DNA of 64,000 nt from the NCBI RefSeq assembly GCF_003071365.1, contig NZ_CP028960.1:1116001-1180000 (forward strand), written 5' to 3'. Below are positions 1 to 64,000 of the stretch, in pieces (positions within the stretch are counted from its first letter, which is position 1; the number at the start of each line of letters is the position of its first letter). Origin of the DNA: Methyloceanibacter sp. wino2 (GTDB lineage: Bacteria; Pseudomonadota; Alphaproteobacteria; Rhizobiales; Methyloligellaceae). The notes under the pieces are model-generated. The model saw nothing but the letters and a program-made list of their open reading frames with translations, was not told where the DNA came from and ran no database searches. Both the position numbers and the translations under genes were made by a program.

Positions 1-323
1 CAATCACAGCACTTGCGATCTTCTGCTTTGTCGCCTTTGGCGCGACGCTGACGTTCGAGGCGCCCGCGGATGCACGGCCCCACGTGGCCAAGGGCGTCAC
101 CAAGGGGGTCAATGCTGCAACGCGGGGTGTCTATCGCGGCGCGCGCGGGGTGGGCCGCGGCGTGTACAACGGCGCCCGCTGGGGCACGCGCGCTCTGTGG
201 GTCGGCGCAGGTGTCGGCGCGGGCCACGCCGCTTTGACGCGGAACTGCGAGTATTACCGAAAGCGGTACCAGGAAACGCGTGCCGCCAAGTGGCGCAACA
301 AATACAACGCCTGCATTCGCTAG
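1..323 (+). CDS. small secreted Gly/Arg-rich protein (5' end outside window)
   Basis: An open frame enters from the left edge (codons begin at base 3) and ends at TAG 321-323; the start codon lies upstream of the window. The visible N-terminus is a hydrophobic segment (LAIFCFVAFGATLTF) followed by APADA, so it looks like a Sec signal peptide cleaved near base 75. The mature part of about 80 residues repeats a G-V-(Y)-x-G-A-R pattern and ends in a basic stretch with two cysteines (NCEYY, NACIR). A GTG at 84 could be taken as a start but would discard the signal peptide. I do not recognise a family. Function unknown; export to the periplasm is inferred. Confidence 0.6.
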   Translation, partial: ITALAIFCFVAFGATLTFEAPADARPHVAKGVTKGVNAATRGVYRGARGVGRGVYNGARWGTRALWVGAGVGAGHAALTRNCEYYRKRYQETRAAKWRNKYNACIR

Positions 324-378
324 TATCGGGCGCGCTCCGCCCAGCGGGGCGCGCCGCTCAAATTCGGGAGGCCAAACG

Positions 379-780
379 ATGCACATGGACAGGCCCGTCT
401 TTGTGTTCGGCTCGGATGTTGCCGGACACCACACCGACGGCGACGCACTGGTCGCGCTTCGTACCCGTGGCGCGGTCTACGGTCAGGGATGCGGTCCGCA
501 AGGGAACGCCTATGCGATCCCCACACGGAGCGGAACTGGCAGGCCACGGGCGCGCCAGGACATCGCCGAGAGCGTGAACGAGTTTCTCCGCTTCACACGG
601 ATGCGCCCATGGGCCTTGTTCGACGTCGCACCGATCGGCTGCCGGCTCGCGGGCTACAGCGCGGAAGACATCGCGCCGATGTTCGCGGCTGCGCCGCACA
701 ACGTGTCGCTGCCGACAGCTTTTGAGCAGATCCTGGCGCGAACGAGGTTCGACAATACGAAAGCAGGAGAAGCCACATGA
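379..780 (+). CDS. A1S_2505-type protein (unknown function)
   Basis: A 133-residue soluble protein. The motifs FVFGSDVAGHH (residues 7-17), YGQGCGPQGNAYAIPT, a mid FLRF-type helix and IGCRLAGYSAEDIAPMF match my recollection of the small family named after A1S_2505 (called 'phage non-structural protein' in some databases), usually seen as FVFGSN-AG-H ... IGCGLAGY. The biochemical role is unknown. The start ATG 379 is chosen because GGGAGG lies about 7 bases upstream; longer frames would run into the previous gene. Its stop overlaps the next gene's start (ATGA, 777-780), so the two are probably co-translated. No phage genes are nearby. Family assignment is from motif memory only. Confidence 0.65.
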   Translation: MHMDRPVFVFGSDVAGHHTDGDALVALRTRGAVYGQGCGPQGNAYAIPTRSGTGRPRARQDIAESVNEFLRFTRMRPWALFDVAPIGCRLAGYSAEDIAPMFAAAPHNVSLPTAFEQILARTRFDNTKAGEAT

Positions 781-1004
781 TTAAACTAATCCGTCTACCG
801 GCGGTCGTCGCAATCGTCCTATGCGGCGCGGTGGGGCTCGCAGCAGATCCTGCAATCGCGAAAAAATATTCGGACGAGAAGGCCAGCGTCCAAAAGAAAA
901 AGAAGAAGAGCACAGCCGCCAAGGATTGCAAGAAAGGGCCCGTGCCGCCCTTCATGCGCAATCCGCGCTTCATGAACCGCGGATTCCTCAAGAACAGGTG
1001 CTAG
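777..1004 (+). CDS. small basic secreted protein
   Basis: A 75-residue protein with a clear signal peptide (MIKLIRLPAVVAIVLCGAVG, then AADPAIA as a probable cleavage site). The mature part of about 45 residues is strongly basic, with a run of five lysines (QKKKKKS), one internal and one terminal cysteine, and PPFMRNPRFMNRGF near the end. The start overlaps the stop of the preceding gene by four bases (ATGA), implying translational coupling. No family recognised. It may sit in the periplasm and bind an anionic surface, but that is inference from composition only. Confidence 0.55.
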   Translation: MIKLIRLPAVVAIVLCGAVGLAADPAIAKKYSDEKASVQKKKKKSTAAKDCKKGPVPPFMRNPRFMNRGFLKNRC

Positions 1005-1042
1005 CGCCGGCGCGCGGCAACGCGCCCGACTAGTGCCCCTCC

Positions 1043-1276
1043 TTAGTTCCCCTTGGGGCACCGATGGCAAATGCGCACGCAGCGGCGGCAGCGCTTGATG
1101 CAATGGAAATAGGGCTTGCAGTGCACCGGGCTCGCGATCGCGCCTGAAATAGATCGGTCGAGCTTGGCCGGGCTCATCGCCGCCGCGTCAGCCTGATGCG
1201 GGGCGGCAAGGGCGAAAGCCACCAGGGCCCCGAATGCCAAAAGACCGGTGCGGACGAGATTAAATCTTCGCAACAT
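1043..1276 (-). CDS. secreted cysteine-rich basic mini-protein
   Basis: A 77-residue protein. The start at 1276 is supported by GGAGAG about 7 bases upstream and by a clean signal peptide beginning MLRRFNLVRTGLLAFGAL with cleavage likely after QADA. The mature chain ends in a compact block with six cysteines spaced C-x5-C-x3-C-x2-C-x3-C-x2-C, interspersed with Arg, Lys and His. Such spacing suits either disulphide bonding in the periplasm or metal binding. I do not recognise the family. It is transcribed convergently with the preceding small-protein genes. An upstream in-frame start at 1309 has no better support. Confidence 0.55.
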   Translation of the reverse strand: MLRRFNLVRTGLLAFGALVAFALAAPHQADAAAMSPAKLDRSISGAIASPVHCKPYFHCIKRCRRCVRICHRCPKGN

Positions 1277-1337
1277 CGGCGTCTCTCCAGTGGTCCGGCA
1301 AGGCCGCAATCAAGGCTAACGCCTTGATAAGTCCTAC

Positions 1338-1345
1338 TTAACCAT
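1338..1345 (+). promoter_or_regulatory. CtrA-type TTAACCAT octamer
   Basis: Exact TTAACCAT, the half-site recognised by the alphaproteobacterial cell-cycle regulator CtrA. It lies about 62 bases upstream of the cysteine-rich gene starting at 1276. Site function is inferred from the motif alone. Confidence 0.3.
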
Positions 1346-1467
1346 AGAGGCCGGATCCACGCCTCCAGCCCTGCCGTCCGTGCGATCCTGGGCCAATCCT
1401 ATTGAAAGTTCCGTGACAATCCCAATGTCTTGAAACACGGGGGACATAAATCGCGGAGGTAGCGACA

Positions 1468-1686
1468 ATGGTAAGCGATAAGTCCCAATACCGAGGCTAT
1501 GAAATCCGGCTTCGTCAGGAATGGTCGAACTGGTGTGCGAACATCATCCCTACGCGGGACGATCTTCCGATGCTGGCCATGTCCCCCTTGCGGACGCTTT
1601 CGTCCACGCCCGAGGAGGCACTTGCGGCAGCCAGACAGAACGTCGACGAGTATCTCGGCATCGAGCCCGAGAAGCGGGTTGCTTAA
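1468..1686 (+). CDS. hypothetical protein, 72 aa
   Basis: A short soluble protein starting YRGYEIRLRQEWSNWCANI after eight residues, with an acidic helical C-terminus (PEEALAAARQNVDEYLGIEP). A GGAGGT-like ribosome site lies just upstream (about 1456-1461). The layout, a short beta-rich start followed by a helix, resembles small uncharacterised rhizobial proteins, but I cannot name a family. No signal peptide or membrane segment. It stands alone, converging on the tauE gene. Confidence 0.5.
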   Translation: MVSDKSQYRGYEIRLRQEWSNWCANIIPTRDDLPMLAMSPLRTLSSTPEEALAAARQNVDEYLGIEPEKRVA

Positions 1687-1715
1687 GACACAATTCGTAT
1701 GACCGCTGGGCGCGG

Positions 1716-1747
1716 GCGCTCCTCACACCTTACTTGGTGAGGAGCGC
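1716..1747. repeat. 11-bp inverted repeat over the tauE stop codon
   Basis: Perfect arms GCGCTCCTCAC (1716-1726) and GTGAGGAGCGC (1737-1747) with a 10-base loop. It spans the end of the leftward tauE gene, just past the rightward 72-aa gene. No T-run follows on either strand, so it is a weak candidate bidirectional terminator or mRNA-stabilising hairpin. Confidence 0.55.
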
Positions 1748-2527
1748 ATACGCTGCGTAGCACAGGGTGATCGCGAGCAGCGGCCGGAGCAGCCAGTCCG
1801 GTGCGACACCCGCGAGGCGCGTGCCGAGCAAGATGCCTGGGATCGACCCGACCAGCAGCGCTGCCAAAATCCCGAAATCTACATGACCCAGTCCAAGGTG
1901 GCCTGCACCGGCCACCAGTGTCAGCGGCACCGCATGAGCAATGTCCGATCCGACAATGCGTTTGGCCGGCAGCGCCGGGAACAGCAGCGCGAGCACGACC
2001 ACGCCAATGGCGCCGGCGCCGACCGACGTGAGCGTAACCAGCAGTCCGAGGGCGGCGCCGAACAGCACCGTAAGGGCGGCGTGCTGGGGCGGTCCTTCCG
2101 GGTCTTTGCCGTTCGCATGCGACTTCATCATGATCGGATAGAGCACAATCGCCACCGCGCTGACGGGAAGCGCGAAGGCAAGGCCGTAGCGGATCCACCC
2201 CGCCATCGCTTCGGTGTCCAATGGAACGTAGGCGATGATGGCCAACAGTATGATCGACGCCGGCAGCGAACCCATCGCGAGCCGCAGCACGATCGGCCAG
2301 TCGACATTCTCCTGCACGTGGTGCCGCCAGCCGCCGACCGTTTTGGTCACCGACGCGTAGAGGAGGTCCGTACCCACCGCGACGGAGGGCGGAACGCCGA
2401 AACTCGAAATAAGCAGCGGCGTCATCAATGCGCCGCCGCCAACGCCTGTCAGTCCCACCAAGAAGCCGACACCGAATCCGGCACCAGCGAGGGGCAGCAG
2501 GGCAATGACCCCGCTGAGATCAATCAT
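1730..2527 (-). CDS. TauE/SafE family sulfite/anion exporter
   Basis: A 265-residue membrane protein with about eight hydrophobic segments. The family pattern GAGFGVGFLVGLTGVGGGALMTP near residues 15-35 is repeated in the second half (LLVTLTSVGAGAIGVV), as expected of the internally duplicated TauE/SafE (DUF81) fold. Members are proposed to export sulfite or sulfonate-related anions. It starts 61 bases after cysN on the same strand, with GGGGGAGG upstream of the ATG at 2527, so it is probably the last gene of the sulfate-assimilation operon and could vent surplus sulfite. Substrate is inferred from context. Confidence 0.85.
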   Translation of the reverse strand: MIDLSGVIALLPLAGAGFGVGFLVGLTGVGGGALMTPLLISSFGVPPSVAVGTDLLYASVTKTVGGWRHHVQENVDWPIVLRLAMGSLPASIILLAIIAYVPLDTEAMAGWIRYGLAFALPVSAVAIVLYPIMMKSHANGKDPEGPPQHAALTVLFGAALGLLVTLTSVGAGAIGVVVLALLFPALPAKRIVGSDIAHAVPLTLVAGAGHLGLGHVDFGILAALLVGSIPGILLGTRLAGVAPDWLLRPLLAITLCYAAYALLTK

Positions 2528-2588
2528 CTATGAGGGCCTCCCCCGACTTATCCAGCACGATCAGGACCGAGACGGATCCAACGTCTTT

Positions 2589-4073
2589 TTAGCGATCCGT
2601 CTCAATCAGCACCGGAACGCCGGCCGACCGTAACAGAATTGCCACCTCTTGGGCACGTCGATCGTATTCGGCCCTGTCCTCCGGAGAATCGCCAAGGTCC
2701 GCGCATAAGCCAGACAGCCGGGCTCGGTCAAGCACCAGTACGTTGTCCCCAACGGCCGCCGCACCAGTTTGTACCCATGTGATCACGCCGCCTGCGACGG
2801 TGGCGCCGTCCAGTGCGTTGACCAGGACGAAGTTGCCGGTCAGCGGAAGATCGCCGAAGAGGTCCAATGCCGTCGACCGCCCGAGGAGAATGCGGCAGTC
2901 GGCGATGTCGTTCATGCTGCAGGTATGGGCCTGCGCCGAGGAAAGCGTCTCGAAATCGATCAGTGTAGAGACGCTCACGGATGTGACAGGCGTCAGATCG
3001 GTTGCCGTGCGCAACAGGTAACCCGCTTCCGGATCGAACGGCTTCTCGGACAGCCACACGAGGCGCGCCTCGATGACATCGGCGTTGGTGGGGCGCCGCT
3101 GCGTTTCCGTCAGTACGGCACCACGCGAAATGTCGAGATCGGTGTCGAGCACGAGCGTGACGGCATCACCGCTCGACGCACTCTCGAGATCGCCGTCCAT
3201 AGTCGAGATGCGCTGCAACGTCGCACCAAGTCCGCTGCGCGCATCCACGATGCGATCGCCGACGCGGATCGTACCCGACGTCACTGTGCCAGCGTAGCCA
3301 CGAAAGTCGTTCGCCGCCCGCAAGACCATCTGCACCGGCATGCGGAACGGCGCATCTTCGGGCTGGGTTCTGGCTTCAACGCTCTCGAGATATTCCAATA
3401 GCGTCGGGCCGTCGTACCACGGCATCTCTTCGGATCGGGCAACGACATTCGCGCCTGTCAGCGCCGCAACGGGAATCGAGGTAACGTCCGTAAAGCTGAA
3501 ATTGCCCCCAAGGGAGCGGAAGTCTTCTTCGATCGCGCGATAGCGCTCTTCGGACCAATCGATCTGATCCATCTTGTTGACGGCGAGAATGACCTTCTTG
3601 ATGCCAACGAGATTGCAGATCGCCGCGTGCCGCCGCGTCTGGCGCTTCACGCCGTGGCGCGCATCGACCAGCAGGATGGCGACATCCGCATGCGAGGCAC
3701 CGGTCGCCATGTTGCGGGTGTATTGCTCGTGTCCGGGCGAGTCGATGATCACGAAGCGGCGGCGCTCGGTCTCGAAATAGCGCCAGGCAATGTCGATCGT
3801 GATGCCCTGCTCGCGTTCGGCCACGAGTCCGTCGAGCAGAAGCGAAAAGTCGATGCGTTCCCCGTTGACGGCACGGGCGTGCGAGGCATGCATGATCTGC
3901 GCGCGCTGATCGTCAGTCACGCCGGCGGCATCCCACAAGAGACGGCCGATCAGGGTCGACTTGCCGTCGTCCACGGAGCCGCAGGTGAGGAGCCGCAACA
4001 TGGCCTCCGACTTGTCGCCGGGCTGAAGGACCGGCTGCGCGGCTTCTGTTTCGGAGAGCGCTGCCAAGCTCAT
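2589..4073 (-). CDS. cysN: sulfate adenylyltransferase large (GTPase) subunit CysN
   Basis: A 494-residue EF-Tu-like GTPase that couples GTP hydrolysis to ATP sulfurylase: sulfate + ATP to APS + PPi. Visible are the P-loop GSVDDGKS (residues 32-39), the DSPGHEQY switch II and NKMD base-recognition motifs, then beta-barrel domains. The length fits CysN alone; there is no C-terminal APS kinase (CysC) domain, which agrees with the downstream use of an APS reductase. The ATG overlaps the cysD stop by one base (TAATG), so the two subunits of the heterodimer are translationally coupled. Confidence 0.95.
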   Translation of the reverse strand: MSLAALSETEAAQPVLQPGDKSEAMLRLLTCGSVDDGKSTLIGRLLWDAAGVTDDQRAQIMHASHARAVNGERIDFSLLLDGLVAEREQGITIDIAWRYFETERRRFVIIDSPGHEQYTRNMATGASHADVAILLVDARHGVKRQTRRHAAICNLVGIKKVILAVNKMDQIDWSEERYRAIEEDFRSLGGNFSFTDVTSIPVAALTGANVVARSEEMPWYDGPTLLEYLESVEARTQPEDAPFRMPVQMVLRAANDFRGYAGTVTSGTIRVGDRIVDARSGLGATLQRISTMDGDLESASSGDAVTLVLDTDLDISRGAVLTETQRRPTNADVIEARLVWLSEKPFDPEAGYLLRTATDLTPVTSVSVSTLIDFETLSSAQAHTCSMNDIADCRILLGRSTALDLFGDLPLTGNFVLVNALDGATVAGGVITWVQTGAAAVGDNVLVLDRARLSGLCADLGDSPEDRAEYDRRAQEVAILLRSAGVPVLIETDR

Positions 4074-4978
4074 TAGAAGTACCCCTCGCGCTTCTTCATC
4101 TCCATCGCCCCGGCCTCGTCATGGTCGATCAAGCGCCCGGCCCGCTCCGACACACGCGCGTCCAAGGTCTCGGTCACAACCGCTTCCAGATCCGTCGCTT
4201 CGGACTCGATGGCGGCGGTGAGCGGGTAGCACCCAAGCGTGCGGAAGCGGATCCTGCGCATCACCGCCTCTTCACCCGGCTGAAGCCGCATGCGCTCGTC
4301 GTCGACCATCAGGATCTGCCCGTCGCGTTCGACCGTCGGGCGCTCCTTCGCGAAATAGAGCGGCACGACGTCGAGCTTCTCGAGCGTGATGTAGCGCCAC
4401 ACGTCCGCCTCGGTCCAATTCGACAGCGGAAAGACCCGCACGGTTTCGTCCTTGCCGAGACGGCCGTTCAGCAGCTGCCACATCTCGGGCCGTTGCAGAC
4501 GCGGATCCCAGCTATGGCCGCCGGCGCGAAACGAGAACACGCGTTCCTTGGCCCGTGACGCTTCTTCGTCGCGGCGCGCGCCGCCGAACGCGGCATCGTA
4601 GCCGCCATTGTCGAGCGCCTGGCGCAGCGCCTGGGTCTTCATGATGTCCGTATAGACAGACGGCGGATAATCGAACGGGTTGATGTTCTTCGCCGCTCCG
4701 TCGTGATTGGTGTGCACGATCAGATCGAGCCCCATCTCCGTGACAGTCCGGTCGCGAAACGCGATCATGTCACGGAACTTCCACGTCGTATCCACATGAA
4801 GCAGCGGGAACGGCGGCTTGGCTGGCCAGAACGCCTTCCGCGCCAAATGCAGCAGAACCGTCGAGTCCTTTCCGATCGAATACAGCAGCACCGGCGCGCG
4901 GAACTGCGCCGCGGCCTCGCGGAAGATGTGGATGCTCTCGGCTTCGAGAAGCTTGAGGTGTGATGTCAGCGCGGTCAT
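4073..4978 (-). CDS. cysD: sulfate adenylyltransferase small subunit CysD
   Basis: A 301-residue catalytic subunit of ATP sulfurylase. The PP-loop SIGKDS is at residues 34-39, followed by the CysD-typical stretches [30 protein letters not shown] and [12 protein letters not shown]. The usual length is about 302. The frame is open further upstream, but the start at 4978 ([12 protein letters not shown]) matches the family N-terminus and overlaps the cysH stop (ATGA). It acts with CysN, encoded immediately downstream. Confidence 0.95.
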
Positions 4979-6129
4979 GCGGCCTTCTCCCGGTGTGCGA
5001 CTGGCACCGCCGAACATTCGGATTCGGCCACATGCAGCCCGCATTCCTTCTTGTCTTCGGTCTCCCACCACCAGCGTCCCGCGCGCGGGTCCTCGCCCGG
5101 CTGGATCGCGCGCGTGCACGGTGCGCAGCCGATCGAGACGAAGCCTTGCGCATGCAGCGGATTGACCACGACATTGTTGGCATCGATGTAGTCGTTGAGG
5201 CGTTTGTCGGACCAGTCGGCAATCGGGTTGATCTTGATCAGCCCGCGCTCTGCGTCCCATTCGGCCAGCGGTACGTCCGCGCGCGCCTGCGACTGCTCGC
5301 GCCGCAGACCGGCGATCCATCCTTGCGCGCCCTGCAGGGCCCGGTTCAGGGGACGGACCTTGCGCACCTCGCAGCAGCTCTTCCGGTTCTCGACGGATTG
5401 GCGGAAACCATACACGCCGTCGCGGGACACAAGCTCTTCAACTTCGCGGGCATCGGGCGCAACGAGCCGAATGCGCGTACGATAACGCAACTCGGATAGT
5501 TCGATCGTTTCCAGGACTTCCGGGAACAGCCGGCCGGTGTCGAGCGTAAAAACATCGATCTCGGCGCCCGACTTTGCCACGCCCGATTTGGCGATGGCCT
5601 GCAGGATCACCTGATCCTCCAGACCGACGCTCGTCGAGAACGCGATGCGGCCTTCGATGTGTTCGGCGATCAGCTTGATGCGCTCCACGAGATCGTCCGT
5701 CGCAGCCAGTGCCCGATCGAGTTCGGCCGCGGCCTTGGCGGATGCGTTCCAGCGCAGCGGCATCGGGTTGCGCGCCGAGGGCTGATAGTTGCGGCCGATT
5801 CGCGTCAGCGTCTTCTTCCACGTATCCGCCGCACCGGGATCGGCAATCTCGGCCGTATCGAATCCGGACCGCAGCAGAAACTGCGACTGATCCGGAATCA
5901 GCGATCCGACCGCGCGAATTTCTCCGGTGAACCCGAGCCGATCACGAAGGATGCGAGCCAAGCTGAATCCACGTCCGTCCGCGAAGCTCGGGAACATGAT
6001 CGCGATCGGCCCTGCGTTGCCGCCAATTGCGGAAGCCAGCGCGTCGTGATCCGCGTTCGGCTCCAGGACGACCGCCGGCTCGTCGGGTTCCGAAATCAGC
6101 GCTCCCGTCGACAAATCAACGAGCACCAT
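4975..6129 (-). CDS. cysH: DUF934 domain fused to APS reductase CysH
   Basis: One continuous 384-residue frame. Residues 1 to about 119 are DUF934 ([35 protein letters not shown]), normally a separate small protein between cysI and cysH. Residues 123-384 are CysH, the phosphoadenylyl/adenylyl-sulfate reductase: [10 protein letters not shown] near 164-173, the CC pair at 252-253, CxxC at 335/338 and the catalytic KKECGLH cysteine at 363. The CC and CxxC pairs are those that bind a [4Fe-4S] cluster in APS reductases, so APS is the likely substrate. The ATG at 6129 has AAGGAGG 6 bases upstream. No Shine-Dalgarno precedes the internal Met123, so a true fusion is likely. Confidence 0.85.
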
Positions 6130-7770
6130 AGAGAGCCTCCTTGAACGGCGCAGCACCGACGCGGCGCCAGGTCTCGAGGAAGCTCTCTCCCTCGTTCCGG
6201 TTTTCGACATAGGTCTCGACAATCGTATCGATTGCTTCCGGCACCTTCTCGGCGCGGAAGCCGGGCCGATAATGGTGCCCACCGCGGCGTCATCCTTCGG
6301 GCTGCCGCCAAGGGTGATCTGATAAAGCTCCGTACCCTTCTTATCGACACCGAGAATGCCGATATTGCCGGCGTGGTGATGGCCGCAGGCATTGATACAG
6401 CCGGACATGTTGACCCGGATCTTGCCGATCTCGTCCTGCCGCGTAGGATCCTCGAACTTCTTGGCGATCTCCTTGGCGATGGGGATCGACCGCGCGTTCG
6501 CAAGGTTGCAGTAATCCAGACCCGGGCAGCAGATCATGTCGCCGAGCAACTCGTTGTTGCCGACCGCGAGCCCCGCTTCCGCAAGCGCGTCATAGAGCGC
6601 GGGGATGTCCGCCAGCGCCACATGCGGCAGAACCAGGTTCTGGGTGTAGTTGACCCGGATCTCATCATGGCCGAAACGCTCGGCGAGATCGGCCACCATA
6701 TCCATCGTGTCGGATGAGGCATCGCCCGGCGTCCGGCCCGGCTCCTTCAGCGAGATCACGGCGGAGGCATAGCCCGGCACCCGATGGGGCAGCACGTTGT
6801 TGCGGTACCAGGTCGCGAAGGCCGGATCGCTCTCGCGGCGCGCGGCAAGGGCCTCGTCGCGCGGAGCGCGTTCAGGCAGATCGGGCGGCGCGAAATAGGA
6901 CGCGATGCGGCGGAGCTCGTCTTCGGGAAGATCGATCTCACCCTTGGCCGTCGCATTCCAATCGTCTTCGACTGCTTCCCGAAACTTCTCGATCCCGAGC
7001 GTGTTCACGAGGATCTTGATGCGCGCCTTGTACAGATTGTCCCGGCGTCCGAGCAGATTGTATACGCGCAGGATCGACTCCACGTAGGAGAGCAGATGCT
7101 CCTTCGGCAGGAACTCGCGGATCACCTGACCCACATAGGGCGTACGTCCCATGCCGCCGCCGACGAGGACGCGGAAGCCATTCTCGCCGTTCGGGCCACG
7201 CACGATGCGCAGACCGATATCGTGAAACGCCGTGGCCGCGCGGTCCTCCGCGGCGCCGGAAACGGCGATCTTGAACTTGCGCGGCAGCCAATTGAACTCC
7301 GGATGCAGCGTCGACCACTGGCGCAGGATCTCGCACCAGACGCGCGGGTCTTCCAGCTCATCGTTCGCGGCCGCCGCGTACGGGTCCGACGTGACGTTGC
7401 GCACGCAATTGCCGCTTGTCTGAATGCAGTGCATCTCGACTTCGGCCAGCGCGGCCAGCACGTCGGGCACGTCCACCAGCTTGATCCAGTTGAACTGGAT
7501 GTTCTGGCGCGTCGTGAAGTGACCGTAGCCGCGATCCCACTTCCGGCCGATCATCGCGAGCTGCCGCATCTGGCGCGGCGACAGCTGGCCATAGGGGACC
7601 GCGATCCGCAGCATGTAGGCATGCAGCTGCAGATAGAGCCCGTTGCGCAGGCGCAAGGGACGGAACACTTCTTCGGAAAGTTCGCCGGTCAGCCGCCGCG
7701 CGACCTGGTCGCGGAATTCCGCAACGCGGTCGTTTACGAAGGCGTGATCGAATTCATCATAGCGGTACAT
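6116..7770 (-). CDS. cysI: siroheme sulfite reductase CysI, apparent frameshift near 3' end
   Basis: A sulfite reductase of the NirA/ferredoxin-dependent kind, reducing sulfite to sulfide. Siroheme/[4Fe-4S] cysteines are visible at C415, C421, C458 and C462 (CCPGLDYC; MSGCINAC). After residue 502 (GTIIG) the frame becomes implausible. One extra G/C in the run at 6263-6265 restores a family-like tail (PGFRAEKVPEAIDTI ... RRVGAAPFKEAL) ending at TGA 6116-6118, total about 551 residues. As read, the frame instead runs on through DUF934-CysH as a false 931-residue fusion. The start at 7770 overlaps the DUF2849 gene. Partner electron donor is probably the operon's ferredoxin. Confidence 0.88.
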
Positions 7771-8053
7771 CGTACCAGTCCTTTGTCAGTGTCGTGCGGT
7801 GTGACGCGCGAATGCGTTCGCGCACGGAAATGGGATCGACGGTGCCGTCGTCCTTAACCTCGATCGGCATCGGATAGACGCTGATGACGAGCCGCTCGCG
7901 GACAGCCTCCTCAGCGGTGGCCTCAAGCGCCTTGACCTCGTCCTCGCTCTCGACGCGGGCCGCCTCCACAATGTCCTCCGTCCACGCACCACCCGGTGCG
8001 AGATAGACAACGATGCCGTCGTCCAAGCGGTTTGCTGTAACGACGCTAGGCAT
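7757..8053 (-). CDS. DUF2849 protein
   Basis: A 98-residue protein beginning MPSVVTANRLDDGIVVYLAP, followed by a long acidic helix and a C-terminus rich in charged residues (VRERIRASH). This matches DUF2849, a family I know only from sulfate-assimilation operons of Alphaproteobacteria between cysG and cysI. Function is unknown; a helper role for sulfite reductase has only contextual support. The start at 8053 overlaps the end of cysG by 8 bases and has AGGAGG about 12 bases upstream; its end overlaps the cysI start by 14 bases. Confidence 0.8.
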   Translation of the reverse strand: MPSVVTANRLDDGIVVYLAPGGAWTEDIVEAARVESEDEVKALEATAEEAVRERLVISVYPMPIEVKDDGTVDPISVRERIRASHRTTLTKDWYDVPL

Positions 8054-9494
8054 AGGCGCGCACGACCTCCTCTTGAGCCAAAATAGTTTCAACGGCCCCG
8101 GCGGCGGGTAGTCCGGCCACCTCTCCGAAGATCAGAACGGCGGGGCTCTTCAAACCAAGACTGCCGGTGTCGTTCGCCAGCGCGGAAATCGTGGTGGCGA
8201 CGCGGCGCTCGTTCTCCCGGCTCGCGTTCTCCACGGCAATCACGGGCAACGCTTCACGGAACCCGGCCTCCAGGAGGCGCTGTGCGATCACCGCGCCCGT
8301 CGTGACGCCCATATAGACCACCAGCGTGTTGTTGCCGGACGCCAAGGCCTTCAGGTCGAGATGCTCGAAGCTCGGCGCCTTCCCGCCCGCTTCATGGCCA
8401 GACAGGAACGTGACCGTGTGCGACACGTCGCGATGGGTCAGCGGAATCTGCAGGCTCGCCGCAGCAGCAGCGCCGGCCGTGACGCCCGGGACGACTTCGA
8501 CGGGAATCCCCTCGGCGCGCAGCGCATCGAGTTCCTCGCCGCCGCGGCCGAAGATGAAGGGATCGCCGCCCTTGAGCCGGACGACGGTGTGCCCGGCCTT
8601 TGCGCGCGCCACCAACAGCGCGTTGATCTCCGCCTGCGGTACGCTGTGTGCTCCCTTCGCCTTGCCGACGGAAACCAGCTCCGCCTCGCGGCGGGCTAGT
8701 TCCAAGACACCGTCGCCGACGAGCTTGTCGTAGAAGACGACGTCGGCGGCCTTGAGCGCCCGGACCGCCTTCATGGTCAGAAGTTCGGGGTCGCCGGGAC
8801 CGGCACCAATGAGAAGAACGCGGCCCTGCGACTCCGGGGCTTCGCCGTTTCCGGCCAAAGCGGCGGTTTCAATCTCGTGGTCGATCAGCTTACGGGCGGC
8901 GTCCTCGTCGCCGTGAAGCATGGCGCGGGCGGCCGGGCCGTCGAAGATTCGCTCCCACAACCGGCGCCGCTCGGTACCCTCGGGGAGACGTTCGGCCACG
9001 CGATCGCGAAACTGCCCTGCGAGTTCGGCCAGGTCGCCGAGCCGCGGATGCAACTCATTCTCCAGCCAGGCGCGCAGGCGCTGGGCCAGAACCGGCGCGG
9101 CGGCCGATGTGCCGACCGCCACCGTAACCTCGCCGCGATCCACGATCGCGGGCAGCACGGCGGTGCAAAGAGCCGGCCGGTCCGGGACGTTGACCGGCAC
9201 GCCCAAGCCATGCGAGATCTCGGCGATGCGGGCGTCCTCACCCTCGATCTCGGTGGCCGAGATCACCAGCGGCCGCCCGCGAATTTGATCGACGCCCGGA
9301 TGGGCCGGCTGCAAGACAACCTTGCCCTCGGCCTCGAGGTCCGACAGCTCGGGGTTCAGGGTCTCGGCAGCCACATCGACGTGCCCGGCCCGCTTCAGGA
9401 GCAGCCGCGTCTTGATGGCGGCAAGAGGACCCCCGCCGACCACGAGCGGCGGCTTGCCATCGAAGCTGACGAAGATGGGGAAGGTCCGCATCAT
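8046..9494 (-). CDS. cysG: siroheme synthase CysG (trifunctional)
   Basis: A 482-residue enzyme that makes siroheme from uroporphyrinogen III. Residues 1 to about 215 form the precorrin-2 dehydrogenase/sirohydrochlorin ferrochelatase half: a Rossmann glycine loop VVGGGPLAAIKTR near residue 18, then NVPDRPALCTAVLPAIVDRG. Residues about 222-470 are the S-adenosylmethionine uroporphyrinogen methyltransferase half (GAGPGDPELLTMKAVRAL, VVRLKGGDPFIFGRGGEE, VVPGVTAG). The product is the cofactor of CysI, encoded just downstream. The start overlaps the ferredoxin stop (ATGA 9491-9494). Confidence 0.95.
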   Translation of the reverse strand: MMRTFPIFVSFDGKPPLVVGGGPLAAIKTRLLLKRAGHVDVAAETLNPELSDLEAEGKVVLQPAHPGVDQIRGRPLVISATEIEGEDARIAEISHGLGVPVNVPDRPALCTAVLPAIVDRGEVTVAVGTSAAAPVLAQRLRAWLENELHPRLGDLAELAGQFRDRVAERLPEGTERRRLWERIFDGPAARAMLHGDEDAARKLIDHEIETAALAGNGEAPESQGRVLLIGAGPGDPELLTMKAVRALKAADVVFYDKLVGDGVLELARREAELVSVGKAKGAHSVPQAEINALLVARAKAGHTVVRLKGGDPFIFGRGGEELDALRAEGIPVEVVPGVTAGAAAAASLQIPLTHRDVSHTVTFLSGHEAGGKAPSFEHLDLKALASGNNTLVVYMGVTTGAVIAQRLLEAGFREALPVIAVENASRENERRVATTISALANDTGSLGLKSPAVLIFGEVAGLPAAGAVETILAQEEVVRAYA

Positions 9495-9850
9495 CCCGAG
9501 GTTCCTGTCGCTGCCGTGTTGTCGGCAATGTCGGCAATGCTTTCGGGCGCAAGCTCGACTTCCAGCCCGTCGAGTTCGGGCGTCATCAGGAGCTGGCAGG
9601 AAAGCCGCGAGCGCCGGTCGTCCACGGAGAAGGCCCCGTCGAGCATCTCAGTCTCTTCGTCAGTCGGCGGGACGAGCTTGTCGACCCAACTATCCGCCAC
9701 CCAGACATGGCAGGTCGCACACGCGCAGGCGCCGCCGCATTCCGCCTTGATGGGCAGACCCCAGTCGCGAATGACCTCCATCACACGCCACCCCTCCATG
9801 GCTTCGAGGCGGTGCGTGGAACCGTCCGGCATGCGCACGTTGATAAACAT
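9491..9850 (-). CDS. [2Fe-2S] ferredoxin
   Basis: A 119-residue plant/adrenodoxin-type ferredoxin. Cluster ligands are C38, C44 and C47 (C-x5-C-x2-C in ECGGACACATCHVW) and C85 (SRLSCQLLM). It heads the siroheme/sulfite reductase operon and overlaps cysG by four bases. No cysJ flavoprotein gene is in view, and CysI is of the ferredoxin-dependent type, so this protein is the plausible electron donor to sulfite reductase. That pairing is inference from operon position. Confidence 0.85.
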   Translation of the reverse strand: MFINVRMPDGSTHRLEAMEGWRVMEVIRDWGLPIKAECGGACACATCHVWVADSWVDKLVPPTDEETEMLDGAFSVDDRRSRLSCQLLMTPELDGLEVELAPESIADIADNTAATGTSG

Positions 9851-10320
9851 GTCTCAAGCCACCTTCCAAAAGGCGTCGAGGTTGAAAAAGAACGGCCCGT
9901 GTACTGGGCGGCCGCCCGCCCCGCAAGTCCGCAAAACTGCCAATCGTAAACGCCTGAAAGACCGCCATGAGATCGGGCGAAACCTTGTTCCCAGGCCCCC
10001 GGCCCCAGCCTTCTCAAAAAGGGCGGCAGGCCCCGTAAATAAGAAGCGCTACTGAAAAATCATTCCCCAGCAAATGTCCATATGCCGCCTTTAGTGCAAA
10101 ATTGTTCCCGAGAAACCCTAAACGCAGGACATTTTTCTTTCACCGGGCGGCTTCGCGAACAGAATCTCCGGCGCGGGCGCCACGAGAAAAACTGTTTCTT
10201 TCCAGCAACGCCTGCTGTGAATCAGCACTCGGCTGTGGAGCATTTGGAGGCTTCCCCTAGTCCCTATCAAACTTTTCCGCCATTTTGCTCCGGTCGTATC
10301 GACAGTTTCCGGGGGGGATC
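9851..10320. other. 470-bp intergenic region between sulfate operon and autotransporter
   Basis: Divergent promoter region for the leftward ferredoxin-cys operon and the rightward autotransporter. It is more A/T-rich around 10040-10290. I see no convincing gene, riboswitch or terminator in it. A short run of seven G (10312-10318) just before the ATG at 10321 can serve as the autotransporter's Shine-Dalgarno. Confidence 0.5.
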
Positions 10321-13304
10321 ATGGGACGTCAAACGGCGCTTCGCCGCACAGGGGCTTTGCGCGCGGGCACAACCAGCCATTCCGGCGCGGACGGGGTGCG
10401 ACGGCGCCTTCTTCTAGCCGGAACGGCGATCGCGACGACCTTCATGGTCTCGACGAGCGCCGCCGAAGCGCAGCAGGCCGTATTCGTTCTTAACTCACCG
10501 TTCTCCCAGAACATCAATAATGCAGACGATTGCATATTTGTGGGCAGTTGCGCCGTCGTTACTACGATCGGTCCGGGCGCCAGCATCAACCTCACTAATT
10601 CTGGCGACTTCGCCACTATCGGCCCCGCGGCATCCAGCATCTTCACGAGCACCCTGATCGCCGGACGCATCACCATCAACAATTCGGGTGATCTGGCTAC
10701 GGCGGGCGGCCTTTCCGCCGGCATCTCCGCCGCAACGGCGTTCGGCGGCGCGATCAACATCACCAACACGGGCGACATCGCTACGGCTGGGCTGTTCTCC
10801 TATGGCATCTACGCGCTGGCCACCACGGTGGGTGCGGTCAACATTACAAACTCGGGGGCATTGCCACGGCCGGCGGCTACGCCACCGGCATCCATGCCGC
10901 AGCCGGGGGCATCTCCGGCTCTGTGTCAATCCAAAACAACGGCCAGGTGGCCACGATCGGCTATGCCGCAGACGGTATCTACGGCGCGACGTTTTCAAGA
11001 GACAGCGACGTCACCATTACCAACGCGGGCGAAATCACAACGCGCGGCCGGAATGCATACGGCATTGTCGCAGCGACCTTCGACCGCCGTAGCAACATCA
11101 AGGTGACGAACAGTGGCACGATCGATACGCGCGGCACGAATGCCGAAGGCGTCTTCGGCTTGACCTACGACCGTAACGCGGACATCTCGGTCACCAACAC
11201 CGGCGATATCCTCACCCGAGGCTTTGACGCGGAGGGTATGAACCTCACGACCTTCGGCCCCGCCTCATCGATCAACGTCAATAACACCGGCCAAGTCACG
11301 ACAACCGGCTTTGCAGCGGAGGGTATCTACGCGACCACGAATTGGCGCAACTCCGACATCACGATCACGAACAGCGGTGAGGTTCTGGCCAAAGGTGCGT
11401 TCGCTGACGGCATCTATGCCCTTACCGGCGTCTATGGCCCCGGCCGGAGCAGCGAGATCACGATCAACAATTCCGGGTCCATTCGCGCCGAGGGGCGCTT
11501 CGCCTACGGCATCACGGCCGTCTCCCTCCGTCCGGGATCGGAGATCACCGTCAACAATAGCGGCGAGCTTTTCGGGTCGACCGCGGCCGTTTACAGCTAC
11601 AGCGCCACCTCGACGACGATCAACAATAGCGGTGACATCTCGGCCGGATCGGGATTGGCTATCGACACCGCCGGCGCCAGCACATCCATCAACAACTCGG
11701 GGCTGATCACGGGTTTCGTGGATCTGACGCGCAGCAGCGACACGTTCACGAACATGGCGGGCGGCGAGTTCAACGCGCGCGACACCAGCCGATTCCGCGG
11801 TGGCTCCGACCTGTTCCTCAACGAGGCCGGCGGCACGCTGCGCACTGCGAACAAGTTTGGGACGAACGAGGACACGCGCTTCACCGGCCTCGAACGGTTC
11901 CAGAATAAGGGCCTCATCACGATGGTGGACGGGAAGACCGGCGATTCCTTCACCATGTCGAACACGCCAGGGGGCACCGACCTGAAGTTCAGTGGCTCGG
12001 GCAAATCCACGCTGGGCGTCGATGCGTTTCTCGGCGGGCCGGGATCGAAGTCCGATACGCTTACTGTCGAGGGCACCACGACGGGGCGCACGCGGCTAAG
12101 GGTCAACAACGTCAATCCGGGACCCGGTCAACTCAACCGCCAAGGTATTCCCGTCGTGTTCGTGGACGGCAATGTGAACGCGTCGAACTTCTACCTCGAC
12201 AAGCCGATCGATGCGGGCTTCTTCGACTACGACCTGGTGTTCACGCCGACGGGAAGCGGACGCTTCGACCTGAAGAGCCACGCCGGCGGCGGATCTCATA
12301 TTCTGCCGCATGTCATCACCGCCACGCACGAGGTCTTCCACCAGTCGACGGAGACATGGTTCGACCAGACGGTCGACTTGCGAGCGGTCCTGGCGCGCGG
12401 GTCCGTCTGCGACGACATTTACAATCCTCAGGAACGGATCCGCTGTCAGGATTTGTATGACCTGGTCCCTGCCGTCTGGGCCCGGGGCGGCGGCACCTGG
12501 CTCGATCTAGACGACAACGGAACGACGAAGGCGAACGGCCGAACCTACCGCTACGATTTGGGCCGGGATCTCGACATCTGGCAGGTCGAGTCCGGCGTGG
12601 ACTTCGGCAAGGAAGACATCTTCTCGCCGGACGACATGCTCGTCTTCGGCGTCCTCGGCGGCGCTGTGGAATCGTCGCTCGAATACGACGCCATTGCCCG
12701 CTCGTTCGAGATCAGCACCTTGGAAGCGGGCGCCTACGCGACGTATCTGCGCGGCGGTTTCTTCTTCGACACCCTGTTCAAGGCCTTCTTCGGCACGGTC
12801 GAGCCGACGGCCTCGGTCGAGTATCCCGAGACCCTGGATACGCAAACCTACGGTCTTCGCATGGACAGCGGCTACCGCTTCGGCGGTCTGAAGGACGGCC
12901 CGTTCGTCGAACCGCTCGGTACGATCGCGGTCTCGTGGACGCATGTCGACGACTTTGCCCACCAGGGCAACAGCATCGACTTCGCCGACGACGAGCAGGT
13001 GCGCGGCCGCCTTGGCCTGCGCATGGGCACGTCGTCGCAGATCTGGGAAGGCACCACCTTCGAGCCGTTCGTGACGGGAAGCTTCTGGGGATTGCTCTCC
13101 GGGGAACACAGCGCCACGCTGACGTCGCGGGGGACCGACTTCGTCTTCACCGATAAGCCGGACGAGGTTTGGGGCGAAGTGTCGGGCGGCGTGAACTTCT
13201 TCAACCCCGAGGCCCAGACCGCCGTGTTCGCCAAGATCGACTATATCTTCGCCGACCAGACGGAAGGCATCAGCGCCAGAGGCGGCATGCGCCTGACCTG
13301 GTAG
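10321..13304 (+). CDS. autotransporter (type Va) with NSG repeats, apparent frameshift
   Basis: After a basic leader, a hydrophobic segment (RRRLLLAGTAIATTFMV) and a probable cleavage after STSAAEA, the passenger carries about a dozen tandem repeats typed I-T-N-S-G-x-I-x-T-x-G-x-x-A-x-G-I, predicted as a beta-helix. The last 270 or so residues form an autotransporter barrel (WDLRAV-like start, closing with GGMRLTW). Frame is lost at the five-G run 10854-10858; one extra G gives TCG GGG GGC ATT and joins the two halves into about 994 residues. It would be displayed on or released from the outer membrane. The gene stands alone. Confidence 0.85.
10585..11710 (+). repeat. tandem 29-residue (87-bp) NSG repeats
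   Basis: Within the autotransporter passenger, units such as ITNAGEITTRGRNAYGIVAA recur every 29 residues, then shorten to 23 near the end. The protein pattern is strict (N-x-G at one face, x-G-I at another) while the DNA has diverged, so these are old duplications and not recent slippage. Confidence 0.75.
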
Positions 13305-13515
13305 GCGCGGCTCCCCTTCCCGGAACGCAGCATCGCTGCGGTATCCGCTTCCTGCGCCAACCGCATTTTGGCCTCGTTGTTGGCGAAGGACGGTTTGCAT
13401 TGGCTGGCCCGGCTGCTAAGTGCATTCAAGGTACCGCCATGCGGCGGTATGGCTTCCGTGCCTTGACGGCAGGCGGGTCTCGGCGGCACCTCAACCACGC
13501 AACGGGGCAGGACGC

Positions 13516-13821
13516 GTGACGACGCAGAACACCGACCAGGACGCGCAGCACGATATTGAGATCGAGAACGCGGCCCGCGACCGTCACCAGCTGCGGACGC
13601 TGGCTGTCGCAATCACTTCCGTGTCGGTCGTGCTGTTCGCCGTGGTCGTGGCCATCCTCTACGCGATTCCGCTCAACCGCATCTGGTTTCTGAACTTCCC
13701 GCTCGGCTTCTATCTGCTCGCTCAGGGGCTGATCCTTTTCGCGGTCTTCGTCACGTTTTGGTACGTGCGCGTCCAGGAACGGATCGACCTGACCCGCAGC
13801 ATGAACGAGGAGGTTACCTAG
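13516..13821 (+). CDS. DUF4212 small subunit of sodium:solute symporter
   Basis: About 101 residues with two hydrophobic segments (VAITSVSVVLFAVVVAILYAI and FPLGFYLLAQGLILFAVFVTF) separated by the conserved NRIWFLNFPLGFY, and a C-terminal YVRVQERIDL. This is the DUF4212 family, always next to VC_2705-type symporters of the SSS class. The start is uncertain: the GTG at 13516 is chosen, with AGGA very close upstream; no ATG is available. The stop is three bases from the symporter's ATG, so the pair is one transcription unit. Confidence 0.8.
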   Translation: MTTQNTDQDAQHDIEIENAARDRHQLRTLAVAITSVSVVLFAVVVAILYAIPLNRIWFLNFPLGFYLLAQGLILFAVFVTFWYVRVQERIDLTRSMNEEVT

Positions 13822-13824
13822 GCG

Positions 13825-15687
13825 ATGGCTCTGCAATCACGCCAGCGCACGCCGAACCCTCACCTCGGCGCCTATTACGGGATCGTCGCCAGCGCCTTCG
13901 TCTCGCTCGCGATCCTGCTGGCCATGGCGGAGCAATTGGGATGGGGCGGCGGATCGATCGCGCGGCTGATGATCCTGATGCCGATGGTCCTCTACATGGC
14001 TATCGCCGTTGCGGCGCGCACACTGAACATCGAGGACTTCTTCACATCGGGGCGCCGCGTTCCGCAGATATACAACGGGTTCCTCATGGCGGCGATCACC
14101 GTCGGGGGAACCGGCTTCTTCGCGTACACGGGCGCGCTGTTCTTCGTCGGCTTCGACGGTCTGGCGATCGGTCTTGGCTGGGTCTGCGGTCTGTTGCTCG
14201 CCGCCGTGCTGTTTGCGCCCTATTTGCGGCGTGTCGGGGCTTATACGCTCCCGGCCTATTTCGGCCTGCGCTTTCGCTCACCGCTGACGCGCATGGTGGC
14301 GAGCGCGCTCCTGATCGCGCCGACATTTCTGCTGCTTGCCGCCGAAGCGAAGATCGCGGCCATGGTGCTTTCGCTCTTCCTGCCCGCGGCGTACTGGGTG
14401 GCCGTGCTGATCGTGATCGTGTTCATCGCCGCGACGGGAATTCTCGGAGGCATGCGCGCCCTGACCTGGTCGGGCAGCGCCCAGTTCATCACGGGCAGCC
14501 TCGGCCTCGCCATTCCGCTGACGGTCGTCGCGGTGGTTCTCACGAACCTGCCGGCGCCGCAATTCACCTATGGGGGACTGCTCGGCTCTCTAGCGAACGC
14601 GGAAGCCGCGGCCGGTGTCGGTGCAGCCGGTCCGAGTGCGGTCGCGGGCTTCCCGGGTCACGAACCGGTCGCCGCCGTGACTCCCTTTCTGCAGGCCTTC
14701 AGCACGATCTCGGAGGCGGGTTTCTTCGCGGTGTTTGTCTGTTTCGCGCTCGGCACGGCCGCTTTGCCCAGCCTGCTGGCCCGGAGCGGTGTGACCGCGT
14801 CCGTCGCAGACCAACGCCGATCTACGGCCTGGGCACTCCTGCTCGTCTCCCTCTTCGCCATGACGGCGCCGGCCCTCGTCGTCTTCGCAAAGGTCTTGAT
14901 GTTCGGAGATATCGTTCTCATCCCCACGCAAGGCATGCCGGCCTGGTTCAACGATTTGAGCGCGCTTCAGTTGCTGCGCGCCACGGACCTCAACGGAGAC
15001 GGGTCGATCAGCTTCAGCGACCTCCTCGTCGCGCGCGACGGTGTCGCTCTGGCGCTGCCGACACTCGCGGCGCTGCCCTATATCCTCACGGCGCTGATGG
15101 CCGCGGCCGGACTTGCGATCGCACTCGCCGCATCCGGCTCTCACCTGTTCACGCTCAGCGCGAGCCTGTCGGACGATCTGTACCGCTCGATCGATCCGCA
15201 GCCGATCGTTCTGCCCCGCCTGCTGCTGGCTTGGGCGGCCATCGCCGGTACCGCGCTGATCACGGCGATCTACCTGTTCATCGCCGACGTCGACGCCTTG
15301 AGCTACATGGTGACGGCCTTCGCGCTTGCCGCCGCGACGTTCTTCCCTGCCCTGTTCTTGTCTACGTGGTGGCAGCGATGCACGCTGTGGGGAGCACTTG
15401 CGAGCATGGCGACGGGATTTGGCGTTATGCTTCTGTGCCTCATTGCGGGCGGCCTTGTCGGTATCGCCGACACCGCCGCAGGAACGGCGGCAGCGAGCCT
15501 CGTCTCGGCATTGCTCGCCCTTGTCGGCGGGATCGGCGCTAGCCTCTACGGCCCCGCAGCCAAGGCGGCGGACACCGCGTTCTTCGAGGCGATGCGGCGC
15601 CCTGATGGCGAAACCCTCTACGACCAGGCTGAAGCACAAGCATCGGCCGTGCAGAACAAGACAGAACAACAGGATCAGCTTGGATAA
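13825..15687 (+). CDS. sodium:solute symporter (VC_2705/ActP-like)
   Basis: A 620-residue SSS-family permease with about 13 hydrophobic segments. Family features include NIEDFFTSGRRVPQIYNGF early on and the GTGFFAYTGALFFVGFDG core. Relatives of this class carry short organic acids such as acetate. A loop near residue 390 has DLNGDGSISFSDLL, an EF-hand-like calcium motif, before LPYILTALMAAAGLAIAL. GAGGAGG lies about 13 bases before the ATG. It is paired with the DUF4212 subunit upstream; the substrate is not decided by the sequence. Confidence 0.88.
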   Translation: MALQSRQRTPNPHLGAYYGIVASAFVSLAILLAMAEQLGWGGGSIARLMILMPMVLYMAIAVAARTLNIEDFFTSGRRVPQIYNGFLMAAITVGGTGFFAYTGALFFVGFDGLAIGLGWVCGLLLAAVLFAPYLRRVGAYTLPAYFGLRFRSPLTRMVASALLIAPTFLLLAAEAKIAAMVLSLFLPAAYWVAVLIVIVFIAATGILGGMRALTWSGSAQFITGSLGLAIPLTVVAVVLTNLPAPQFTYGGLLGSLANAEAAAGVGAAGPSAVAGFPGHEPVAAVTPFLQAFSTISEAGFFAVFVCFALGTAALPSLLARSGVTASVADQRRSTAWALLLVSLFAMTAPALVVFAKVLMFGDIVLIPTQGMPAWFNDLSALQLLRATDLNGDGSISFSDLLVARDGVALALPTLAALPYILTALMAAAGLAIALAASGSHLFTLSASLSDDLYRSIDPQPIVLPRLLLAWAAIAGTALITAIYLFIADVDALSYMVTAFALAAATFFPALFLSTWWQRCTLWGALASMATGFGVMLLCLIAGGLVGIADTAAGTAAASLVSALLALVGGIGASLYGPAAKAADTAFFEAMRRPDGETLYDQAEAQASAVQNKTEQQDQLG

Positions 15688-16651
15688 CCTGACCGAGCCA
15701 CAACGTTTCCAGCTTTACCCCGCGATCGCCCCTTTCCGCACGGGGCGCCTTCAAGTGTCGGGGGGACACGAGCTGTATTTCGAGGAGTGCGGCTCGCCGG
15801 TCGGCAAGCCCGTCGTCATCCTCCACGGCGGGCCCGGGGCAGGCGTGTCGCCCGTCATGCGGCGCTTCCATGATCCACGGCTCTACCGCATCGTGCTGTT
15901 CGATCAACGCGGCTGCGGCCGGTCGCATCCTCACGCCTCGCTCGAGAACAACACGACGTGGGATCTCGTCTCCGACATCGAAGCCTTGCGCGACCATCTC
16001 GCTATCGAAAGCTGGCAAGTGTTCGGAGGTTCATGGGGATCGGCGCTCGCCCTCGCTTATGCGCAAGCGCATCCCGACCGCGTCCGCGAACTGATCCTGC
16101 GGGGCATCTTCCTGATGCGGGGGGCCGAGCTCGATTGGTTCTATCGGGACGGTTGCAGCTGGTTGTTCCCGGAGGCCTTCGCCGACTTTACCAGCGCCAT
16201 CCCCGAAGACGAGCGGGCCGATATGATCGGCGCCTACTACAAGCGGCTGACGAGTTCGGATAAGTCCGTCCAGATCGAAGCGGCCCGGGCGTGGACGTCC
16301 TGGGAAGGACGGACACTCTCGCTTCTGCCGGACCACGACCGGACGCGCTATCTGACGGCCGACCGCTACGCCCTCGCGCTCGCGCGGATCGAATGCCACT
16401 ACGTCGTGAACCGAGGCTTCTTCGAGACGGACGATCAGCTGTTGCAGAACGCGGACCGTTTGACGGACATCCCCGGCGCGATCGTGCATGGCCGCTACGA
16501 CGTGGTCACGCCGATGAAAAATGCGTTTGACCTATCGCAGGCCTGGCCCACGGCGGAACTGCGCATCGTTCCCGATGCGGGACACGCGATGACGGAACCC
16601 GGAATCGTTCACGCCTTGATCGCAGAAACGCGGATGTTCGCCGGCGACTGA
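15680..16651 (+). CDS. pip: proline iminopeptidase
   Basis: A 323-residue alpha/beta hydrolase of peptidase family S33, releasing N-terminal proline from peptides in the cytoplasm. Motifs are HGGPG (oxyanion region, residues 49-53), FDQRGCGRS (74-82), the nucleophile elbow GGSWGS with Ser118, and late acid/base elements (GRYDVVTP, DAGHA). The start TTG 15680 is preceded by AGGA, overlaps the end of the symporter gene by eight bases and gives the family's usual length; the frame is open further upstream but there it is antiparallel to no known family sequence. Confidence 0.9.
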   Translation: MDNLTEPQRFQLYPAIAPFRTGRLQVSGGHELYFEECGSPVGKPVVILHGGPGAGVSPVMRRFHDPRLYRIVLFDQRGCGRSHPHASLENNTTWDLVSDIEALRDHLAIESWQVFGGSWGSALALAYAQAHPDRVRELILRGIFLMRGAELDWFYRDGCSWLFPEAFADFTSAIPEDERADMIGAYYKRLTSSDKSVQIEAARAWTSWEGRTLSLLPDHDRTRYLTADRYALALARIECHYVVNRGFFETDDQLLQNADRLTDIPGAIVHGRYDVVTPMKNAFDLSQAWPTAELRIVPDAGHAMTEPGIVHALIAETRMFAGD

Positions 16652-16654
16652 CCC

Positions 16655-17089
16655 TCACTCGCCCACACGGCCGATATAGCTCAGCACCACCTGGCGCTTA
16701 TTGGGTGAGGTGCGATGCTCGATCAGATAGACGCCCTGCCAAATGCCGAGTGTCATTGCCCCCTCGCGAACGGGGATCGAGAGGCTCACGGAGGTCAGCA
16801 TCGACTTGATGTGACTTGGCATGTCGTCGGGCCCCTCTTCGTGGTGAACGTAAGGGTGGTCCTCCGGCGCGATCCGCTCAAGCGCGTCCAGCAGATCGAC
16901 CCGCACATTCGGATCGGCGTTTTCCTGAATGGTGAGGGACGCCGACGTATGGGTCACGAAGACCGTCAGCAAGCCGCCTTGAGCTCGGATCGACTCCAGC
17001 CATGCGGCAACCGCCCGCGTGAAATTGACAAAGCCTTTCCCGCGCGTCGGCACGGTCAAGACATGGCTCCGCTCTTCCAAACCAGCCAC
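16655..17089 (-). CDS. YjbQ family protein (secondary thiamine-phosphate synthase-like)
   Basis: A 144-residue protein of the UPF0047/YjbQ family: FVTHTSASLTIQENADPNVRVDLLDALERIAP, then HHEEGPDDMPSHIKSMLT and GIWQGVYLIEHR. These hold the conserved His/Glu/Asp set of the trimeric fold. Family members show weak thiamine-phosphate synthase activity, but the physiological role is unclear. It converges with the iminopeptidase gene (three bases between stops). Confidence 0.9.
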   Translation of the reverse strand: MAGLEERSHVLTVPTRGKGFVNFTRAVAAWLESIRAQGGLLTVFVTHTSASLTIQENADPNVRVDLLDALERIAPEDHPYVHHEEGPDDMPSHIKSMLTSVSLSIPVREGAMTLGIWQGVYLIEHRTSPNKRQVVLSYIGRVGE

Positions 17090-17266
17090 AGAGACTCCCC
17101 TCGCTTGTTCCGACTAAACGACCGGCCTGTCCCAATATCGGTCAATCCTTAAGAGAAAATTTACCCTGACTTGCCACCGTCCAATGGACCGCTGCGGAAG
17201 TGCCACCGCGGTCGTGCCGACAGCCGCTTGGGGAGCGGAAACGGCCGCTAATTCATGGGGAACGGT

Positions 17267-20200
17267 ATGGCTTCGAACGCAGGTTGGCAAACGTCCGCAA
17301 GCAGCGGGGGCAAGACGACATCACCGGCGATCGGTGGTCCGAGCGTCATTGGGAGACACCGGGCAGCCCTTCCCTGAAGTCCTCAATGGACGCGCTTCTG
17401 GCCGAACCGATGGATCAGCGCACCGTCGAGTCACTGCTGCTGCGTCTGGTGGACCGGGTCGAGGAGACGGAACGCCGTTACGGCCAGGCCCTCAACGAAC
17501 TTCATTCCCGCCTCGATCAATTGTCGCAGACGACGAATGCGGCGCGCAGCACCAGCACGCCGGAGAACGCCGACACGTTCGACCGGCTGCATGAGCAGGT
17601 GAGCAGCCTGGCCAAGCGGCTGGAGACCGAGCCCAGGACACACCTCGACGACTTCGAACGCCTGGGCCGCGCGATCACCGGCGGCATGCGGGGCGATCTC
17701 GACGAACAGCCCTACGGGATAAGCCACGAGGAGCCGGCGCCCAGCCCCTTCGCCCAGTCGATCCAACACGCCCGCAGCACCAATCATCTCGCCCCCGAGC
17801 TTGCCCCGCCCGTCGAATGGCCTTGGGAGTCCAAGCCCGTCGCCGCCTCTGCCGATTTCGACAACCGGCTGACCGAGATGGCAAACCGGTTGGAACAATC
17901 GATCGGCGCGGCCATGCCGAGCAGCACGATCGAAGCGTTGAACGCGCGCCTCGAAGAGATCGGCAACCAGATCGCACAATCTCTCGATGCCGCGCCGAGC
18001 CGGGCAGCCCTGGAGCATGTCGAGCAGCAAATCGCCGACATGGGACGGCAACTAAACCGCGCCGAGGAACAGCTCGGCCGCCTCGGCGGTGTCGAGGAGC
18101 GCCTGGTCCAGCTTCTCTCGCGCCTGGAGACCAGGGACACGCCGCCCAAACCGGCCGAAATCGACGCAGCGAAGCTTCAGGAGATTGCCGCCAAGGCCGC
18201 GGTCGAGGCCGCCCGCCTCGTCGCGGACGACTCGCAAAAGACGACCGACCGGCTCGAGGCCATGCAGCGCGAGCTGAACGCCGTGGGCGACACCACCCGC
18301 CAGGCCGACGACAAGCTCAACAACACGCTGCAATCGGTTCACGAGTCGTTGAGACAGCTCGTGCAGCAAGTCGAACGCCCTGTGGCGCGATCGCCTCAGA
18401 CCAATCCATTCGTCGCGAAGACCGAACGCAAGCGGACCATCCCCGGCGGCTCGCCGGTCTCAGCTCAGCCGGAACCTGTTGCCAGGGCGCCCCAGCCGGC
18501 CGCGCCTGTGCAGGAAACGGCGCCTGCGCCTGCCCCGCAGGCGCAACCGGCGCCGCAGGCTCAGCCGGCACCGCAGCAACCGCGTGACCCTAACGCGAGC
18601 GCCAATCCCCAGCGCGCAGCGGCGCGCCCGCCGCGCTCAAGCGCCGACGAGGCCGAGATCCGCGTGAAGGAGACGCTGCGGAACCGGCTCGATGCGACGG
18701 CGCCCAATGCGAAACCGCGCAATCTTCTGGCCGCCTTCGAGCGCGCCCGGGCCCCGCATGTGGAAGCGGCCGCTCAGGACCTGGGCGCCGACGATCCGCG
18801 CGAGAGCGGGGCCTCTGAGGATATGGTTGCCGCAGCGCGCCGCGCGGCCCAGGCCGCGGCCGCTCAGGCTGCCGCCCTCGCCGAAAGCCGCGAGGAGCGT
18901 CCCGTGCGCCGCGAGCCGCGCGTCGACCTCGCAGCGGACGACCAGAGCCGCAACCGGAAACGGCCTTATCTCATCATTTCCGCCGCGGTGCTCCTCACCA
19001 TCAGCGCGCTCCTCCTCTACGGACGGCTGGGATCCAAATCCGCGGACGACACGCGCGCGATTCCGCAAAGCGGAGCGGCGCTCCCGAGCGGAGAGGCCCC
19101 CTCACCCGAAGCGTCCAACCAGACGGCCCCTGCGGCGCCCATGGAAGCGCCTATGGAGGAACTGCCCGGCGATCAGCAATCGGGAATGTTCGGGTTTGCG
19201 CCCGTTCCTGAGACCGCGTCCGTGCCCGGGCTCTTGCCCCTCGAGGATCGCGTCGGCAAAGCAGAACCTGGCGTGACGGACATCCCCAAGTCGCCGAGCC
19301 ACGGGACTCCCTCGAAAAGCCTCACGCCGGCGCCCCAACTCGCGTCGCTGCGGTCGGACGAGACGGGATCGCTTCCGAGCGACGTGGTCTTCTCGGTTGA
19401 AGAGCCTGCATCCGCGACAGAGGTGGCGCTGGCCGAGCAGCTGACAACGACATCTGTCAAAGGTCCTGTGCCGCCGGAGGCCCTCGGGTCGAAGGCCCTT
19501 CGCGAAGCGGCCGCGAGCGGCAACCCGATCGCGCAATACGTCATCGGTACCCGGTACATCGACGGAACCGGCGTGACGGCCAATCCGAAGACCGGTGCGG
19601 AGTGGATGGAGCGCGCCGCGCGGAGCGGACTCGCCCCGGCGCAATACCGGCTCGGCACCATGTATGAGCGCGGCATCGGCGTGACCGCCGATATCGATAC
19701 CGCGCGCAGCTGGTATCTCGCCGCTGCCGAACGCGGCAACGTCAAAGCCATGCACAATCTCGCCGTCAGCGTGAGCGGCGGCGGAGGCGCGACGCCGAAC
19801 TACGCGCTTGCAGCCAAGTGGTATGGGGAAGCGGCGCTGCGCGGCCTTGCCGACAGCCAGTTCAATCTCGGCATCCTGGCCGAGCATGGTCTGGGTCAAA
19901 CCAAGAACCTCGCCGAGGCCTACAAGTGGTACGTGCTTGCGGGCAATCAGGGGGACATGGAGGCGCAGAAGCGCCGCGATATCGTCAGTGCTCAGCTTTC
20001 CCCGAAGACGATCCTGACCATCGACGGCAGAGTTGCCATGTGGAAGCCCAAGGCGACGGCGCCCGAAGCCAACTCCGTGACCGAGCCGGACTCGTGGGGT
20101 AACGGGGCGACCTCTTCCGCCAGAACCAAGACGCCTCAGGGGGCCACGCTGGTGAGCCGGGCCCAGACCCTGCTCAATAAGCTGGGCTACGATGTGGGTG

Positions 20201-20328
20201 TTCCCGACGGCCTCGCCGGCGAGAAGACCCGCACCGGCGTCAAGCGCTTCCAAGAGCGCAACGGGCTTGCTCAGACCGGTGAGATCACCATCCCGCTCGT
20301 CACCCAGCTCGAGGCGCTCGCAAGCTAA
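17267..20328 (+). CDS. PodJ-like scaffold: coiled coil, TM, Sel1 repeats, peptidoglycan-binding domain; apparent frameshift
   Basis: A long polar-localisation-type protein. The N-terminal half is coiled-coil and acidic (MDALLAEPMDQRTVESLLLRLVDRVEETE onward appears as helices), then a Pro/Ala/Gln linker, one transmembrane segment near residue 565-590 (LIISAAVLLTISALLLY), Sel1-like repeats (AQYVIGTRYIDGTGV, AQYRLGTMYERGIGV, SQFNLGILAEHGLG) and a C-terminal peptidoglycan-binding domain (LLNKLGYDVGVPDGLAG). I start it at ATG 17267 (GGGGAA upstream): the frame MASNAGWQTSASSGG breaks at the five-G run 17306-17310, and one extra G joins it to QDDITGDRWSERHW. If not a frameshift, the start is ATG 17386. 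Confidence 0.75.
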
Positions 20329-20475
20329 GGGGGCCGCCCCCTGGGTCATACAACGACCTGTCCACACTTCCGCCCGAAATTCGGTGAGAAATGCGGCTTC
20401 TCCCGCTTGGCGCATTGACTCCCCGACCTGCGGCGAACACGGTGCACAAGCGCCCGCCCACTGACCGATCAACCG

Positions 20476-21402
20476 ATGTTCCAGATTTATCTGCCGATTG
20501 CCGAGATTTCAGTGAACCTCTTGGTGATGCTGGGTCTGGGTGCGGCGGTTGGCTTCCTATCGGGCATGTTCGGCGTCGGCGGCGGATTTCTTCTCACCCC
20601 GTTCTTGATGCTGTCAGGCATTCCGCCGGCCATCGCCGTGGCGACCGGCGCCAATCAAATCGTCGGCACATCGGTATCGGGTACGCTCGCGCAATGGCGG
20701 CGCGGTAATGTCGACTTGCATATGGGGGCCATCCTCATCGCAGGCGGTGTCGCGGGCGCGCTCATCGGCGTGCTTCTCTTGCGCTATCTGCGTGGCGTCG
20801 GTCAGGCCGGCCTCATCATCTCCCTCACCTATGTCGTCTTCCTCGGCTCCATCGGCGCATTGATGCTTTGGGAGAGCGTCAACGTGATGCGGCGTCAGCG
20901 GGCGGGGAAGACCGTCTCCGCACGGAAGTCGGGCCAGCACAATTGGATTCACGGCCTGCCGTTCAAGATGCGCTTTCCACGCTCGCGGCTCTATATCAGC
21001 GCAATCCCTCCGCTCGTGATCGGCGCGCTCGTCGGGTTGCTCGCGGCATTCTTGGGTGTGGGCGGCGGTTTCGTCATGGTCCCCGCCATGATCTACATCC
21101 TGCGCATGCCTACCAATATCGTGGTCGGCACATCGATCTTCCAAATCATCTTCGTGACCGCTCTCGTCACGCTGCTCCATGCCACGCTCAATCACACGCT
21201 GGATATCCTCCTGGCGTTTCTGTTGATCGTGGGGGGCGTTGTTGGCGGTCAGTTCGGTGTGCGCGCCGGACAGAAGCTCCGCGGCGAGCAGCTGCGCGCG
21301 CTGCTGGCGCTCATGGTGCTCGGCGTTGCGGCGCGGATCCTGATCGATCTGGTGGTGCGTCCGGCCGATCTCTACAGCATCATTCCGATGGTGGGGAGTT
21401 GA
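20476..21402 (+). CDS. TauE/SafE family permease
   Basis: A 308-residue membrane protein with duplicated halves: GFLSGMFGVGGGFLLTPFLM near residue 30 and LLAAFLGVGGGFVMVPAMI near residue 200, the hallmark of TauE/SafE. A positively charged loop (MRRQRAGKTVSARKSGQH) splits the halves. Its stop is one base before the ATG of the TIGR02186 gene. This permease + TIGR02186 pair is a conserved arrangement in Alphaproteobacteria as far as I recall. Substrate unknown; sulfite or a related anion is the family expectation. It is not close in sequence to the tauE at 1730. Confidence 0.85.
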   Translation: MFQIYLPIAEISVNLLVMLGLGAAVGFLSGMFGVGGGFLLTPFLMLSGIPPAIAVATGANQIVGTSVSGTLAQWRRGNVDLHMGAILIAGGVAGALIGVLLLRYLRGVGQAGLIISLTYVVFLGSIGALMLWESVNVMRRQRAGKTVSARKSGQHNWIHGLPFKMRFPRSRLYISAIPPLVIGALVGLLAAFLGVGGGFVMVPAMIYILRMPTNIVVGTSIFQIIFVTALVTLLHATLNHTLDILLAFLLIVGGVVGGQFGVRAGQKLRGEQLRALLALMVLGVAARILIDLVVRPADLYSIIPMVGS

Positions 21403-21403
21403 G

Positions 21404-22216
21404 ATGCGCACGACCCTGCTCATCCCCCCGCTTCTGACGCTGGCGTTTGGCGCCGGCCCCGCGCTCGGCCAGGATGTTGTGCCGCCTGCACCGGTGCTCA
21501 AACCCGGAACGAGCCACGAAAGGGTCGTGGCGGATATTTCAACGCGCGAGGTCGCGATCCAGTCGAATTTCAGCGGCGTCGAGATTTTGATCTTCGGCAG
21601 CATCGATTTCAGCGACGCCCGCATGCCGACCCAGGGGAAGTACGACGTGATCGCCCTGGTGCGTGGCCCCACGGATCCCATCACGATCCGGCGGAAGAAA
21701 CGCGTGGGCGGAATTTGGGTGAACGGTCCGAGCGCGACCTATCCGGATGCGCCGAGCTTCTACGCGGTCCTGTCGTCGCGTCCGGTCCGCGCCATCGCGT
21801 CGAACGAGACTCTGAAGGAGCTAGACATCGGCCTGTCGGAGCTCAATTTCGGACGAGAGACCGCCGGCAGCCCGCAGGAACAGAGCTTCGAATCTGCCCT
21901 GATCCGGCTGATGGAAGAGAGGAATCTGTATACGGAAGATGATTCCGGTGTGGTGTTTATTGGCCGCAGCCTCTTTCGCGCGACGGTGGCCCTGCCGGCA
22001 AACGTCCCGACGGGCCGCTACCGAGTGGAAGTGTATCTCTTTCGGGACGGAACCCTCGCGAGCAAGACGAAGGGATCGCTGGAGGTCAACAAGGCCGGAA
22101 TGGAGGCGACGATCTACAATCTCGCCCTTCACCAGCCGTTTCTCTACGGCATTCTCGGCATCGCCATCGCGGTGCTTGCGGGCCTCATGGGCTGGTTCGC
22201 CTTCCGCAAAGACTAA
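21404..22216 (+). CDS. TIGR02186 family membrane-anchored protein
   Basis: A 270-residue protein with a signal peptide (LLIPPLLTLAFGAGPALGQ), a periplasmic beta-rich body (VVADISTREVAIQSNFSG, FGSIDFSDARMP, ALVRGPTDPITIRRKKRVGGIWVN) and one C-terminal transmembrane helix (LYGILGIAIAVLAGLMGWFAF). This matches TIGR02186, a family of unknown function found next to TauE/SafE permeases, as here. It probably forms a complex with the permease; that is inference from pairing. Confidence 0.85.
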   Translation: MRTTLLIPPLLTLAFGAGPALGQDVVPPAPVLKPGTSHERVVADISTREVAIQSNFSGVEILIFGSIDFSDARMPTQGKYDVIALVRGPTDPITIRRKKRVGGIWVNGPSATYPDAPSFYAVLSSRPVRAIASNETLKELDIGLSELNFGRETAGSPQEQSFESALIRLMEERNLYTEDDSGVVFIGRSLFRATVALPANVPTGRYRVEVYLFRDGTLASKTKGSLEVNKAGMEATIYNLALHQPFLYGILGIAIAVLAGLMGWFAFRKD

Positions 22217-22239
22217 GAGGTGTCCAGCACCGAGGGCGT

Positions 22240-22965
22240 CTAGTCGGGAAGGAGCAGGCTGCCGAGAACCGGATAGACCGCGTGCCGCCCCATCATCCAG
22301 GCTTCGAGCTGGTGCCAGAAAAAGAGCGGCTTGAAGGCCTCGTTCATGACGTTGAGGCCGCCCGTGTAGGCGCCGAACGCCGGCATGACGAGGCGGCTGC
22401 CGTCACTCGCGAAACAACGGCGGCGGACGACTGTGCCGCGCCTGGAAATACGCGCGATAGGATGCAAGTGGCCGACGATCTCCGGCCCCGTCGCCTCCTC
22501 CGACGGCTCGTGGCGCAACACGACGCCTTCGATGGTCAGCGACCCGCAGACCGTCCCGCCAACGCTCTCGGGCAGATGCGGATCGTGATTGCCGCAAATC
22601 CAGAACCAGTCGCGGCCCTTCTGGAGCGACCGCAGCATCGCGAAATCGTCGTCAACGAGCCTGTCCGCGCATTCGCTGCGGTGGAAGCTGTCGCCAAGCG
22701 CAACGACGCGCTGTGGGTCGAGCGCCTCGATGAGCTTGCCGAGCCGCGACAGGGTCGCCCGCGTATCATAAGGCGGCAGCAGCATGCCGCGGGCGGCCAA
22801 GGCAGCACCCTTCTCCAAGTGAAGATCGGCGACGAGCAGCGCATCCTGCTCCGGCCAGTAAAGGGCGCCCGCCACGAGCGGCCGGAACGAATGTTTTCCG
22901 ATGGTGAGATGCGAGCGCAATGTCGGTGCGGTCTCTGGCATGAGATCAAGTCTGGCGTGCAGCAT
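22240..22965 (-). CDS. pdeM: ligase-associated metallophosphoesterase PdeM
   Basis: A 241-residue calcineurin-type phosphoesterase with metal motifs DLH (residues 47-49), GDSFH (91-95), GNHDPH (125-130) and a late GHLHP. PdeM-type enzymes are encoded with Lhr helicases and dedicated DNA ligases and are thought to act in DNA repair. The start at 22965 (MLHARLDLMPE) has GGGGGAG just upstream and overlaps the helicase gene's end by 20 bases; a later ATG at 22941 is possible but lacks a ribosome site. Confidence 0.9.
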   Translation of the reverse strand: MLHARLDLMPETAPTLRSHLTIGKHSFRPLVAGALYWPEQDALLVADLHLEKGAALAARGMLLPPYDTRATLSRLGKLIEALDPQRVVALGDSFHRSECADRLVDDDFAMLRSLQKGRDWFWICGNHDPHLPESVGGTVCGSLTIEGVVLRHEPSEEATGPEIVGHLHPIARISRRGTVVRRRCFASDGSRLVMPAFGAYTGGLNVMNEAFKPLFFWHQLEAWMMGRHAVYPVLGSLLLPD

Positions 22966-25555
22966 GCTCCCCCCCAGGGCTCTGCGTCCCGCCGCTCGAA
23001 GCTTCCTCTCCAAGGGCTTCGGCAACGAGTTCTTCGGCGGTCTCACGCAACAGGGTGTCGCCCGCATCGCCAGGAACGCTTTCTCGCCCGATCTCGAGCA
23101 TGACAGGAACAGCAAGCGGCGATACGCGACTCACCTCACTATGCCTGATTCGTCCGCCGATACGCTTCAAGAATTCGCCCAGCCGGCGCAAATCGATCAG
23201 CCCCGTTGCGGCGTCGGCGAAGGCCGCCTTCAGCAGCACATGGTCGGGCTCGTGCTGACGCAGCACGTCGTAGATGAGATCCGACGAGGCGGTCATCTGG
23301 CGTCCGGACTTTTCCTGACCCGGATGCCGGCGCTCGATGAGGCCGGAGATGATGGCGCAGACCTTGAAGGAACGCTTCATCAGGTTGGACTCGGCGAGCC
23401 ATGCATCGAGATCATCGCCGAGCATGTCTTCGTCGAACAGCTCTCGCAGATTGAGGCGCCCGTTGCGGATCATCGCGCTCATATCGTTGAGGCCCCAGAC
23501 GGCGAGCGCATATTCGTTGGCGACGAACCCGAGCGGCGCCGCGCCCGCCCGTTCCAGGCGGCGCGTGAGAAGCATGCCGAGCGTCTGGTGCGCCAGCCGG
23601 CCCTCGAAGGGATAGCAGACGAGATAGTAGCGCTGCCCGCGCGGGAAGGTCTCGATCAGCATTTCCTGCGCGTTAGGAACGATCGAGAAGGCCGACTGCA
23701 GTTTCAGCCAATAGGACACCTGCTCCGGCAGTTTGGCCCAGTGGCGGCGGTCCGCCAGCATGAGGCGCACGCGCTCGGCGAGATAGGTGGAGAGCGGGAA
23801 CTTCCCCCCTTCATAGGCGGGCACCTTGGCGTCGGTCGCATGCGCCCGGGTCACGATGGCATCCATCTCGCGCAGGCCCTGGAAGCGCAGCACCTCGCCT
23901 GCGAACACGAAAGTATCGCCCGGAGCGAGTTGTTCGATGAAGTGCTCCTCGACCTCGCCCAGGATACGTCCCCCTGCGAGCGCACCTGTCGGCTTGAGCG
24001 CGCCACCCTTGAGCCGCGCCAGCCGCACACGCAGCATAGGCGCTTCGACGATGGTGCCCACGTTCAGACGGTATTGCTGCGCGATACGCGGATGAGCCAC
24101 GCGGTAGGCGCCCTCTTTGGTGCGTTTCAGTTTGGCGTAGCGGTCGTAATTCGCGAGCGCGTAGCCTCCCGTAGCCACAAAAGAGACGACTTGGTCGAAG
24201 CTTTCGCGAGAGAGATCGCGATACGGCGCCGCGCTTGTGACCTCTTTAAAAAGCAAGTCGGAGTCAAAAGGTTCCGCGCAGGCCGTGCCGAGAATGTGCT
24301 GCGCCAGCACGTCGAGCGCACCGGGGCGCGTGGGCGGTGTGTCCTGCTGACCCTCCCCCGCCGCTTCGAGCGCGGCTTGGCACTCCATGACCTCGAAGCG
24401 GTTCGCCGGCACCAGCAGCGCCTTGCTCGGTTCGTCGAGGCGATGATTGGCGCGGCCGATGCGCTGGGCCAGACGGCTCGAGCCCTTCGGCGCGCCGACA
24501 TTGACGACAAGGTCGACATCGCCCCAGTCGATGCCGAGATCGAGCGTCGAGGTGCATACGACCGCGCGGAGCTTGCCCGCCACCATGGCCGCCTCGACTT
24601 TGCGCCGCTGGCCCACGTCGAGCGAGCCGTGATGAAGCGCGATCGGCAAATTGTCGTCGTTGCAACGCCACAGCTCGTTGAACAGCATCTCCGCCTGGGA
24701 GCGCGTGTTGACGAACATGAGGGACATCTTGTGTGCCTTGATGGCCTCGTAGATTTCCGGCAGCGCATAGCGCGCGGAATGACCGGCCCAGGGCAGGTCC
24801 GCCTCGGATTTGAGGATCGTGATGTCCGCCTGAACCCCGCCCTCGGCCGTGACGATCTCGGCGAAATGGGTGGCGGGCGCCCCGCCGTCCTGCTGGGGCA
24901 CGAGATAGGCGGAGAGCTCGTAGGGACGGGCAACGGTGGCCGATAGGCCGATTGCCCGCAAGTCCGGCGATAGCGAGCGAAGCCGCGCCAGGTCGAGCGC
25001 CAGAAGATCGCCGCGTTTGCTGGCGCTCAAGGCATGCAACTCGTCGAGCACGAGATATTTGAGGTTGCCGAAGATCTGCGCCGCGCTCTTGTGGGAGAGC
25101 ATCAGCGCGATCTGCTCGGGCGTCGTCAGCAGAATATCCGGCGGCAGGACGCGCTGACGCGCGCGGCGGGACTGCGGCGTGTCGCCGGTGCGGGTCTCGA
25201 TCTGGATAGGCAGCTCCATCTCGGCGATGGGCGTTGCGAGATTGCGGGCAATGTCGGTCGCGAGCGCCTTGAGCGGCGAGACATAGAGCGTGTGCACGCC
25301 GTGGCTCTGTTTGGTGAGCGGCCGGCCGGCAAGATCGATCAATCCGGGCAGAAAGCCCGCGAGCGTTTTACCGCCGCCGGTGGGCGCAATCAGGAGCGCA
25401 TCGGAGCCGCGCTGGACCGTTTCCAGCAAGTCGAGCTGATGGTCACGCGGGTGCCAGCCTCGCGAGACGAACCAATCCGCGAACGGTTTCGGCAGCAGCG
25501 CGGGCGAGGAGCGCGCTACGTCCTCCGATGTCCGTCTGCTCGTTCGCACACTCAC
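22946..25555 (-). CDS. ligase-associated DEXH-box helicase (Lhr family)
   Basis: An 869-residue superfamily 2 helicase. Walker A APTGGGKT (residues 57-64), motif Ia YVSPLKALA, motif II DELH (171-174), motif III LSATV and a C-terminal helicase domain ending with QRIGRANHR are clear, followed by the Lhr winged-helix/core. It translocates on single-stranded DNA and acts in a DNA repair set with PdeM. The usual third partner, an ATP-dependent DNA ligase, and the MBL-fold exonuclease are not in this window. The two genes overlap, so they are co-expressed. Confidence 0.93.
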   Translation of the reverse strand: MSVRTSRRTSEDVARSSPALLPKPFADWFVSRGWHPRDHQLDLLETVQRGSDALLIAPTGGGKTLAGFLPGLIDLAGRPLTKQSHGVHTLYVSPLKALATDIARNLATPIAEMELPIQIETRTGDTPQSRRARQRVLPPDILLTTPEQIALMLSHKSAAQIFGNLKYLVLDELHALSASKRGDLLALDLARLRSLSPDLRAIGLSATVARPYELSAYLVPQQDGGAPATHFAEIVTAEGGVQADITILKSEADLPWAGHSARYALPEIYEAIKAHKMSLMFVNTRSQAEMLFNELWRCNDDNLPIALHHGSLDVGQRRKVEAAMVAGKLRAVVCTSTLDLGIDWGDVDLVVNVGAPKGSSRLAQRIGRANHRLDEPSKALLVPANRFEVMECQAALEAAGEGQQDTPPTRPGALDVLAQHILGTACAEPFDSDLLFKEVTSAAPYRDLSRESFDQVVSFVATGGYALANYDRYAKLKRTKEGAYRVAHPRIAQQYRLNVGTIVEAPMLRVRLARLKGGALKPTGALAGGRILGEVEEHFIEQLAPGDTFVFAGEVLRFQGLREMDAIVTRAHATDAKVPAYEGGKFPLSTYLAERVRLMLADRRHWAKLPEQVSYWLKLQSAFSIVPNAQEMLIETFPRGQRYYLVCYPFEGRLAHQTLGMLLTRRLERAGAAPLGFVANEYALAVWGLNDMSAMIRNGRLNLRELFDEDMLGDDLDAWLAESNLMKRSFKVCAIISGLIERRHPGQEKSGRQMTASSDLIYDVLRQHEPDHVLLKAAFADAATGLIDLRRLGEFLKRIGGRIRHSEVSRVSPLAVPVMLEIGRESVPGDAGDTLLRETAEELVAEALGEEASSGGTQSPGGEHAARQT

Positions 25556-25671
25556 TGACGTGAATCCCTCGGTTGCCCGTCTCTTCGCCTAGGAGGCCCC
25601 GGCGGGCTCTCGCCTTGATCTTCGGGCTTTTGCCCCCCACCTTTCGCTACAGACCTGAAGCAACGCCCACG

Positions 25672-26049
25672 ATGCGGAGGCTACGCGTGTTTATGGAACG
25701 GTTTTTTGGCGGCAATCCGGGCCTCGTCCTCGCCCGACTCGCGATCATATCGCTGATCGTCGGCGTCGTCCTGGCGGCGTTGGGTTTCAGCCCCTACGAC
25801 CTTGTCCAGACCGTGCGCGACCTCATTCAGCGCCTGTACGACATGGGCTTTGCCGCGGTCGAGAAGGGCTTCCGCTACTTCCTGCTCGGCGCCGTGATCG
25901 TCTTCCCGATCTGGTTCCTGATGCGAGTGTTCAAAGTGTTCGGCGGCGGCGATGCCTCGTCCGACGAATTGGTGCCACCGGAACGGGAGCCGCATGTGGC
26001 GGGGTCGGCTAAAGAATCGCCAAAACCTTCTCCGGCGGCCGGCCAATAG
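25672..26049 (+). CDS. DUF6460 membrane protein
   Basis: About 125 residues with two hydrophobic segments: LARLAIISLIVGVVLAALGF and YFLLGAVIVFPIWFLMRVF, joined by SPYDLVQTVRDLIQRLYDMGF, and a charged C-terminal tail. The pattern MERFFGGNPGLVL...ISLIVG matches DUF6460, an inner-membrane family of unknown function common in Hyphomicrobiales. ATG 25672 or 25693 could start it (GGAGG lies before the second). The 3' end overlaps the convergent arsC gene by 41 bases. Confidence 0.7.
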   Translation: MRRLRVFMERFFGGNPGLVLARLAIISLIVGVVLAALGFSPYDLVQTVRDLIQRLYDMGFAAVEKGFRYFLLGAVIVFPIWFLMRVFKVFGGGDASSDELVPPEREPHVAGSAKESPKPSPAAGQ

Positions 26050-26356
26050 CCGCCTTGTTGCCGGCGACCACGATCGGCCGCTCGATCAGAATTGGATTGT
26101 CGGCCAGGAGCGCGAGCAGTTCGTCGTCCGTGACGCTGCGCTCCTTCAAGCCGAGTTCGGCATAGCGCACTTCCTTCGTCCGCACGATGTCTTGCGGCTT
26201 GAGCCCGAGCTTCTTCAGGATTGCCTTGAGTTCGGCTGCGCTCGGCGGGGTCTTCAGATACTCCACGATGACCGGCTCAACGCCCCGCTCCTCGATCAAG
26301 GCCAAGGTCTGGCGCGACTTCGAACAGCGCGGGTTGTGGTAGATCGTGACGGTCAT
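26009..26356 (-). CDS. arsC: ArsC-type glutaredoxin-dependent arsenate reductase
   Basis: A 115-residue thioredoxin-fold enzyme with the active-site NPRCSKSR (Cys11) and family stretches VEYLKTPPSAAELKAIL, ADNPILIERPIVV and IGRPPEKVL. It reduces arsenate to arsenite using glutaredoxin. No arsR, arsB or acr3 is adjacent, so it may have a general role, or the resistance genes lie elsewhere. It lies 27 bases downstream of pyrD on the same strand. Confidence 0.92.
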   Translation of the reverse strand: MTVTIYHNPRCSKSRQTLALIEERGVEPVIVEYLKTPPSAAELKAILKKLGLKPQDIVRTKEVRYAELGLKERSVTDDELLALLADNPILIERPIVVAGNKAAIGRPPEKVLAIL

Positions 26357-26383
26357 TCCGTTTTCTCCCGAAGAGTCTTGCTC

Positions 26384-27457
26384 CTAGAGCGTCTTTTGCG
26401 CCCATTCTTCCGCACGCCGCCCGATGAGGGGCGACAGCGTGTTGGCTTGGGCGTCCGAGACCGCCTGCACCAGGCGGCGCTTGATGCGGCCGATCAGATC
26501 CGGCCCTTCGAAGATCAGCCCCGTATACATCTGAATGAGCGATGCGCCGGCCTCGATCTTGGCGAGGGCCGTTTCGGCGGAGTCGATGCCTCCCACGCCG
26601 ATCAGCGGCATGGTGCCGGCCGTGAGCTTGTAGACCCGCGCCAGCATGCGCGTGGAACGGTCGAACAGAGGCCGCCCCGACAGACCGCCCTGCTCCGCCG
26701 TCAACGTCTCGTCCGTGAGGCCATCGCGCGCGAGCGTGGTGTTGGAGACGATAATGCCGTCGGCACCGCTGCCCTGGATGATCCCGACGATCTCCGGCAG
26801 GTCCGCGTCCGCAAGGTCCGGGGCGAGCTTCACGAACAAGGGCGGCTTGTGGCCGGGCAGCGCCGCGCGCGCTTGTTCGACCTTGGTCAGAAGCGTCGCG
26901 AGTTCCTTCGGCGCCTGCAGATCCCGCAAGCCCGGCGTATTGGGCGAGGAGATGTTCACCGTGAGATACGAGGCGACCGGTGCCATCCGCGCCACGCCTT
27001 CCGCGTAGTCGGCGATCCTGTCTTCGCTGTCGCGGTTCGCGCCCAAATTGACGCCGATGATCCCGGGGACGCCATGCTGCAGACGCTCCAATGCGGTCGC
27101 CTGCCCCTCGTTGTTGAAGCCGAGCCGGTTCACCACGGCGTGGTCCTCCACCGAGCGGAACACGCGCGGACACGGATTTCCACCTTGCGGGCGCGGGGTG
27201 AGCGTTCCGACCTCGACGAAGCCGAAGCCCATGTTGAACAGCGCCGTCACGACGCGTGCGTTCTTGTCGAAGCCCGGCGCGATGCCGATGGGATTGGGGA
27301 ACTCCAGCCCGCAGAGGGTCTGGCGCAGCCGCGCATCGTCCGGCGTGATGCAGCGGGGATAGACCCCCATCTCCAAGCTCTTGATCGTCAGCGTGTGGGC
27401 GCGCTCCGGGTCGAGCGCGAGCATGAGGGCCTGGCCGAGGCCGAACAGCGGGTTCAC
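26384..27457 (-). CDS. pyrD: dihydroorotate dehydrogenase (quinone), class 2
   Basis: A 357-residue FMN enzyme oxidising dihydroorotate to orotate at the inner membrane with quinone as acceptor, in pyrimidine synthesis. Class 2 marks are the N-terminal membrane helix region (NPLFGLGQALMLALDPERAHTL), GFDKNARVV, RVFRSVEDHAVVNRLGFNN, the catalytic-Ser region NISSPNTPGLR and the FMN site GIDSAETALAKIEAGASLIQ. The start GTG 27457 gives the standard length, has GAGGG upstream and overlaps the DUF952 stop (GTGA). The longer frame upstream is spurious. Confidence 0.93.
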   Translation of the reverse strand: MNPLFGLGQALMLALDPERAHTLTIKSLEMGVYPRCITPDDARLRQTLCGLEFPNPIGIAPGFDKNARVVTALFNMGFGFVEVGTLTPRPQGGNPCPRVFRSVEDHAVVNRLGFNNEGQATALERLQHGVPGIIGVNLGANRDSEDRIADYAEGVARMAPVASYLTVNISSPNTPGLRDLQAPKELATLLTKVEQARAALPGHKPPLFVKLAPDLADADLPEIVGIIQGSGADGIIVSNTTLARDGLTDETLTAEQGGLSGRPLFDRSTRMLARVYKLTAGTMPLIGVGGIDSAETALAKIEAGASLIQMYTGLIFEGPDLIGRIKRRLVQAVSDAQANTLSPLIGRRAEEWAQKTL

Positions 27458-27801
27458 GCGACACCCTCGGGCAGGACGTGACGATTGTCGTCGTCGAGAG
27501 CGAGCGGCGCCTCCGCGACGATCGCTTTGAGGTCGAGCGGCGCATAGAGGTGCGGAAAGAGGTCGCCGCCACGGGATTCCTCCCACTTCAGCGCCTCGCC
27601 CAACCGATCCGGATCGACGGCGAGCAGCACGAGATCTTCCTGCCCCGCATAGTGCTTGGCCAGCGTCTCGGCCACCTGATGACCAGCTGAGAAATGAATG
27701 AACCCGTCACGCAGATCGTCGGACGTCCCGAGGAAGTGCCCTTCGCTCTTGGCGGCGTCGTAGGCGGCGTCGGCGAGAATTTTGTAGATGGGTTCGGCCA
27801 T
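27454..27801 (-). CDS. DUF952 protein
   Basis: A 115-residue protein beginning MAEPIYKILADAAYDAA, with LRDGFIHFSAGHQVAETLAKHYAGQEDL and GGDLFPHLYAPLDLKAI, as in DUF952 (related to glutathione-S-transferase-linked small proteins of unknown function). In Alphaproteobacteria it is commonly the gene just before pyrD, as here, with overlapping stop/start codons. ATG 27801 is preferred over a GTG at 27816. No function is established. Confidence 0.85.
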   Translation of the reverse strand: MAEPIYKILADAAYDAAKSEGHFLGTSDDLRDGFIHFSAGHQVAETLAKHYAGQEDLVLLAVDPDRLGEALKWEESRGGDLFPHLYAPLDLKAIVAEAPLALDDDNRHVLPEGVA

Positions 27802-27973
27802 GGTGCGGTGCCACACTAGCGGCCCTGGTGCGCACCAACAAGGTTCACACGTGGCGGGTGAACCGGGCTGACCTCTTCAATTCGGGCATGGTGGACCGCC
27901 GGGCGCAGTTGCGTCATAAAGAGGGGAATAGGTATTATTTCCTTGTCGCTTTCGTAGGACCGGAGCCGTTTCC

Positions 27974-28615
27974 TTGAGAAGGCTCACACACGACCGAATC
28001 TGGTCTGCCATAGACGCCCTGGCGCACCGCTACGGACTTTCCGTCTCGGGGCTCGCCAAGCGGTCGGGCTTGGACCCGACGGCCTTCAACAAGTCGAAGC
28101 GGGCGACGGGCGACGGGCGGCCGCGCTGGCCCACCACCGAAAGCATTGCCAAGGTCCTGGAGGCGACGGGCGCGACGCTCGAGGATTTCACCGTGCTCGC
28201 CTCGTCGGAGCCCGGACAGCCCAATCGGAATCTGCCGATACCGCTGATCGGCATGACCCAGGCCGGCGCGGGAGGGTTTTTCGACGATGGCGGCTATCCC
28301 GTCGGCGGCGCCTGGGAGCAGGTGCCCTTTCCGCGGGTCGAGGACGAAAACGCCTACGCGCTGGAGGTCACCGGCGAAAGCATGGAGCCGCTCTACCGGC
28401 AGGGCGACATCCTGATCGTTTCGCCCAACGCGCCGACCCGCAACGGCGACCGTGTCGTCATCCGCACGACGGACGGCGAGGTCATGGCCAAACTCCTTGT
28501 CCGCCGGACCGCCAAGACAATCGAGCTCGCGTCCATGAACCCCGACCATCCTAATTTCGTTTTCCCGCTCGACCGGGTCGAATGGATCGCACGCATCATC
28601 TGGGCGAGCCAATAG
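27974..28615 (+). CDS. S24 (LexA/CI-like) XRE repressor
   Basis: A 213-residue regulator: an N-terminal helix-turn-helix (YGLSVSGLAKRSGLDPTAFNKSKR, residues 20-43) and a C-terminal S24 peptidase domain with GESMEPL (Ser136) and the catalytic Lys173 (EVMAKLL). An Ala-Gly pair at about residue 97-100 (TQAGAGG) is placed like a LexA/CI self-cleavage site. This is a chromosomal, conserved Hyphomicrobiales family, not a prophage remnant: no phage genes flank it. The TTG 27974 start is supported by GGAG 8 bases upstream. It probably responds to DNA damage or stress; targets unknown. Confidence 0.83.
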   Translation: MRRLTHDRIWSAIDALAHRYGLSVSGLAKRSGLDPTAFNKSKRATGDGRPRWPTTESIAKVLEATGATLEDFTVLASSEPGQPNRNLPIPLIGMTQAGAGGFFDDGGYPVGGAWEQVPFPRVEDENAYALEVTGESMEPLYRQGDILIVSPNAPTRNGDRVVIRTTDGEVMAKLLVRRTAKTIELASMNPDHPNFVFPLDRVEWIARIIWASQ

Positions 28616-28637
28616 ACGCCGCACGAAAGCCATTTCC

Positions 28638-29255
28638 ATGTTCCGCGTTTCACGCATCATTCTCGCTTTGGCCGTTCTCGGCGCCGTTTGGTTCTTCTGG
28701 CCGTTCGGCAAGTACGACGACGTGGTCCCCATCGCGCCGCCGCAGCCCGATACAAACCAAACCAACACCGGACAGGACCAGCTTTTCACCAAGCCGCTGT
28801 CCAAGGAGGCGGCCGCGCCTCAAGACGCCGCGTCACCGGATGAAGGCGCGCGCGAACAGCCTAAGCCCAAGGCCGTCCTGCACCCGAAGCGCTTCTACCG
28901 CGTCGTGGTGCAGGATGGCGGCTCCCTTAGGGCCGGCGACACGACCATCACTCTCGCCGAGATCGAGGTCGCGGGGCTCACCGGCCAATGCAAAGATTCG
29001 CGCGGTCAGGCGTGGCCGTGCGGGCGCGCGGCACGCTCGGCACTTACAAGACTGATCCGCGGCCGCGCCGTGATGTGCCACGTGCCGGTAAAGGGCGATC
29101 ACAAGTCGCTCGTGGCGCGCTGCTCGGTCGGCGGCAACGACCTGTCGTTCTGGATGGTCGCCCAAGGCTGGGCGAAGCCGAAGCAGCCGGCGCAAGCGGC
29201 CTTCAAGGAGGCCGCGGAGGCCGCCCGCGAACGGCGGGCCGGGATATGGCGCTAG
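28638..29255 (+). CDS. SNase-like (thermonuclease family) membrane-anchored protein
   Basis: A 205-residue protein with an N-terminal anchor (IILALAVLGAVWFFWPF), a polar Pro/Gln/Asp linker (residues 30-80) and an SNase-type OB-fold domain (RAGDTTITLAEIEVAGLTGQC, ARSALTRLIRGRAVMCHV, WMVAQGWAKP). The conserved thermonuclease residues are only partly recognisable, so nuclease activity is not certain. It lies 22 bases after the S24 repressor gene and is followed by a strong hairpin. Confidence 0.8.
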   Translation: MFRVSRIILALAVLGAVWFFWPFGKYDDVVPIAPPQPDTNQTNTGQDQLFTKPLSKEAAAPQDAASPDEGAREQPKPKAVLHPKRFYRVVVQDGGSLRAGDTTITLAEIEVAGLTGQCKDSRGQAWPCGRAARSALTRLIRGRAVMCHVPVKGDHKSLVARCSVGGNDLSFWMVAQGWAKPKQPAQAAFKEAAEAARERRAGIWR

Positions 29256-29280
29256 CGTCCGCAAGACCCAACACAAGAAA

Positions 29281-29306
29281 CGCGGCCCCGGAAAACCGGG
29301 GCCGCG
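29281..29306. terminator. hairpin between convergent genes
   Basis: A perfect 11-bp stem, CGCGGCCCCGG and CCGGGGCCGCG, with an AAAA loop. It lies right after the SNase-like gene and before the convergent EF-hand gene. The U-tract is poor (CTCCTTAG), so it may act as a rho-aided or bidirectional terminator. Confidence 0.6.
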
Positions 29307-29358
29307 CTCCTTAGGTGTCCGCGCACCTTGGGCGTCTTAGACGACTGCGGTCGTCAGA

Positions 29359-29724
29359 CTACATCTTCTTGGACTCAGGCTGGGGCGGCGTGTTGCCGGT
29401 GTCAGTGGCCGCGGACGCATCCGCGCTCACCCAGCCCTTGGCACAGCCCTGCTGCCACTCTTCGGCCGAGATCTCCGCGTCATTGGACGAGTCGACCATC
29501 TGGAAGTTCAGAACGAACGGCGTGGCCTTGTCCTTCGACAGCGTATCGCCGTCAGGACCCGCCATCTGCCAGGCCTTATTGCACTCGGCTTCGCTCAGGA
29601 TCTTGCCAGGGCGGCCCGACGGGTCGTCCTTCATGGCGCCCTCGGGCACCGGAGCGCCACCACCGGCAAGCGCAACGCCTGCCGTCGACATCAGGATCGC
29701 AGTCGTAAGGGTCGTGAGTTTCAT
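29359..29724 (-). CDS. periplasmic EF-hand-like protein
   Basis: A 121-residue protein with a strong ribosome site (AAAGGAGG, 7 bases before the ATG at 29724) and a signal peptide (MKLTTLTTAILMSTAGVALA). The mature part carries two degenerate calcium-loop segments, GPDGDTLSKDKATPF and DSSNDAEISAEEW, each followed by a helix, plus two Cys. An EF-hand role in calcium binding is inferred from these D-x-D-x-x-(I/L) patterns; the loops are not canonical. The 238-bp stretch upstream (to lysK) is its promoter region. Confidence 0.6.
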   Translation of the reverse strand: MKLTTLTTAILMSTAGVALAGGGAPVPEGAMKDDPSGRPGKILSEAECNKAWQMAGPDGDTLSKDKATPFVLNFQMVDSSNDAEISAEEWQQGCAKGWVSADASAATDTGNTPPQPESKKM

Positions 29725-29962
29725 CACATTCCTCCTTTGCGTTTTCTTAGTCACTTAAAACAAGACCAGCGAAAAACACGCTTTCGCGGGCCCCGTTACG
29801 TGAAGAACACGCAATAGGCAGGCACTGTTCCGAAATATTATGTGACGATTTGGCGGCAAATAAAGCCGCCGGACTTGAAGGACTTACACCGCCTGCGCCA
29901 CGTTTTCTCCAAATTTTATCTTGGGATGGACGCGGTATTTAGTATTACTTTTGCAGCGCACA

Positions 29963-31618
29963 TCAGTTATTTGCAACTTGTGCGGCGGCAAGCTCGCCGG
30001 AAAGGGCTCGTGCCATCAGGGAGCGCGTGTTGTCGATCCCGTAGAGCTGTACGAAGGACCCGAAGCGCGGTCCTTGCGACTGGCCCAGCAACACCTGGTA
30101 GAGCGCCTGGAACCAGTCCCGCAGCGGCTCAAATCCGTGCTCCTTGCCCACCGCATAGACCTCGTTCTGAATTTCCTCGGCCAGCACATCGTCCGGCAAC
30201 GCGACGAGCCGCTTGTCGAGATCGGCGAGCGCTGCGCGCTCCTGATCGGTCGGCGCGCGGTACTGCTTCGACGGCTTCACGAAGTCATGGAAATAACGGA
30301 TCGCGTAGCCCACGAGTTCATCCAGCAGCGGCTCGGTCTCAGGGGTCGCTTTCGGCGCATAGCGCTGGATGAAGCCCCATAGCACCGACCGGTCCTCGGA
30401 GTTCGAGGCAGAGGCGAGATTGAGCAGGAGCGCGAAGCTGATCGGCAGATCGGCCTCGGGCGGCGAGCCCTCGTGAATGTGCCAGACGGGATTCGTCAGC
30501 TTCGCCGCCTGATCCTCCTTGGGGAAGGCCGCGAGATGCCCGGCATATTCGTCGACGGCGCGCGGGATCACATCGAAGTAGAGCCGCTTCGCCTTTTTCG
30601 GGCTCTGATACATGTAGAGCGCCAGGCTCTCGGGCGAGGCGTAGGAGAGCCATTCCTCGATGGTCAGACCATTGCCGCGAGACTTCGAGATCTTCTCCCC
30701 GTTCTCGTCGAGGAAGAGTTCGTAGTTGAAGCCTTCCGGCTGCTGGCGGCCGAGGATGCGGCAAATCCGTCCCGACAGGCGCACCGAGTCGATCAGGTCC
30801 TTGCCCGCCATCTCGTAGTCGACGCCGAGCGCGGCCCAACGCATGGCCCAGTCCGCCTTCCATTGCAGCTTGCAATGGCCGCCGGTCACGGAGACCTGCG
30901 TCAGCTTCCCTGTGTCGGGGTCCTTGTAGAGAATGGAACCGGCGGCGAGATCCCGGTCGATGATCGGCACCTGCAGCACTTTGCCCGTCGCCGGAGAGAT
31001 CGGCAGGAACGGGCTGTAGGTGGCGCGCCGTTCGGGACCCAGCGTCGGCAGGATCACATCGCGGATTTCCTCGTAGTGCTCGAGCACCCTGAGCAAGGTC
31101 GCGTCGAACCGGCCCGACGTGTAGCACTGGGTCGCCGAGAGGAACTCGTATGAGAAGCCGAACGTATCCAGAAAGTTCCGCAGCCGCGCATTGTTGTGCT
31201 GGCCGAAGCTCGGATACTCGTTGAACGGGTCCGGGACCTGGGTCAGCGGCTTTTCCAGATGCGCGGCGACCATCTCCTTGTTGGGGATGTTGTCCGGCAC
31301 CTTGCGCAGGCCATCCATGTCGTCGGAAAAGCAGATCAGCCGCGTGGGGATCTTGTCCTCGGTCAGGACCCGAAACGCATGCCGAACCATCGTCGTGCGC
31401 GCAACCTCGCCGAACGTGCCGATATGCGGCAACCCCGAGGGCCCGTAGCCCGTCTCGAAAATAATCGAGCCCGTCGGCTGTGGGATCCGCTTCAGCCGGC
31501 TCAGGACCTTGCGTGCCTCTTCGAACGGCCAGGCCTTGCTCACATGGGCATGGGCCAGGAGTTCGGAGTTGATCTCAATTGGGGCCGCGTCGCGGCCAGC
31601 GCTCGTGGTCTCGGGCAT
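29963..31618 (-). CDS. lysK: lysyl-tRNA synthetase, class I
   Basis: A 551-residue class I lysyl-tRNA synthetase, charging tRNA-Lys. HIGH-like motif [12 protein letters not shown] and KMSKS-like KISKSRGNG are clear, with the class I fold of archaeal/alphaproteobacterial LysRS ([45 protein letters not shown]). Class I LysRS replaces the class II enzyme in many Alphaproteobacteria. The start is uncertain: ATG 31618 ([10 protein letters not shown]) is chosen; ATG 31651 is in frame too. Neither has a good Shine-Dalgarno. Confidence 0.93.
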
Positions 31619-31819
31619 GACTGAAATTAGGTGTGCTGAAGAAGCGGTCATCGGCGCCAAAGACGAAAGGCGCCCTCAAGAGCCAGTAAATTTCACAAAT
31701 TCCCCTGCCGCGCCAGTGTTTCGCAAACTTTCTTCTCACACGGGCGCTTGCCCGGCCCGCTTCAATTTCATACCGTCGCGCCCGTTTGGAGATCCACGGC
31801 CAGAGAGGGTTGAAAGCCG

Positions 31820-32233
31820 ATGACGAAGTCCTTGGACCATCACGAAGCACTGATCTACACGATGGTCACGACCTCGGCGGTCGACCGAACCATGTCCGGC
31901 GCGGAGCTTGCCCGCATCGGGGAGATCGTTTCGTATTTGCCGATCTTCGCGGACTACGACGCCGACGGCCTGGTCGATGCCTCTCAAGCTTGCGGCGAAC
32001 TCCTCGGCAGCGAGTCCGGTCTCGATCTTGTTCTCGAACTGATCCGAAGCAACCTGCCCATGCGCCTGCGTGAGACGGCGTATGCGATCGCGCTGGAAGT
32101 GGCCGCGGCGGATCTCGATGTGCGGCCTGAAGAGACGAGATTCCTGGAGATGCTGGCAGACGCGCTCGAGATCGACATGCTGACGAAGACGGCGATCGAA
32201 CGCGGCATCCGGGCCCGCAACAAGGTCCTCTAA
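31820..32233 (+). CDS. TerB-family protein
   Basis: A 137-residue helical protein: HHEALIYTMVTTSAVDRTMSGAELARIGEI, then LRETAYAIALEVAAADLDVRPEE and RFLEMLADALEID. This repeated D-x-x-(M/V)-x-x-x-E(E/L) layout is the TerB fold (tellurite-resistance B/TerB_N). Family roles are poorly known and may involve metal binding at the membrane. It stands alone, opposite to lysK, with about 200 bp for a promoter. No other ter genes are near. Confidence 0.8.
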   Translation: MTKSLDHHEALIYTMVTTSAVDRTMSGAELARIGEIVSYLPIFADYDADGLVDASQACGELLGSESGLDLVLELIRSNLPMRLRETAYAIALEVAAADLDVRPEETRFLEMLADALEIDMLTKTAIERGIRARNKVL

Positions 32234-32255
32234 GACACCTGCGACTTCGCGACAG

Positions 32256-33587
32256 TTAGCGGGCGAGCTTGCCTGCGCCGGAGTAGAGCGCGCCACCGAT
32301 GACGCACGGCACGGCGATCTGCGCCTGGCCCAGAGCGGTCGCGGCCATGCAGCCCGTCGCGATGGCGATCGAGCCCGCGGTCCATCCCTTCGACATGCCC
32401 GCATCGGCGGTGAGCTGCTGGCGCTCCGCGTCCTCGATGGCCCCGTACTGCTCTTTTCGGATTTTCTCGGCCTCGAACAAGGACGCCGCCTCGATGACGT
32501 CTTTCAGAGGGCCGGCGATCTCTTCAGGCTGATTGACGAGCTCGGCGCGGTAAAGGTCGATCAAGTCGCGGTCACGCTCCGCATAGGAGGCAAGCGTCCA
32601 CTTCGCGGTTCCGCCCGTCGTGACCTTCTCTACATTGTTGGCGTCCTTGCCCCAGCCTGAGGCCAGTTTTTCGAAGAAGCCGGACTTCTGGGCGCCCTTC
32701 GACCATTGCAGCGCCTGCATGATGCGCATGACCGGCTCGTACTGCCCCGAGGCGACATAGTAGCCCCAAAGAGCGTAGACTGCGGTCGTTCCGCCCGTGT
32801 CGAGTTCCATTGCCTGCAGCGTCGGGCGCCGTTCGTTCAGAAGATCATCGATCAACGGCTTGCGCAGCGGCATGCGGTCCGCGTTCTTCACGAGAAGATC
32901 CTGCCAGTCTGGCCGCCCCGAGTAGGCGATCGCGCGGATGATGACCTCCTGCTCCTTCGGCGGCATGGGGAACATCTGAGGGATCAGACCGGGCCCGTCC
33001 TTGGGATTTGTGCCGAGCACGCCGGCGATGAACCCGATGCAGAACCAGCGCTGCTCCTCGTCCGTGAAGAGGCGATGATCGCGCATGGCATGGACAGCGG
33101 CGGGGACCTTCCAATATTCCGGCTTGTCCCGATAGTTCGAGACCCAATCGAGCAGGCGCTCGGCGGAAGCGAATTCCGGCGGGCCCGCCGGTGGATTAGA
33201 CGGCGCGTCGTACCCTGGCGTCGCCGAACCTTGCAGCTGAAGCGACGGCCGGGCGGAGAACGTGTCGGGCGCCCCTTGGTAGGGGATGTCGGCATCGGCG
33301 CCGCGTGCCGTTACTTCGGGGGCTGCCGGTTCGGCCGTACTTGTCTCGGTTGCGTCTGACTCGGTTGCGTTGGGCTGCGGCGTGCTTGTGGGCTGCGCGG
33401 CCGGAGTGTGCACCGTCGGGCGCTGCTGTTGCGGTGGGGCGAGGCGCGAGGGTTGAGGTGCAGGCGATTTGGAGAACGCACTGCTGTTCGACGCGGGCGC
33501 GACCGCGTCGGCCGCATGCCCTGCATTGGACTGGGCAACGCCGAACAGGCTCAAGGCGCCAAGCGCGATGACACAAGCGGTACGCAT
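32256..33587 (-). CDS. conserved hypothetical secreted protein
   Basis: A 443-residue protein. The start at 33587 has GGGGAGGAAG upstream and gives a signal peptide (MRTACVIALGALSLFGVAQ). A Pro/Ser/Thr/Gln-rich linker (residues 20-120) precedes a helical body: ERLLDWVSNYRDKPEYWKVPA, CIGFIAGVLGTNPKDG, VIIRAIAYSGRPDWQDLL, TLWGYY-type segment AVYALWGYYVASGQYEPVMRI, and a C-terminal Gly/Ala hydrophobic stretch. I recall the same pattern in uncharacterised rhizobial proteins; no function is known. A CtrA-type octamer lies 50 bases upstream. Confidence 0.7.
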   Translation of the reverse strand: MRTACVIALGALSLFGVAQSNAGHAADAVAPASNSSAFSKSPAPQPSRLAPPQQQRPTVHTPAAQPTSTPQPNATESDATETSTAEPAAPEVTARGADADIPYQGAPDTFSARPSLQLQGSATPGYDAPSNPPAGPPEFASAERLLDWVSNYRDKPEYWKVPAAVHAMRDHRLFTDEEQRWFCIGFIAGVLGTNPKDGPGLIPQMFPMPPKEQEVIIRAIAYSGRPDWQDLLVKNADRMPLRKPLIDDLLNERRPTLQAMELDTGGTTAVYALWGYYVASGQYEPVMRIMQALQWSKGAQKSGFFEKLASGWGKDANNVEKVTTGGTAKWTLASYAERDRDLIDLYRAELVNQPEEIAGPLKDVIEAASLFEAEKIRKEQYGAIEDAERQQLTADAGMSKGWTAGSIAIATGCMAATALGQAQIAVPCVIGGALYSGAGKLAR

Positions 33588-33636
33588 CTCATCAGCTTCC
33601 TCCCCCACGCCCCAGAGTGCTGACGAACCGAAGTCT

Positions 33637-33644
33637 ATGGTTAA
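33637..33644 (-). promoter_or_regulatory. CtrA-type TTAACCAT octamer
   Basis: Exact TTAACCAT on the minus strand, 50 bases upstream of the secreted protein's start at 33587: a position suited to a CtrA-controlled promoter. Motif match only. Confidence 0.35.
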
Positions 33645-33718
33645 CGCCCCCAACGGCGTTCCCCGATCCGGAAAGTGTGTATTTTCAAGCGGTTCGTGGC
33701 GATTTGAAGGCCCGCGCG

Positions 33719-33726
33719 TTAACCAT
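33719..33726 (+). promoter_or_regulatory. CtrA-type TTAACCAT octamer with dyad
   Basis: Exact TTAACCAT on the plus strand. It begins the dyad TAACC-N9-GGTTA (33720-33738), so it could bind a dimer. Target gene may be either of the divergent neighbours. Motif match only. Confidence 0.3.
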
Positions 33727-33944
33727 AACAAAAGGTTACCGCTCTCAGGCGCCTGAAAGTCCGGCCGCCCTCACCGCTGGCTCAGCAGAAGGACGGCCGG
33801 GGCCTCGCACTTCACGCCGCTAGGGAGCAATCTCGTTCGCGCGAGGACATCTCAAAAGCCTGCGCGTGATCAGGCTCTTTAGATGATCCTGTTGCGACCA
33901 GCATGCGTCTTCTCGTAGAATTAATCCAATTGATAGGATCGATG

Positions 33945-34877
33945 ATGGATATCGATCACACTAATCTCAGCCGATTGGACCTCAATCTTCTCGTCGCATT
34001 CGACGCGCTCCTGTCCGAACGGAGCGTGACGCGGGCGGCGAGCCGGATCGGCCTCGGCCAATCGGCCATGAGTCACAATCTCGCCCGGCTCCGCCGCCTC
34101 TTCGACGATGAACTCCTGACCCGCAGCGCGGACGGCATGCGGCCGACCCCGCGGGCGCTGGCGCTTGCCGAACCGGTCCGCAACGCACTCCGGACGGTCC
34201 AGTCCGCCGTCCTGGAAAGCGGCACGTTCAATCCGGCAACGGCGGAGCGCGTGTTCCGGATCGGTATCGCGGACTCGATCGAAGTCGCGATCATGCCGGC
34301 CGTCATCGAGCGGATCCTGTCGCTCGCGCCGGGCGTTTCCATCCGGCTGCGGCCCGCCAACCGCATCGACGTGGTCGAGGAACTCGACACCGGCCAGTTG
34401 GACCTTGGCATCGGAGTGTTCGAACAGGGGCACGTCCACCACTTTCGCCGGCAACTCTACACCGACGACTTTCTGTGCTTATTCAGCCCGGAGCAGCTCG
34501 GCGTATCGGCGCCGTTGTCGCTGGAAGACTACTTACGTTTCCCGCACATACTCACCAGTCTTGCAGATGATACGCGGGGCGTCGTCGATGAGGCGCTCGC
34601 CAAGCAGAAGCTCCGCCGCAGAGTCGTCATGACGACGCCTGGCTTCCTTGCCGTGCCGTTCGTGGTGCGCCGCGCGCCGATCCTGATCACCATGCCGTCG
34701 CGGCTCGCGCACTACTTCGCCGACGCCTTTTCACTCGCGACAAGCCCCGTCCCCATCGACCTGCCGCGTTTCACCATCTCGCTGCTTTGGCACGGCAGTT
34801 TCAATCGTGACCTGAGCCATACCTGGCTGCGGCAGACCATCGCCTCGCTGGTTTCGGAAGACAGTCTCGAACTTTGA
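33945..34877 (+). CDS. LysR family regulator (NodD-like)
   Basis: A 310-residue LysR-type regulator: winged helix at the N-terminus (LNLLVAFDALLSERSVTRAASRIGLGQSAMSHNLARLRRLF, read as helix-turn-helix) and a PBP2-type effector domain after a linker (FRIGIADSIEVAIMPAVIERIL, LDLGIGVFEQ). The MDL-N-L-x-FDAL-x-E-x-SV-T-A-A-x-x-x-x-LxQxAMSHxLxRLR form is the NodD/NahR-like branch, which usually senses aromatic or flavonoid-type ligands. ATG 33945 has AGGA six bases upstream; ATG 33942 is an alternative. Ligand and targets are unknown. Confidence 0.88.
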   Translation: MDIDHTNLSRLDLNLLVAFDALLSERSVTRAASRIGLGQSAMSHNLARLRRLFDDELLTRSADGMRPTPRALALAEPVRNALRTVQSAVLESGTFNPATAERVFRIGIADSIEVAIMPAVIERILSLAPGVSIRLRPANRIDVVEELDTGQLDLGIGVFEQGHVHHFRRQLYTDDFLCLFSPEQLGVSAPLSLEDYLRFPHILTSLADDTRGVVDEALAKQKLRRRVVMTTPGFLAVPFVVRRAPILITMPSRLAHYFADAFSLATSPVPIDLPRFTISLLWHGSFNRDLSHTWLRQTIASLVSEDSLEL

Positions 34878-35054
34878 CGACACACTTCACTGCAACTCCC
34901 CAAGCCGCAACAAGCGCGTTATATTCTCGCCGCATGATCCAGCCGCGCGGCACCAACGGACATGCTACCGACAAGCGGACCAAGAGCGTGCGGACCATGG
35001 ACATGCGAACCGGCGCACCAATCTGAACTCGATCCAATGCCGAAGGGGGCAACA

Positions 35055-35684
35055 ATGGCGGAAACGAAAGACGCGAAGGAACTCACGGAGCACCAAGAGG
35101 CTCTCAGCGAAGTTCTTGCCGATCAATGGTGGGTCGTGCTGTTGCGCGGCGTGATCGCCATCATATTCGGCCTGATCTGTTTCTTCTTCACACCGGCCGC
35201 GATTCTCGCCGCGGTCCTGTTCTTCTCGGCCTACATGCTCGTCGACGGCGTTCTCGCCATCATCTCGGGCGTCAAGGCCGCACGGAACGGCAAACGCTGG
35301 GGCCTGTTGATCCTCGAAGGCATCGTCGACATCGCCGCCGGTGTCATCGCCTTCACGTGGCCGGGCATGGCTGCCGTCGTTTTCGTGCTCATCGTTGGCA
35401 TCTGGGCCGTGATTTCCGGTGCGCTCCTGGTCTACGCGGCCTTCAGCCTGAAACTGGACCATGGCCGCTGGTGGCTTGCGCTGGCCGGCATCTCCTCCGT
35501 CATATTCGGCATTCTGCTGTTCATCGCTCCGGTTCTCGGCGCGGTGGTGCTGACGTGGTGGATCGGCGCCTACGCCGTCGCCTTCGGCATCCTGCTGCTG
35601 ATCCTTGGCTTCAAGCTCAAGGGCAAGAAAGACGAGAGCGTCGGCAAGGCCCCGCCGGCAGCGGACGCCGCGACCAAGGCCTAG
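35055..35684 (+). CDS. HdeD family membrane protein
   Basis: A 209-residue membrane protein with six hydrophobic helices in three pairs (VVLLRGVIAIIFGLICFF, ILAAVLFFSAYMLVDGVLAII, LLILEGIVDIAAGVIAFTW, VVFVLIVGIWAVISGALL, and two more near the end). The W-W-x-x-L-x-G and A-x-x-x-x-G patterns match HdeD, an acid-stress-related inner-membrane family. AAGGGGG lies six bases before the ATG. A classic terminator follows. Function in this organism is not shown. Confidence 0.88.
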   Translation: MAETKDAKELTEHQEALSEVLADQWWVVLLRGVIAIIFGLICFFFTPAAILAAVLFFSAYMLVDGVLAIISGVKAARNGKRWGLLILEGIVDIAAGVIAFTWPGMAAVVFVLIVGIWAVISGALLVYAAFSLKLDHGRWWLALAGISSVIFGILLFIAPVLGAVVLTWWIGAYAVAFGILLLILGFKLKGKKDESVGKAPPAADAATKA

Positions 35685-35716
35685 CCGGTCCTTACCTGCT
35701 TGGCATCGAAGCTCAT

Positions 35717-35748
35717 GGGGCGGTGCATCACGCGCCGCCCCCTTTTTT
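35717..35748 (+). terminator. rho-independent terminator after hdeD-like gene
   Basis: GGGGCGG and CCGCCCC arms with extra inner pairs (about 10 bp in all), loop ATCAC, followed directly by six T (35743-35748). A textbook intrinsic terminator 30 bases after the HdeD stop codon. Confidence 0.85.
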
Positions 35749-35832
35749 GCGCGCGCTCTCTACAAGGTCCCTCGCGGCGTTTTGATCGCAGCGCCATTGG
35801 TTTGAGCGGCGAAGCGCGGCACACTCCCGGCC

Positions 35833-36717
35833 ATGCAAGGGCTGTTTCACTTCAACGATACGCTGGTGCGGTTCGGTGTTTTCGCCGGGCTCTTCATCTT
35901 GTTCGCTGCGATCGAATTCTTGTTGCCGCGCCGCAAGCTCGTCGCCTCGAAAGGGCGCCGGTGGTTCACCAATCTCGGCATCAGCGTCACCGCCAGCGTG
36001 TTGCTGCGGCTGATGGCGGCGCTCGCCGTCCCACTCACGGCAATTGCCGCCGCGCTCTATGCGCAGCAAAAAGGACTGGGGCTTTTGAATGCCGTGGACT
36101 GGCCCGACTGGCTCAAGATCGTCCTCGCGCTCCTGGTGCTGGATCTCGCGATCTGGGCCCAGCACCTGGCCTCACACAAGATCCCCATCCTGTGGCGCCT
36201 CCATCAGGTCCACCACGCGGACCGCGACATCGACGTGACGACGGCGATCCGCTTCCACCCCATCGAGATCGGGCTGTCGATGCTGTGGAAGATGCTTGTG
36301 GTGATCGGGCTCGGCGCCTCCCCGCTGGCGGTCTTTCTGTTCGAGGTCATTCTGAATGGCTGCGCGATGTTCAACCACGCCAACATGAACGTGCCCCGGC
36401 CGCTCGACCGGCTCCTGCGTCTCGTGGTCGTCACGCCGGACATGCATCGGGTCCATCACTCGGTGTACAGGTCCGAACACGATTCCAATTACGGTTTCAA
36501 CTTGTCGATCTGGGACCGGCTGTTCCGCACCTATGTCGCCCAGCCGAAGGACGGCCATCTGGGTATGCGCATCGGGCTCACCCCATACCAGACACCCTCG
36601 CCTACGCGGCTCGGCTGGAGCCTGTGGCTTCCCTTTGTGGGCTACCCATCCGAGGAGAACAGCGCGCCTAAGGGCCCGGCCGATGACGCGGCCGGGGCTT
36701 CCGATACAAGCCGCTAG
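35833..36717 (+). CDS. fatty acid hydroxylase/sterol desaturase family protein
   Basis: A 294-residue membrane di-iron enzyme. The histidine boxes are visible: HLASH (near 114-118), HQVHH (about 125-129) and HRVHHS later (about 210-214), with FNHAN between. Several hydrophobic helices surround them. Members hydroxylate or desaturate lipids (carotenoids, sterols, alkyl chains); the substrate is not inferable here. It follows the HdeD gene after a terminator, so it has its own transcription unit. Confidence 0.9.
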   Translation: MQGLFHFNDTLVRFGVFAGLFILFAAIEFLLPRRKLVASKGRRWFTNLGISVTASVLLRLMAALAVPLTAIAAALYAQQKGLGLLNAVDWPDWLKIVLALLVLDLAIWAQHLASHKIPILWRLHQVHHADRDIDVTTAIRFHPIEIGLSMLWKMLVVIGLGASPLAVFLFEVILNGCAMFNHANMNVPRPLDRLLRLVVVTPDMHRVHHSVYRSEHDSNYGFNLSIWDRLFRTYVAQPKDGHLGMRIGLTPYQTPSPTRLGWSLWLPFVGYPSEENSAPKGPADDAAGASDTSR

Positions 36718-36726
36718 AACGAGTGG

Positions 36727-37596
36727 CTAGAAGAAGTTCATCGGGAAGTAGCGCAGGAACAGCTCTTCGTAGGTGCCGCGCGCATGGACCTGCTCGAGCG
36801 CATAGTTCAAAGCCTGAACCAGCGTGCGGTTGCCTTTCTTGACGGCGATGCCGACGCCCTCACCGAAGAAACGCGAGTCCAGATACGGCCCGCCGCGAAA
36901 CTCGCAACAGTTCTCGCTCTCGACACCGTTGAACCAAAAGGCAAGCGTGATCCCGTCGGCGAACACGAGATCGATGGCTCCCTCCTTGAGCGCTTTCTGA
37001 GCCGCTTCACTCGACTCGAACGCGGCAACCGCCGCGCCTGGGAAGAAGGTCTTCAGATAGGCCTCGTGTCCGCTGTCCTTGGCCACGCCGATCTTGAGGC
37101 CCTCGATGGTCTCGGGACCGATGTCGGTGATCTCGCTGTCCTTCCGCGCCGCGAACCGCGCGGGCGTCGCGTAGTAGCGCAAGGTGAAGTCGGCCGATTT
37201 CAGAGCCTCCGCCGTGATGCGGATCGAAGCGATCGCCGCATCCGCTTCGCCGGTCTCGATCGCCGGCATCAGACTGCTCCAGTTCGTCGCGGTGATCTCA
37301 CACTCGACCGCAAGGACGTTGCAGATCGCCTGCGCAAGATCGATGTTGAAGCCGGTCAATGCGCCGACCTCGTCGTAATAGTGAAACGGCGGGTAGTCGG
37401 AATCAGTGATGAAGCGGATCTTCTTCAGCCCCGCCAAATCGGGCTTCGGCCGATAGGCATCGCCCTGCCACGCGTCCGGCACGATCGGCTTGGTCTCGGT
37501 CTCGGGGGACTGCGCGTGGGCGGTGAACGCCACAGCGCCCACCGTCGCGAGAGCCACTAGGACGGCCCCGATCGGCCCCGCAAGAAATCGCATCAT
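36727..37596 (-). CDS. ABC transporter substrate-binding protein (amino-acid type)
   Basis: A 289-residue periplasmic binding protein: a signal peptide (AVLVALATVGAVAFTAHA), then the SBP_bac_3 fold with FITDSDYPPFHYYDEVGALTGFNIDLAQAICN, WSSLMPAIETGEADAAIASI and GLKIGVAKDSGHEAYL. Such proteins bind polar amino acids or related small solutes. No permease or ATPase gene is next to it, so it is an orphan here. Start ATG 37596 or 37593. It converges on the desaturase gene. Confidence 0.88.
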   Translation of the reverse strand: MMRFLAGPIGAVLVALATVGAVAFTAHAQSPETETKPIVPDAWQGDAYRPKPDLAGLKKIRFITDSDYPPFHYYDEVGALTGFNIDLAQAICNVLAVECEITATNWSSLMPAIETGEADAAIASIRITAEALKSADFTLRYYATPARFAARKDSEITDIGPETIEGLKIGVAKDSGHEAYLKTFFPGAAVAAFESSEAAQKALKEGAIDLVFADGITLAFWFNGVESENCCEFRGGPYLDSRFFGEGVGIAVKKGNRTLVQALNYALEQVHARGTYEELFLRYFPMNFF

Positions 37597-37803
37597 TGAA
37601 GATCACCACGCGTCTTTCGTCGTCTCCGTCTTAGCGCGCCTTGATGGCCATCGCCAGAGCGGCGGACGCCTTCGGCTGCAGAACGCCAAGGCACAATCTA
37701 TAAGTGTAAATTAGCGCAATACGTTGCTGTACCTGTATTCAATCGTTGCCTCACAGCGAAAATACGGAAAAATACCAACGAGTGCGTTGTGGGGGAAATA
37801 CCC

Positions 37804-39699
37804 GTGTCGCTTGTCTACGAGACCCCGGCGGTCGATCCGCCGGAGGCGTCCGCTCCGGCTGTTGCGCCGCTGTCGGCGTCGGTCGAATACAGCTTCCTGG
37901 CTCGGGCGCAGCTTCACCCCGCGGCCCTCGCCCATGCCTGCCGCCTTGCCGAGCAGTGGGGCGTTCCACCCCACGAGGTGCTGATCGCCGCCGGCCACAT
38001 TACAGAAGAGGCCTACATGGCCGCGCTCGCATCCTCGGCCGGCGTCGCCTTCGTGCGCCGCATTCCCGAAGGGGGTGCCGGTGCGCCGGGCAAGGCGAAG
38101 CTGCGCCAATGTTTGACCACCGGCATCCTGCAGGAAACAGGTCCGGCGCGGCGTCTGCTCCTCGGATTTACGTGCTTGCGCCCTTTCGCCATGCGGGCGC
38201 TCCTTGCCCGTCTCGCTCCGCTCCCCGTCGCGCTGGTGCCCCCGCGCGAACTCCGCCGCGCGCTTGCAGAGTGCTTCGGCTCGAGCCTAGCGCAGGGCGC
38301 CATCTCTGCTCTGAAATCGCGCCGGCCAAACTTGAGCGCGCACCATCCCGCCAGCGCTTGGCAGGTTTGGGCGCTCGTCCTGGGCTGTCTCGCCCTCATG
38401 GCGGCGGGACTGACCGCGCCGATCGCGACGGCCTATGCCGTGTCCATCGGTCTCGCATTGGTGTTCGTGCCTGTGATCGTGTTCCGGCTGCTCGCCGCTT
38501 TCGCGCTCACCCGCGCAGGCCCCAATGAAGCTCCCGAGTATGCGGCGCGAGATGCGGACCGGGAGTTGCCGACCTACACGATCCTCGCACCGCTCTATCG
38601 CGAGGCGCACATGCTGCGGCCGCTCCTGCACGCGCTGTCGCGGCTCGATTGGCCCGCGGCAAAGCTCGACATCAAGCTGATCCTCGAAGCCGCGGACACC
38701 GAGACGGTCGCGGCCGCACATGGGCTGCGCTTGCCCGCCAATGTCGAACTCGTGGTCGTGCCTGACAGGGGCCCGCGCACCAAACCGAAGGCACTGAATT
38801 TCGCGCTGCCCTTGGCGCGCGGAGACTATCTCGTCGTCTACGATGCGGAGGACCGGCCGGAACCCGACCAGCTCCGGCGCGCCTATCAGGCGTTCCGCGC
38901 GGGCCCGCCCAATCTCGCGACGGTGCAGGCGCGCCTCAACATATACAATCCGGAGGCAAACTGGCTGACGCGCCAGTTCACGATCGAGTACTCGGCCCTG
39001 TTCGACGGGCTCTTGCCCCTGCTCGACACGATGGATCTGCCCATCCCGCTGGGCGGGACCTCCAATCACTTCCGCGTCGAGGCCCTCAAATGGCTCCAGG
39101 CCTGGGACCCGTATAACGTGACGGAAGACGCCGATCTCGGCGCGCGCTTGTCCCGCTTCGGCTATCGCTGCACCGTGATCGGATCCACGACATACGAAGA
39201 GGCACCTGTACGGCTCGGCGGGTGGATCAAGCAGCGCACCCGCTGGCTCAAGGGCTTCATTCAGACCTGGCTCGTGCATATGCGCGCGCCGCGCACGCTC
39301 TTCCGCGAACTGGGCCCGCGTGGCTTTCTTGCCTTTCAGATCATGATCGGCGGCACCATCCTGTCCGCACTCGTGCATCCCTGGTTCTACGGTCTTCTGG
39401 CGTTGGAACTCGCGGGTGGCGGGTTGCTCGCCCTGCCACAGACCGGGCTTGGCCTTCCGTTTTGGACGGTTTCGCTTTTCAGTCTTGTTGCCGGCTATGC
39501 GACGGCCATGGGCCTTGGCGCACTCGCCCTACGCCATCGGGGCTTGCATGGTCTCCTGTGGCAGGTCCCGTTGATGCCGCTCTACTGGCTCCTGATCTCG
39601 GTCGCGGCATACCGGGCCGTGTGGCAGTTCGCCGTCGCCCCTTTCAAATGGGAGAAGACGGAACACGGAAGTCGAGCGAAAACGCGCGCCTCGCGGTGA
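37804..39699 (+). CDS. family 2 glycosyltransferase with MshEN-like N-terminal domain
   Basis: About 631 residues. The N-terminus resembles the MshEN/T2SSE-N domain (LHPAALAHACRLAEQWGVPP, HEVLIAAGHITEEAYMAALA), then two membrane helices, a GT2 domain (PTYTILAPLYREAHMLRPLLHAL, the acidic YDAEDRPEPDQ, TEDADLG, QRTRW) and C-terminal helices. The D-D-D-QxxRW set is that of processive synthases such as cellulose or N-glycan-like polymerases. GTG 37804 is chosen: GGGGGAA lies about 6 bases upstream; GTG 37789 is the alternative. It probably builds an exopolysaccharide at the inner membrane. Confidence 0.87.
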   Translation: MSLVYETPAVDPPEASAPAVAPLSASVEYSFLARAQLHPAALAHACRLAEQWGVPPHEVLIAAGHITEEAYMAALASSAGVAFVRRIPEGGAGAPGKAKLRQCLTTGILQETGPARRLLLGFTCLRPFAMRALLARLAPLPVALVPPRELRRALAECFGSSLAQGAISALKSRRPNLSAHHPASAWQVWALVLGCLALMAAGLTAPIATAYAVSIGLALVFVPVIVFRLLAAFALTRAGPNEAPEYAARDADRELPTYTILAPLYREAHMLRPLLHALSRLDWPAAKLDIKLILEAADTETVAAAHGLRLPANVELVVVPDRGPRTKPKALNFALPLARGDYLVVYDAEDRPEPDQLRRAYQAFRAGPPNLATVQARLNIYNPEANWLTRQFTIEYSALFDGLLPLLDTMDLPIPLGGTSNHFRVEALKWLQAWDPYNVTEDADLGARLSRFGYRCTVIGSTTYEEAPVRLGGWIKQRTRWLKGFIQTWLVHMRAPRTLFRELGPRGFLAFQIMIGGTILSALVHPWFYGLLALELAGGGLLALPQTGLGLPFWTVSLFSLVAGYATAMGLGALALRHRGLHGLLWQVPLMPLYWLLISVAAYRAVWQFAVAPFKWEKTEHGSRAKTRASR

Positions 39700-39740
39700 G
39701 GCACGACTTGCGGCGAAAGAAAACGGAAGTGGGGAAGGAT

Positions 39741-39815
39741 TGGAGCGGGTAGCGGGAATCGAACCCGCGACACGTAGCTTGGGAAGCTACTGCTCTACCA
39801 CTGAGCTACACCCGC
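39741..39815 (-). tRNA. tRNA-Gly (anticodon CCC)
   Basis: The minus strand folds as a cloverleaf: acceptor GCGGGTG pairs with TACCCGC (last pair G-T), T-arm GCGGGTTCGAATCCCGC, and anticodon loop TTCCCAA on a GTAGC/GCTAC stem, giving anticodon CCC (Gly, GGG). The discriminator is T and CCA is encoded (39741-39743). It lies about 45 bases past the glycosyltransferase stop, opposite strand. Confidence 0.95.
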
Positions 39816-39967
39816 CCGCGGCCACCATGGGTAGCCGGAGCAGAATGACTTGGAAAGGCAGAAAAGCAAGCGGCCCTCACGCAAGGGTGAATACCTAAGG
39901 GCTTGCGGTTCCCTAAGCCGCATCGGTTAATGCGCGCATATCCATTGGGGATTGAGCCGCCGCGCAG

Positions 39968-40957
39968 ATGACAGACGCCACCCTCGTCAAACCAACACAA
40001 AAGTTCTCCGACCCGGACCTGACGGCCGACGGCAGCCGCCGCGCCCGGGTCCCGCTGACGCGACTGCGTACGCTGTGGATCAATACGGGCACGCTGTGCA
40101 ACATCGCCTGCCGCAACTGCTACATCGAATCGAGCCCGACCAACGACACCTTCGTCTATATCAGCCGGGCCGAGGCCGCCGCCTTCCTCGACGAGATCGC
40201 TGAAGACAGCTGGCCGGTGGGAGAGATCGGGTTCACCGGCGGCGAGCCCTTCATGAACCCGGACATGATCGGCATGATCGAGGACGCGCTCGATCGACAT
40301 TTATCCGTACTCGTCCTAACGAACGCCATGCAGCCGATGATGCGGCGCCCCGTGCGCGACGGCTTGCTGGCACTTCGGGAGGCCCACGGGGACCGGCTGA
40401 CACTGCGCGTTAGCCTCGATCACTACACGGCCGCGCGTCACGACGAAGAACGCGGCGCCGGCACGTTCGACAAGACGCTGGAAGGGATCGACTGGCTCGC
40501 GACGGAGGGCTTCTCGATCACGCTTGCCGGACGCACATGTTGGGGCGAATCCGAGCAAGCCGCCAGGGCGGGATATGCCGCGCTGATCGCTACCCGCTCC
40601 TGGCCCATCGCGGCCGAACGGCCGGATGCGCTCGCGCTGTTTCCGGAAATGGATGCGCAAGAAGATGTGCCGGAGATCACCGAGGGGTGCTGGGACATCC
40701 TGAATCTGTCGCCAACCAAAATGATGTGCGCGTCGAGCCGCATGGTCGCGAAACGGCGCGGCGACCGGGTCCCTGTCGTTCTCCCTTGCACGCTGCTCAC
40801 GGACCTTCCACGTTTTGGCATGGGGGCCACGCTCGCGCAGGCAGCAACGGCCGACGGCGATCTATTTGATCAGGGTACGGTTAAACTCTGCCACCCGCAT
40901 TGCGCGCGGTTCTGCGTCCTGGGTGGGGCTTCCTGCTCGGCAGCCCCCCTTGAATAG
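39968..40957 (+). CDS. radical SAM protein
   Basis: A 329-residue radical SAM enzyme: the cluster motif CNIACRNC (C-x3-C-x2-C), then a GGEPFMN stretch that helps bind SAM, and a C-terminal cysteine group (CHPHCARFCVLGGASC) that may hold an auxiliary cluster. N-terminal part TDATLVKPTQKFSDPDL is an extra lead. The substrate is unknown. It stands alone on the plus strand; no partner gene is adjacent besides the XRE regulator after 145 bp. Confidence 0.85.
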   Translation: MTDATLVKPTQKFSDPDLTADGSRRARVPLTRLRTLWINTGTLCNIACRNCYIESSPTNDTFVYISRAEAAAFLDEIAEDSWPVGEIGFTGGEPFMNPDMIGMIEDALDRHLSVLVLTNAMQPMMRRPVRDGLLALREAHGDRLTLRVSLDHYTAARHDEERGAGTFDKTLEGIDWLATEGFSITLAGRTCWGESEQAARAGYAALIATRSWPIAAERPDALALFPEMDAQEDVPEITEGCWDILNLSPTKMMCASSRMVAKRRGDRVPVVLPCTLLTDLPRFGMGATLAQAATADGDLFDQGTVKLCHPHCARFCVLGGASCSAAPLE

Positions 40958-41006
40958 ACCCCGCCTATCAAGCAACATCAGAGTGTTACGCCCTAGTCTA
41001 TAACGG

Positions 41007-41019
41007 CTCTAAATTAGAG
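41007..41019. repeat. short dyad CTCTA-N3-TAGAG
   Basis: Perfect 5-bp arms with a three-base centre, lying about 85 bases upstream of the XRE gene start at 41103. It could be an operator, perhaps for self-regulation by the XRE protein. No proof beyond symmetry. Confidence 0.3.
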
Positions 41020-41026
41020 GCCTGCT

Positions 41027-41037
41027 ACGTCTTTAGG
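41027..41037 (+). promoter_or_regulatory. 11-bp motif shared with luxI leader
   Basis: ACGTCTTTAGG, 66-76 bases upstream of the XRE start codon, occurs also 40-50 bases upstream of the luxI-like start in the same orientation to the gene. In both, ATTGC follows after three to five bases. It may be a common regulatory site; function unknown. Confidence 0.4.
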
Positions 41038-41102
41038 ACTATTGCAACCGAGAGAAACAACTGTAATTGGTTGTCGACACTCAGCGCATCACAGGAGCGA
41101 AT

Positions 41103-41498
41103 ATGGGAAAGAAGTCGCCGCAACAGACAGATGTGGTAGTTGGACACAACATCCGTTTTTGGCGGTTGGAACGGAAGATGTCGCAGACCGATCTGGCCAA
41201 CCTGCTTGGTCTGACCTTCCAGCAGATTCAAAAGTACGAAAATGGCGCGAATCGCGTGGGCGCAAGCCGGCTCATGCAGATCGCCACCGCTCTCGATGTG
41301 CCAATCCACGCCTTCTTCGACGGCGCCGGCCCGCAGACAGACGAGACGGAATCGCCCATCAAGTTCGTCGGGGATCAGCAAGCTCTGCGCCTTGTCCGCG
41401 CGTTTGCCGATATCGACGACGCGGGGCTGCGCCGCTCGGTCGTGAACCTCGTCGAAGGCATCGCGGGCAGCCAGCCCGAAGAGAACGGCGCGAAGTAG
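41103..41498 (+). CDS. XRE family transcriptional regulator
   Basis: A 131-residue DNA-binding protein with an N-terminal helix-turn-helix (FWRLERKMSQTDLANLLGLTFQQIQKYENGANRV, read as the usual XRE fold) and a short acidic C-terminal tail. ATG 41103 has GGAG upstream. It is convergent to the phyH-linked 100-aa gene and shares an 11-bp leader motif with the luxI-like gene. It belongs to a common rhizobial XRE type; targets are unknown. Confidence 0.85.
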   Translation: MGKKSPQQTDVVVGHNIRFWRLERKMSQTDLANLLGLTFQQIQKYENGANRVGASRLMQIATALDVPIHAFFDGAGPQTDETESPIKFVGDQQALRLVRAFADIDDAGLRRSVVNLVEGIAGSQPEENGAK

Positions 41499-41510
41499 AT
41501 CGAGCCGACT

Positions 41511-41813
41511 TCAATGCGCCTTCGAGGACGGAGGCGCTTCCTCGGCGGCGTCTATGTCCTCCCTGTCGACGCTGTCAGAGATGACCTTGCTCAGTTCAGC
41601 TTCCGCCAGTTTCAAATAGTGCACGAAATTGTGCTGCCGGTGCTGCAGGCCCTCGATAATGGCGTAGTCGAGCAGCAGGAGCAGGGTCCGAGACCATTGT
41701 GGAAAATTCACGGTGGGATCGGGATCGGCGATTTCGTCGATCCCACCGTCTGTCGCCTCGACGGACTCGCTCTCAAGCGATGGCCAGCCGGCACCGGGAG
41801 GACGGCGCCTCAC
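41511..41813 (-). CDS. hypothetical protein coupled to the phyH-like gene
   Basis: A 100-residue protein with an acidic start (SLESESVEATDGGIDEIADPDPTV), a central helix containing RTLLLLLDYAIIEGLQHRQ and an acidic C-terminus (VDREDIDAAEEAPPSS). GTG 41813 overlaps the stop of the phytanoyl-CoA-dioxygenase-like gene (GTGA, 41810-41813), so it is translated after it. No family recognised. It may be a partner of the enzyme or of the AHL circuit; this is inference from coupling. A start further in is not ruled out. Confidence 0.55.
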   Translation of the reverse strand: MRRRPPGAGWPSLESESVEATDGGIDEIADPDPTVNFPQWSRTLLLLLDYAIIEGLQHRQHNFVHYLKLAEAELSKVISDSVDREDIDAAEEAPPSSKAH

Positions 41814-42838
41814 GCCGCTTTACTCCCGGTCAGTTGACCCAAGGCCGTTCCGGGCGCCGCGCTTGCGGCTACCGCATCACTCGGGGCCCTCTCCCAGACG
41901 ACAGGGAAGTCCGCGCCGCTTAGCGGATCACCGGTGTTGAGCCGGCCCGTGTGATGCAATTGCGCCGGCGCCCAGGGCCGTTCCTTGAAACGGATGTCGT
42001 CACCGCAATAGCGGATCGAGGCGGCGCGGCGCACCTGGTAACGGCTCTGGTTTCCACCCGTGCCGTGGATCGTCCTGTAGTGATGGACCAGGACATCGCC
42101 CGGCTCGACGTCGAAGTGAACGATGTCGTAGTCGTCCAGATTGTTCTCGATGTCCGGTAGATCCTCGCCCTCCGAACCCGGCAACGGGGCCTGCGAGATA
42201 AAGACATTGGGCTTGTAGAGCGTGCCGTCGCGGTGCGACCCGCGCACATACATCATGGCGCCGGTCTCCAAGGTCACCGGATCGGCGGGGACCCACATGA
42301 CGCAGCATTGCTCGCCTTCGATCTCGAAATAAGTCGCATCTTGATGGAAGGCAGTTTTGCCGGGCGTGTTGGGCTCCTTGACGAAAACCTGGTCGCCGAA
42401 GAAGCGGACCGTGCCCGATTGCAGCAACTCTCCAGCAATCTCCGGCAGCGCGCCGTGCGTGCAAAGCTGGCGATAGCTGTCGAGCCGCGCAGCCACGCCG
42501 GTATCGATGAAGTACGCCCCCTGGCGCGCCTCGGAACCCTCGTCGGCCAGGAGCGGTTTCCCGGTCGACTTGACGTAGTCCATGATCGCCTCGAGGTCGT
42601 ACTGACCATCGCTCATGGCGCGAAGCTGGTCGACGTCGTTCTCGGCGGTCGCCTTCAGGACCTTGGTGAAGTCGTAGCCGCTCGGGCTGTCGTCGAGCTT
42701 GTTCACGGTGAGGTCGATGGACCGCCTCAAGCTATTGACCGACTCGAGGCTGAGAATGCCCTTGAGCAGGACCACCCCGGCCTGCCTGTAGGCGGCAATT
42801 TCGTCTTGCGTAACCGCTCGTGTGATGTGGTGTGACAT
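41810..42838 (-). CDS. phytanoyl-CoA dioxygenase (PhyH) family oxygenase
   Basis: A 342-residue Fe(II)/2-oxoglutarate oxygenase. The metal ligands are His165 and Asp167 (AFHQDATYF) and a distal His near 258 (HYRTIHGTGGN), with a downstream Arg set (QSRYQVRRAAS) for 2-oxoglutarate. The cupin-type double-strand core (PGDVLVHHYR) is present. PhyH enzymes hydroxylate fatty acyl groups or small metabolites. It lies 27 bases after the luxI-like gene, with a GAGGGAG ribosome site, so it is probably in the same operon and may act on the acyl chain of the signal. Confidence 0.85.
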   Translation of the reverse strand: MSHHITRAVTQDEIAAYRQAGVVLLKGILSLESVNSLRRSIDLTVNKLDDSPSGYDFTKVLKATAENDVDQLRAMSDGQYDLEAIMDYVKSTGKPLLADEGSEARQGAYFIDTGVAARLDSYRQLCTHGALPEIAGELLQSGTVRFFGDQVFVKEPNTPGKTAFHQDATYFEIEGEQCCVMWVPADPVTLETGAMMYVRGSHRDGTLYKPNVFISQAPLPGSEGEDLPDIENNLDDYDIVHFDVEPGDVLVHHYRTIHGTGGNQSRYQVRRAASIRYCGDDIRFKERPWAPAQLHHTGRLNTGDPLSGADFPVVWERAPSDAVAASAAPGTALGQLTGSKAA

Positions 42839-42865
42839 CTGATCAACTCCCTCTCAAGAACTGCG

Positions 42866-43534
42866 CTAAGCAACGTCTCTGAACTGCGGAGCAGCATTCG
42901 GATAAGCGAAAGCTTCCGGCGCCGGCGAGTATTCCAGCGCGCCGTAGCTCCGGATTTCGGTGATGGCGCGCTCGGTGACGGGCAGCCGGATGGCCATGCA
43001 GGTGCCCCCGCCAGGTACCCCCTTGCCGCCGCCATAGGGGTGCGCGGATCCGAGTGCGAAGGTCTGCGAGTTGACCTTCTTGAAGCTTCTCAGAAGAGGC
43101 GCATCGATGACCGTTTGGATATGCCGGATGCCGTAGCTCCAAGCCCATTCGGTCATGGCACCGAGGATGCGGGCCTTCACGACCCGATTGCTCTCGGCCG
43201 TCTTCTCCCGCGGCGATGCGATATAGCGTGTCCCCTCGTACACGAACGGATCGCGCAAGGCGGTACCGCCGTCGGATAGGTGCGGGTAGTAGTCTGCCGT
43301 GAGCGATGCGACGGTCGTGGGCGTCAGACGAACCGCGCCCTGCAAATGTCCTACTTCGTCGATATCTACGAAGTACACCGCCTGGTCGGTATCGTACTGG
43401 TCGATCTCGAGCCCGTTCCTGGCGGGCAGCGACCAGCGGCGATTGACCACGAATGTTTCGTACCGTGCGCGGAAAAGCGTCTCGAACAGGCCAGCGTGGT
43501 GCGCCCTGTCCTTACCCTCAATGACTTGGACCAT
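42866..43534 (-). CDS. luxI: LuxI-family acyl-homoserine lactone synthase
   Basis: A 222-residue AHL synthase, which joins S-adenosylmethionine and an acyl group into a homoserine lactone signal. LuxI's invariant residues are present: R24, F28, W34, E43, D45, D48 (EIDQYD), R69 (VRLTPT), E100 and R103 (EGTRY). The acyl group (straight-chain, branched or aromatic) cannot be read from the sequence. The start ATG 43534 has a six-G Shine-Dalgarno, which lies inside a leader hairpin. It is 109 bases downstream of the luxR-like gene, same strand. Confidence 0.92.
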   Translation of the reverse strand: MVQVIEGKDRAHHAGLFETLFRARYETFVVNRRWSLPARNGLEIDQYDTDQAVYFVDIDEVGHLQGAVRLTPTTVASLTADYYPHLSDGGTALRDPFVYEGTRYIASPREKTAESNRVVKARILGAMTEWAWSYGIRHIQTVIDAPLLRSFKKVNSQTFALGSAHPYGGGKGVPGGGTCMAIRLPVTERAITEIRSYGALEYSPAPEAFAYPNAAPQFRDVA

Positions 43535-43541
43535 CGTTAAG

Positions 43542-43564
43542 CCCCCCGATTGGAATCGCGGGGG
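43542..43564 (-). promoter_or_regulatory. RBS-sequestering hairpin ahead of luxI
   Basis: On the mRNA strand, CCCCC(G)CGAT pairs with ATCGGGGGG: nine base pairs with one bulged G and a TCCA loop. The 3' arm is the luxI Shine-Dalgarno (six G), 7 bases before the ATG. It would lower translation unless opened. Seen directly in the sequence; regulatory role inferred. Confidence 0.55.
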
Positions 43565-43573
43565 CAATCAGGC

Positions 43574-43584
43574 CCTAAAGACGT
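43574..43584 (-). promoter_or_regulatory. 11-bp motif shared with XRE leader
   Basis: ACGTCTTTAGG on the luxI sense strand, 40-50 bases ahead of the luxI start, followed by ATTGC after five bases. The same 11-mer lies in the XRE gene's leader (41027-41037) in the same relative orientation. Confidence 0.4.
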
Positions 43585-43609
43585 GGGTTCCGACTATCCT
43601 AGTTTCTTT

Positions 43610-43639
43610 GTATTGCCTGAATTTTTGTTGGTGATTCAA
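43610..43639 (-). promoter_or_regulatory. candidate luxI promoter
   Basis: On the minus strand TTGAAT (43639-43634), an 18-base spacer and CAATAC (43615-43610) resemble a weak sigma-70 promoter next to the luxR stop codon. A start near 43603 would give a leader of about 70 bases holding the shared motif and the hairpin. Confidence 0.25.
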
Positions 43640-43643
43640 CGCT

Positions 43644-44387
43644 CTACAGCGTGATTTCACCAAACCGGATGGCCTTTACGACGGCAAAAGTGCGTCGGAA
43701 GGCATCGAGCTTCCGTTTGGCACGCTCCACGTGCACGGTCACGGTGGCCGGCGAGATCGCCAGGATGGCGGCGATTTCCTGGTCGGATTTACCGGCGGCG
43801 ATCCAGCGCATCACCTCCTTCTCCCGGGGCGTCAGCGGTGTATGCGCTTCGCTCCCGCGCACCTGCTCCAGAAGGACGCGCTTGAGCGCCTGATGGCTGT
43901 AGAGCGAGATCAGTTCGACCGCGCGGCGCGCGTCCTGCGAGAGATCCGGGTTCCGGCCGCACGGGCTGAAGACGGACAGCGCTCCCGACAGGGTGACGAT
44001 CGGGATGATCAGCCCGTCATTGACGTCGAACTCCCGCGCCTCCTCGATAATGCGCTTGTCCGCCCGGTTGAGGTCCCGGCGCTCAACCACGTCGCTCCAC
44101 GAGAAGGGCCGCACCGAATCGCGCAACTCCGTGACCACGGGGTCGCGCAAGACGTAGTTCTTCTCTTCGTAGTGGTCGATGTAGTCCTGGGGCCGGGTGT
44201 TGAGATGCACGCCTTTCTTAAAAGGCTCGCCGGGGCCCGGCATGATGAAACTGGTGACGCAGGTGAAGCCGTACCAAGCCAGCTCCTCGGAGATCGCGGA
44301 ACAGATGGCGTCGTAGTCCTTCAGACCCTCGATCTTCTCGACGAAGTCGAGCGGCCGATGGGCGTATGGCGAAGGCGAACTCTCCAA
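43644..44387 (-). CDS. luxR: LuxR-family AHL-responsive regulator
   Basis: A protein of about 247 residues: an autoinducer-binding domain (residues 15-165: ISEELAWYGFTCVTSFIMPGPG, YVLRDPVVTELR with the conserved Asp-Pro, FSWSDV) and a C-terminal LuxR helix-turn-helix (TPLTPREKEVMRWIAAGKSDQEIAAILAIS, read in pieces). It is the likely receptor for the signal made by the adjacent synthase. The start is uncertain: TTG 44387 is used here, as a longer frame from TTG 44444 would run through an operator-like dyad. Both are TTG. Confidence 0.88.
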   Translation of the reverse strand: MESSPSPYAHRPLDFVEKIEGLKDYDAICSAISEELAWYGFTCVTSFIMPGPGEPFKKGVHLNTRPQDYIDHYEEKNYVLRDPVVTELRDSVRPFSWSDVVERRDLNRADKRIIEEAREFDVNDGLIIPIVTLSGALSVFSPCGRNPDLSQDARRAVELISLYSHQALKRVLLEQVRGSEAHTPLTPREKEVMRWIAAGKSDQEIAAILAISPATVTVHVERAKRKLDAFRRTFAVVKAIRFGEITL

Positions 44388-44425
44388 TGTGCAAGCCCCA
44401 TACAAATAAGTGCGACGCGCGATTG

Positions 44426-44444
44426 TTGCATCTAAGAATTGCAA
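44426..44444. promoter_or_regulatory. lux-box-like dyad TTGCA-N9-TGCAA
   Basis: TTGCATCTAAGAATTGCAA, a 19-bp inverted repeat with perfect 5-bp arms and one further inner pair. It lies 39 bases upstream of TTG 44387. The size and symmetry are those of lux boxes; the sequence itself does not match the classic consensus. Overlap with the longer LuxR start argues for the shorter start. Confidence 0.35.
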
Positions 44445-44456
44445 GTCAACAGAACA

Positions 44457-44482
44457 CTCCCGTTTTCGGCCAAAAATGGGAG
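44457..44482. terminator. hairpin between secreted protein and luxR
   Basis: CTCCC and GGGAG arms with inner TTTT/AAAA pairing across a GC-rich loop (26 bases). It follows the leftward 209-aa gene's stop at 44510. No U-run follows, so it may be a weak terminator or an attenuator of luxR expression. Confidence 0.4.
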
Positions 44483-44509
44483 CTTGCAGCGCATTAGCCG
44501 CACACTGAC

Positions 44510-45139
44510 TTACTGGTCCGAGCCGGACTCGCTGTCCTCGGCCTTGTCGGGCTCGCTGTCCCCGCTCTTGATTTCAAAGGGAAGTTCGAAGGACGCGGAC
44601 TTCTTTCCGAGCTTGTCGGTGAATTTCAGTTCCGCCACGTACTTGCCGGTCGGCGCCTCGGTGAAATCGATCGTGAGGGCCGTCATCACTTCCATATTGT
44701 TGTCGCGGCTGTCGAAGGTGAAGGTCCCAAAGCCCGCCTGCTCGCCAAGGACCTTGCCCTCGCTATCCTTCAGGATCAGATCGGAGACGAGCTCCGCGTG
44801 GTTCAACCCGCCCTGCTTCTTCCAGGTGAAGCCCACGGGCTCCACATAGATGAACAGCTTTTCGCCGGGCTTGAAGACGGTGTTGGGCCGGGGGTCGTAG
44901 ATGCCGTAGCCGGTCGGCGCGGACTTCACGAAGAGGGCCTCGCGGAACATCAGCGGGCCTTGCTCCCAGATGCTCAGCGCGGCTTTGCGGATCGTATTGT
45001 AGGCATCGAGGTCGTTGCCCTTCTTCGCTTCGCTTGCGGCAGTCTTCGCAAGCTCCTGAACGCTCTGGGCGTGACCTGGCCCTCCGGCACCGACACTCGC
45101 GACGAAAGCCAATAGAAATGCGATCGCACCGTGTCTCAT
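44510..45139 (-). CDS. secreted hypothetical protein
   Basis: A 209-residue protein with a signal peptide (MRHGAIAFLLAFVASVGAGG, then PGHAQS). The mature part has a short helical start (VQELAKTAASEAKKGNDL) and a beta-rich domain (YGIYDPRPNTVFKPGEKLFIYVEPVGF, read as strands) ending in a long acidic tail. Start ATG 45139 follows GGGGGGA closely. I recall similar unnamed proteins in rhizobia but no function. It diverges from the small membrane gene at 45278. Confidence 0.65.
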   Translation of the reverse strand: MRHGAIAFLLAFVASVGAGGPGHAQSVQELAKTAASEAKKGNDLDAYNTIRKAALSIWEQGPLMFREALFVKSAPTGYGIYDPRPNTVFKPGEKLFIYVEPVGFTWKKQGGLNHAELVSDLILKDSEGKVLGEQAGFGTFTFDSRDNNMEVMTALTIDFTEAPTGKYVAELKFTDKLGKKSASFELPFEIKSGDSEPDKAEDSESGSDQ

Positions 45140-45277
45140 CGTCCCCCCTGAACCCCTGAAATGCCGCTTGCTGCTCGGAATTCGTGACAATCGCATATGG
45201 ACCGGCCTTGCGCTACTCCAAGGCTGCGTCACCAGGGCAGGATTGCTCACCAGGGTGCTCCATTCTAGTGTCCGGCC

Positions 45278-45526
45278 ATGCATGCATTCGCCGAAGCACT
45301 CTCCGATCCGGCCCTGCGAGGCGCCTATCTTGCGTTCTCACTGGTCCTTCTGATCCTCCCGCTCGTCCTGATCTGGCTGTGGTACCGCCAGCGCGCCAAG
45401 GCGGGCACTGTCGACCGGCCCATGCTCCTTCGGGTCGGCCTACTCACGCTGCTGTGGATGGTGGCCAACGCAGCGACTCTCGGCTTCCTGATGTGGGCCG
45501 AGACGGTGACAAAGACTGGCGGCTAA
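45278..45526 (+). CDS. small two-helix membrane protein
   Basis: An 82-residue protein with two hydrophobic segments, GAYLAFSLVLLILPLVLIWLW and LLTLLWMVANAATLGFLMW, joined by a basic loop (YRQRAKAGTVDRP). No family known to me. It ends 10 bases before the convergent AlsT-type symporter gene. The upstream ribosome site is weak, so confidence rests on the membrane pattern. Confidence 0.55.
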   Translation: MHAFAEALSDPALRGAYLAFSLVLLILPLVLIWLWYRQRAKAGTVDRPMLLRVGLLTLLWMVANAATLGFLMWAETVTKTGG

Positions 45527-45535
45527 GCGCGGAGT

Positions 45536-46897
45536 CTAGAACGGATTGTTCTCCGACTTCCCACGCGTGGCGAAGAACTCTTTCGCCGCGGTGAACACCA
45601 CGGGGCTCAGCAGCGCCAGCGCAATCAAGTTCGGGATCGCCATCAGCGCGTTGAGCGTATCGGCCAGCAGCCATACGAAGCTGAGTTTGACGGTCGCGCC
45701 GAGGATCGGTGCCAGCGACCACAGCACACGGAACGGCACGATGACCTTCACACCGAGAAGATACTGCCAGGCCCGTTCGCAGTAATAGCTCCAGCCCAGG
45801 AGAGAGGTGAAGGCGAACACCGCAAGCGCGATGGAGGTAATCTCGCTGCCCACATTCGGAAGCGCGGACTCGAACGCGCTCGAGGTGAGTTCGGCCCCGT
45901 TCAGCCCGCTCGTCCAAGACCCCGTGCTCAAAATCACAAGGGCGGTGAAGGTGCAGACGAGGATCGTGTCGATGAACGTGCCGAGCATGGCCACGAGCCC
46001 CTGGCTGACAGGCCCTTTGCATTCGGCAGCCGCGTGCGCAATCGGCGCGGAACCGAGTCCGGCTTCGTTGGAGAATACGCCGCGGGCCACACCGAAGCGG
46101 ATCGCCGCCCAGACGGCGGCGCCGGCAAAGCCGCCCGTGGCCGCTGCCGGCGAAAAAGCATGCTCGAAGATCAGTCCGAACGATGCCGGTATGGCCCCGG
46201 CATTGAGGATGAGAACGATGGACCCCGCCGCGAGGTATCCAATCGCCATCACCGGCACCAGTGTGCCGGCGACGGCGGCAATGCGCTGGACGCCGCCGAT
46301 CAAAACGAGGCCGACAAGGGCTGCCAGGATCACACCCGTTAGCCAGAACGGCATGCCGAAGGCGGCATCCAACGCGTCGGCGACGGAGTTGGCCTGGACC
46401 GTGTTGCCGATGCCGAACCCGGCAAAACCCGCAAAAAGAGCAAAGGCCGTCCCGAGCCAGGCCCAGCGCGGCCCGAGCCCGTTCTTGATGTAGTACATGG
46501 GGCCGCCGACATATTTGCCGCGCTCATCCACTTCGCGGTAGCGCACGGCAAGCACCGCCTCGGCGAACTTCGTGGCCATGCCCACCAAGGCGGTCATCCA
46601 CATCCAGAAGATCGCGCCCGGCCCCCCGACGAAGATGGCGGTCGCGACGCCGGCGATGTTCCCCGTCCCGATGGTTGCGGCGAGCGCCGTCATCAGGGCC
46701 CTGAAGGGTGTGATCTCGCCTTTGCCTTCGGCGACCCGGCCGTGCCAGAGCATGGCCAGCGCAAGCGGAAGATCGCGCACGGTGCGGAAATGCAATCCGA
46801 TTGTGAGGAAGATTCCGACGCCGAGCAGGAGCACCAGCATCGGCACGCCCCAAACGATCCCGCTCAGCCACTGAATGGCCGATGTCAGCGTCTCCAT
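45536..46897 (-). CDS. alanine/glycine:cation symporter (AGCS family)
   Basis: A 453-residue sodium-coupled amino acid carrier with about 11 membrane helices. AGCS marks are ALAATIGTGNIAGVATAI near residue 72, GGPGAIFWMWMTALVGMATKFAE, YVGGPMYYIKNGLG, and RGVFSNEAGLGSAPIAHAAA later. It imports alanine or glycine with Na+. It is monocistronic, with the dcd gene 76 bases upstream on the same strand. Exact substrate is not decided. Confidence 0.93.
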   Translation of the reverse strand: METLTSAIQWLSGIVWGVPMLVLLLGVGIFLTIGLHFRTVRDLPLALAMLWHGRVAEGKGEITPFRALMTALAATIGTGNIAGVATAIFVGGPGAIFWMWMTALVGMATKFAEAVLAVRYREVDERGKYVGGPMYYIKNGLGPRWAWLGTAFALFAGFAGFGIGNTVQANSVADALDAAFGMPFWLTGVILAALVGLVLIGGVQRIAAVAGTLVPVMAIGYLAAGSIVLILNAGAIPASFGLIFEHAFSPAAATGGFAGAAVWAAIRFGVARGVFSNEAGLGSAPIAHAAAECKGPVSQGLVAMLGTFIDTILVCTFTALVILSTGSWTSGLNGAELTSSAFESALPNVGSEITSIALAVFAFTSLLGWSYYCERAWQYLLGVKVIVPFRVLWSLAPILGATVKLSFVWLLADTLNALMAIPNLIALALLSPVVFTAAKEFFATRGKSENNPF

Positions 46898-46973
46898 GCC
46901 GTTGGTCCCCCCGTGTCCCCACTACGGGCTACCGCTTCCCTGATGCGGGCCCCACCCCAGATGTAAGATAGGC

Positions 46974-48167
46974 TTAGGACTGACGAAAATGCTTCGACAG
47001 CTTCAGCCCCTGCGACTGATAATGCGAGCCGATGCCCTGGCCGTAAAGGGTTTCGGGAATCTCGGTGAGCTTGTCGTAGACGAGCCGGCCAACGATCTGC
47101 CCGTCCTCGACGATGAACGGGATGTCGAGACTGCGGACCTCGAGAACCGCCTTGGCGCCCGGCACCTTGCCGGCCGAGTAGCCGAAGCCCGGATCGAAGA
47201 AGCCGGCATAGTGCACCCGGTACTCGCCGATCATCGGGTCGAACGGGGCCATTTCTGCCACGTATTCCGGCGGCACCGAGACGCTCTCCTTCGAGGCGAG
47301 AATGTAGAATTCCTGCGGGTCTAGCACGAGGCGCTGGTCGCTCCCGAGATACACCGCCTCCCAGTACTGCCCGACGTCATAGCCGCCGACATTGTCCATA
47401 TCGATCACGCCCGCGTAGCGCCGGGCGCGATACCCCACGATGCCACCGGCTTCGACCGGCGCCAGGCTGATGCGCAGATTGAGCCCGTCGCGAATCGCGG
47501 CCTCGCCTTCCACGAGCCCCACGTCGGAGTGGATGGCCCGCAAGTGCTTGTCGCCGATCCGGCCCGGCGCTTCGTCCGACTGCTGACTGACGCGGCGGCG
47601 GAATCGAATTTGATTGAGGCGCGTGCCCGTGCGCACTTTGACGGAAAACGTCCGGGGGCAGATCTCCGCGAAGAGCGGGCCTCGGTAGCCCTCTTCCACG
47701 TAGTCGAAGCTCTCTTGATAGTCGGCGATCAGCCGCGTGAACACGTCGAGCCTGCCCGTGGAACTCTTGGGGTTCGCAAAGGCCGCGATCGTCGGACGCA
47801 GATTCAGTTGCTCGATCAGTGGGACGAGGTAGACGCAGCCCGCTTCGAGCACGGCCCCCTTGGTCAGATCGATCTCGTGAAAGGTGAGCCCTTCGAGCTT
47901 GTCGCGCACGGTTGCCTTGGTGCCGGGCAGGAAGCTCGCCCGGATGCGATAGGCGACCTCACCCAAACGGAGATCGAGGCTCGCGGGCTGGATCTGGGCT
48001 TCTTCGATCGGAGCCGACCCGCCGAGCTCGCCCGCGGCGATGAGCGCACGGAGCGCCTGGCTGGGCAGAACGCCGGTCCGGGACAGGGCGCGGCTCGCTC
48101 CGTCTGCGGCACCTGTGACGGCTGCAACCCCGGAGGATGCATCAAAAACTGGGTCGGGCTGGCTCAT
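46974..48167 (-). CDS. dcd: 2'-deoxycytidine 5'-triphosphate deaminase (double-length)
   Basis: A 397-residue protein, about twice the usual Dcd length, with two dUTPase-like halves. The first (LIAAGELGGSAPIEEAQIQPASLDLRLG, ANPKSSTGRLDVFTRLI) and second (EFYILASKESVSVPPEYVAEM, HYAGFFDPGFGY) each show the fold. This double form occurs in Alphaproteobacteria. It deaminates dCTP to dUTP for thymidylate supply. It is divergent from the PfpI gene. Confidence 0.88.
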   Translation of the reverse strand: MSQPDPVFDASSGVAAVTGAADGASRALSRTGVLPSQALRALIAAGELGGSAPIEEAQIQPASLDLRLGEVAYRIRASFLPGTKATVRDKLEGLTFHEIDLTKGAVLEAGCVYLVPLIEQLNLRPTIAAFANPKSSTGRLDVFTRLIADYQESFDYVEEGYRGPLFAEICPRTFSVKVRTGTRLNQIRFRRRVSQQSDEAPGRIGDKHLRAIHSDVGLVEGEAAIRDGLNLRISLAPVEAGGIVGYRARRYAGVIDMDNVGGYDVGQYWEAVYLGSDQRLVLDPQEFYILASKESVSVPPEYVAEMAPFDPMIGEYRVHYAGFFDPGFGYSAGKVPGAKAVLEVRSLDIPFIVEDGQIVGRLVYDKLTEIPETLYGQGIGSHYQSQGLKLSKHFRQS

Positions 48168-48256
48168 AACCGATCTTCATTGCATTTGCCGCGTGGCGGG
48201 TCATCCTGCGAATGCGATTCTCCCCCGGATTCACACCGAACACCAGAGGGCATCCC

Positions 48257-48988
48257 ATGATCCCGGAAGGCCGGATTCCAGACGATCAACCCCTCGAAAT
48301 CGGCTCGTTGCTGTTCGAGGGGCTGGACCAGATCGACCTCACGGGCCCGTTCGAGGTCTTTACCCGCCTGCCCAACACCACCACCCGCCTTTATGGCCTG
48401 ACAGACGCGCCGGTGACGGATGTGGGTGGCCTGCAGCTTACGCCCGATGGCTCGGTCCTGGACGCGCCCCAGCTCGACGTCCTGCACATTCCGGGCGGCG
48501 GGGGCCAGGAAGCTCTCATGCGCGATGAGGCGCTGCTCCATTGGATCCGCCGGCAGGCGGAGGGGGCGAAAATCCTGTTTTCGGTCTGCACGGGCGCGCT
48601 TATCTGCGGCGCCGCCGGTCTGTTGAAGGGGCGCAAGGCCACCACCTATTGGACCGTCCAGCATCTGCTGCCTTTGTTCGGCGCGACGCCGGTCGATGCC
48701 CGTGTCGTCGTGGACGGCAATTTGGTCTGCGCGGGTGGCGTCACATCGGGGATCGACGGGGCCTTGCGCGTGGCGGCGATGCTGCGGGGCGACGAGGCCG
48801 CGAAAACCATCCAGCTCGCCATGCAGTATGCGCCCGACCCGCCCTTCGACGCCGGCACACCCGAGACTGCGCCCGAAGCCGCCGTTTCGGCCGTCCGGAA
48901 TGCGACCGCCGAACTGACCGCGCGGCGGGAACAGACCGCGCGGGAGGTGGCCCGCCGGCTTGGCGTCTCGGTGCCGACGGACGGGTAG
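48257..48988 (+). CDS. DJ-1/PfpI family protein (isonitrile-hydratase-like)
   Basis: A 243-residue DJ-1/PfpI-fold protein with the nucleophile-elbow Cys (KILFSVCTGALICGAAGLL) and motifs IGSLLFEGLDQIDLTGPFEVF and HIPGGGGQEALM, like cyclohexyl-isocyanide hydratase (InhA) and AraC-associated GATase1 relatives. ATG 48257 has GAGGG seven bases upstream. There is no DNA-binding domain. Substrate unknown. It precedes the SAM-II/metZ unit but is separate from it. Confidence 0.85.
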   Translation: MIPEGRIPDDQPLEIGSLLFEGLDQIDLTGPFEVFTRLPNTTTRLYGLTDAPVTDVGGLQLTPDGSVLDAPQLDVLHIPGGGGQEALMRDEALLHWIRRQAEGAKILFSVCTGALICGAAGLLKGRKATTYWTVQHLLPLFGATPVDARVVVDGNLVCAGGVTSGIDGALRVAAMLRGDEAAKTIQLAMQYAPDPPFDAGTPETAPEAAVSAVRNATAELTARREQTAREVARRLGVSVPTDG

Positions 48989-49002
48989 AACCGCCCTTTT
49001 GC

Positions 49003-49031
49003 TTGACGGCCCTGCCCCCACGCGACATTAA
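49003..49031 (+). promoter_or_regulatory. metZ promoter
   Basis: TTGACG (49003-49008), a 17-base spacer and CATTAA (49026-49031) fit a sigma-70 promoter. Transcription would begin just before the riboswitch. Confidence 0.5.
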
Positions 49032-49038
49032 TCTGCCT

Positions 49039-49091
49039 GTGGTGATTTGGCCGGCCGGCTTGCAGCCACGTAAAACAAGTCGCTAAAAGGG
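49039..49091 (+). ncRNA. SAM-II riboswitch (metA element)
   Basis: The stretch follows the SAM-II pattern: GTGG-TGATTTGG, then CTTGCAGCCACG (pairing GTGG/CCAC), the A-rich TAAAACAAGT and CGCTAAAAGGG. These are the conserved pieces of the H-type pseudoknot that binds S-adenosylmethionine. It sits in the leader of metZ, its usual target in Alphaproteobacteria, and a terminator follows, so high SAM should shut off methionine synthesis. Confidence 0.9.
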
Positions 49092-49108
49092 CCGCGGACG
49101 ACACGCTT

Positions 49109-49144
49109 CCCGGCTTTTGGCACTTGCCAGATCCGGGTTTTTTT
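49109..49144 (+). terminator. riboswitch-linked terminator
   Basis: CCCGG and CCGGG arms enclosing a second small hairpin (TGGC-ACTT-GCCA), then seven T. It lies 18 bases after the SAM-II aptamer and about 50 before the metZ start, so the switch may act by premature termination. Confidence 0.75.
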
Positions 49145-49195
49145 ATGCCGCCGGCCAGAAACGCGTTTTGCGAAAACGTATGAGGAGTGTCGGTC

Positions 49196-50395
49196 ATGGC
49201 CGGGAAAAAGAAGAGCCGCGAGAGTTGGAGCCCCGCCACGCAGTTGGTGCACGAGGGGACGCTGCGCAGCCAGTTCGGCGAAACCTCGGAAGCGATCTTT
49301 CTAAACTCGGGCTACGTCTACGAAAGCGCCGAGGAGGCCGAGTCCCGGTTCAAGGGCGACACGGACGGCTATGTCTATAGCCGCTATGCGAACCCGACCG
49401 TCTCCATGTTCGAACAGCGCATGTGCGCTCTGGAAGGCGCAGAAGCCGCTCGCGGCACGTCAAGCGGCATGGCCGCTGTCGCGGCTTCGCTCCTGTGCCA
49501 ACTCAAGGCGGGCGACCATGTCGTTGCCAGCCGCGCGCTATTCGGCAGTTGCCTCTACATCGTCGAGGACCTGCTGCCGCGCTATGGCGTCAGCTCAACC
49601 ATCGTGGATGGAGGCGATCTCAGCGCCTGGGAGGCGGCTGTCACACCGAACACCAAGGCCTTCTTCTTCGAGACGCCGACCAATCCGGTCCTGGACCTGG
49701 TCGACATCGAGGCCGTGGCCAAGATTGCGAAGGGCTGCGGCGCGCTGACGATCGTCGACAATGTGTTCGCGACGCCGCTCGGCCAGAAGCCCCTGGCCCT
49801 CGGCGCCGATATCGTTGTCTACTCGGCGACGAAGCACATCGACGGGCAAGGACGGTGCCTCGGCGGCGTGGTCCTCGGCCCGCAAGAGTTCATTGACGAG
49901 ACCTTGCATACGTTCCTCAAGCACACCGGCCCCTCGCTGAGCCCGTTCAACGCCTGGGTCCTGCTCAAGGGGCTGGAAACTCTGCCCTTGCGCGTGGCGC
50001 GTCATTGCGAGTCCGCGGCCCGCATCGCCGATTTCCTGGCGGATCGGCCCGGTGTCACACGGGTTCACTATCCTGGCCGGGCGGATCATCCGCAGTACGA
50101 CATCGCCCAGAAGCAGATGGCGTTCGGCGGGCCGCTCGTGGCCCTCGAGGTCGGAACCCGGAAGGAAGACGCTTTCGCCGTGCTGAACGCGCTCAATATC
50201 GTCAAGATCAGCAACAATCTCGGCGACGCCAAGAGCCTCGCCACGCATCCGGCCACCACGACGCATCAACGCCTCAGCCCCGAGGCCCGCGCGGACCTCG
50301 GCATCTTGGACAACACGATCCGGATTTCCATCGGACTTGAGGACGCCGGCGATCTGGAAGCCGATCTCGATCAAGCCCTTGCAGCATTGAAATAG
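49196..50395 (+). CDS. metZ: O-succinylhomoserine sulfhydrylase
   Basis: A 399-residue PLP enzyme of the Cys/Met metabolism family that makes homocysteine from O-succinylhomoserine and sulfide. Motifs are YSRYANPTVSMFEQRMCALEGAE, FFFETPTNPVLDLVDIEAV and the PLP Lys213 in YSATKHIDGQGR. ATG 49196 has GAGGAG eight bases upstream; a GTG at 49187 is less likely. The sulfide comes from the assimilation operon in this window. Expression is under the SAM-II switch. argE follows after four bases. Confidence 0.93.
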   Translation: MAGKKKSRESWSPATQLVHEGTLRSQFGETSEAIFLNSGYVYESAEEAESRFKGDTDGYVYSRYANPTVSMFEQRMCALEGAEAARGTSSGMAAVAASLLCQLKAGDHVVASRALFGSCLYIVEDLLPRYGVSSTIVDGGDLSAWEAAVTPNTKAFFFETPTNPVLDLVDIEAVAKIAKGCGALTIVDNVFATPLGQKPLALGADIVVYSATKHIDGQGRCLGGVVLGPQEFIDETLHTFLKHTGPSLSPFNAWVLLKGLETLPLRVARHCESAARIADFLADRPGVTRVHYPGRADHPQYDIAQKQMAFGGPLVALEVGTRKEDAFAVLNALNIVKISNNLGDAKSLATHPATTTHQRLSPEARADLGILDNTIRISIGLEDAGDLEADLDQALAALK

Positions 50396-50399
50396 CAGC

Positions 50400-51563
50400 A
50401 TGCCAACACCGCCAAGCACGCAGGACGCAATCGGGCTTCTCGCAAAGCTCATTGCTTTCGATACGACGAGCGCGAAATCGAATCTCGATCTGATCGCCTT
50501 CGTGCGGGAGTACCTCGACGAGCATGGGATCGCCTCGACTCTGGTGCCGGACGGCGACGGCAAGAAGGCTTGCCTCTTCGCCACCATCGGCGAAGGCAAA
50601 GGGGGCGTCGGCCTCTCGGGCCATAGTGATTGCGTGCCGGTGACAGGGCAGTCCTGGACGTCCGACCCGTTCACGCTGACGACGCGCGACGGCAAGCTCT
50701 ACGGCCGGGGCACATGCGATATGAAGGGCTTCTTGGCTTGCGTGCTTGCCTCCGTGCCGCTGTTCAAATCCGCGCCCCTGACGGAGCCCATCCACATCCT
50801 CATCTCGTATGACGAGGAGGTGGGGTGCGTCGGCGTCCGGCCGATGATCGCGCGCCTGGGACAGGACCTGCCGCGGCCGCGCGTCGTGATCATTGGCGAA
50901 CCCTCCGACATGCAGGTCATCGACGGGCACAAATGCATCGACGTGTTCCGAACGACGGTCACGGGCAAGGAAGCGCATTCCAGCATGCCTGCGATCGGCG
51001 TGAATGCGATCTCCGCTGCTTCCAAGCTCGTCGAGGAAATCGACCGCATGGCGGCCGAGGTCGCGAGTACTGAGAACGATCCACATTTCGATCCGCCCTA
51101 TTCGACAGTAATGGTGGCCATGGTCGACGGCGGTACGGCGCCGAACATCGTGCCGCGCAATTGCGATGTCCTGTGGCAGCTTCGCGGGTTGCCCGGCACC
51201 AAGGCCAAGGACGCCCCCGCACGGCTGGAGGCATTCGCCGAGAAGACGCTGCTGCCCGGCATGCGCGCCGTCGCGCCCGATGCTTCCATCGACACGAAAA
51301 CGGAGACGGCCGTGCCGGCGTTCTCGGCCGGTCCGGATTCCGAAGCCGTATCTTTGGCGATGATGCTGACCGGCGCGAACCGGGCCTCCGGCGTGTCCTA
51401 CGCCACGGAGGCCGGGCTCTTCCAGGACGCAGGCTGTCCGGCGGTCGTGTGCGGGCCCGGCAGTATCGAGCAGGCCCACGCGGCGGACGAGTTCGTCGCA
51501 CTGTCGCAGATCGAGGCCTGCCTCACGTTTCTTGCGAAGCTGACGGAGCGGATGAGCGCATAA
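50400..51563 (+). CDS. argE: acetylornithine deacetylase
   Basis: A 387-residue M20 metallopeptidase that removes acetate from N-acetylornithine in arginine synthesis. Motifs are GLSGHSDCVPV (metal His, Asp), YGRGTCDMKGFLACVLA (Asp), SYDEEVGCVG (catalytic Glu, metal Glu) and VIIGEPSDM. The product ornithine feeds ArgF, encoded nearby on the other strand. It starts four bases after metZ, so it may share the metZ transcript and its SAM-II control. Confidence 0.92.
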   Translation: MPTPPSTQDAIGLLAKLIAFDTTSAKSNLDLIAFVREYLDEHGIASTLVPDGDGKKACLFATIGEGKGGVGLSGHSDCVPVTGQSWTSDPFTLTTRDGKLYGRGTCDMKGFLACVLASVPLFKSAPLTEPIHILISYDEEVGCVGVRPMIARLGQDLPRPRVVIIGEPSDMQVIDGHKCIDVFRTTVTGKEAHSSMPAIGVNAISAASKLVEEIDRMAAEVASTENDPHFDPPYSTVMVAMVDGGTAPNIVPRNCDVLWQLRGLPGTKAKDAPARLEAFAEKTLLPGMRAVAPDASIDTKTETAVPAFSAGPDSEAVSLAMMLTGANRASGVSYATEAGLFQDAGCPAVVCGPGSIEQAHAADEFVALSQIEACLTFLAKLTERMSA

Positions 51564-51580
51564 GGCATGGGCCGTGCCGC

Positions 51581-52522
51581 TTAAGCGGCGCCGAAGTCCT
51601 TCGGGTCGAAATCGTAGTGCGCGTTGCAGAACTCGCAATTCACCCAGAGCTGGCCGTCGACCACCATGTCCGAGAGCTCTTCGCCAGAGAAGCGCTGGAG
51701 CATTTCCCCGACGCGCTCCCGCGAGCAACTGCAATAGGTTGTCAGCTCGATGGCGTGATAGACGCGCACCTGTTCTTCGTGGAAGAGACGGAACAGCAGC
51801 CGCTCGGGCGCCAGCGTCGGATCGAGCAACTCATGATCCTCGACCGTTTCGGCCAGCGATTTCGCTCGGGTCCAGTCTTCCTCAAAGCGCTTGGGGCTGA
51901 TGATGCCGCCTTCGCGGGTCAGCTTCTGGACGAGCAGTCCGCCGGCGCGCCAGGTCCAGGCGCCCTCGCCGTTCTCCCCGGCCTGAAAATGCCGCGCCAC
52001 GGCGAGCCGCAGGAAGCTCGGCAGTTGCTCGGACTGTTTGAAATACGTGTCCGCGGCCTCGGCAAGGCTGCAGCCTTCGAGAGGCACCACACCCTGATAC
52101 CGCTCGGCGTCCACACCTCGATCGATGGTCATGGCGAGGTGGCCTGTCCCCAGCAGAGCCGCGTCGTCGCTGTGGTCGAGTGCGGCGAGCTTCTTCTCGT
52201 CGAACCGGGCATAGGCACGCATCAAGCCCGGAACCACGAAGTCGGCGACGAGCAGATCGATGGCGCCGTTGGTGGAGGCCTGCAGGATCAGCTTGCCGTC
52301 TGACTTGAGCGACGCTCCCAGTAGCGCCGTCAGCGCCACGGCTTCGCCAAGCAGGCGCGAGACGGGTTCCGGATAGTCGTGCCGGGACAGGATCGTGTCG
52401 ACGGTCGATCCGAGTTTGACGAGACGCCCCAGAACGTCCGCTTGCTCGGCCTGGAACGGCAGCAAGACGTCGTCCGCCGGCAGCGCGAACTCGATTGCCT
52501 CGGTGGAGGCGGATTCGCTCAC
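51581..52522 (-). CDS. hslO: Hsp33 redox-activated chaperone
   Basis: A 313-residue chaperone. Its C-terminal zinc center is clear: YCSCSRERV (C-x-C) and [10 protein letters not shown] (C-x2-C). The N-terminal domain has [27 protein letters not shown]. Oxidation of the four cysteines releases zinc and activates it against aggregation. GTG 52522 overlaps the argF stop (GTGA), so translation is coupled to argF, an unusual pairing for a stress protein. Confidence 0.93.
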
Positions 52523-53622
52523 CGCTTGCCTCCGCGCTTACCCGCCCGTTTCTTGGCGGGTTTCTTCGCCGCGCTTTTCTTGGACGCAGCCTTTTTGGGC
52601 GCGGGCTTCTTCTTGGGCGCAACCTTCTTCGCAGCACCCTTCCGCTTGGCTGGCGCGGCCTTGCGCGCGGACTTCTTCTTTGCCGCCGCCCGCGCCGGCA
52701 GGCGGCCGTTGTTCAAGCACCAGACCAGGATGGCCTTTTGCGCATGCAGCCTGTTTTCGGCTTCGTCCCAAACGACCGACTGCGGTCCGTCCATCACCGC
52801 ATCGGTGACCTCGTCGCCCCGGTGGGCAGGCAAGCAGTGCATGAAGATCGCATCGGGCTTGGCGAGCGCCATCAGCGCCTCGTCCACTCGGAAGGGCTCG
52901 AGCGCGCTCTTGCGCGCCTCGACATCCTTGTCGCCCATGGAAACCCACGTGTCGGTCACCACGCAGTCGGCATCCTTGGCGGCCGCGCGCGCATCTTCCA
53001 TGACTTCAATCTGCGCGCCCTCGGCACGGGCCCAAGCCAGAAGATCCGGGGCCGGGCCAAAATCCGCCGGGGCTGCGATACGCAAGGTGAAGCCGAACCG
53101 CGCCGCGGCATGCACCCAGGAGGTCGCAACGTTGTTCGCGTCGCCGATCCAGGCGACCACGCGGCCCTTGATCGGGCCCTTGTGCTCCTCGAAGGTGAGG
53201 ACGTCGGCCATGATCTGGCAGGGATGGGATCGCGCCGTGAGCGCATTGATGACCGGAATGTCGGAATACTCGGCGAAGTCCAGCAGTCCCTGGTGCGCAC
53301 CGGTGCGCAGCATGATCGCATCCACGTAGCGCGAGAGCACCCGCGCCGTATCGCCGATCGTCTCGCCGCGGCCGAGCTGCATGTCCTGGGCGTTCAGCAC
53401 GATAGCCGCGCCGCCGAGCTGGTGCATGGCCATCTCAAACGAGACGCGCGTCCGCGTGGACGGCTTCTCGAAGATCATGGCGAGGACCGCGCCGTCCGGT
53501 ACGGCAAGGCCTTTCGGGACTTTGCGCGCCTTCTTCAGGGCGGCGGCCGCATCGAGGATTGCGCGCAGAGTCCGCGTATCCAGCGCGTCGATATCGAGAA
53601 AATGGGAAGGCGTCGAAGGCAT
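52519..53622 (-). CDS. argF: ornithine carbamoyltransferase with histone-like C-terminal tail
   Basis: A 367-residue protein. The first 306 residues are a normal OTCase, making citrulline: [13 protein letters not shown] (carbamoyl-phosphate site, residues 51-63), [28 protein letters not shown] and MHCLPAHRG. After the usual end (KAILVWCL) come 61 residues with 21 Lys and 7 Arg in AAKK/PKKK repeats, like histone H1 or AlgP. Such a tail is not part of the family. ATG 53622 is used; longer starts exist upstream. It overlaps hslO and follows argD by 43 bases. Confidence 0.92.
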
Positions 53623-53665
53623 GAATGGATTGTCTTGAAATTGGGGAGGCTGAAAGGAAGAGGCC

Positions 53666-54847
53666 CTAAACCGCATCACCCGTTTTCAGGGCGACGCAAG
53701 CGGCATCGATGGTACGGCTGGCGAGATCGATTTCCTCCTCGCCGACGATCAGGGGCGGAAGCAGCCGCACGACATTGTCACCGGCCGGGACAGTCAGCAT
53801 CCCCCGCTCGCGCAGCGCCGCGACAAGCTTGGTATTCTCGGGCTTGCATTGCAGTCCCATCATGAGTCCCTGGCCCCGCACTTCGGCGATGATCTCGCTG
53901 TGCTCGTCGGCAATGCCGGCAAGCTGCTGCTTCAATCTTAAGCCCATTTGCGCGACATGTTCGAGAAAGCCCGGCTCCAGGACGACGTCCAGCACGGCGT
54001 TGCCGACTGCCATGGCCAGCGGATTGCCGCCGAACGTGGACCCATGCGTGCCCGGAACCATTGCCTGGCCGACGTCTTCGGTGGTGAGGCAAGCGCCCAC
54101 GGGGAAGCCGCCGCCGAGCCCTTTCGCGGAGGCCATAATGTCCGGCGTGATCTCCGCCCACTCATGCGCATAGAACCGGCCTGTGCGGCCAACGCCCGAC
54201 TGCACCTCGTCGAGGATCAGCAGCAGCCCCTTCTCGTCGCACAGCGCCCGCAAGTCCTGCAGGAAACGATAGGGCACGTCGCGCATGCCGCCCTCGCCCA
54301 TGATGGGCTCCAGCAGCACACCGGCGGTCTCCCCCGAAATCGCTTCCTCGATGGCATCGATATCGAAGCCCGCTACCTGATCGAACCCATCCACGGGCGG
54401 CCCGAAGCCTTCCAAATGCTTGGCCTGGCCGCCGGCGGCGATGGTCGCGAGCGTGCGGCCATGAAAGGCGCCCTCGATGGTGATCAACCGGTAGCGTTCC
54501 GGCGCGCCGTTGGCGAAATGATAGCGCCGGGCGCATTTGATCGAGGCCTCCACGGCCTCGGCGCCGGAGTTTGCAAAGAACACGCGGTCGGCAAAAGTCG
54601 CATCGCAAAGCCGCCGACCAAGCCGCTCCTGATCGGGAATGCCGTACAGGTTCGAGACATGCCAGACCTTCTGCGCCTGCTCGTTCAGCGCGGCCACCAG
54701 GTGCGGATGCGCGTGCCCGAGCGCGGTCACCGCGATCCCGCTCGAGAAGTCGAGATAGCGCTCACCGCCCTCGTCAAAGAGAAAGGCACCTTCGCCCCGC
54801 GCGAAGGTCAATCCGCTGCGGGCATAGGTCGGAAGGAGAGCCGACAT
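53666..54847 (-). CDS. argD: acetylornithine/succinyldiaminopimelate aminotransferase
   Basis: A 393-residue class III aminotransferase of arginine (and perhaps lysine) synthesis. Motifs are [52 protein letters not shown] and the PLP lysine in [17 protein letters not shown] 54847 has GGAAG upstream. With argF it forms an operon for consecutive arginine steps; argE is on the opposite strand close by. gcrA diverges upstream. Confidence 0.93.
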
Positions 54848-54929
54848 GAAACTTCCGTGTTCTTGAAACAAAAGTGCCGCCAACGGGCGGCAGCAAGCTT
54901 TGTCAGAGTGTTAGGTCTGCACCACACTT

Positions 54930-55216
54930 GAGTCAATCTGTCCTTATGACCCGCTTATCCAACGGTTCTCCACGCTTCTATTCATCCTCGGGTTTGTGCT
55001 CGGCGCGGAGTGATGGCAGAATCCAATGGTTCCGGTGGAAAACGAGGCACACAAGCGTGGCGGACGCTTGTCGGTTCCTACCGGCCTTAGTAGGGTAATA
55101 ATCGTTCGGCTACCAGATGTCGTAGGCACGGTAGACTCCCGAGCGGTCATTTCTCAGCAGTAAATCCGAGTATTGCGAAAAAAATGCCGTCGCTAACGAC
55201 GGGTGGAATCTGAGTC
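54930..55216. promoter_or_regulatory. cluster of five GANTC (CcrM) sites
   Basis: GANTC occurs at 54930, 55019, 55134, 55206 and 55212 (start bases), with the last two only one base apart, upstream of gcrA. CcrM methylates this site and GcrA acts at methylated promoters. About one site would be expected by chance in this length. Confidence 0.45.
55187..55202. repeat. dyad CCGTCG-N4-CGACGG before gcrA
   Basis: Perfect 6-bp arms with a CTAA centre, 36 bases upstream of the gcrA start. A possible operator or leader hairpin; no factor identified. Confidence 0.4.
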
Positions 55217-55237
55217 CAAACTGAGGAGGCCGAAATT

Positions 55238-55750
55238 ATGGCTTGGACTGACGAAAGAGTTGAACTGCTGAAGAAGCTTTGGTCCGAAGGACTGAGCGCG
55301 AGCCAGATTGCGGGACGCTTAGGCGGAGTGACCCGTAACGCGGTTATCGGCAAGGTGCACCGGCTCGGACTGTCGGGACGCGCGACCAGTTCACGGTCCA
55401 GCGTTCCCCGGCCGAGACGCACCCAGGCGCCACGGCAAAACAGAGCGCCGTCCATCACTTTCGGCACACGCGGCAACGTCGCGCTGAAGCCGACCTATGA
55501 AGAAGAATACGAGGCGGCTCCGGCGCCGGCTCCCGTCGAGGAACTGGTGATCCCGCTGCATGAGCGCGCCACCATCCTCACGTTGAAGGAGTCGATGTGC
55601 AAATGGCCGATCGGCGACCCGACCGAAGAAGGGTTTCACTTTTGCGGACGCAAGAAGACCGGCACCTCGCCCTATTGCGAGCATCATGCCCGCATGGCGT
55701 TTCAACCGGTTCAAGCGCGGCGGCGGGAGAAGCGCTCAGCCAATGGCTGA
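55238..55750 (+). CDS. gcrA: cell cycle regulator GcrA
   Basis: A 170-residue protein. The N-terminal DNA-binding domain is typical: MAWTDERVELLKKLWSEGLS, then ASQIAGRLGGVTRNAVIGKVHRLGLSGR. The C-terminal part binds sigma-70 (CKWPIGDP, FCGRKK, YCEHHARMAFQP). GcrA activates promoters that carry CcrM-methylated GANTC and links transcription to the cell cycle. A GGAGG site precedes ATG 55238 and an intrinsic terminator follows. Confidence 0.95.
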   Translation: MAWTDERVELLKKLWSEGLSASQIAGRLGGVTRNAVIGKVHRLGLSGRATSSRSSVPRPRRTQAPRQNRAPSITFGTRGNVALKPTYEEEYEAAPAPAPVEELVIPLHERATILTLKESMCKWPIGDPTEEGFHFCGRKKTGTSPYCEHHARMAFQPVQARRREKRSANG

Positions 55751-55792
55751 GCCACTCTTCCGAGAGCAATCTCTGTCTGAGATACGATTGAA

Positions 55793-55819
55793 GGCGCCGG
55801 GGAACCGGCGCCTTTTTTT
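55793..55819 (+). terminator. rho-independent terminator after gcrA
   Basis: GGCGCCGG and CCGGCGCC arms with a GGAA loop, followed by seven T (55813-55819). A standard intrinsic terminator. Confidence 0.92.
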
Positions 55820-55846
55820 CTTGGTTGGCTGACTTCCCGAGCGGAC

Positions 55847-56554
55847 CTAGGCCGTCTCTTCCAGCTTGTCGGAAAATGCGTAGCCCGCGCCGCGTACGGT
55901 GCGAACGGGGTCGCGTTCGCTGCCGCGCATCATGGCCTTCCGCAAACGGCCGATATGCACATCCACCGTGCGTTCGTCGACATAGACGTTCCGCCCCCAG
56001 ACCCCATCAAGGAGCTGCGCACGGCTGAAGACACGGCCGGGGCTCTGCATCAGGAACTCCAAGAGCCGGAACTCCGTCGGCCCGAGGTGGACCTGGCGGC
56101 CGTTGCGCGTGACGCGATGGGAGTCGCGATCGAGCTCGATATCTCCCACCGTCAGCACGGAGGCGATGCGCTCCGGGTTTGTGCGGCGGAGAATTGCCCG
56201 CACCCGCGCCATCAGCTCAGGCAGGGAGAAGGGCTTCACCACGTAGTCGTCCGCGCCCGTCGTCAAACCCCGAATGCGGTCGTTCTCTTCGCTGCGTGCC
56301 GTCAACAGGATGATCGGTATCGTCCGCGACTCCTTGCCCGTGCGCAGCCGCCGGCACAGCTCAAGCCCAGACAGGCCCGGCAACATCCAATCGAGGACGA
56401 TCAAGTCCGGCGAGTTTTCCGCAATTGCCACTTCGGCTTCGTCACCGCGATGCACCACATCGACGGCAAAGCCTTCGGCCTCCAGATTATACCGAAGGAG
56501 AAGAGCCAGCGGCTCTTCATCCTCGACAACCAGTACCTTTGCTCCCGCGTTCAT
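55847..56554 (-). CDS. phoB: phosphate regulon response regulator PhoB
   Basis: A 235-residue OmpR-type regulator: receiver domain with phospho-acceptor Asp55 (LIVLDWMLPG), LLTARS and the conserved Lys in VVKPFS, then a winged-helix domain (RQVHLGPTEFRLLEFLMQSPG, DERTVDVHIGRLRKAM). Phosphorylated by PhoR under phosphate limitation, it binds Pho boxes such as the one before pstS. ATG 56554 has six G at nine bases; ATG 56563 is immediately next to that run. Last gene of the pst operon. Confidence 0.94.
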   Translation of the reverse strand: MNAGAKVLVVEDEEPLALLLRYNLEAEGFAVDVVHRGDEAEVAIAENSPDLIVLDWMLPGLSGLELCRRLRTGKESRTIPIILLTARSEENDRIRGLTTGADDYVVKPFSLPELMARVRAILRRTNPERIASVLTVGDIELDRDSHRVTRNGRQVHLGPTEFRLLEFLMQSPGRVFSRAQLLDGVWGRNVYVDERTVDVHIGRLRKAMMRGSERDPVRTVRGAGYAFSDKLEETA

Positions 56555-56570
56555 CACGGACATCCCCCCG

Positions 56571-57305
56571 TTAGAAGGACGAGCTTCTCAACGACGTATA
56601 GGCCGTCGAACTGGTCGTATCGCCTTTCGGACGCTGATCCGTGATCGGCCGGCCATGCACGAGATAGTACACCGTCTCGGCGATATTGGTCGCATGGTCG
56701 CCGACCCGCTCGATGTTCTTCGCACCGAAAAGCAAATGCGTGCATAGGCCGATATTCCGCGGATCCTCCATCATGTAGGTGAGGAGCTCGCGGAACAGCG
56801 AGTTGTACATCGAGTCGATCTCTTCGTCCTTGTACCAGACGTTCAGCGCCCGTTCGGCATCGCGCTCGATGAAAGCATCAAGCACGTCCTTGAGCTGGCT
56901 GAGCGATAGCTCGCCCATATGTTTGAGGCCCAGCATCAGCTGCTTCGGCTGCTGCTCCGTCACGACCGCGACGGCGCGCTTGGCGATGTTCTTGCCAAGG
57001 TCGCCGATCCGCTCGAGATCCGTTGAAATCCGCAAGGCCGCCATGATCTGGCGGAGATCGTAGGCCATCGGCTGCCGCCGGGCGATCATGATGACCGCCT
57101 GCTCTTCGATCTCGCGCTGAAGCTGATCGATCTCCTCGTCCTCGCCGATCGTGTTGGCGGCAAGGTCCGGATCGCGGCGATCCAGAGCCTCAAAGGATTG
57201 TCCGAGAACCTTCTCCGCAAGGCCGCCCATCTTGGCGATCTTGTTGTTGAGGAGCGATAGTTCCTCCTCGTAGGACCGGACTGTATGTTCGTTCTGTTGT
57301 TCCAT
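56571..57305 (-). CDS. phoU: phosphate transport regulator PhoU
   Basis: A 244-residue helical protein of two PhoU repeats (AEKVLGQSFEALDRRDPDLAANTIGEDEEIDQLQREIEEQ, read as two helices; DLERIGDLGKNIAKRAV; IERVGDHATNIAETVYYLV). The repeated E-R-I/V-G-D-x-x-x-N-I motifs bind metal. PhoU relays the activity of PstSCAB to PhoR. It lies between pstB and phoB. Confidence 0.94.
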   Translation of the reverse strand: MEQQNEHTVRSYEEELSLLNNKIAKMGGLAEKVLGQSFEALDRRDPDLAANTIGEDEEIDQLQREIEEQAVIMIARRQPMAYDLRQIMAALRISTDLERIGDLGKNIAKRAVAVVTEQQPKQLMLGLKHMGELSLSQLKDVLDAFIERDAERALNVWYKDEEIDSMYNSLFRELLTYMMEDPRNIGLCTHLLFGAKNIERVGDHATNIAETVYYLVHGRPITDQRPKGDTTSSTAYTSLRSSSF

Positions 57306-57332
57306 GGGGGGCGGGACTCCTGAGCGCCGATA

Positions 57333-58181
57333 TCAACCGAAGCGACCAGTGACGTAGTCTTGGGTACGCTGATCGGACGGGTTGGTGAAGATCGTCGACG
57401 TGTCATTCACCTCGACGAGCTTGCCGAGATGGAAGAACGCCGTACGCTGGGACACACGTGCGGCCTGCTGCATCGAGTGGGTCACGATCGCGATGCAGAG
57501 ATTCTCTTTGAGCTCATCCATGAGTGTTTCGATCGTCGCCGTCGCAATGGGATCGAGTGCGGAACACGGCTCGTCCATCAAAAGGACTTCCGGGTTCACC
57601 GAGATGGCCCGGGCGATGCAGAGGCGCTGCTGCTGACCGCCCGAAAGGCCGGTGCCCGGCGCATCGAGCCGGTCCTTCACTTCTTCCCAAAGGCCCGCCT
57701 TGATGAGGCTGGTCTCGACGACCTCATCCATTTGAGCCTTGGTGGCGCACAGGCCGTGCAAACGCGGCGCGTAGGCCACGTTCTCGTAGATGGACTTGGG
57801 GAACGGGTTCGGCTTCTGGAACACCATGCCGACGCGGGCGCGAAGCTGCACCGGATCGACCTCGGGGGCGTAGATGTCTTCGCCGTCGAGGCGAATATCA
57901 CCCTTCACCTTGCAGATATCGATCACATCGTTCATGCGGTTGAGGCAGCGCAGGAACGTGGATTTGCCGCAACCGGAGGGACCGATCAACGCCGTCACCG
58001 ACTGACCGAAAATCTCGAGGTTGACGTCGAACAGCGCCTGTTTCTCGCCGTACCACAGGTTGACGTCCGTCGCCTTCATCTTCAGCTCGCCCGTCGCGGA
58101 AGGAGCGGCGTCGCCCGTCTCCTTCGGCTCGGCGGGCTGCTCGACCGTCGTAGCAGGCCTGTCTTCCACCTTCGCCTCCAT
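57333..58181 (-). CDS. pstB: phosphate ABC transporter ATP-binding protein PstB
   Basis: A 282-residue ABC ATPase with Walker [10 protein letters not shown], signature [14 protein letters not shown] and Walker [13 protein letters not shown], and the PstB-specific DLYAPEVD-like loop ([27 protein letters not shown]). It powers phosphate uptake through PstC and PstA. A polar lead of about 30 residues precedes the domain. ATG 58181 has AAGGGGA nine bases upstream; an ATG at 58202 overlaps pstA but has no ribosome site. Confidence 0.93.
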
Positions 58182-58195
58182 AGCTTCGGTCCCCT

Positions 58196-59503
58196 TTACC
58201 ATTTCCGTTCGAACCTGTTGCGTAGATACACGGCCAAACTGTTCATCACGATCAGGAAGGCCAGCAATACCATGGTCGCACCGGCGGTGCGTTCCACGAA
58301 ACCACGTTCCGCCGACGATGCCCACATGTAGATCTGCACCGGCAAGCCCGTCGCGGGATCGAGCGGAGTCGTCGGATATTCCACCACGAAGGCGACCATG
58401 CCGATCATCAGAAGCGGCGCGGTTTCACCCAACGCTTGCACGAGACCGATAATCGTTCCGGTCAGAATCCCCGGCAAGGACAACGGCAAGACGTGGTGTC
58501 CGATCAGCTGCATCTTGGACGCACCGACACCGAGAGCCGCCTCGCGGATGGACGGCGGCACCGCGCGAATGGCGGCACGTGTGGTGATAATGATGGTCGG
58601 GAGCGTCATAAGCGTCAGCACGAGACCGCCGACGAGGGACGCCGACCGCGGCAGTCCGAAGAAGTTGATGAAAACCGCGAGGCCAAGGAGACCGAACACT
58701 ATCGACGGCACGGCCGCGAGGTTGTTGATGTTCACCTCGATCGTGTCGGCGATCTTGCCCTTGGGAGCATACTCCTCGAGGTAGAGAGCCGCGCACACGC
58801 CCAGAGGCACGGCCAGCAACACCACCGTGAGCATCATGAAGAAGGAGCCGATGAGCGCCACACCGAGACCGGCGGTCTCCGGGCTGCTCGAGGCGCCGTT
58901 CAGGAACAGGCCTGTGTTGAAACGCTTCTTCATGTCACCGTTGTCGACAAGCTGGTCGATCCAGGCGACCTGCTGATCGCTCACCGCGCGGCGATCGCTC
59001 GGCGTCTCGCGGTCAATAGAGCCCTTCAGCAGAGCGTCGGCATTGTCGCTTGCAAGGAGCCAAACATCCTCGGTCTTGCCGACAATCGACGGATCGCGCA
59101 GGACCATGTCGCGGAGTTGGACGTCAACACCGCGGGACAAGAGCTCGTTGGCGGCCCGCCGCTCCTTGCGAACCTCGGGATCGACGCCAAGCTCCTTATA
59201 GAGCGCTGCGCGCGCCAGCTTCACGTAGTTCGCGCGGAAGATTTCGTCTTCCGCGTCGGGATTGCCGGAAGGATTGATCACTTCCTGGCTGAACTCGACC
59301 GGCAGTTTGATGGAGGTCTGCAGGAAGGCTGACCAGCCTTGGCTGAAGATCGACGTAAACAGGAAGACGAGGAAGGCAAGCGCAAAGAGGATCGCGGCGA
59401 TCCCGTACATGCGGAACCGGCGCTCGGCCCGATGCCGCTTGCGCAGCTTCTTCCGAGCTTCGTCGCCCGTGAAGGACGCGAGGGAGACGGTCTGGTCGGT
59501 CAT
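58196..59503 (-). CDS. pstA: phosphate ABC transporter permease PstA (long form)
   Basis: A 435-residue inner-membrane permease. The long N-terminal part (first TM then a periplasmic insertion of about 150 residues, DUF3333 type, from [10 protein letters not shown] to [10 protein letters not shown]) is typical of Alphaproteobacteria. The permease core has [17 protein letters not shown] and the EAA-like loop [22 protein letters not shown]. Start ATG 59503 shares one base with the pstC stop. Confidence 0.93.
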
Positions 59504-60975
59504 TATTCGTACTGCTCCCGATATTTGCGCACGATGTAGAGGGCGTAGACGTTGAGCGCCAAGGTGATGATGAACAGCGTGAGACCGAGGGCAAACGCCA
59601 CCAGGGTCTGCGGGCTGTTGAACTCAAGGTCACCGGTGAGCTGGCTGACGATCTTCACGGTGATCGTCGTGACCGGCTCGAGCGGGTTGAGCGTCAGATT
59701 TGCGGCGATACCGGCCGCCAACACCACGATCATGGTCTCGCCGATGGCGCGCGAAGCCGCGAGCAGCACGGCGCCGACAATCCCGGGCAAGGCCGCCGGC
59801 AAGATCACCTTCTTGATCGTTTCCGACTGGGTTGCGCCGAGGCCGTAGGAGCCTTCACGAAGCGACTGCGGCACGGCGTTGATGATGTCGTCGGACAGCG
59901 AGGACACGAATGGAATGATCATGACGCCCATGACGATGCCGGCAGTCAGCACGCTGGAGGCGGAGACTTCGAGTCCGATGTTGAAACCAAGGTCGCGAAG
60001 CAGCGGACCGAAGACCGACAGGGCGAAGAAGCCGTATACGATCGTCGGGATGCCCGCGAGGATCTCAAGAACAGGCTTGGCGAAGGCGCGCACCTTGGAT
60101 CCGGCATATTCGGACATGTAGATCGCGGCGAAGAGACCGACCGGCACGGCGACCAGGAGCGCGACCGCCGAGATGAACAGCGTACCCCACAGAAGCGGGA
60201 GGAGACCGAACTGGCCTTCGGCCTTGCCGACTGTCGCGAAGCGCGGATCCCAGACCGTTCCGAACAAGAAGTCGAACGGCGAGACAAACTGGAAGAAGTG
60301 GATGGTTTCGAACAGCACCGACAGGACGATGCCGACGGTCGTGAGCACCGCGACGGTCGATGCCAGGAACAGCCCTGAGCGCATCACCGCCTCGGTGATG
60401 TTGCGGGCGCGCAATTCCGGACGGATGCGCGAGTAGCCCCAGGCAAAGCCGAGCGCGGCGAGAGCGAAACAGGCAATTGGCAGGACGAACCGGCTGGTCG
60501 CGCGCGACGATGCCAGCTCATCGGCGGCGGCCAGCACCGAACGCTCAGGATCGGATCCCAGAACGACGCTGTGCCGGGACAATACGTCCCGCGCATCGGA
60601 GGTGGTGACGAAACCGTACCGGGCCTTGCGCAGCACCTCATACTCTTCGGAGGTGAGCTGCGGCAGGCCCTCTGCGATCGTATCGACCACGCTCATGGTG
60701 AGAGCCTGCTCGGCATCGGTGCCCTGCAGCACTTTGGGCCCGAGCTCCTGCATGGCGATGTATCGGGTGACGGGCCGTTCCGCGATACTCCAGCCGGCGA
60801 GCAGGATAATCGCCGGAAGGGCCGTCAGGATCGCGAGGTAGTAGCCGTTATAGGACGGACGCGAGTGAAGCTTGTGCTGCTCACCGCCGCAGACCTGGAT
60901 GCTGCGCATGCGGCCGATGAAATAGGCGACGACGCCTGCGCCAATGAGTATGGCAAGTATCGTAAAAGTGGACAC
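59503..60975 (-). CDS. pstC: phosphate ABC transporter permease PstC (long form)
   Basis: A 490-residue permease, again with an alphaproteobacterial N-terminal extension (two helices and a soluble segment, TMSVVDTIAEGLPQLTSEEYEVLRKA read in part). The core holds GIPTIVYGFFALSVFGP and SLREGSYGLGATQSETIKKVILPAALPGI, the ABC-permease coupling loop. With PstA it forms the phosphate channel. It follows pstS after 126 bp that carry a hairpin. Confidence 0.93.
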   Translation of the reverse strand: MSTFTILAILIGAGVVAYFIGRMRSIQVCGGEQHKLHSRPSYNGYYLAILTALPAIILLAGWSIAERPVTRYIAMQELGPKVLQGTDAEQALTMSVVDTIAEGLPQLTSEEYEVLRKARYGFVTTSDARDVLSRHSVVLGSDPERSVLAAADELASSRATSRFVLPIACFALAALGFAWGYSRIRPELRARNITEAVMRSGLFLASTVAVLTTVGIVLSVLFETIHFFQFVSPFDFLFGTVWDPRFATVGKAEGQFGLLPLLWGTLFISAVALLVAVPVGLFAAIYMSEYAGSKVRAFAKPVLEILAGIPTIVYGFFALSVFGPLLRDLGFNIGLEVSASSVLTAGIVMGVMIIPFVSSLSDDIINAVPQSLREGSYGLGATQSETIKKVILPAALPGIVGAVLLAASRAIGETMIVVLAAGIAANLTLNPLEPVTTITVKIVSQLTGDLEFNSPQTLVAFALGLTLFIITLALNVYALYIVRKYREQYE

Positions 60976-61036
60976 CCGGCGACCCCCCTCGGTCCGTCAT
61001 TCTTAAGTCTAGCTGGCCCCGGTTCGAGGGCCGGCC

Positions 61037-61069
61037 GGGGGAGCGGCGCTCTTCGCGCGCCGCTCCCCC
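61037..61069. repeat. 12-bp hairpin in the pstS-pstC gap
   Basis: GGGGGAGCGGCG and CGCCGCTCCCCC arms with a nine-base loop, 33-65 bases after the pstS stop (leftward). No U-run follows, so it is a stabilising or attenuating structure that would raise pstS mRNA over pstCAB, not a full terminator. Confidence 0.6.
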
Positions 61070-61101
61070 AACTTGGCTTTAGTCAGACGAGATCGTCAGC
61101 A

Positions 61102-62145
61102 TTACATGCTGAGGACCTTGCCCTCCTCGACTTCTTCCTGAAGAGCTTCGAGCTCGTTCTCAGGCAGCGGGACGAGACCATAGTCGGCCAGCGGGCCGTC
61201 CGGGCCGATCATCTTCTCGCTGGTGAAGAACTCGACATATTCTTTCAGACCGGGGATCACGCCGATGTGGTCCTTCTTCACGTAGAAGAACAGCGGGCGG
61301 GAGACCGGATACTCACCGGAGGAGATCGTCTCCACGGACGGCGAGATGCCGCTCATGGTGGCGACGTTCAGCTTGTCGGTGTTATTCTCGTAGAACGACA
61401 GACCGAAGACGCCGACGCCTTCCGGGTTGGACTGAATGCGGGCCAGCGTCTCGGTGTAGTCGCCGTCGATGTCGACTGCGCCGCCGTCCTTGCGGACTTT
61501 CACGCAAGCCTTTTCAGCGGCCTTCTCGTCCATGCCGCCTTCTTCAAGCGCCTTCATGCCGCCAACGGCCTCACAACCGACCGCGAGAACCTTCTCTTCG
61601 AAGACTTCACGGGTGCCGTGCTTCTCGCCCGGGATGTACGCAACGATCTTCCAATCCGGCAGCTTGTCGTTCACGTCCTTCCAGGTCTTGTTCGGGTTGG
61701 CCGTCATTTTGCCATCGACCGGGATTTCCTCGGCCAGAGCGAGATAGACGTCCTTCGGCTCGAGAGCCCAAGCGTCCGACTTGGCGTCGGTCGCGAAGAC
61801 GATGCCGTCATAACCGAAGCGGACCGGCATGATGTTCTTCACACCAGCTTCGGCGCAGGCCTCGATTTCCTTGTCCTTGATCGGACGCGAAGCATTGGCG
61901 ATGTCGATCGTGCCTTCGCCGACGCCCTTGCAGAACTGCTTCAGGCCAGCGGACGAACCACCGGACTCGACGACCGGCGCCTTAAACTTGGAGTAGGTCT
62001 TACCGAAATCCTCGGCAACGATCTGCGCATACGGCAGAACGGTCGAGGAACCTGCGATCTGAACCTGATCACGGGCCAGCGCGGGGCCGCCCGTGCAGAG
62101 AGCGGCGACGGCGAGCGTCGACGCTGCGATAGCAAACCTGTTCAC
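61102..62145 (-). CDS. pstS: periplasmic phosphate-binding protein PstS
   Basis: A 347-residue protein with a signal peptide (NRFAIAASTLAVAALCTGGPALA) and the PstS fold: IAGSSTVLPYAQIVAEDF, VESGGSSAGLKQFCKGV, DIANASRPIKDKEI (ligands to phosphate), GVGVFGLSFYENN. The start GTG 62145 has GGGAG eight bases upstream and yields a normal signal peptide. It delivers phosphate to PstCAB. A tandem Pho-box lies about 92-135 bases upstream. Confidence 0.94.
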   Translation of the reverse strand: MNRFAIAASTLAVAALCTGGPALARDQVQIAGSSTVLPYAQIVAEDFGKTYSKFKAPVVESGGSSAGLKQFCKGVGEGTIDIANASRPIKDKEIEACAEAGVKNIMPVRFGYDGIVFATDAKSDAWALEPKDVYLALAEEIPVDGKMTANPNKTWKDVNDKLPDWKIVAYIPGEKHGTREVFEEKVLAVGCEAVGGMKALEEGGMDEKAAEKACVKVRKDGGAVDIDGDYTETLARIQSNPEGVGVFGLSFYENNTDKLNVATMSGISPSVETISSGEYPVSRPLFFYVKKDHIGVIPGLKEYVEFFTSEKMIGPDGPLADYGLVPLPENELEALQEEVEEGKVLSM

Positions 62146-62236
62146 AATAGAACTCCCTTGGCTTGGATAACGGCGCTCAAATAAGCGCCTCCGCCGGCGT
62201 GCCCTACGCCGCCAGCTCATGGGCACGCTAATGGCC

Positions 62237-62280
62237 CTCGACCATTGTTTTATGACGCTGATGATTCTCTATTATGACAG
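62237..62280 (-). promoter_or_regulatory. tandem Pho boxes upstream of pstS
   Basis: Read on the minus strand, four 11-bp units line up; units 1 and 3 share GTCATAA-x-A (CTGTCATAATA and GCGTCATAAAA), 22 bases apart, the spacing of PhoB dimer sites. Unit 1 matches the CTGTCAT half-site well. Likely PhoB target for pstS; the fit is by eye. Confidence 0.65.
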
Positions 62281-62308
62281 CTCAACTTGCTGTTCTGTAA
62301 TAGGTTTT

Positions 62309-63685
62309 CTATTTTGAGGCTGTGGACAACGATGCCCGGTCGCCCGCCGGTTGCGACTCGTTAAGCATGACCGTGAAGGTCGAGCCCTGCTCCGGCTTTG
62401 AAGCAATCGCCAACTCGCCGCGATGCCTATTGAGAATGTGCTTCACGATAGCAAGACCCAGGCCGGTCCCGCCCTTCTCGCGGCTCGAATCGACGTCGAC
62501 CCGATAGAAGCGTTCCGTCAGGCGGGGCAGATGCTCGGCTGAGATGCCGGGCCCGTTGTCGATCACCGAGATCGCGAAACGTCCCCTCGCGTGCTGATTG
62601 AGCGAGGGAATGTGCTTGGCTTCGATCCGTACACTGCCGTTTGGACGGCCGTATTTTAGCGCGTTCTGCACGAGGTTCTGAAGCACCTGCAAGAGTTCGT
62701 CACGATCGCCACGCACGATCGCCGGCTTCGCGAACCGCTCGACCTCCAAGGTCATGTGACTGTCCGCCGCGATCGGCTCCAGCGTATCGCGGGCATGGCC
62801 CAAAACGTCGTTCAGGTCGACCAGGTCGCTCGGCGGGACGTGCGCGTTCATTTCGAGACGGCTCAACGACAGGAGGGCGTCGATCAGCCGGGTCATGCGC
62901 GCGGCCTGCTCCGCCATGATCGGCAGGAAGCGTTCGCGGGCCGCCTCGTCTTCCTTGGCCGTGCTTTGCAGTGTCTCGATAAACCCGCGCAACGAAGCAA
63001 GCGGCGTGCGCATCTCGTGGCTGGCATTGGCGATGAAGTCCGTCCGCATCTGATTGATGCGATCGCCCTCGGTGAAGTCGCGCAGAAGGACCAGGATATC
63101 GCTATTGGGCCCACCCTTCCGTCCCAGCGGCGCCACCGTGGCTTCCATGCGGCGGCCGACCGGTACGCGCTCGGCGTAAACGACCGAAACCGCCTGGCCG
63201 GTCTGCGGCGCCGCGCTGACGGCATCGAGGAATTCGGGCGCGCGGATCAGTGAGGAAATATGGCTCCCTTCGCGCAAGGATGAGAAGACCCCCTTCGCCG
63301 GGGCGTTGAAGAAGACCACTTGGCCCGTGGGGCTCAGAAGGATGCCCGGGTCCGGGAGCGCATCGACCACCGCCGACATGGGCGAGCGGTTGCGGTCGGC
63401 GACGGGCGCCGGGGCAAAGCCGGCTTCTTCTTCCTGATCGGTGTCCTGATGAGGAAGCAGCAGCACGGCCGCGACGAAACCGCCGAAGGACGCCAGGGCC
63501 AATCCGACGGACAGATCTCCCAGCGCCACGAGGCTTGCCATGATCACGGCCACGATGACGATCAGCCAGAAGGACGACCAAAGCTTCGCGGTCAGAGCCT
63601 GAAGCCCACGCTTGGCGACCTGACGCGCACGCCAAACGCGGCGCTGCCGGGGCACCCGCGCGTCATGTTCGGCATGGTCGGTCAC
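62309..63685 (-). CDS. phoR: phosphate regulon sensor kinase PhoR
   Basis: A 458-residue membrane histidine kinase: two N-terminal hydrophobic helices (FWLIVIVAVIMASLVAL, LALASFGGFVAAVLLL), a PAS domain, the DHp box with phospho-His (NASHEMRTPLASL) and the ATP domain (NLVQNALKYGRPNG, DNGPGIS, GGTGLGLAIVKHI). It phosphorylates PhoB when phosphate is low. It is 163 bp upstream of pstS, separate from it by a Pho-box region. Confidence 0.94.
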   Translation of the reverse strand: MTDHAEHDARVPRQRRVWRARQVAKRGLQALTAKLWSSFWLIVIVAVIMASLVALGDLSVGLALASFGGFVAAVLLLPHQDTDQEEEAGFAPAPVADRNRSPMSAVVDALPDPGILLSPTGQVVFFNAPAKGVFSSLREGSHISSLIRAPEFLDAVSAAPQTGQAVSVVYAERVPVGRRMEATVAPLGRKGGPNSDILVLLRDFTEGDRINQMRTDFIANASHEMRTPLASLRGFIETLQSTAKEDEAARERFLPIMAEQAARMTRLIDALLSLSRLEMNAHVPPSDLVDLNDVLGHARDTLEPIAADSHMTLEVERFAKPAIVRGDRDELLQVLQNLVQNALKYGRPNGSVRIEAKHIPSLNQHARGRFAISVIDNGPGISAEHLPRLTERFYRVDVDSSREKGGTGLGLAIVKHILNRHRGELAIASKPEQGSTFTVMLNESQPAGDRASLSTASK

Positions 63686-63737
63686 TGTGGTCTCCTGGTG
63701 GCACGCGTTCGTCTCGATGCTGACGGCCTACGCCGCA

Positions 63738-64000
63738 TCATGATTCGCCTGTGTGCGCCCGAATTATCACTTTTTCGCGACATTCTGCCGCTCCAACCCC
63801 AAGAAAGGCCGCGTTGGACGCCTCCTCCATCGCGACGGGCGTTACCGCGCCGCAATCTATCCCTTCGCATTCTATATTGGTCACGCTGCACGGGATTGCC
63901 ACCACGACTTCCGGCGTGCCGTTCGCCTGCCCCAAAATTTGCCCAAGGGCGATCCTGTCCAGTTCGCCGGCAAGGATCGGAGTGCGCACGAGCAATCCAG
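63738..64000 (-). CDS. hypothetical protein, N-terminus outside window
   Basis: An open frame of 86 codons comes in from the right edge and stops at 63738, 52 bases upstream of phoR. It includes LAGELDRIALGQILGQANG, TPEVVVAIPCSVTNIECEGIDCG and VAMEEASNAAFLG, with four cysteines. I do not recognise it. It might be the C-terminal end of a longer protein; GC3 is ordinary. No function can be given. Confidence 0.4.
   Translation of the reverse strand, partial: GLLVRTPILAGELDRIALGQILGQANGTPEVVVAIPCSVTNIECEGIDCGAVTPVAMEEASNAAFLGVGAAECREKVIIRAHTGES

Follow-up and report, generated by a model that had tools for sequence, protein, structure and literature searches.

A PhyH-family oxygenase gene conserved behind luxR-luxI in Methyloceanibacter and relatives, a candidate third component of acyl-homoserine lactone circuits

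On the chromosome of Methyloceanibacter sp. wino2, luxR, luxI, phyH and a 100-aa open reading frame (ORF) form one leftward block at positions 41511..44387 of the window, i.e. the stretch of 64,000 nucleotides analyzed here. In all 12 sampled genomes in which this PhyH subfamily was detected, which represent five families and two orders, the arrangement luxR-luxI-phyH is found; a third enzyme gene is thus conserved beside luxR-luxI across genera, and this linkage of the subfamily is new here. We lean towards the explanation that the three genes encode a three-component acyl-homoserine lactone (AHL) circuit, in which PhyH would oxidize the signal or its acyl precursor and LuxR would be tuned to the product.

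Within the order sample, 11 of 297 genomes encode a PhyH scoring at least 454 bits, the next best match reaching 179 bits, and luxR-luxI-phyH is kept in each of the 11 carriers. The class sample of 385 genomes contains two with a PhyH above 500 bits, namely the genome itself and G186, both with the gene beside luxI. Conservation of phyH beside this luxI type in relatives had been named beforehand in the initial annotation as the observation on which its reading would stand or fall, and it was found in all 11 carriers of the order sample as well as in G186. The gene order luxR-luxI-phyH-unknown, the minus strand of all four ORFs, the distance of 27 bp between luxI and phyH and the overlap of phyH with the next gene (4 bp) were likewise confirmed. 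As the whole genome holds only one luxI and only one PhyH gene, the two adjoin and relatives show the same order, the block goes beyond chance.

The luxI gene (42866..43534, minus strand; 222 aa from an ATG start) encodes a protein matching the Pfam family Autoind_synth with 62.2 bits (cut-off 24) and having intact catalytic residues. R24, F28, W34, E43, D45, D48, R69, E100 and R103 are invariant in an alignment of 14 rows (window plus 13 others), which bears out the claimed invariant residues of LuxI for these nine positions, while the neighborhood of 'F82', left unplaced before, holds a Tyr in the window protein and is variable across the aligned rows. By domain and residues the product is hence a LuxI-type synthase, for which AHL formation is predicted. 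The best PDB matches, 6wns and RpaI (6wn0), brought up an acyl-CoA-type enzyme as in BjaI/RpaI. According to an excerpt of PMC8188788, a Trp-Trp 'indole platform' is the criterion for CoA-using LuxI proteins of the BjaI type, and the corresponding W142/W143 of BjaI align with P/L in the window protein, a comparison resting on BjaI since the pair of RpaI falls beyond the alignment. Consequently, the acyl-CoA type was rejected, and the missing Trp pair points to an acyl-carrier-protein (ACP) donor. In a tree of 74 LuxI rows, a thinned and hand-chosen set, the clade carrying this PhyH subfamily has a support of 100/99.

PhyH enzymes occur commonly and catalyze varied chemistry, and the family name by itself fixes no substrate. 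The phyH product (41810..42838, minus strand; 342 aa) scores 92.9 bits with the Pfam family PhyH (cut-off 22), and the intact HxD...H site described previously is indeed present as H165, D167 and H258, complemented by the 2-oxoglutarate-binding R270; all four residues are invariant in a 10-row alignment. Site and profile thus identify a PhyH-family Fe(II)/2-oxoglutarate oxygenase of predicted activity. Comparison with three congeners gave pN/pS values of 0.11-0.17, and phyH is therefore under purifying selection. The closest solved structures by sequence are MysH (9pze, E 5e-30) and SnoK (5epa, E 2e-15), compared to which the window subfamily differs by its location in an AHL operon; the solved phytanoyl-CoA dioxygenase 2a1x is a weak match (E 2e-4). 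Additionally, the N-terminal stretch of this subfamily, up to about residue 100, is left uncovered by most generic PhyH matches.

The LuxR protein (43644..44387, minus strand) matches Autoind_bind with 90.8 bits and GerE with 64.0 bits. Its assumed start at TTG 44387 yields 247 aa and fits the 247-aa frames of G003 and G010, and the ORF is also open to TTG 44444. Of the residues W57, Y61, D70, P71, W85 and G113 (TraR numbering), which we take to be the six conserved ones of LuxR proteins, the window protein keeps all but the first, position 57 being Tyr instead of Trp. Hence, it is a LuxR-family member by its predicted domains, with an altered residue 57. Tyr57 occurs in 13 of 13 LuxR rows of its clade, for which W57Y may be a single event, and also in two family members, L023 and L024, the latter from a region without an oxygenase behind luxI. 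Counted as rows, not as independent events, the canonical pair W57 and Y61 is present in 57 of 63 LuxR proteins without a linked oxygenase and in 11 of 14 linked to a P450, compared to only 4 of 24 linked to PhyH; in circuits with the sphingomonad-type PhyH, W57 is kept in eight of nine rows. The frequent departure of receptors of PhyH circuits at residues 57/61 is likewise new here.

The combination luxR-luxI-phyH as such has already been published for Sphingomonadaceae, as novR-novI-phyH in Novosphingobium and 'topology T' in Sphingobium (excerpts of PMC3704786, PMC4288048 and PMC5012321). Gene order and direction correspond to the window, with a PhyH-family oxygenase behind luxI, whereas phyH in the sphingomonad-type loci fetched here usually overlaps luxI by 4 bp instead of following after a gap, and several of these loci are plasmid-borne, with gntR or virB genes as neighbors. 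The sphingomonad-type PhyH sequences fetched here belong to a separate subfamily, sharing 25% identity over 110 aa with the window protein. One clade for both was rejected with AU p = 4e-52 in a 56-row tree with long branches, from which duplicates and rows below 60 bits or 150 aa were dropped; few generic relatives of the window subfamily (L033/L071, L042, L048, L066, L072, L080) remained in it for that reason. It follows that PhyH either entered luxI operons on two or more occasions or was exchanged within them, and the occurrence of two PhyH subfamilies behind luxI, separate as judged by their sequences, is new here. The LuxI groups of the two types are not sisters in the tree, but as their union in one clade was not rejected (AU p 0.469), a single ancestral pairing with later PhyH replacement is possible; a single origin of the pairing was discarded for PhyH, a rejection that does not extend to LuxI. 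The region of L123, a member of the sphingomonad-type LuxI group, lacks PhyH.

A hidden Markov model (HMM) seeded on the window PhyH subfamily was too narrow for such searches, detecting none in the 74 class-sample luxI regions L083-L156, while one seeded on the sphingomonad type retrieved phyH behind luxI in L103 and L136 as well as a divergent fragment from the L006 region. Plasmid matches of the sphingomonad type amount to 70 records, 38 of which (H91-H128) were listed and 10 examined. L169 and L163 have identical luxI and phyH protein accessions. No luxI match lies within 6 kb of the plasmid PhyH matches L080, L081 and L082, of which two come from Novosphingobium and one from Burkholderia. 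As given in an excerpt of PMC5012321, the cloned sphingomonad NovI alone led to C8, 3-OH-C8 and 3-OH-C10 HSL in Agrobacterium, so that PhyH is not needed for making an AHL in that setting; NovI enzymes are absent from the trees built here.

The slot taken by PhyH is also occupied by another oxygenase type. A P450 lies directly behind 10 of the 75 class-sample luxI genes fetched, one case being a P450-LuxI fusion, and among the ORFs selected as immediate downstream neighbors of luxI, more belong to P450 than to any other Pfam family (9/66). Using an HMM seeded on luxI-linked P450s, 13 frames were obtained in 104 luxI regions, each either fused to luxI or located downstream of it on the same strand; those of L012 and L109 share over 200 bases with luxI and are assigned to the downstream side by coordinates and strand. 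The fusion is supported by Pfam, and a second genome encodes it with 96% identity. Taken together, PhyH or a P450 either follows luxI immediately or is fused with it at 14 of 77 luxI places of the class sample. In contrast to PhyH, the P450s are heme monooxygenases, belong to other LuxI clades and mostly go along with a canonical receptor. These predicted P450s directly behind or fused to luxI are new here. Among the literature matches listed, in which subscription journals are thinly covered, no characterized LuxI-linked PhyH or LuxI-P450 fusion was found.

In the circuit that we favor, LuxI would make an AHL, and PhyH, using O2, Fe(II) and 2-oxoglutarate, would hydroxylate or otherwise oxidize either this AHL or the acyl thioester that LuxI takes as donor. 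Oxidation would most likely take place near the head group, at the alpha-carbon, which is the canonical position of PhyH hydroxylation, and LuxR, its head-group pocket being altered (W57Y), would be tuned to the tailored signal and activate luxI-phyH by binding roughly 60 bp upstream. We infer co-transcription, the reaction and its position, binding of LuxR at the dyad and its preference for the product. The candidate LuxR-binding site at the lux-box position, AATACAAAGAAACTAGGATAG (43594..43614, minus strand), is weak in the window's own copy, where the left half is degenerate, and some relatives have better dyads at the corresponding position. Mononucleotide shuffles gave p values of 0.003 for G010, 0.001 for G014, 0.067 for G040, 0.055 for G186 and 0.305 for L064; for the window (0.031) and G003 (0.046), a different dyad scores best in the region, and in G504, G656 and G511 dyads were recognized by eye only. 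A wide LuxR regulon was considered as well: no second match to the window's site was detected in the genome at up to three mismatches, a reversed control pattern also gave one match, and the degenerate site together with this control means that the search says little on the regulon.

A precedent for such a circuit is known from Mesorhizobium, where a luxI-linked crotonase-family gene takes part in making the signal 2E,4E-C12:2-HSL; the R1-I1-crotonase genes of M. japonicum are, as here, kept together across genera (excerpt of PMC10470506). There, however, the third gene encodes a crotonase-superfamily protein and LuxI clusters with the CoA type (same excerpt), as opposed to a 2-oxoglutarate oxygenase and a LuxI without the Trp pair in the window. 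Poly-hydroxylated AHLs have been reported (PMC5479921, in part).

Alternatively, phyH could simply be the first target of the circuit, its product oxidizing a substrate from catabolism or secondary metabolism that has nothing to do with the signal. That phyH is under quorum control had been put forward by Hao et al. 2010, according to an excerpt of PMC5012321, and likewise in PMC3704786 (in part), and MysH and SnoK, the closest solved relatives, are small-molecule enzymes. Such a metabolic role is nevertheless unlikely, considering that at four loci from other genera (L064, L070, L073, L079) the neighbors mostly differ from those of the window, as far as crude gene calls permit, with neighbor family cl11 recurring near L070, while luxR-luxI-phyH stays intact in all 12 genomes. 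Moreover, one and the same slot is filled by P450s and by PhyH proteins of two separate subfamilies. Because a second PhyH subfamily and several P450s, one of them fused to LuxI, share this position, modification of the signal appears favored over a mere quorum-controlled gene. Of the initial proposal, in which the oxygenase acts on the acyl chain to give an unusual signal, this part is supported at the level of sequence comparison, although the sphingomonad pairing had been described before and the oxygenase may act on the head group or the precursor instead of the acyl chain. A quite improbable alternative is turnover, with PhyH oxidizing the AHL to a less active form (self-quenching or resetting) and being co-expressed with luxI as negative feedback. 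The tight genetic coupling to luxI is equally compatible with it, and a P450 of Bacillus/Priestia megaterium reportedly oxidizes AHLs. AHL chain oxidation by a P450 is also cited in an excerpt of PMC5479921. In our judgement, however, it appears less natural that several lineages would retain a quencher next to the synthase than a tailoring enzyme, the P450-LuxI fusion points to synthesis, and receptors differ in PhyH circuits. Least probable, and in fact a sub-version of the favored explanation, is that PhyH acts on the acyl-ACP/acyl-CoA pool and not on the finished AHL, LuxI then taking a hydroxyacyl donor, as could be argued from phytanoyl-CoA hydroxylase working on an acyl thioester, from a Streptomyces relative of the sphingomonad-type PhyH adjoining a phosphopantetheine-binding protein and from the ACP donor suggested for the window LuxI; sphingomonad LuxIs, though, use ordinary acyl donors without PhyH. 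The latter is based on an excerpt of PMC5012321.

More tentatively, oxygenase-tailored AHL signalling may be general and repeatedly evolved in Alphaproteobacteria, with PhyH (at least two subfamilies) and P450s as dedicated third components; we regard this as possible but doubtful. The PhyH branch would then lead to head-proximal (e.g. 2-hydroxy) AHLs missed by targeted 3-oxo/3-hydroxy LC-MS panels, LuxRs would be co-adapted at positions 57/61, and the signal would depend on O2, iron and 2-oxoglutarate. If so, oxidized signals, which standard AHL panels may miss, would be used by a considerable fraction of AHL circuits in Alphaproteobacteria, and the terms 'LuxI product' and 'signal' would cease to be equivalent. 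A changed receptor pocket and a signal whose formation requires available oxygen, iron and 2-oxoglutarate could further create private channels, and the second, separate PhyH recruitment turns this into a question with a sharp prediction.

The 100-aa ORF closing the block (41511..41813, minus strand, GTG start) is present as described in the initial annotation, overlapping the phyH stop, but in the regions searched no relatives were found outside the genus. It has no Pfam or NCBIfam match and was found only in Methyloceanibacter among the regions searched, some of which end soon after phyH; as part of the unit it was rejected on the basis of these regions, and it is peripheral. With a pN/pS of 0.26-0.38, this gene evolves faster than phyH.

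The block is encoded on the minus strand and comprises luxR (43644-44387), luxI (42866-43534), phyH (41810-42838) and a 100-aa ORF (41511-41813). The first three match their Pfam families well over cut-off; the last is an open frame only and is without a Pfam match. luxI and phyH are spaced by 27 bp, and phyH overlaps the 100-aa ORF by 4 bp. In alignments, the LuxI of the window carries the invariant family residues and its PhyH, a member of the Fe(II)/2-oxoglutarate oxygenases, the HxD...H...R site. The window sits at 1,116,001-1,180,000 of a single 3.21-Mb contig, and the adjoining luxI and phyH are the only Autoind_synth and PhyH genes of the whole genome. On the opposite strand, genes for a Cro/C1-type regulator (41067-41498, +) and a radical-SAM protein (39968-40957, +) flank the block and are kept beside it within the host's genus, taken as Methyloceanibacter (family f1).

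The closest named phyH matches come from a Hyphomicrobiaceae MAG (86%), M. methanicus (86%) and a Methyloceanibacter MAG (82%). In a sample of 61 relatives (own genome counted), luxI is present in 6 of 17 genus genomes (own counted; several of the rest incomplete), all six of which hold the block up257-luxR-luxI-phyH-unk100, unk100 being the 100-aa ORF. Compared with three congeners, luxR, luxI and phyH are clearly under purifying selection (pN/pS 0.07-0.22), with weaker constraint on the 100-aa ORF (0.26-0.38). In the very close relative G004 (L025/L075; 98% identity), a frame change splits luxI and leaves luxR, phyH and the 100-aa gene open, which is either an assembly or sequencing error or decay to a strain without a signal of its own. 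In G014, the luxR and luxI frames are both interrupted, again through either sequencing error or decay.

The pairing extends beyond the genus. In a 297-genome order sample, a profile of window-type PhyH (A4) gave 11 genomes with at least 454 bits, the next best match reaching 179 bits. These carriers comprise the six genus members and, beyond them, G040, G469, G504 (f12), G656 (f215) and G511 (f22); all 11 display the order luxR-luxI-phyH. In a 385-genome class sample, only two genomes scored above 500 bits, the window's own and G186 (f159), which belongs to another order; in each, the gene lies beside luxI. Together with G186, the 11 order-sample carriers therefore bring window-type PhyH directly behind luxI to 12 of the 12 genomes found carrying the subfamily. 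Two full-length distant copies in class-sample genome G198 (227 and 221 bits) lie away from luxI, and no LuxI match was obtained for G198 in the class-sample LuxI search. The LuxI proteins paired with window-type PhyH form one clade (support 100/100 and 100/99 in two trees), which also includes L079 (G021), a locus that stops at a contig edge with the downstream phyH place outside the sequence. According to crude gene calls, neighbour genes at L064, L070, L073 and L079 (outside the genus) are mostly unlike those of the window, with family cl11 recurring near L070; the conserved unit is luxR-luxI-phyH.

A second PhyH group, known from published Sphingomonadaceae luxR-luxI-phyH loci (PMC3704786, PMC4288048, PMC5012321), occupies the same position. 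Ten of 38 listed plasmid matches of this sphingomonad type were examined (L157, L161-L169), originating from Sphingobium, Sphingopyxis, Novosphingobium, Blastomonas, Sphingomonas, Variovorax, Hydrogenophaga and Methylocystis; L169 and L163 share identical luxI and phyH protein accessions. In all ten, luxI, whole or as a remnant, is found upstream of phyH. An IS3 element lies between both genes in L168, and in L161 (3678-4933), a Methylocystis iwaonis plasmid, an IS21 element occupies the place of the luxI front, leaving an 88-aa remnant 32-49% identical to the LuxI C-terminus and an open phyH. Sphingomonad-type and window PhyH share 25% identity over 110 aa and are far apart in a 56-row PhyH tree (long branches; the window's subfamily has few generic relatives in it), in which uniting the two luxI-linked groups is rejected (AU p = 4e-52). 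Within the class sample, G064 (L103) carries a sphingomonad-type PhyH, and G151 (L136) a further luxI-phyH pair. The G151 PhyH is placed with other relatives, but its membership in the sphingomonad-type group is not rejected (p = 0.43). Each of the two LuxI groups has good support; they do not come out as sisters, but their union survives the test (p = 0.469). Based on these PhyH and LuxI tree tests, PhyH would thus have come to stand behind luxI on two or more occasions, unless one PhyH was replaced by an unrelated one. New here is that separate PhyH subfamilies share one slot behind luxI. L123, within the sphingomonad-type LuxI group, is a region without PhyH, and its luxI match contains a stop. 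On the Streptomyces plasmid L170 (2199-3340), a relative of sphingomonad-type PhyH directly follows a phosphopantetheine-binding protein, which suggests that acyl chains bound to a carrier are possible substrates of this branch. A further PhyH of the branch in G037 (L006, 1871-2296, +), cut by the contig end, is located divergently beside luxR and not behind luxI. In L164, L165 and L166 (~4700-6800), luxR-luxI-phyH-gntR precedes genes for a sigma factor, a FecR/DUF4880-type protein and a TonB-dependent receptor; in L167, lasso-peptide genes come next.

Oxygenases of another kind are also linked to luxI. Mechanical choice of the first ORF downstream of luxI in 74 class-sample regions gave one for 66 of 75 luxI rows, and cytochrome P450 was the commonest Pfam family (9/66; PhyH 2/66). 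Eight of these nine P450s were individually seen; the ninth is probably L109, cut by a contig end. An HMM seeded with eight of the nine and run over 104 luxI regions (L083-L156, L070, L002-L030) detected 13 frames; each is either fused to luxI or lies downstream on its strand, and the remainder of these regions gave no match. Twelve lie directly downstream (L017, L021, L012, L109, L084, L086, L088, L102, L115, L118, L134, L138); the pairs occur in several LuxI clades, with L017 and L021 representing a version within the window's own family. In G208, a single 686-aa protein (L130:3324-5384, -) combines P450 (30-457) and Autoind_synth (481-628), and the fusion recurs at 96% identity in G703 (L219) of the same genus (2/17 genomes of that family), a hint that oxidation and AHL (acyl-homoserine lactone) synthesis form one pathway. 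Altogether, 14 of 77 class-sample luxI places, which are not independent events, have PhyH (4; own, G186, G064, G151) or P450 (10) directly downstream or fused.

Signal tailoring by PhyH, which the initial annotation proposed for the acyl chain, is moderately probable. LuxI would form an AHL from SAM and probably acyl-ACP, because the CoA-type Trp pair is absent; PhyH would oxidise either this AHL or the acyl donor, with LuxR sensing the product. In LuxR proteins of solved structure, Trp57 (TraR numbering) is in contact with the carbonyl of the lactone. In an alignment of 101 LuxR rows (window plus 100 from luxI regions), this position is Tyr in 13/13 window-clade rows, and 71 of the 78 rows that belong to neither PhyH group have Trp there (L016 of the 78 repeats L079). 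W57 and Y61 are both canonical in 57/63 rows without linked oxygenase, 11/14 P450-linked rows, 4/9 sphingomonad-type PhyH rows, 0/1 for G151 and 0/14 window-clade rows (one locus twice, as L016 and L079). Receptors of the family members L023 and L024 likewise carry Tyr57, and no oxygenase was seen behind luxI in the L024 region. This pattern, suggestive only, would fit a signal that PhyH circuits change close to the head group and P450 circuits at a greater distance from it.

Dyads with a 4-bp spacer lie between luxR and luxI in some relatives and end ~58-66 bp ahead of the luxI ATG: CTATATGGG-N4-CCCATATAG in G010, CCATATTGG-N4-CCAATATGG in G014 and TCCTAG-N4-CTAGGA in G040 and G186. Their arms vary yet still pair, with shuffle frequencies of 0.003 (G010), 0.001 (G014) and 0.055-0.305 (G186, G040, L064). 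In the window, the corresponding sequence, AATACAAAGAAACTAGGATAG, is degenerate in its left half, a state shared by G004 and G005 and, nearly, by G003; a genome search for it with up to 3 mismatches returned only itself, the reversed control pattern likewise giving 1 match. Position and form of the dyads in relatives suggest that LuxR may autoregulate luxI-phyH. A GC-rich inverted repeat, CCCGCGATTCCAATCGGGGG (43543-43562, -), 8 bp ahead of the luxI ATG, overlaps the likely ribosome-binding site, is partly kept in the genus and could gate luxI translation.

Of the rival readings, a quorum-controlled metabolic gene appears unlikely, signal turnover by PhyH quite improbable and action of PhyH on the LuxI precursor only very doubtful. 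Hao et al. 2010, as cited in PMC5012321, reportedly proposed that quorum sensing regulates phyH. Cloned novI (Novosphingobium luxI) genes alone yielded C8, 3-OH-C8 and 3-OH-C10 HSL in Agrobacterium, so PhyH is dispensable for making an AHL there; the AHL standards were unsubstituted, 3-oxo and 3-hydroxy, and the PhyH reaction is termed yet to be described (PMC5012321). No characterised LuxI-linked PhyH and no P450-LuxI fusion appeared among the open-licence papers listed. For signal tailoring, the nearest precedent is a Mesorhizobium circuit in which a luxI-linked crotonase-family gene takes part in signal synthesis (PMC10470506). Poly-hydroxylated AHLs are described from a Rhodobacteraceae strain, for which the authors suggest a P450 (PMC5479921).
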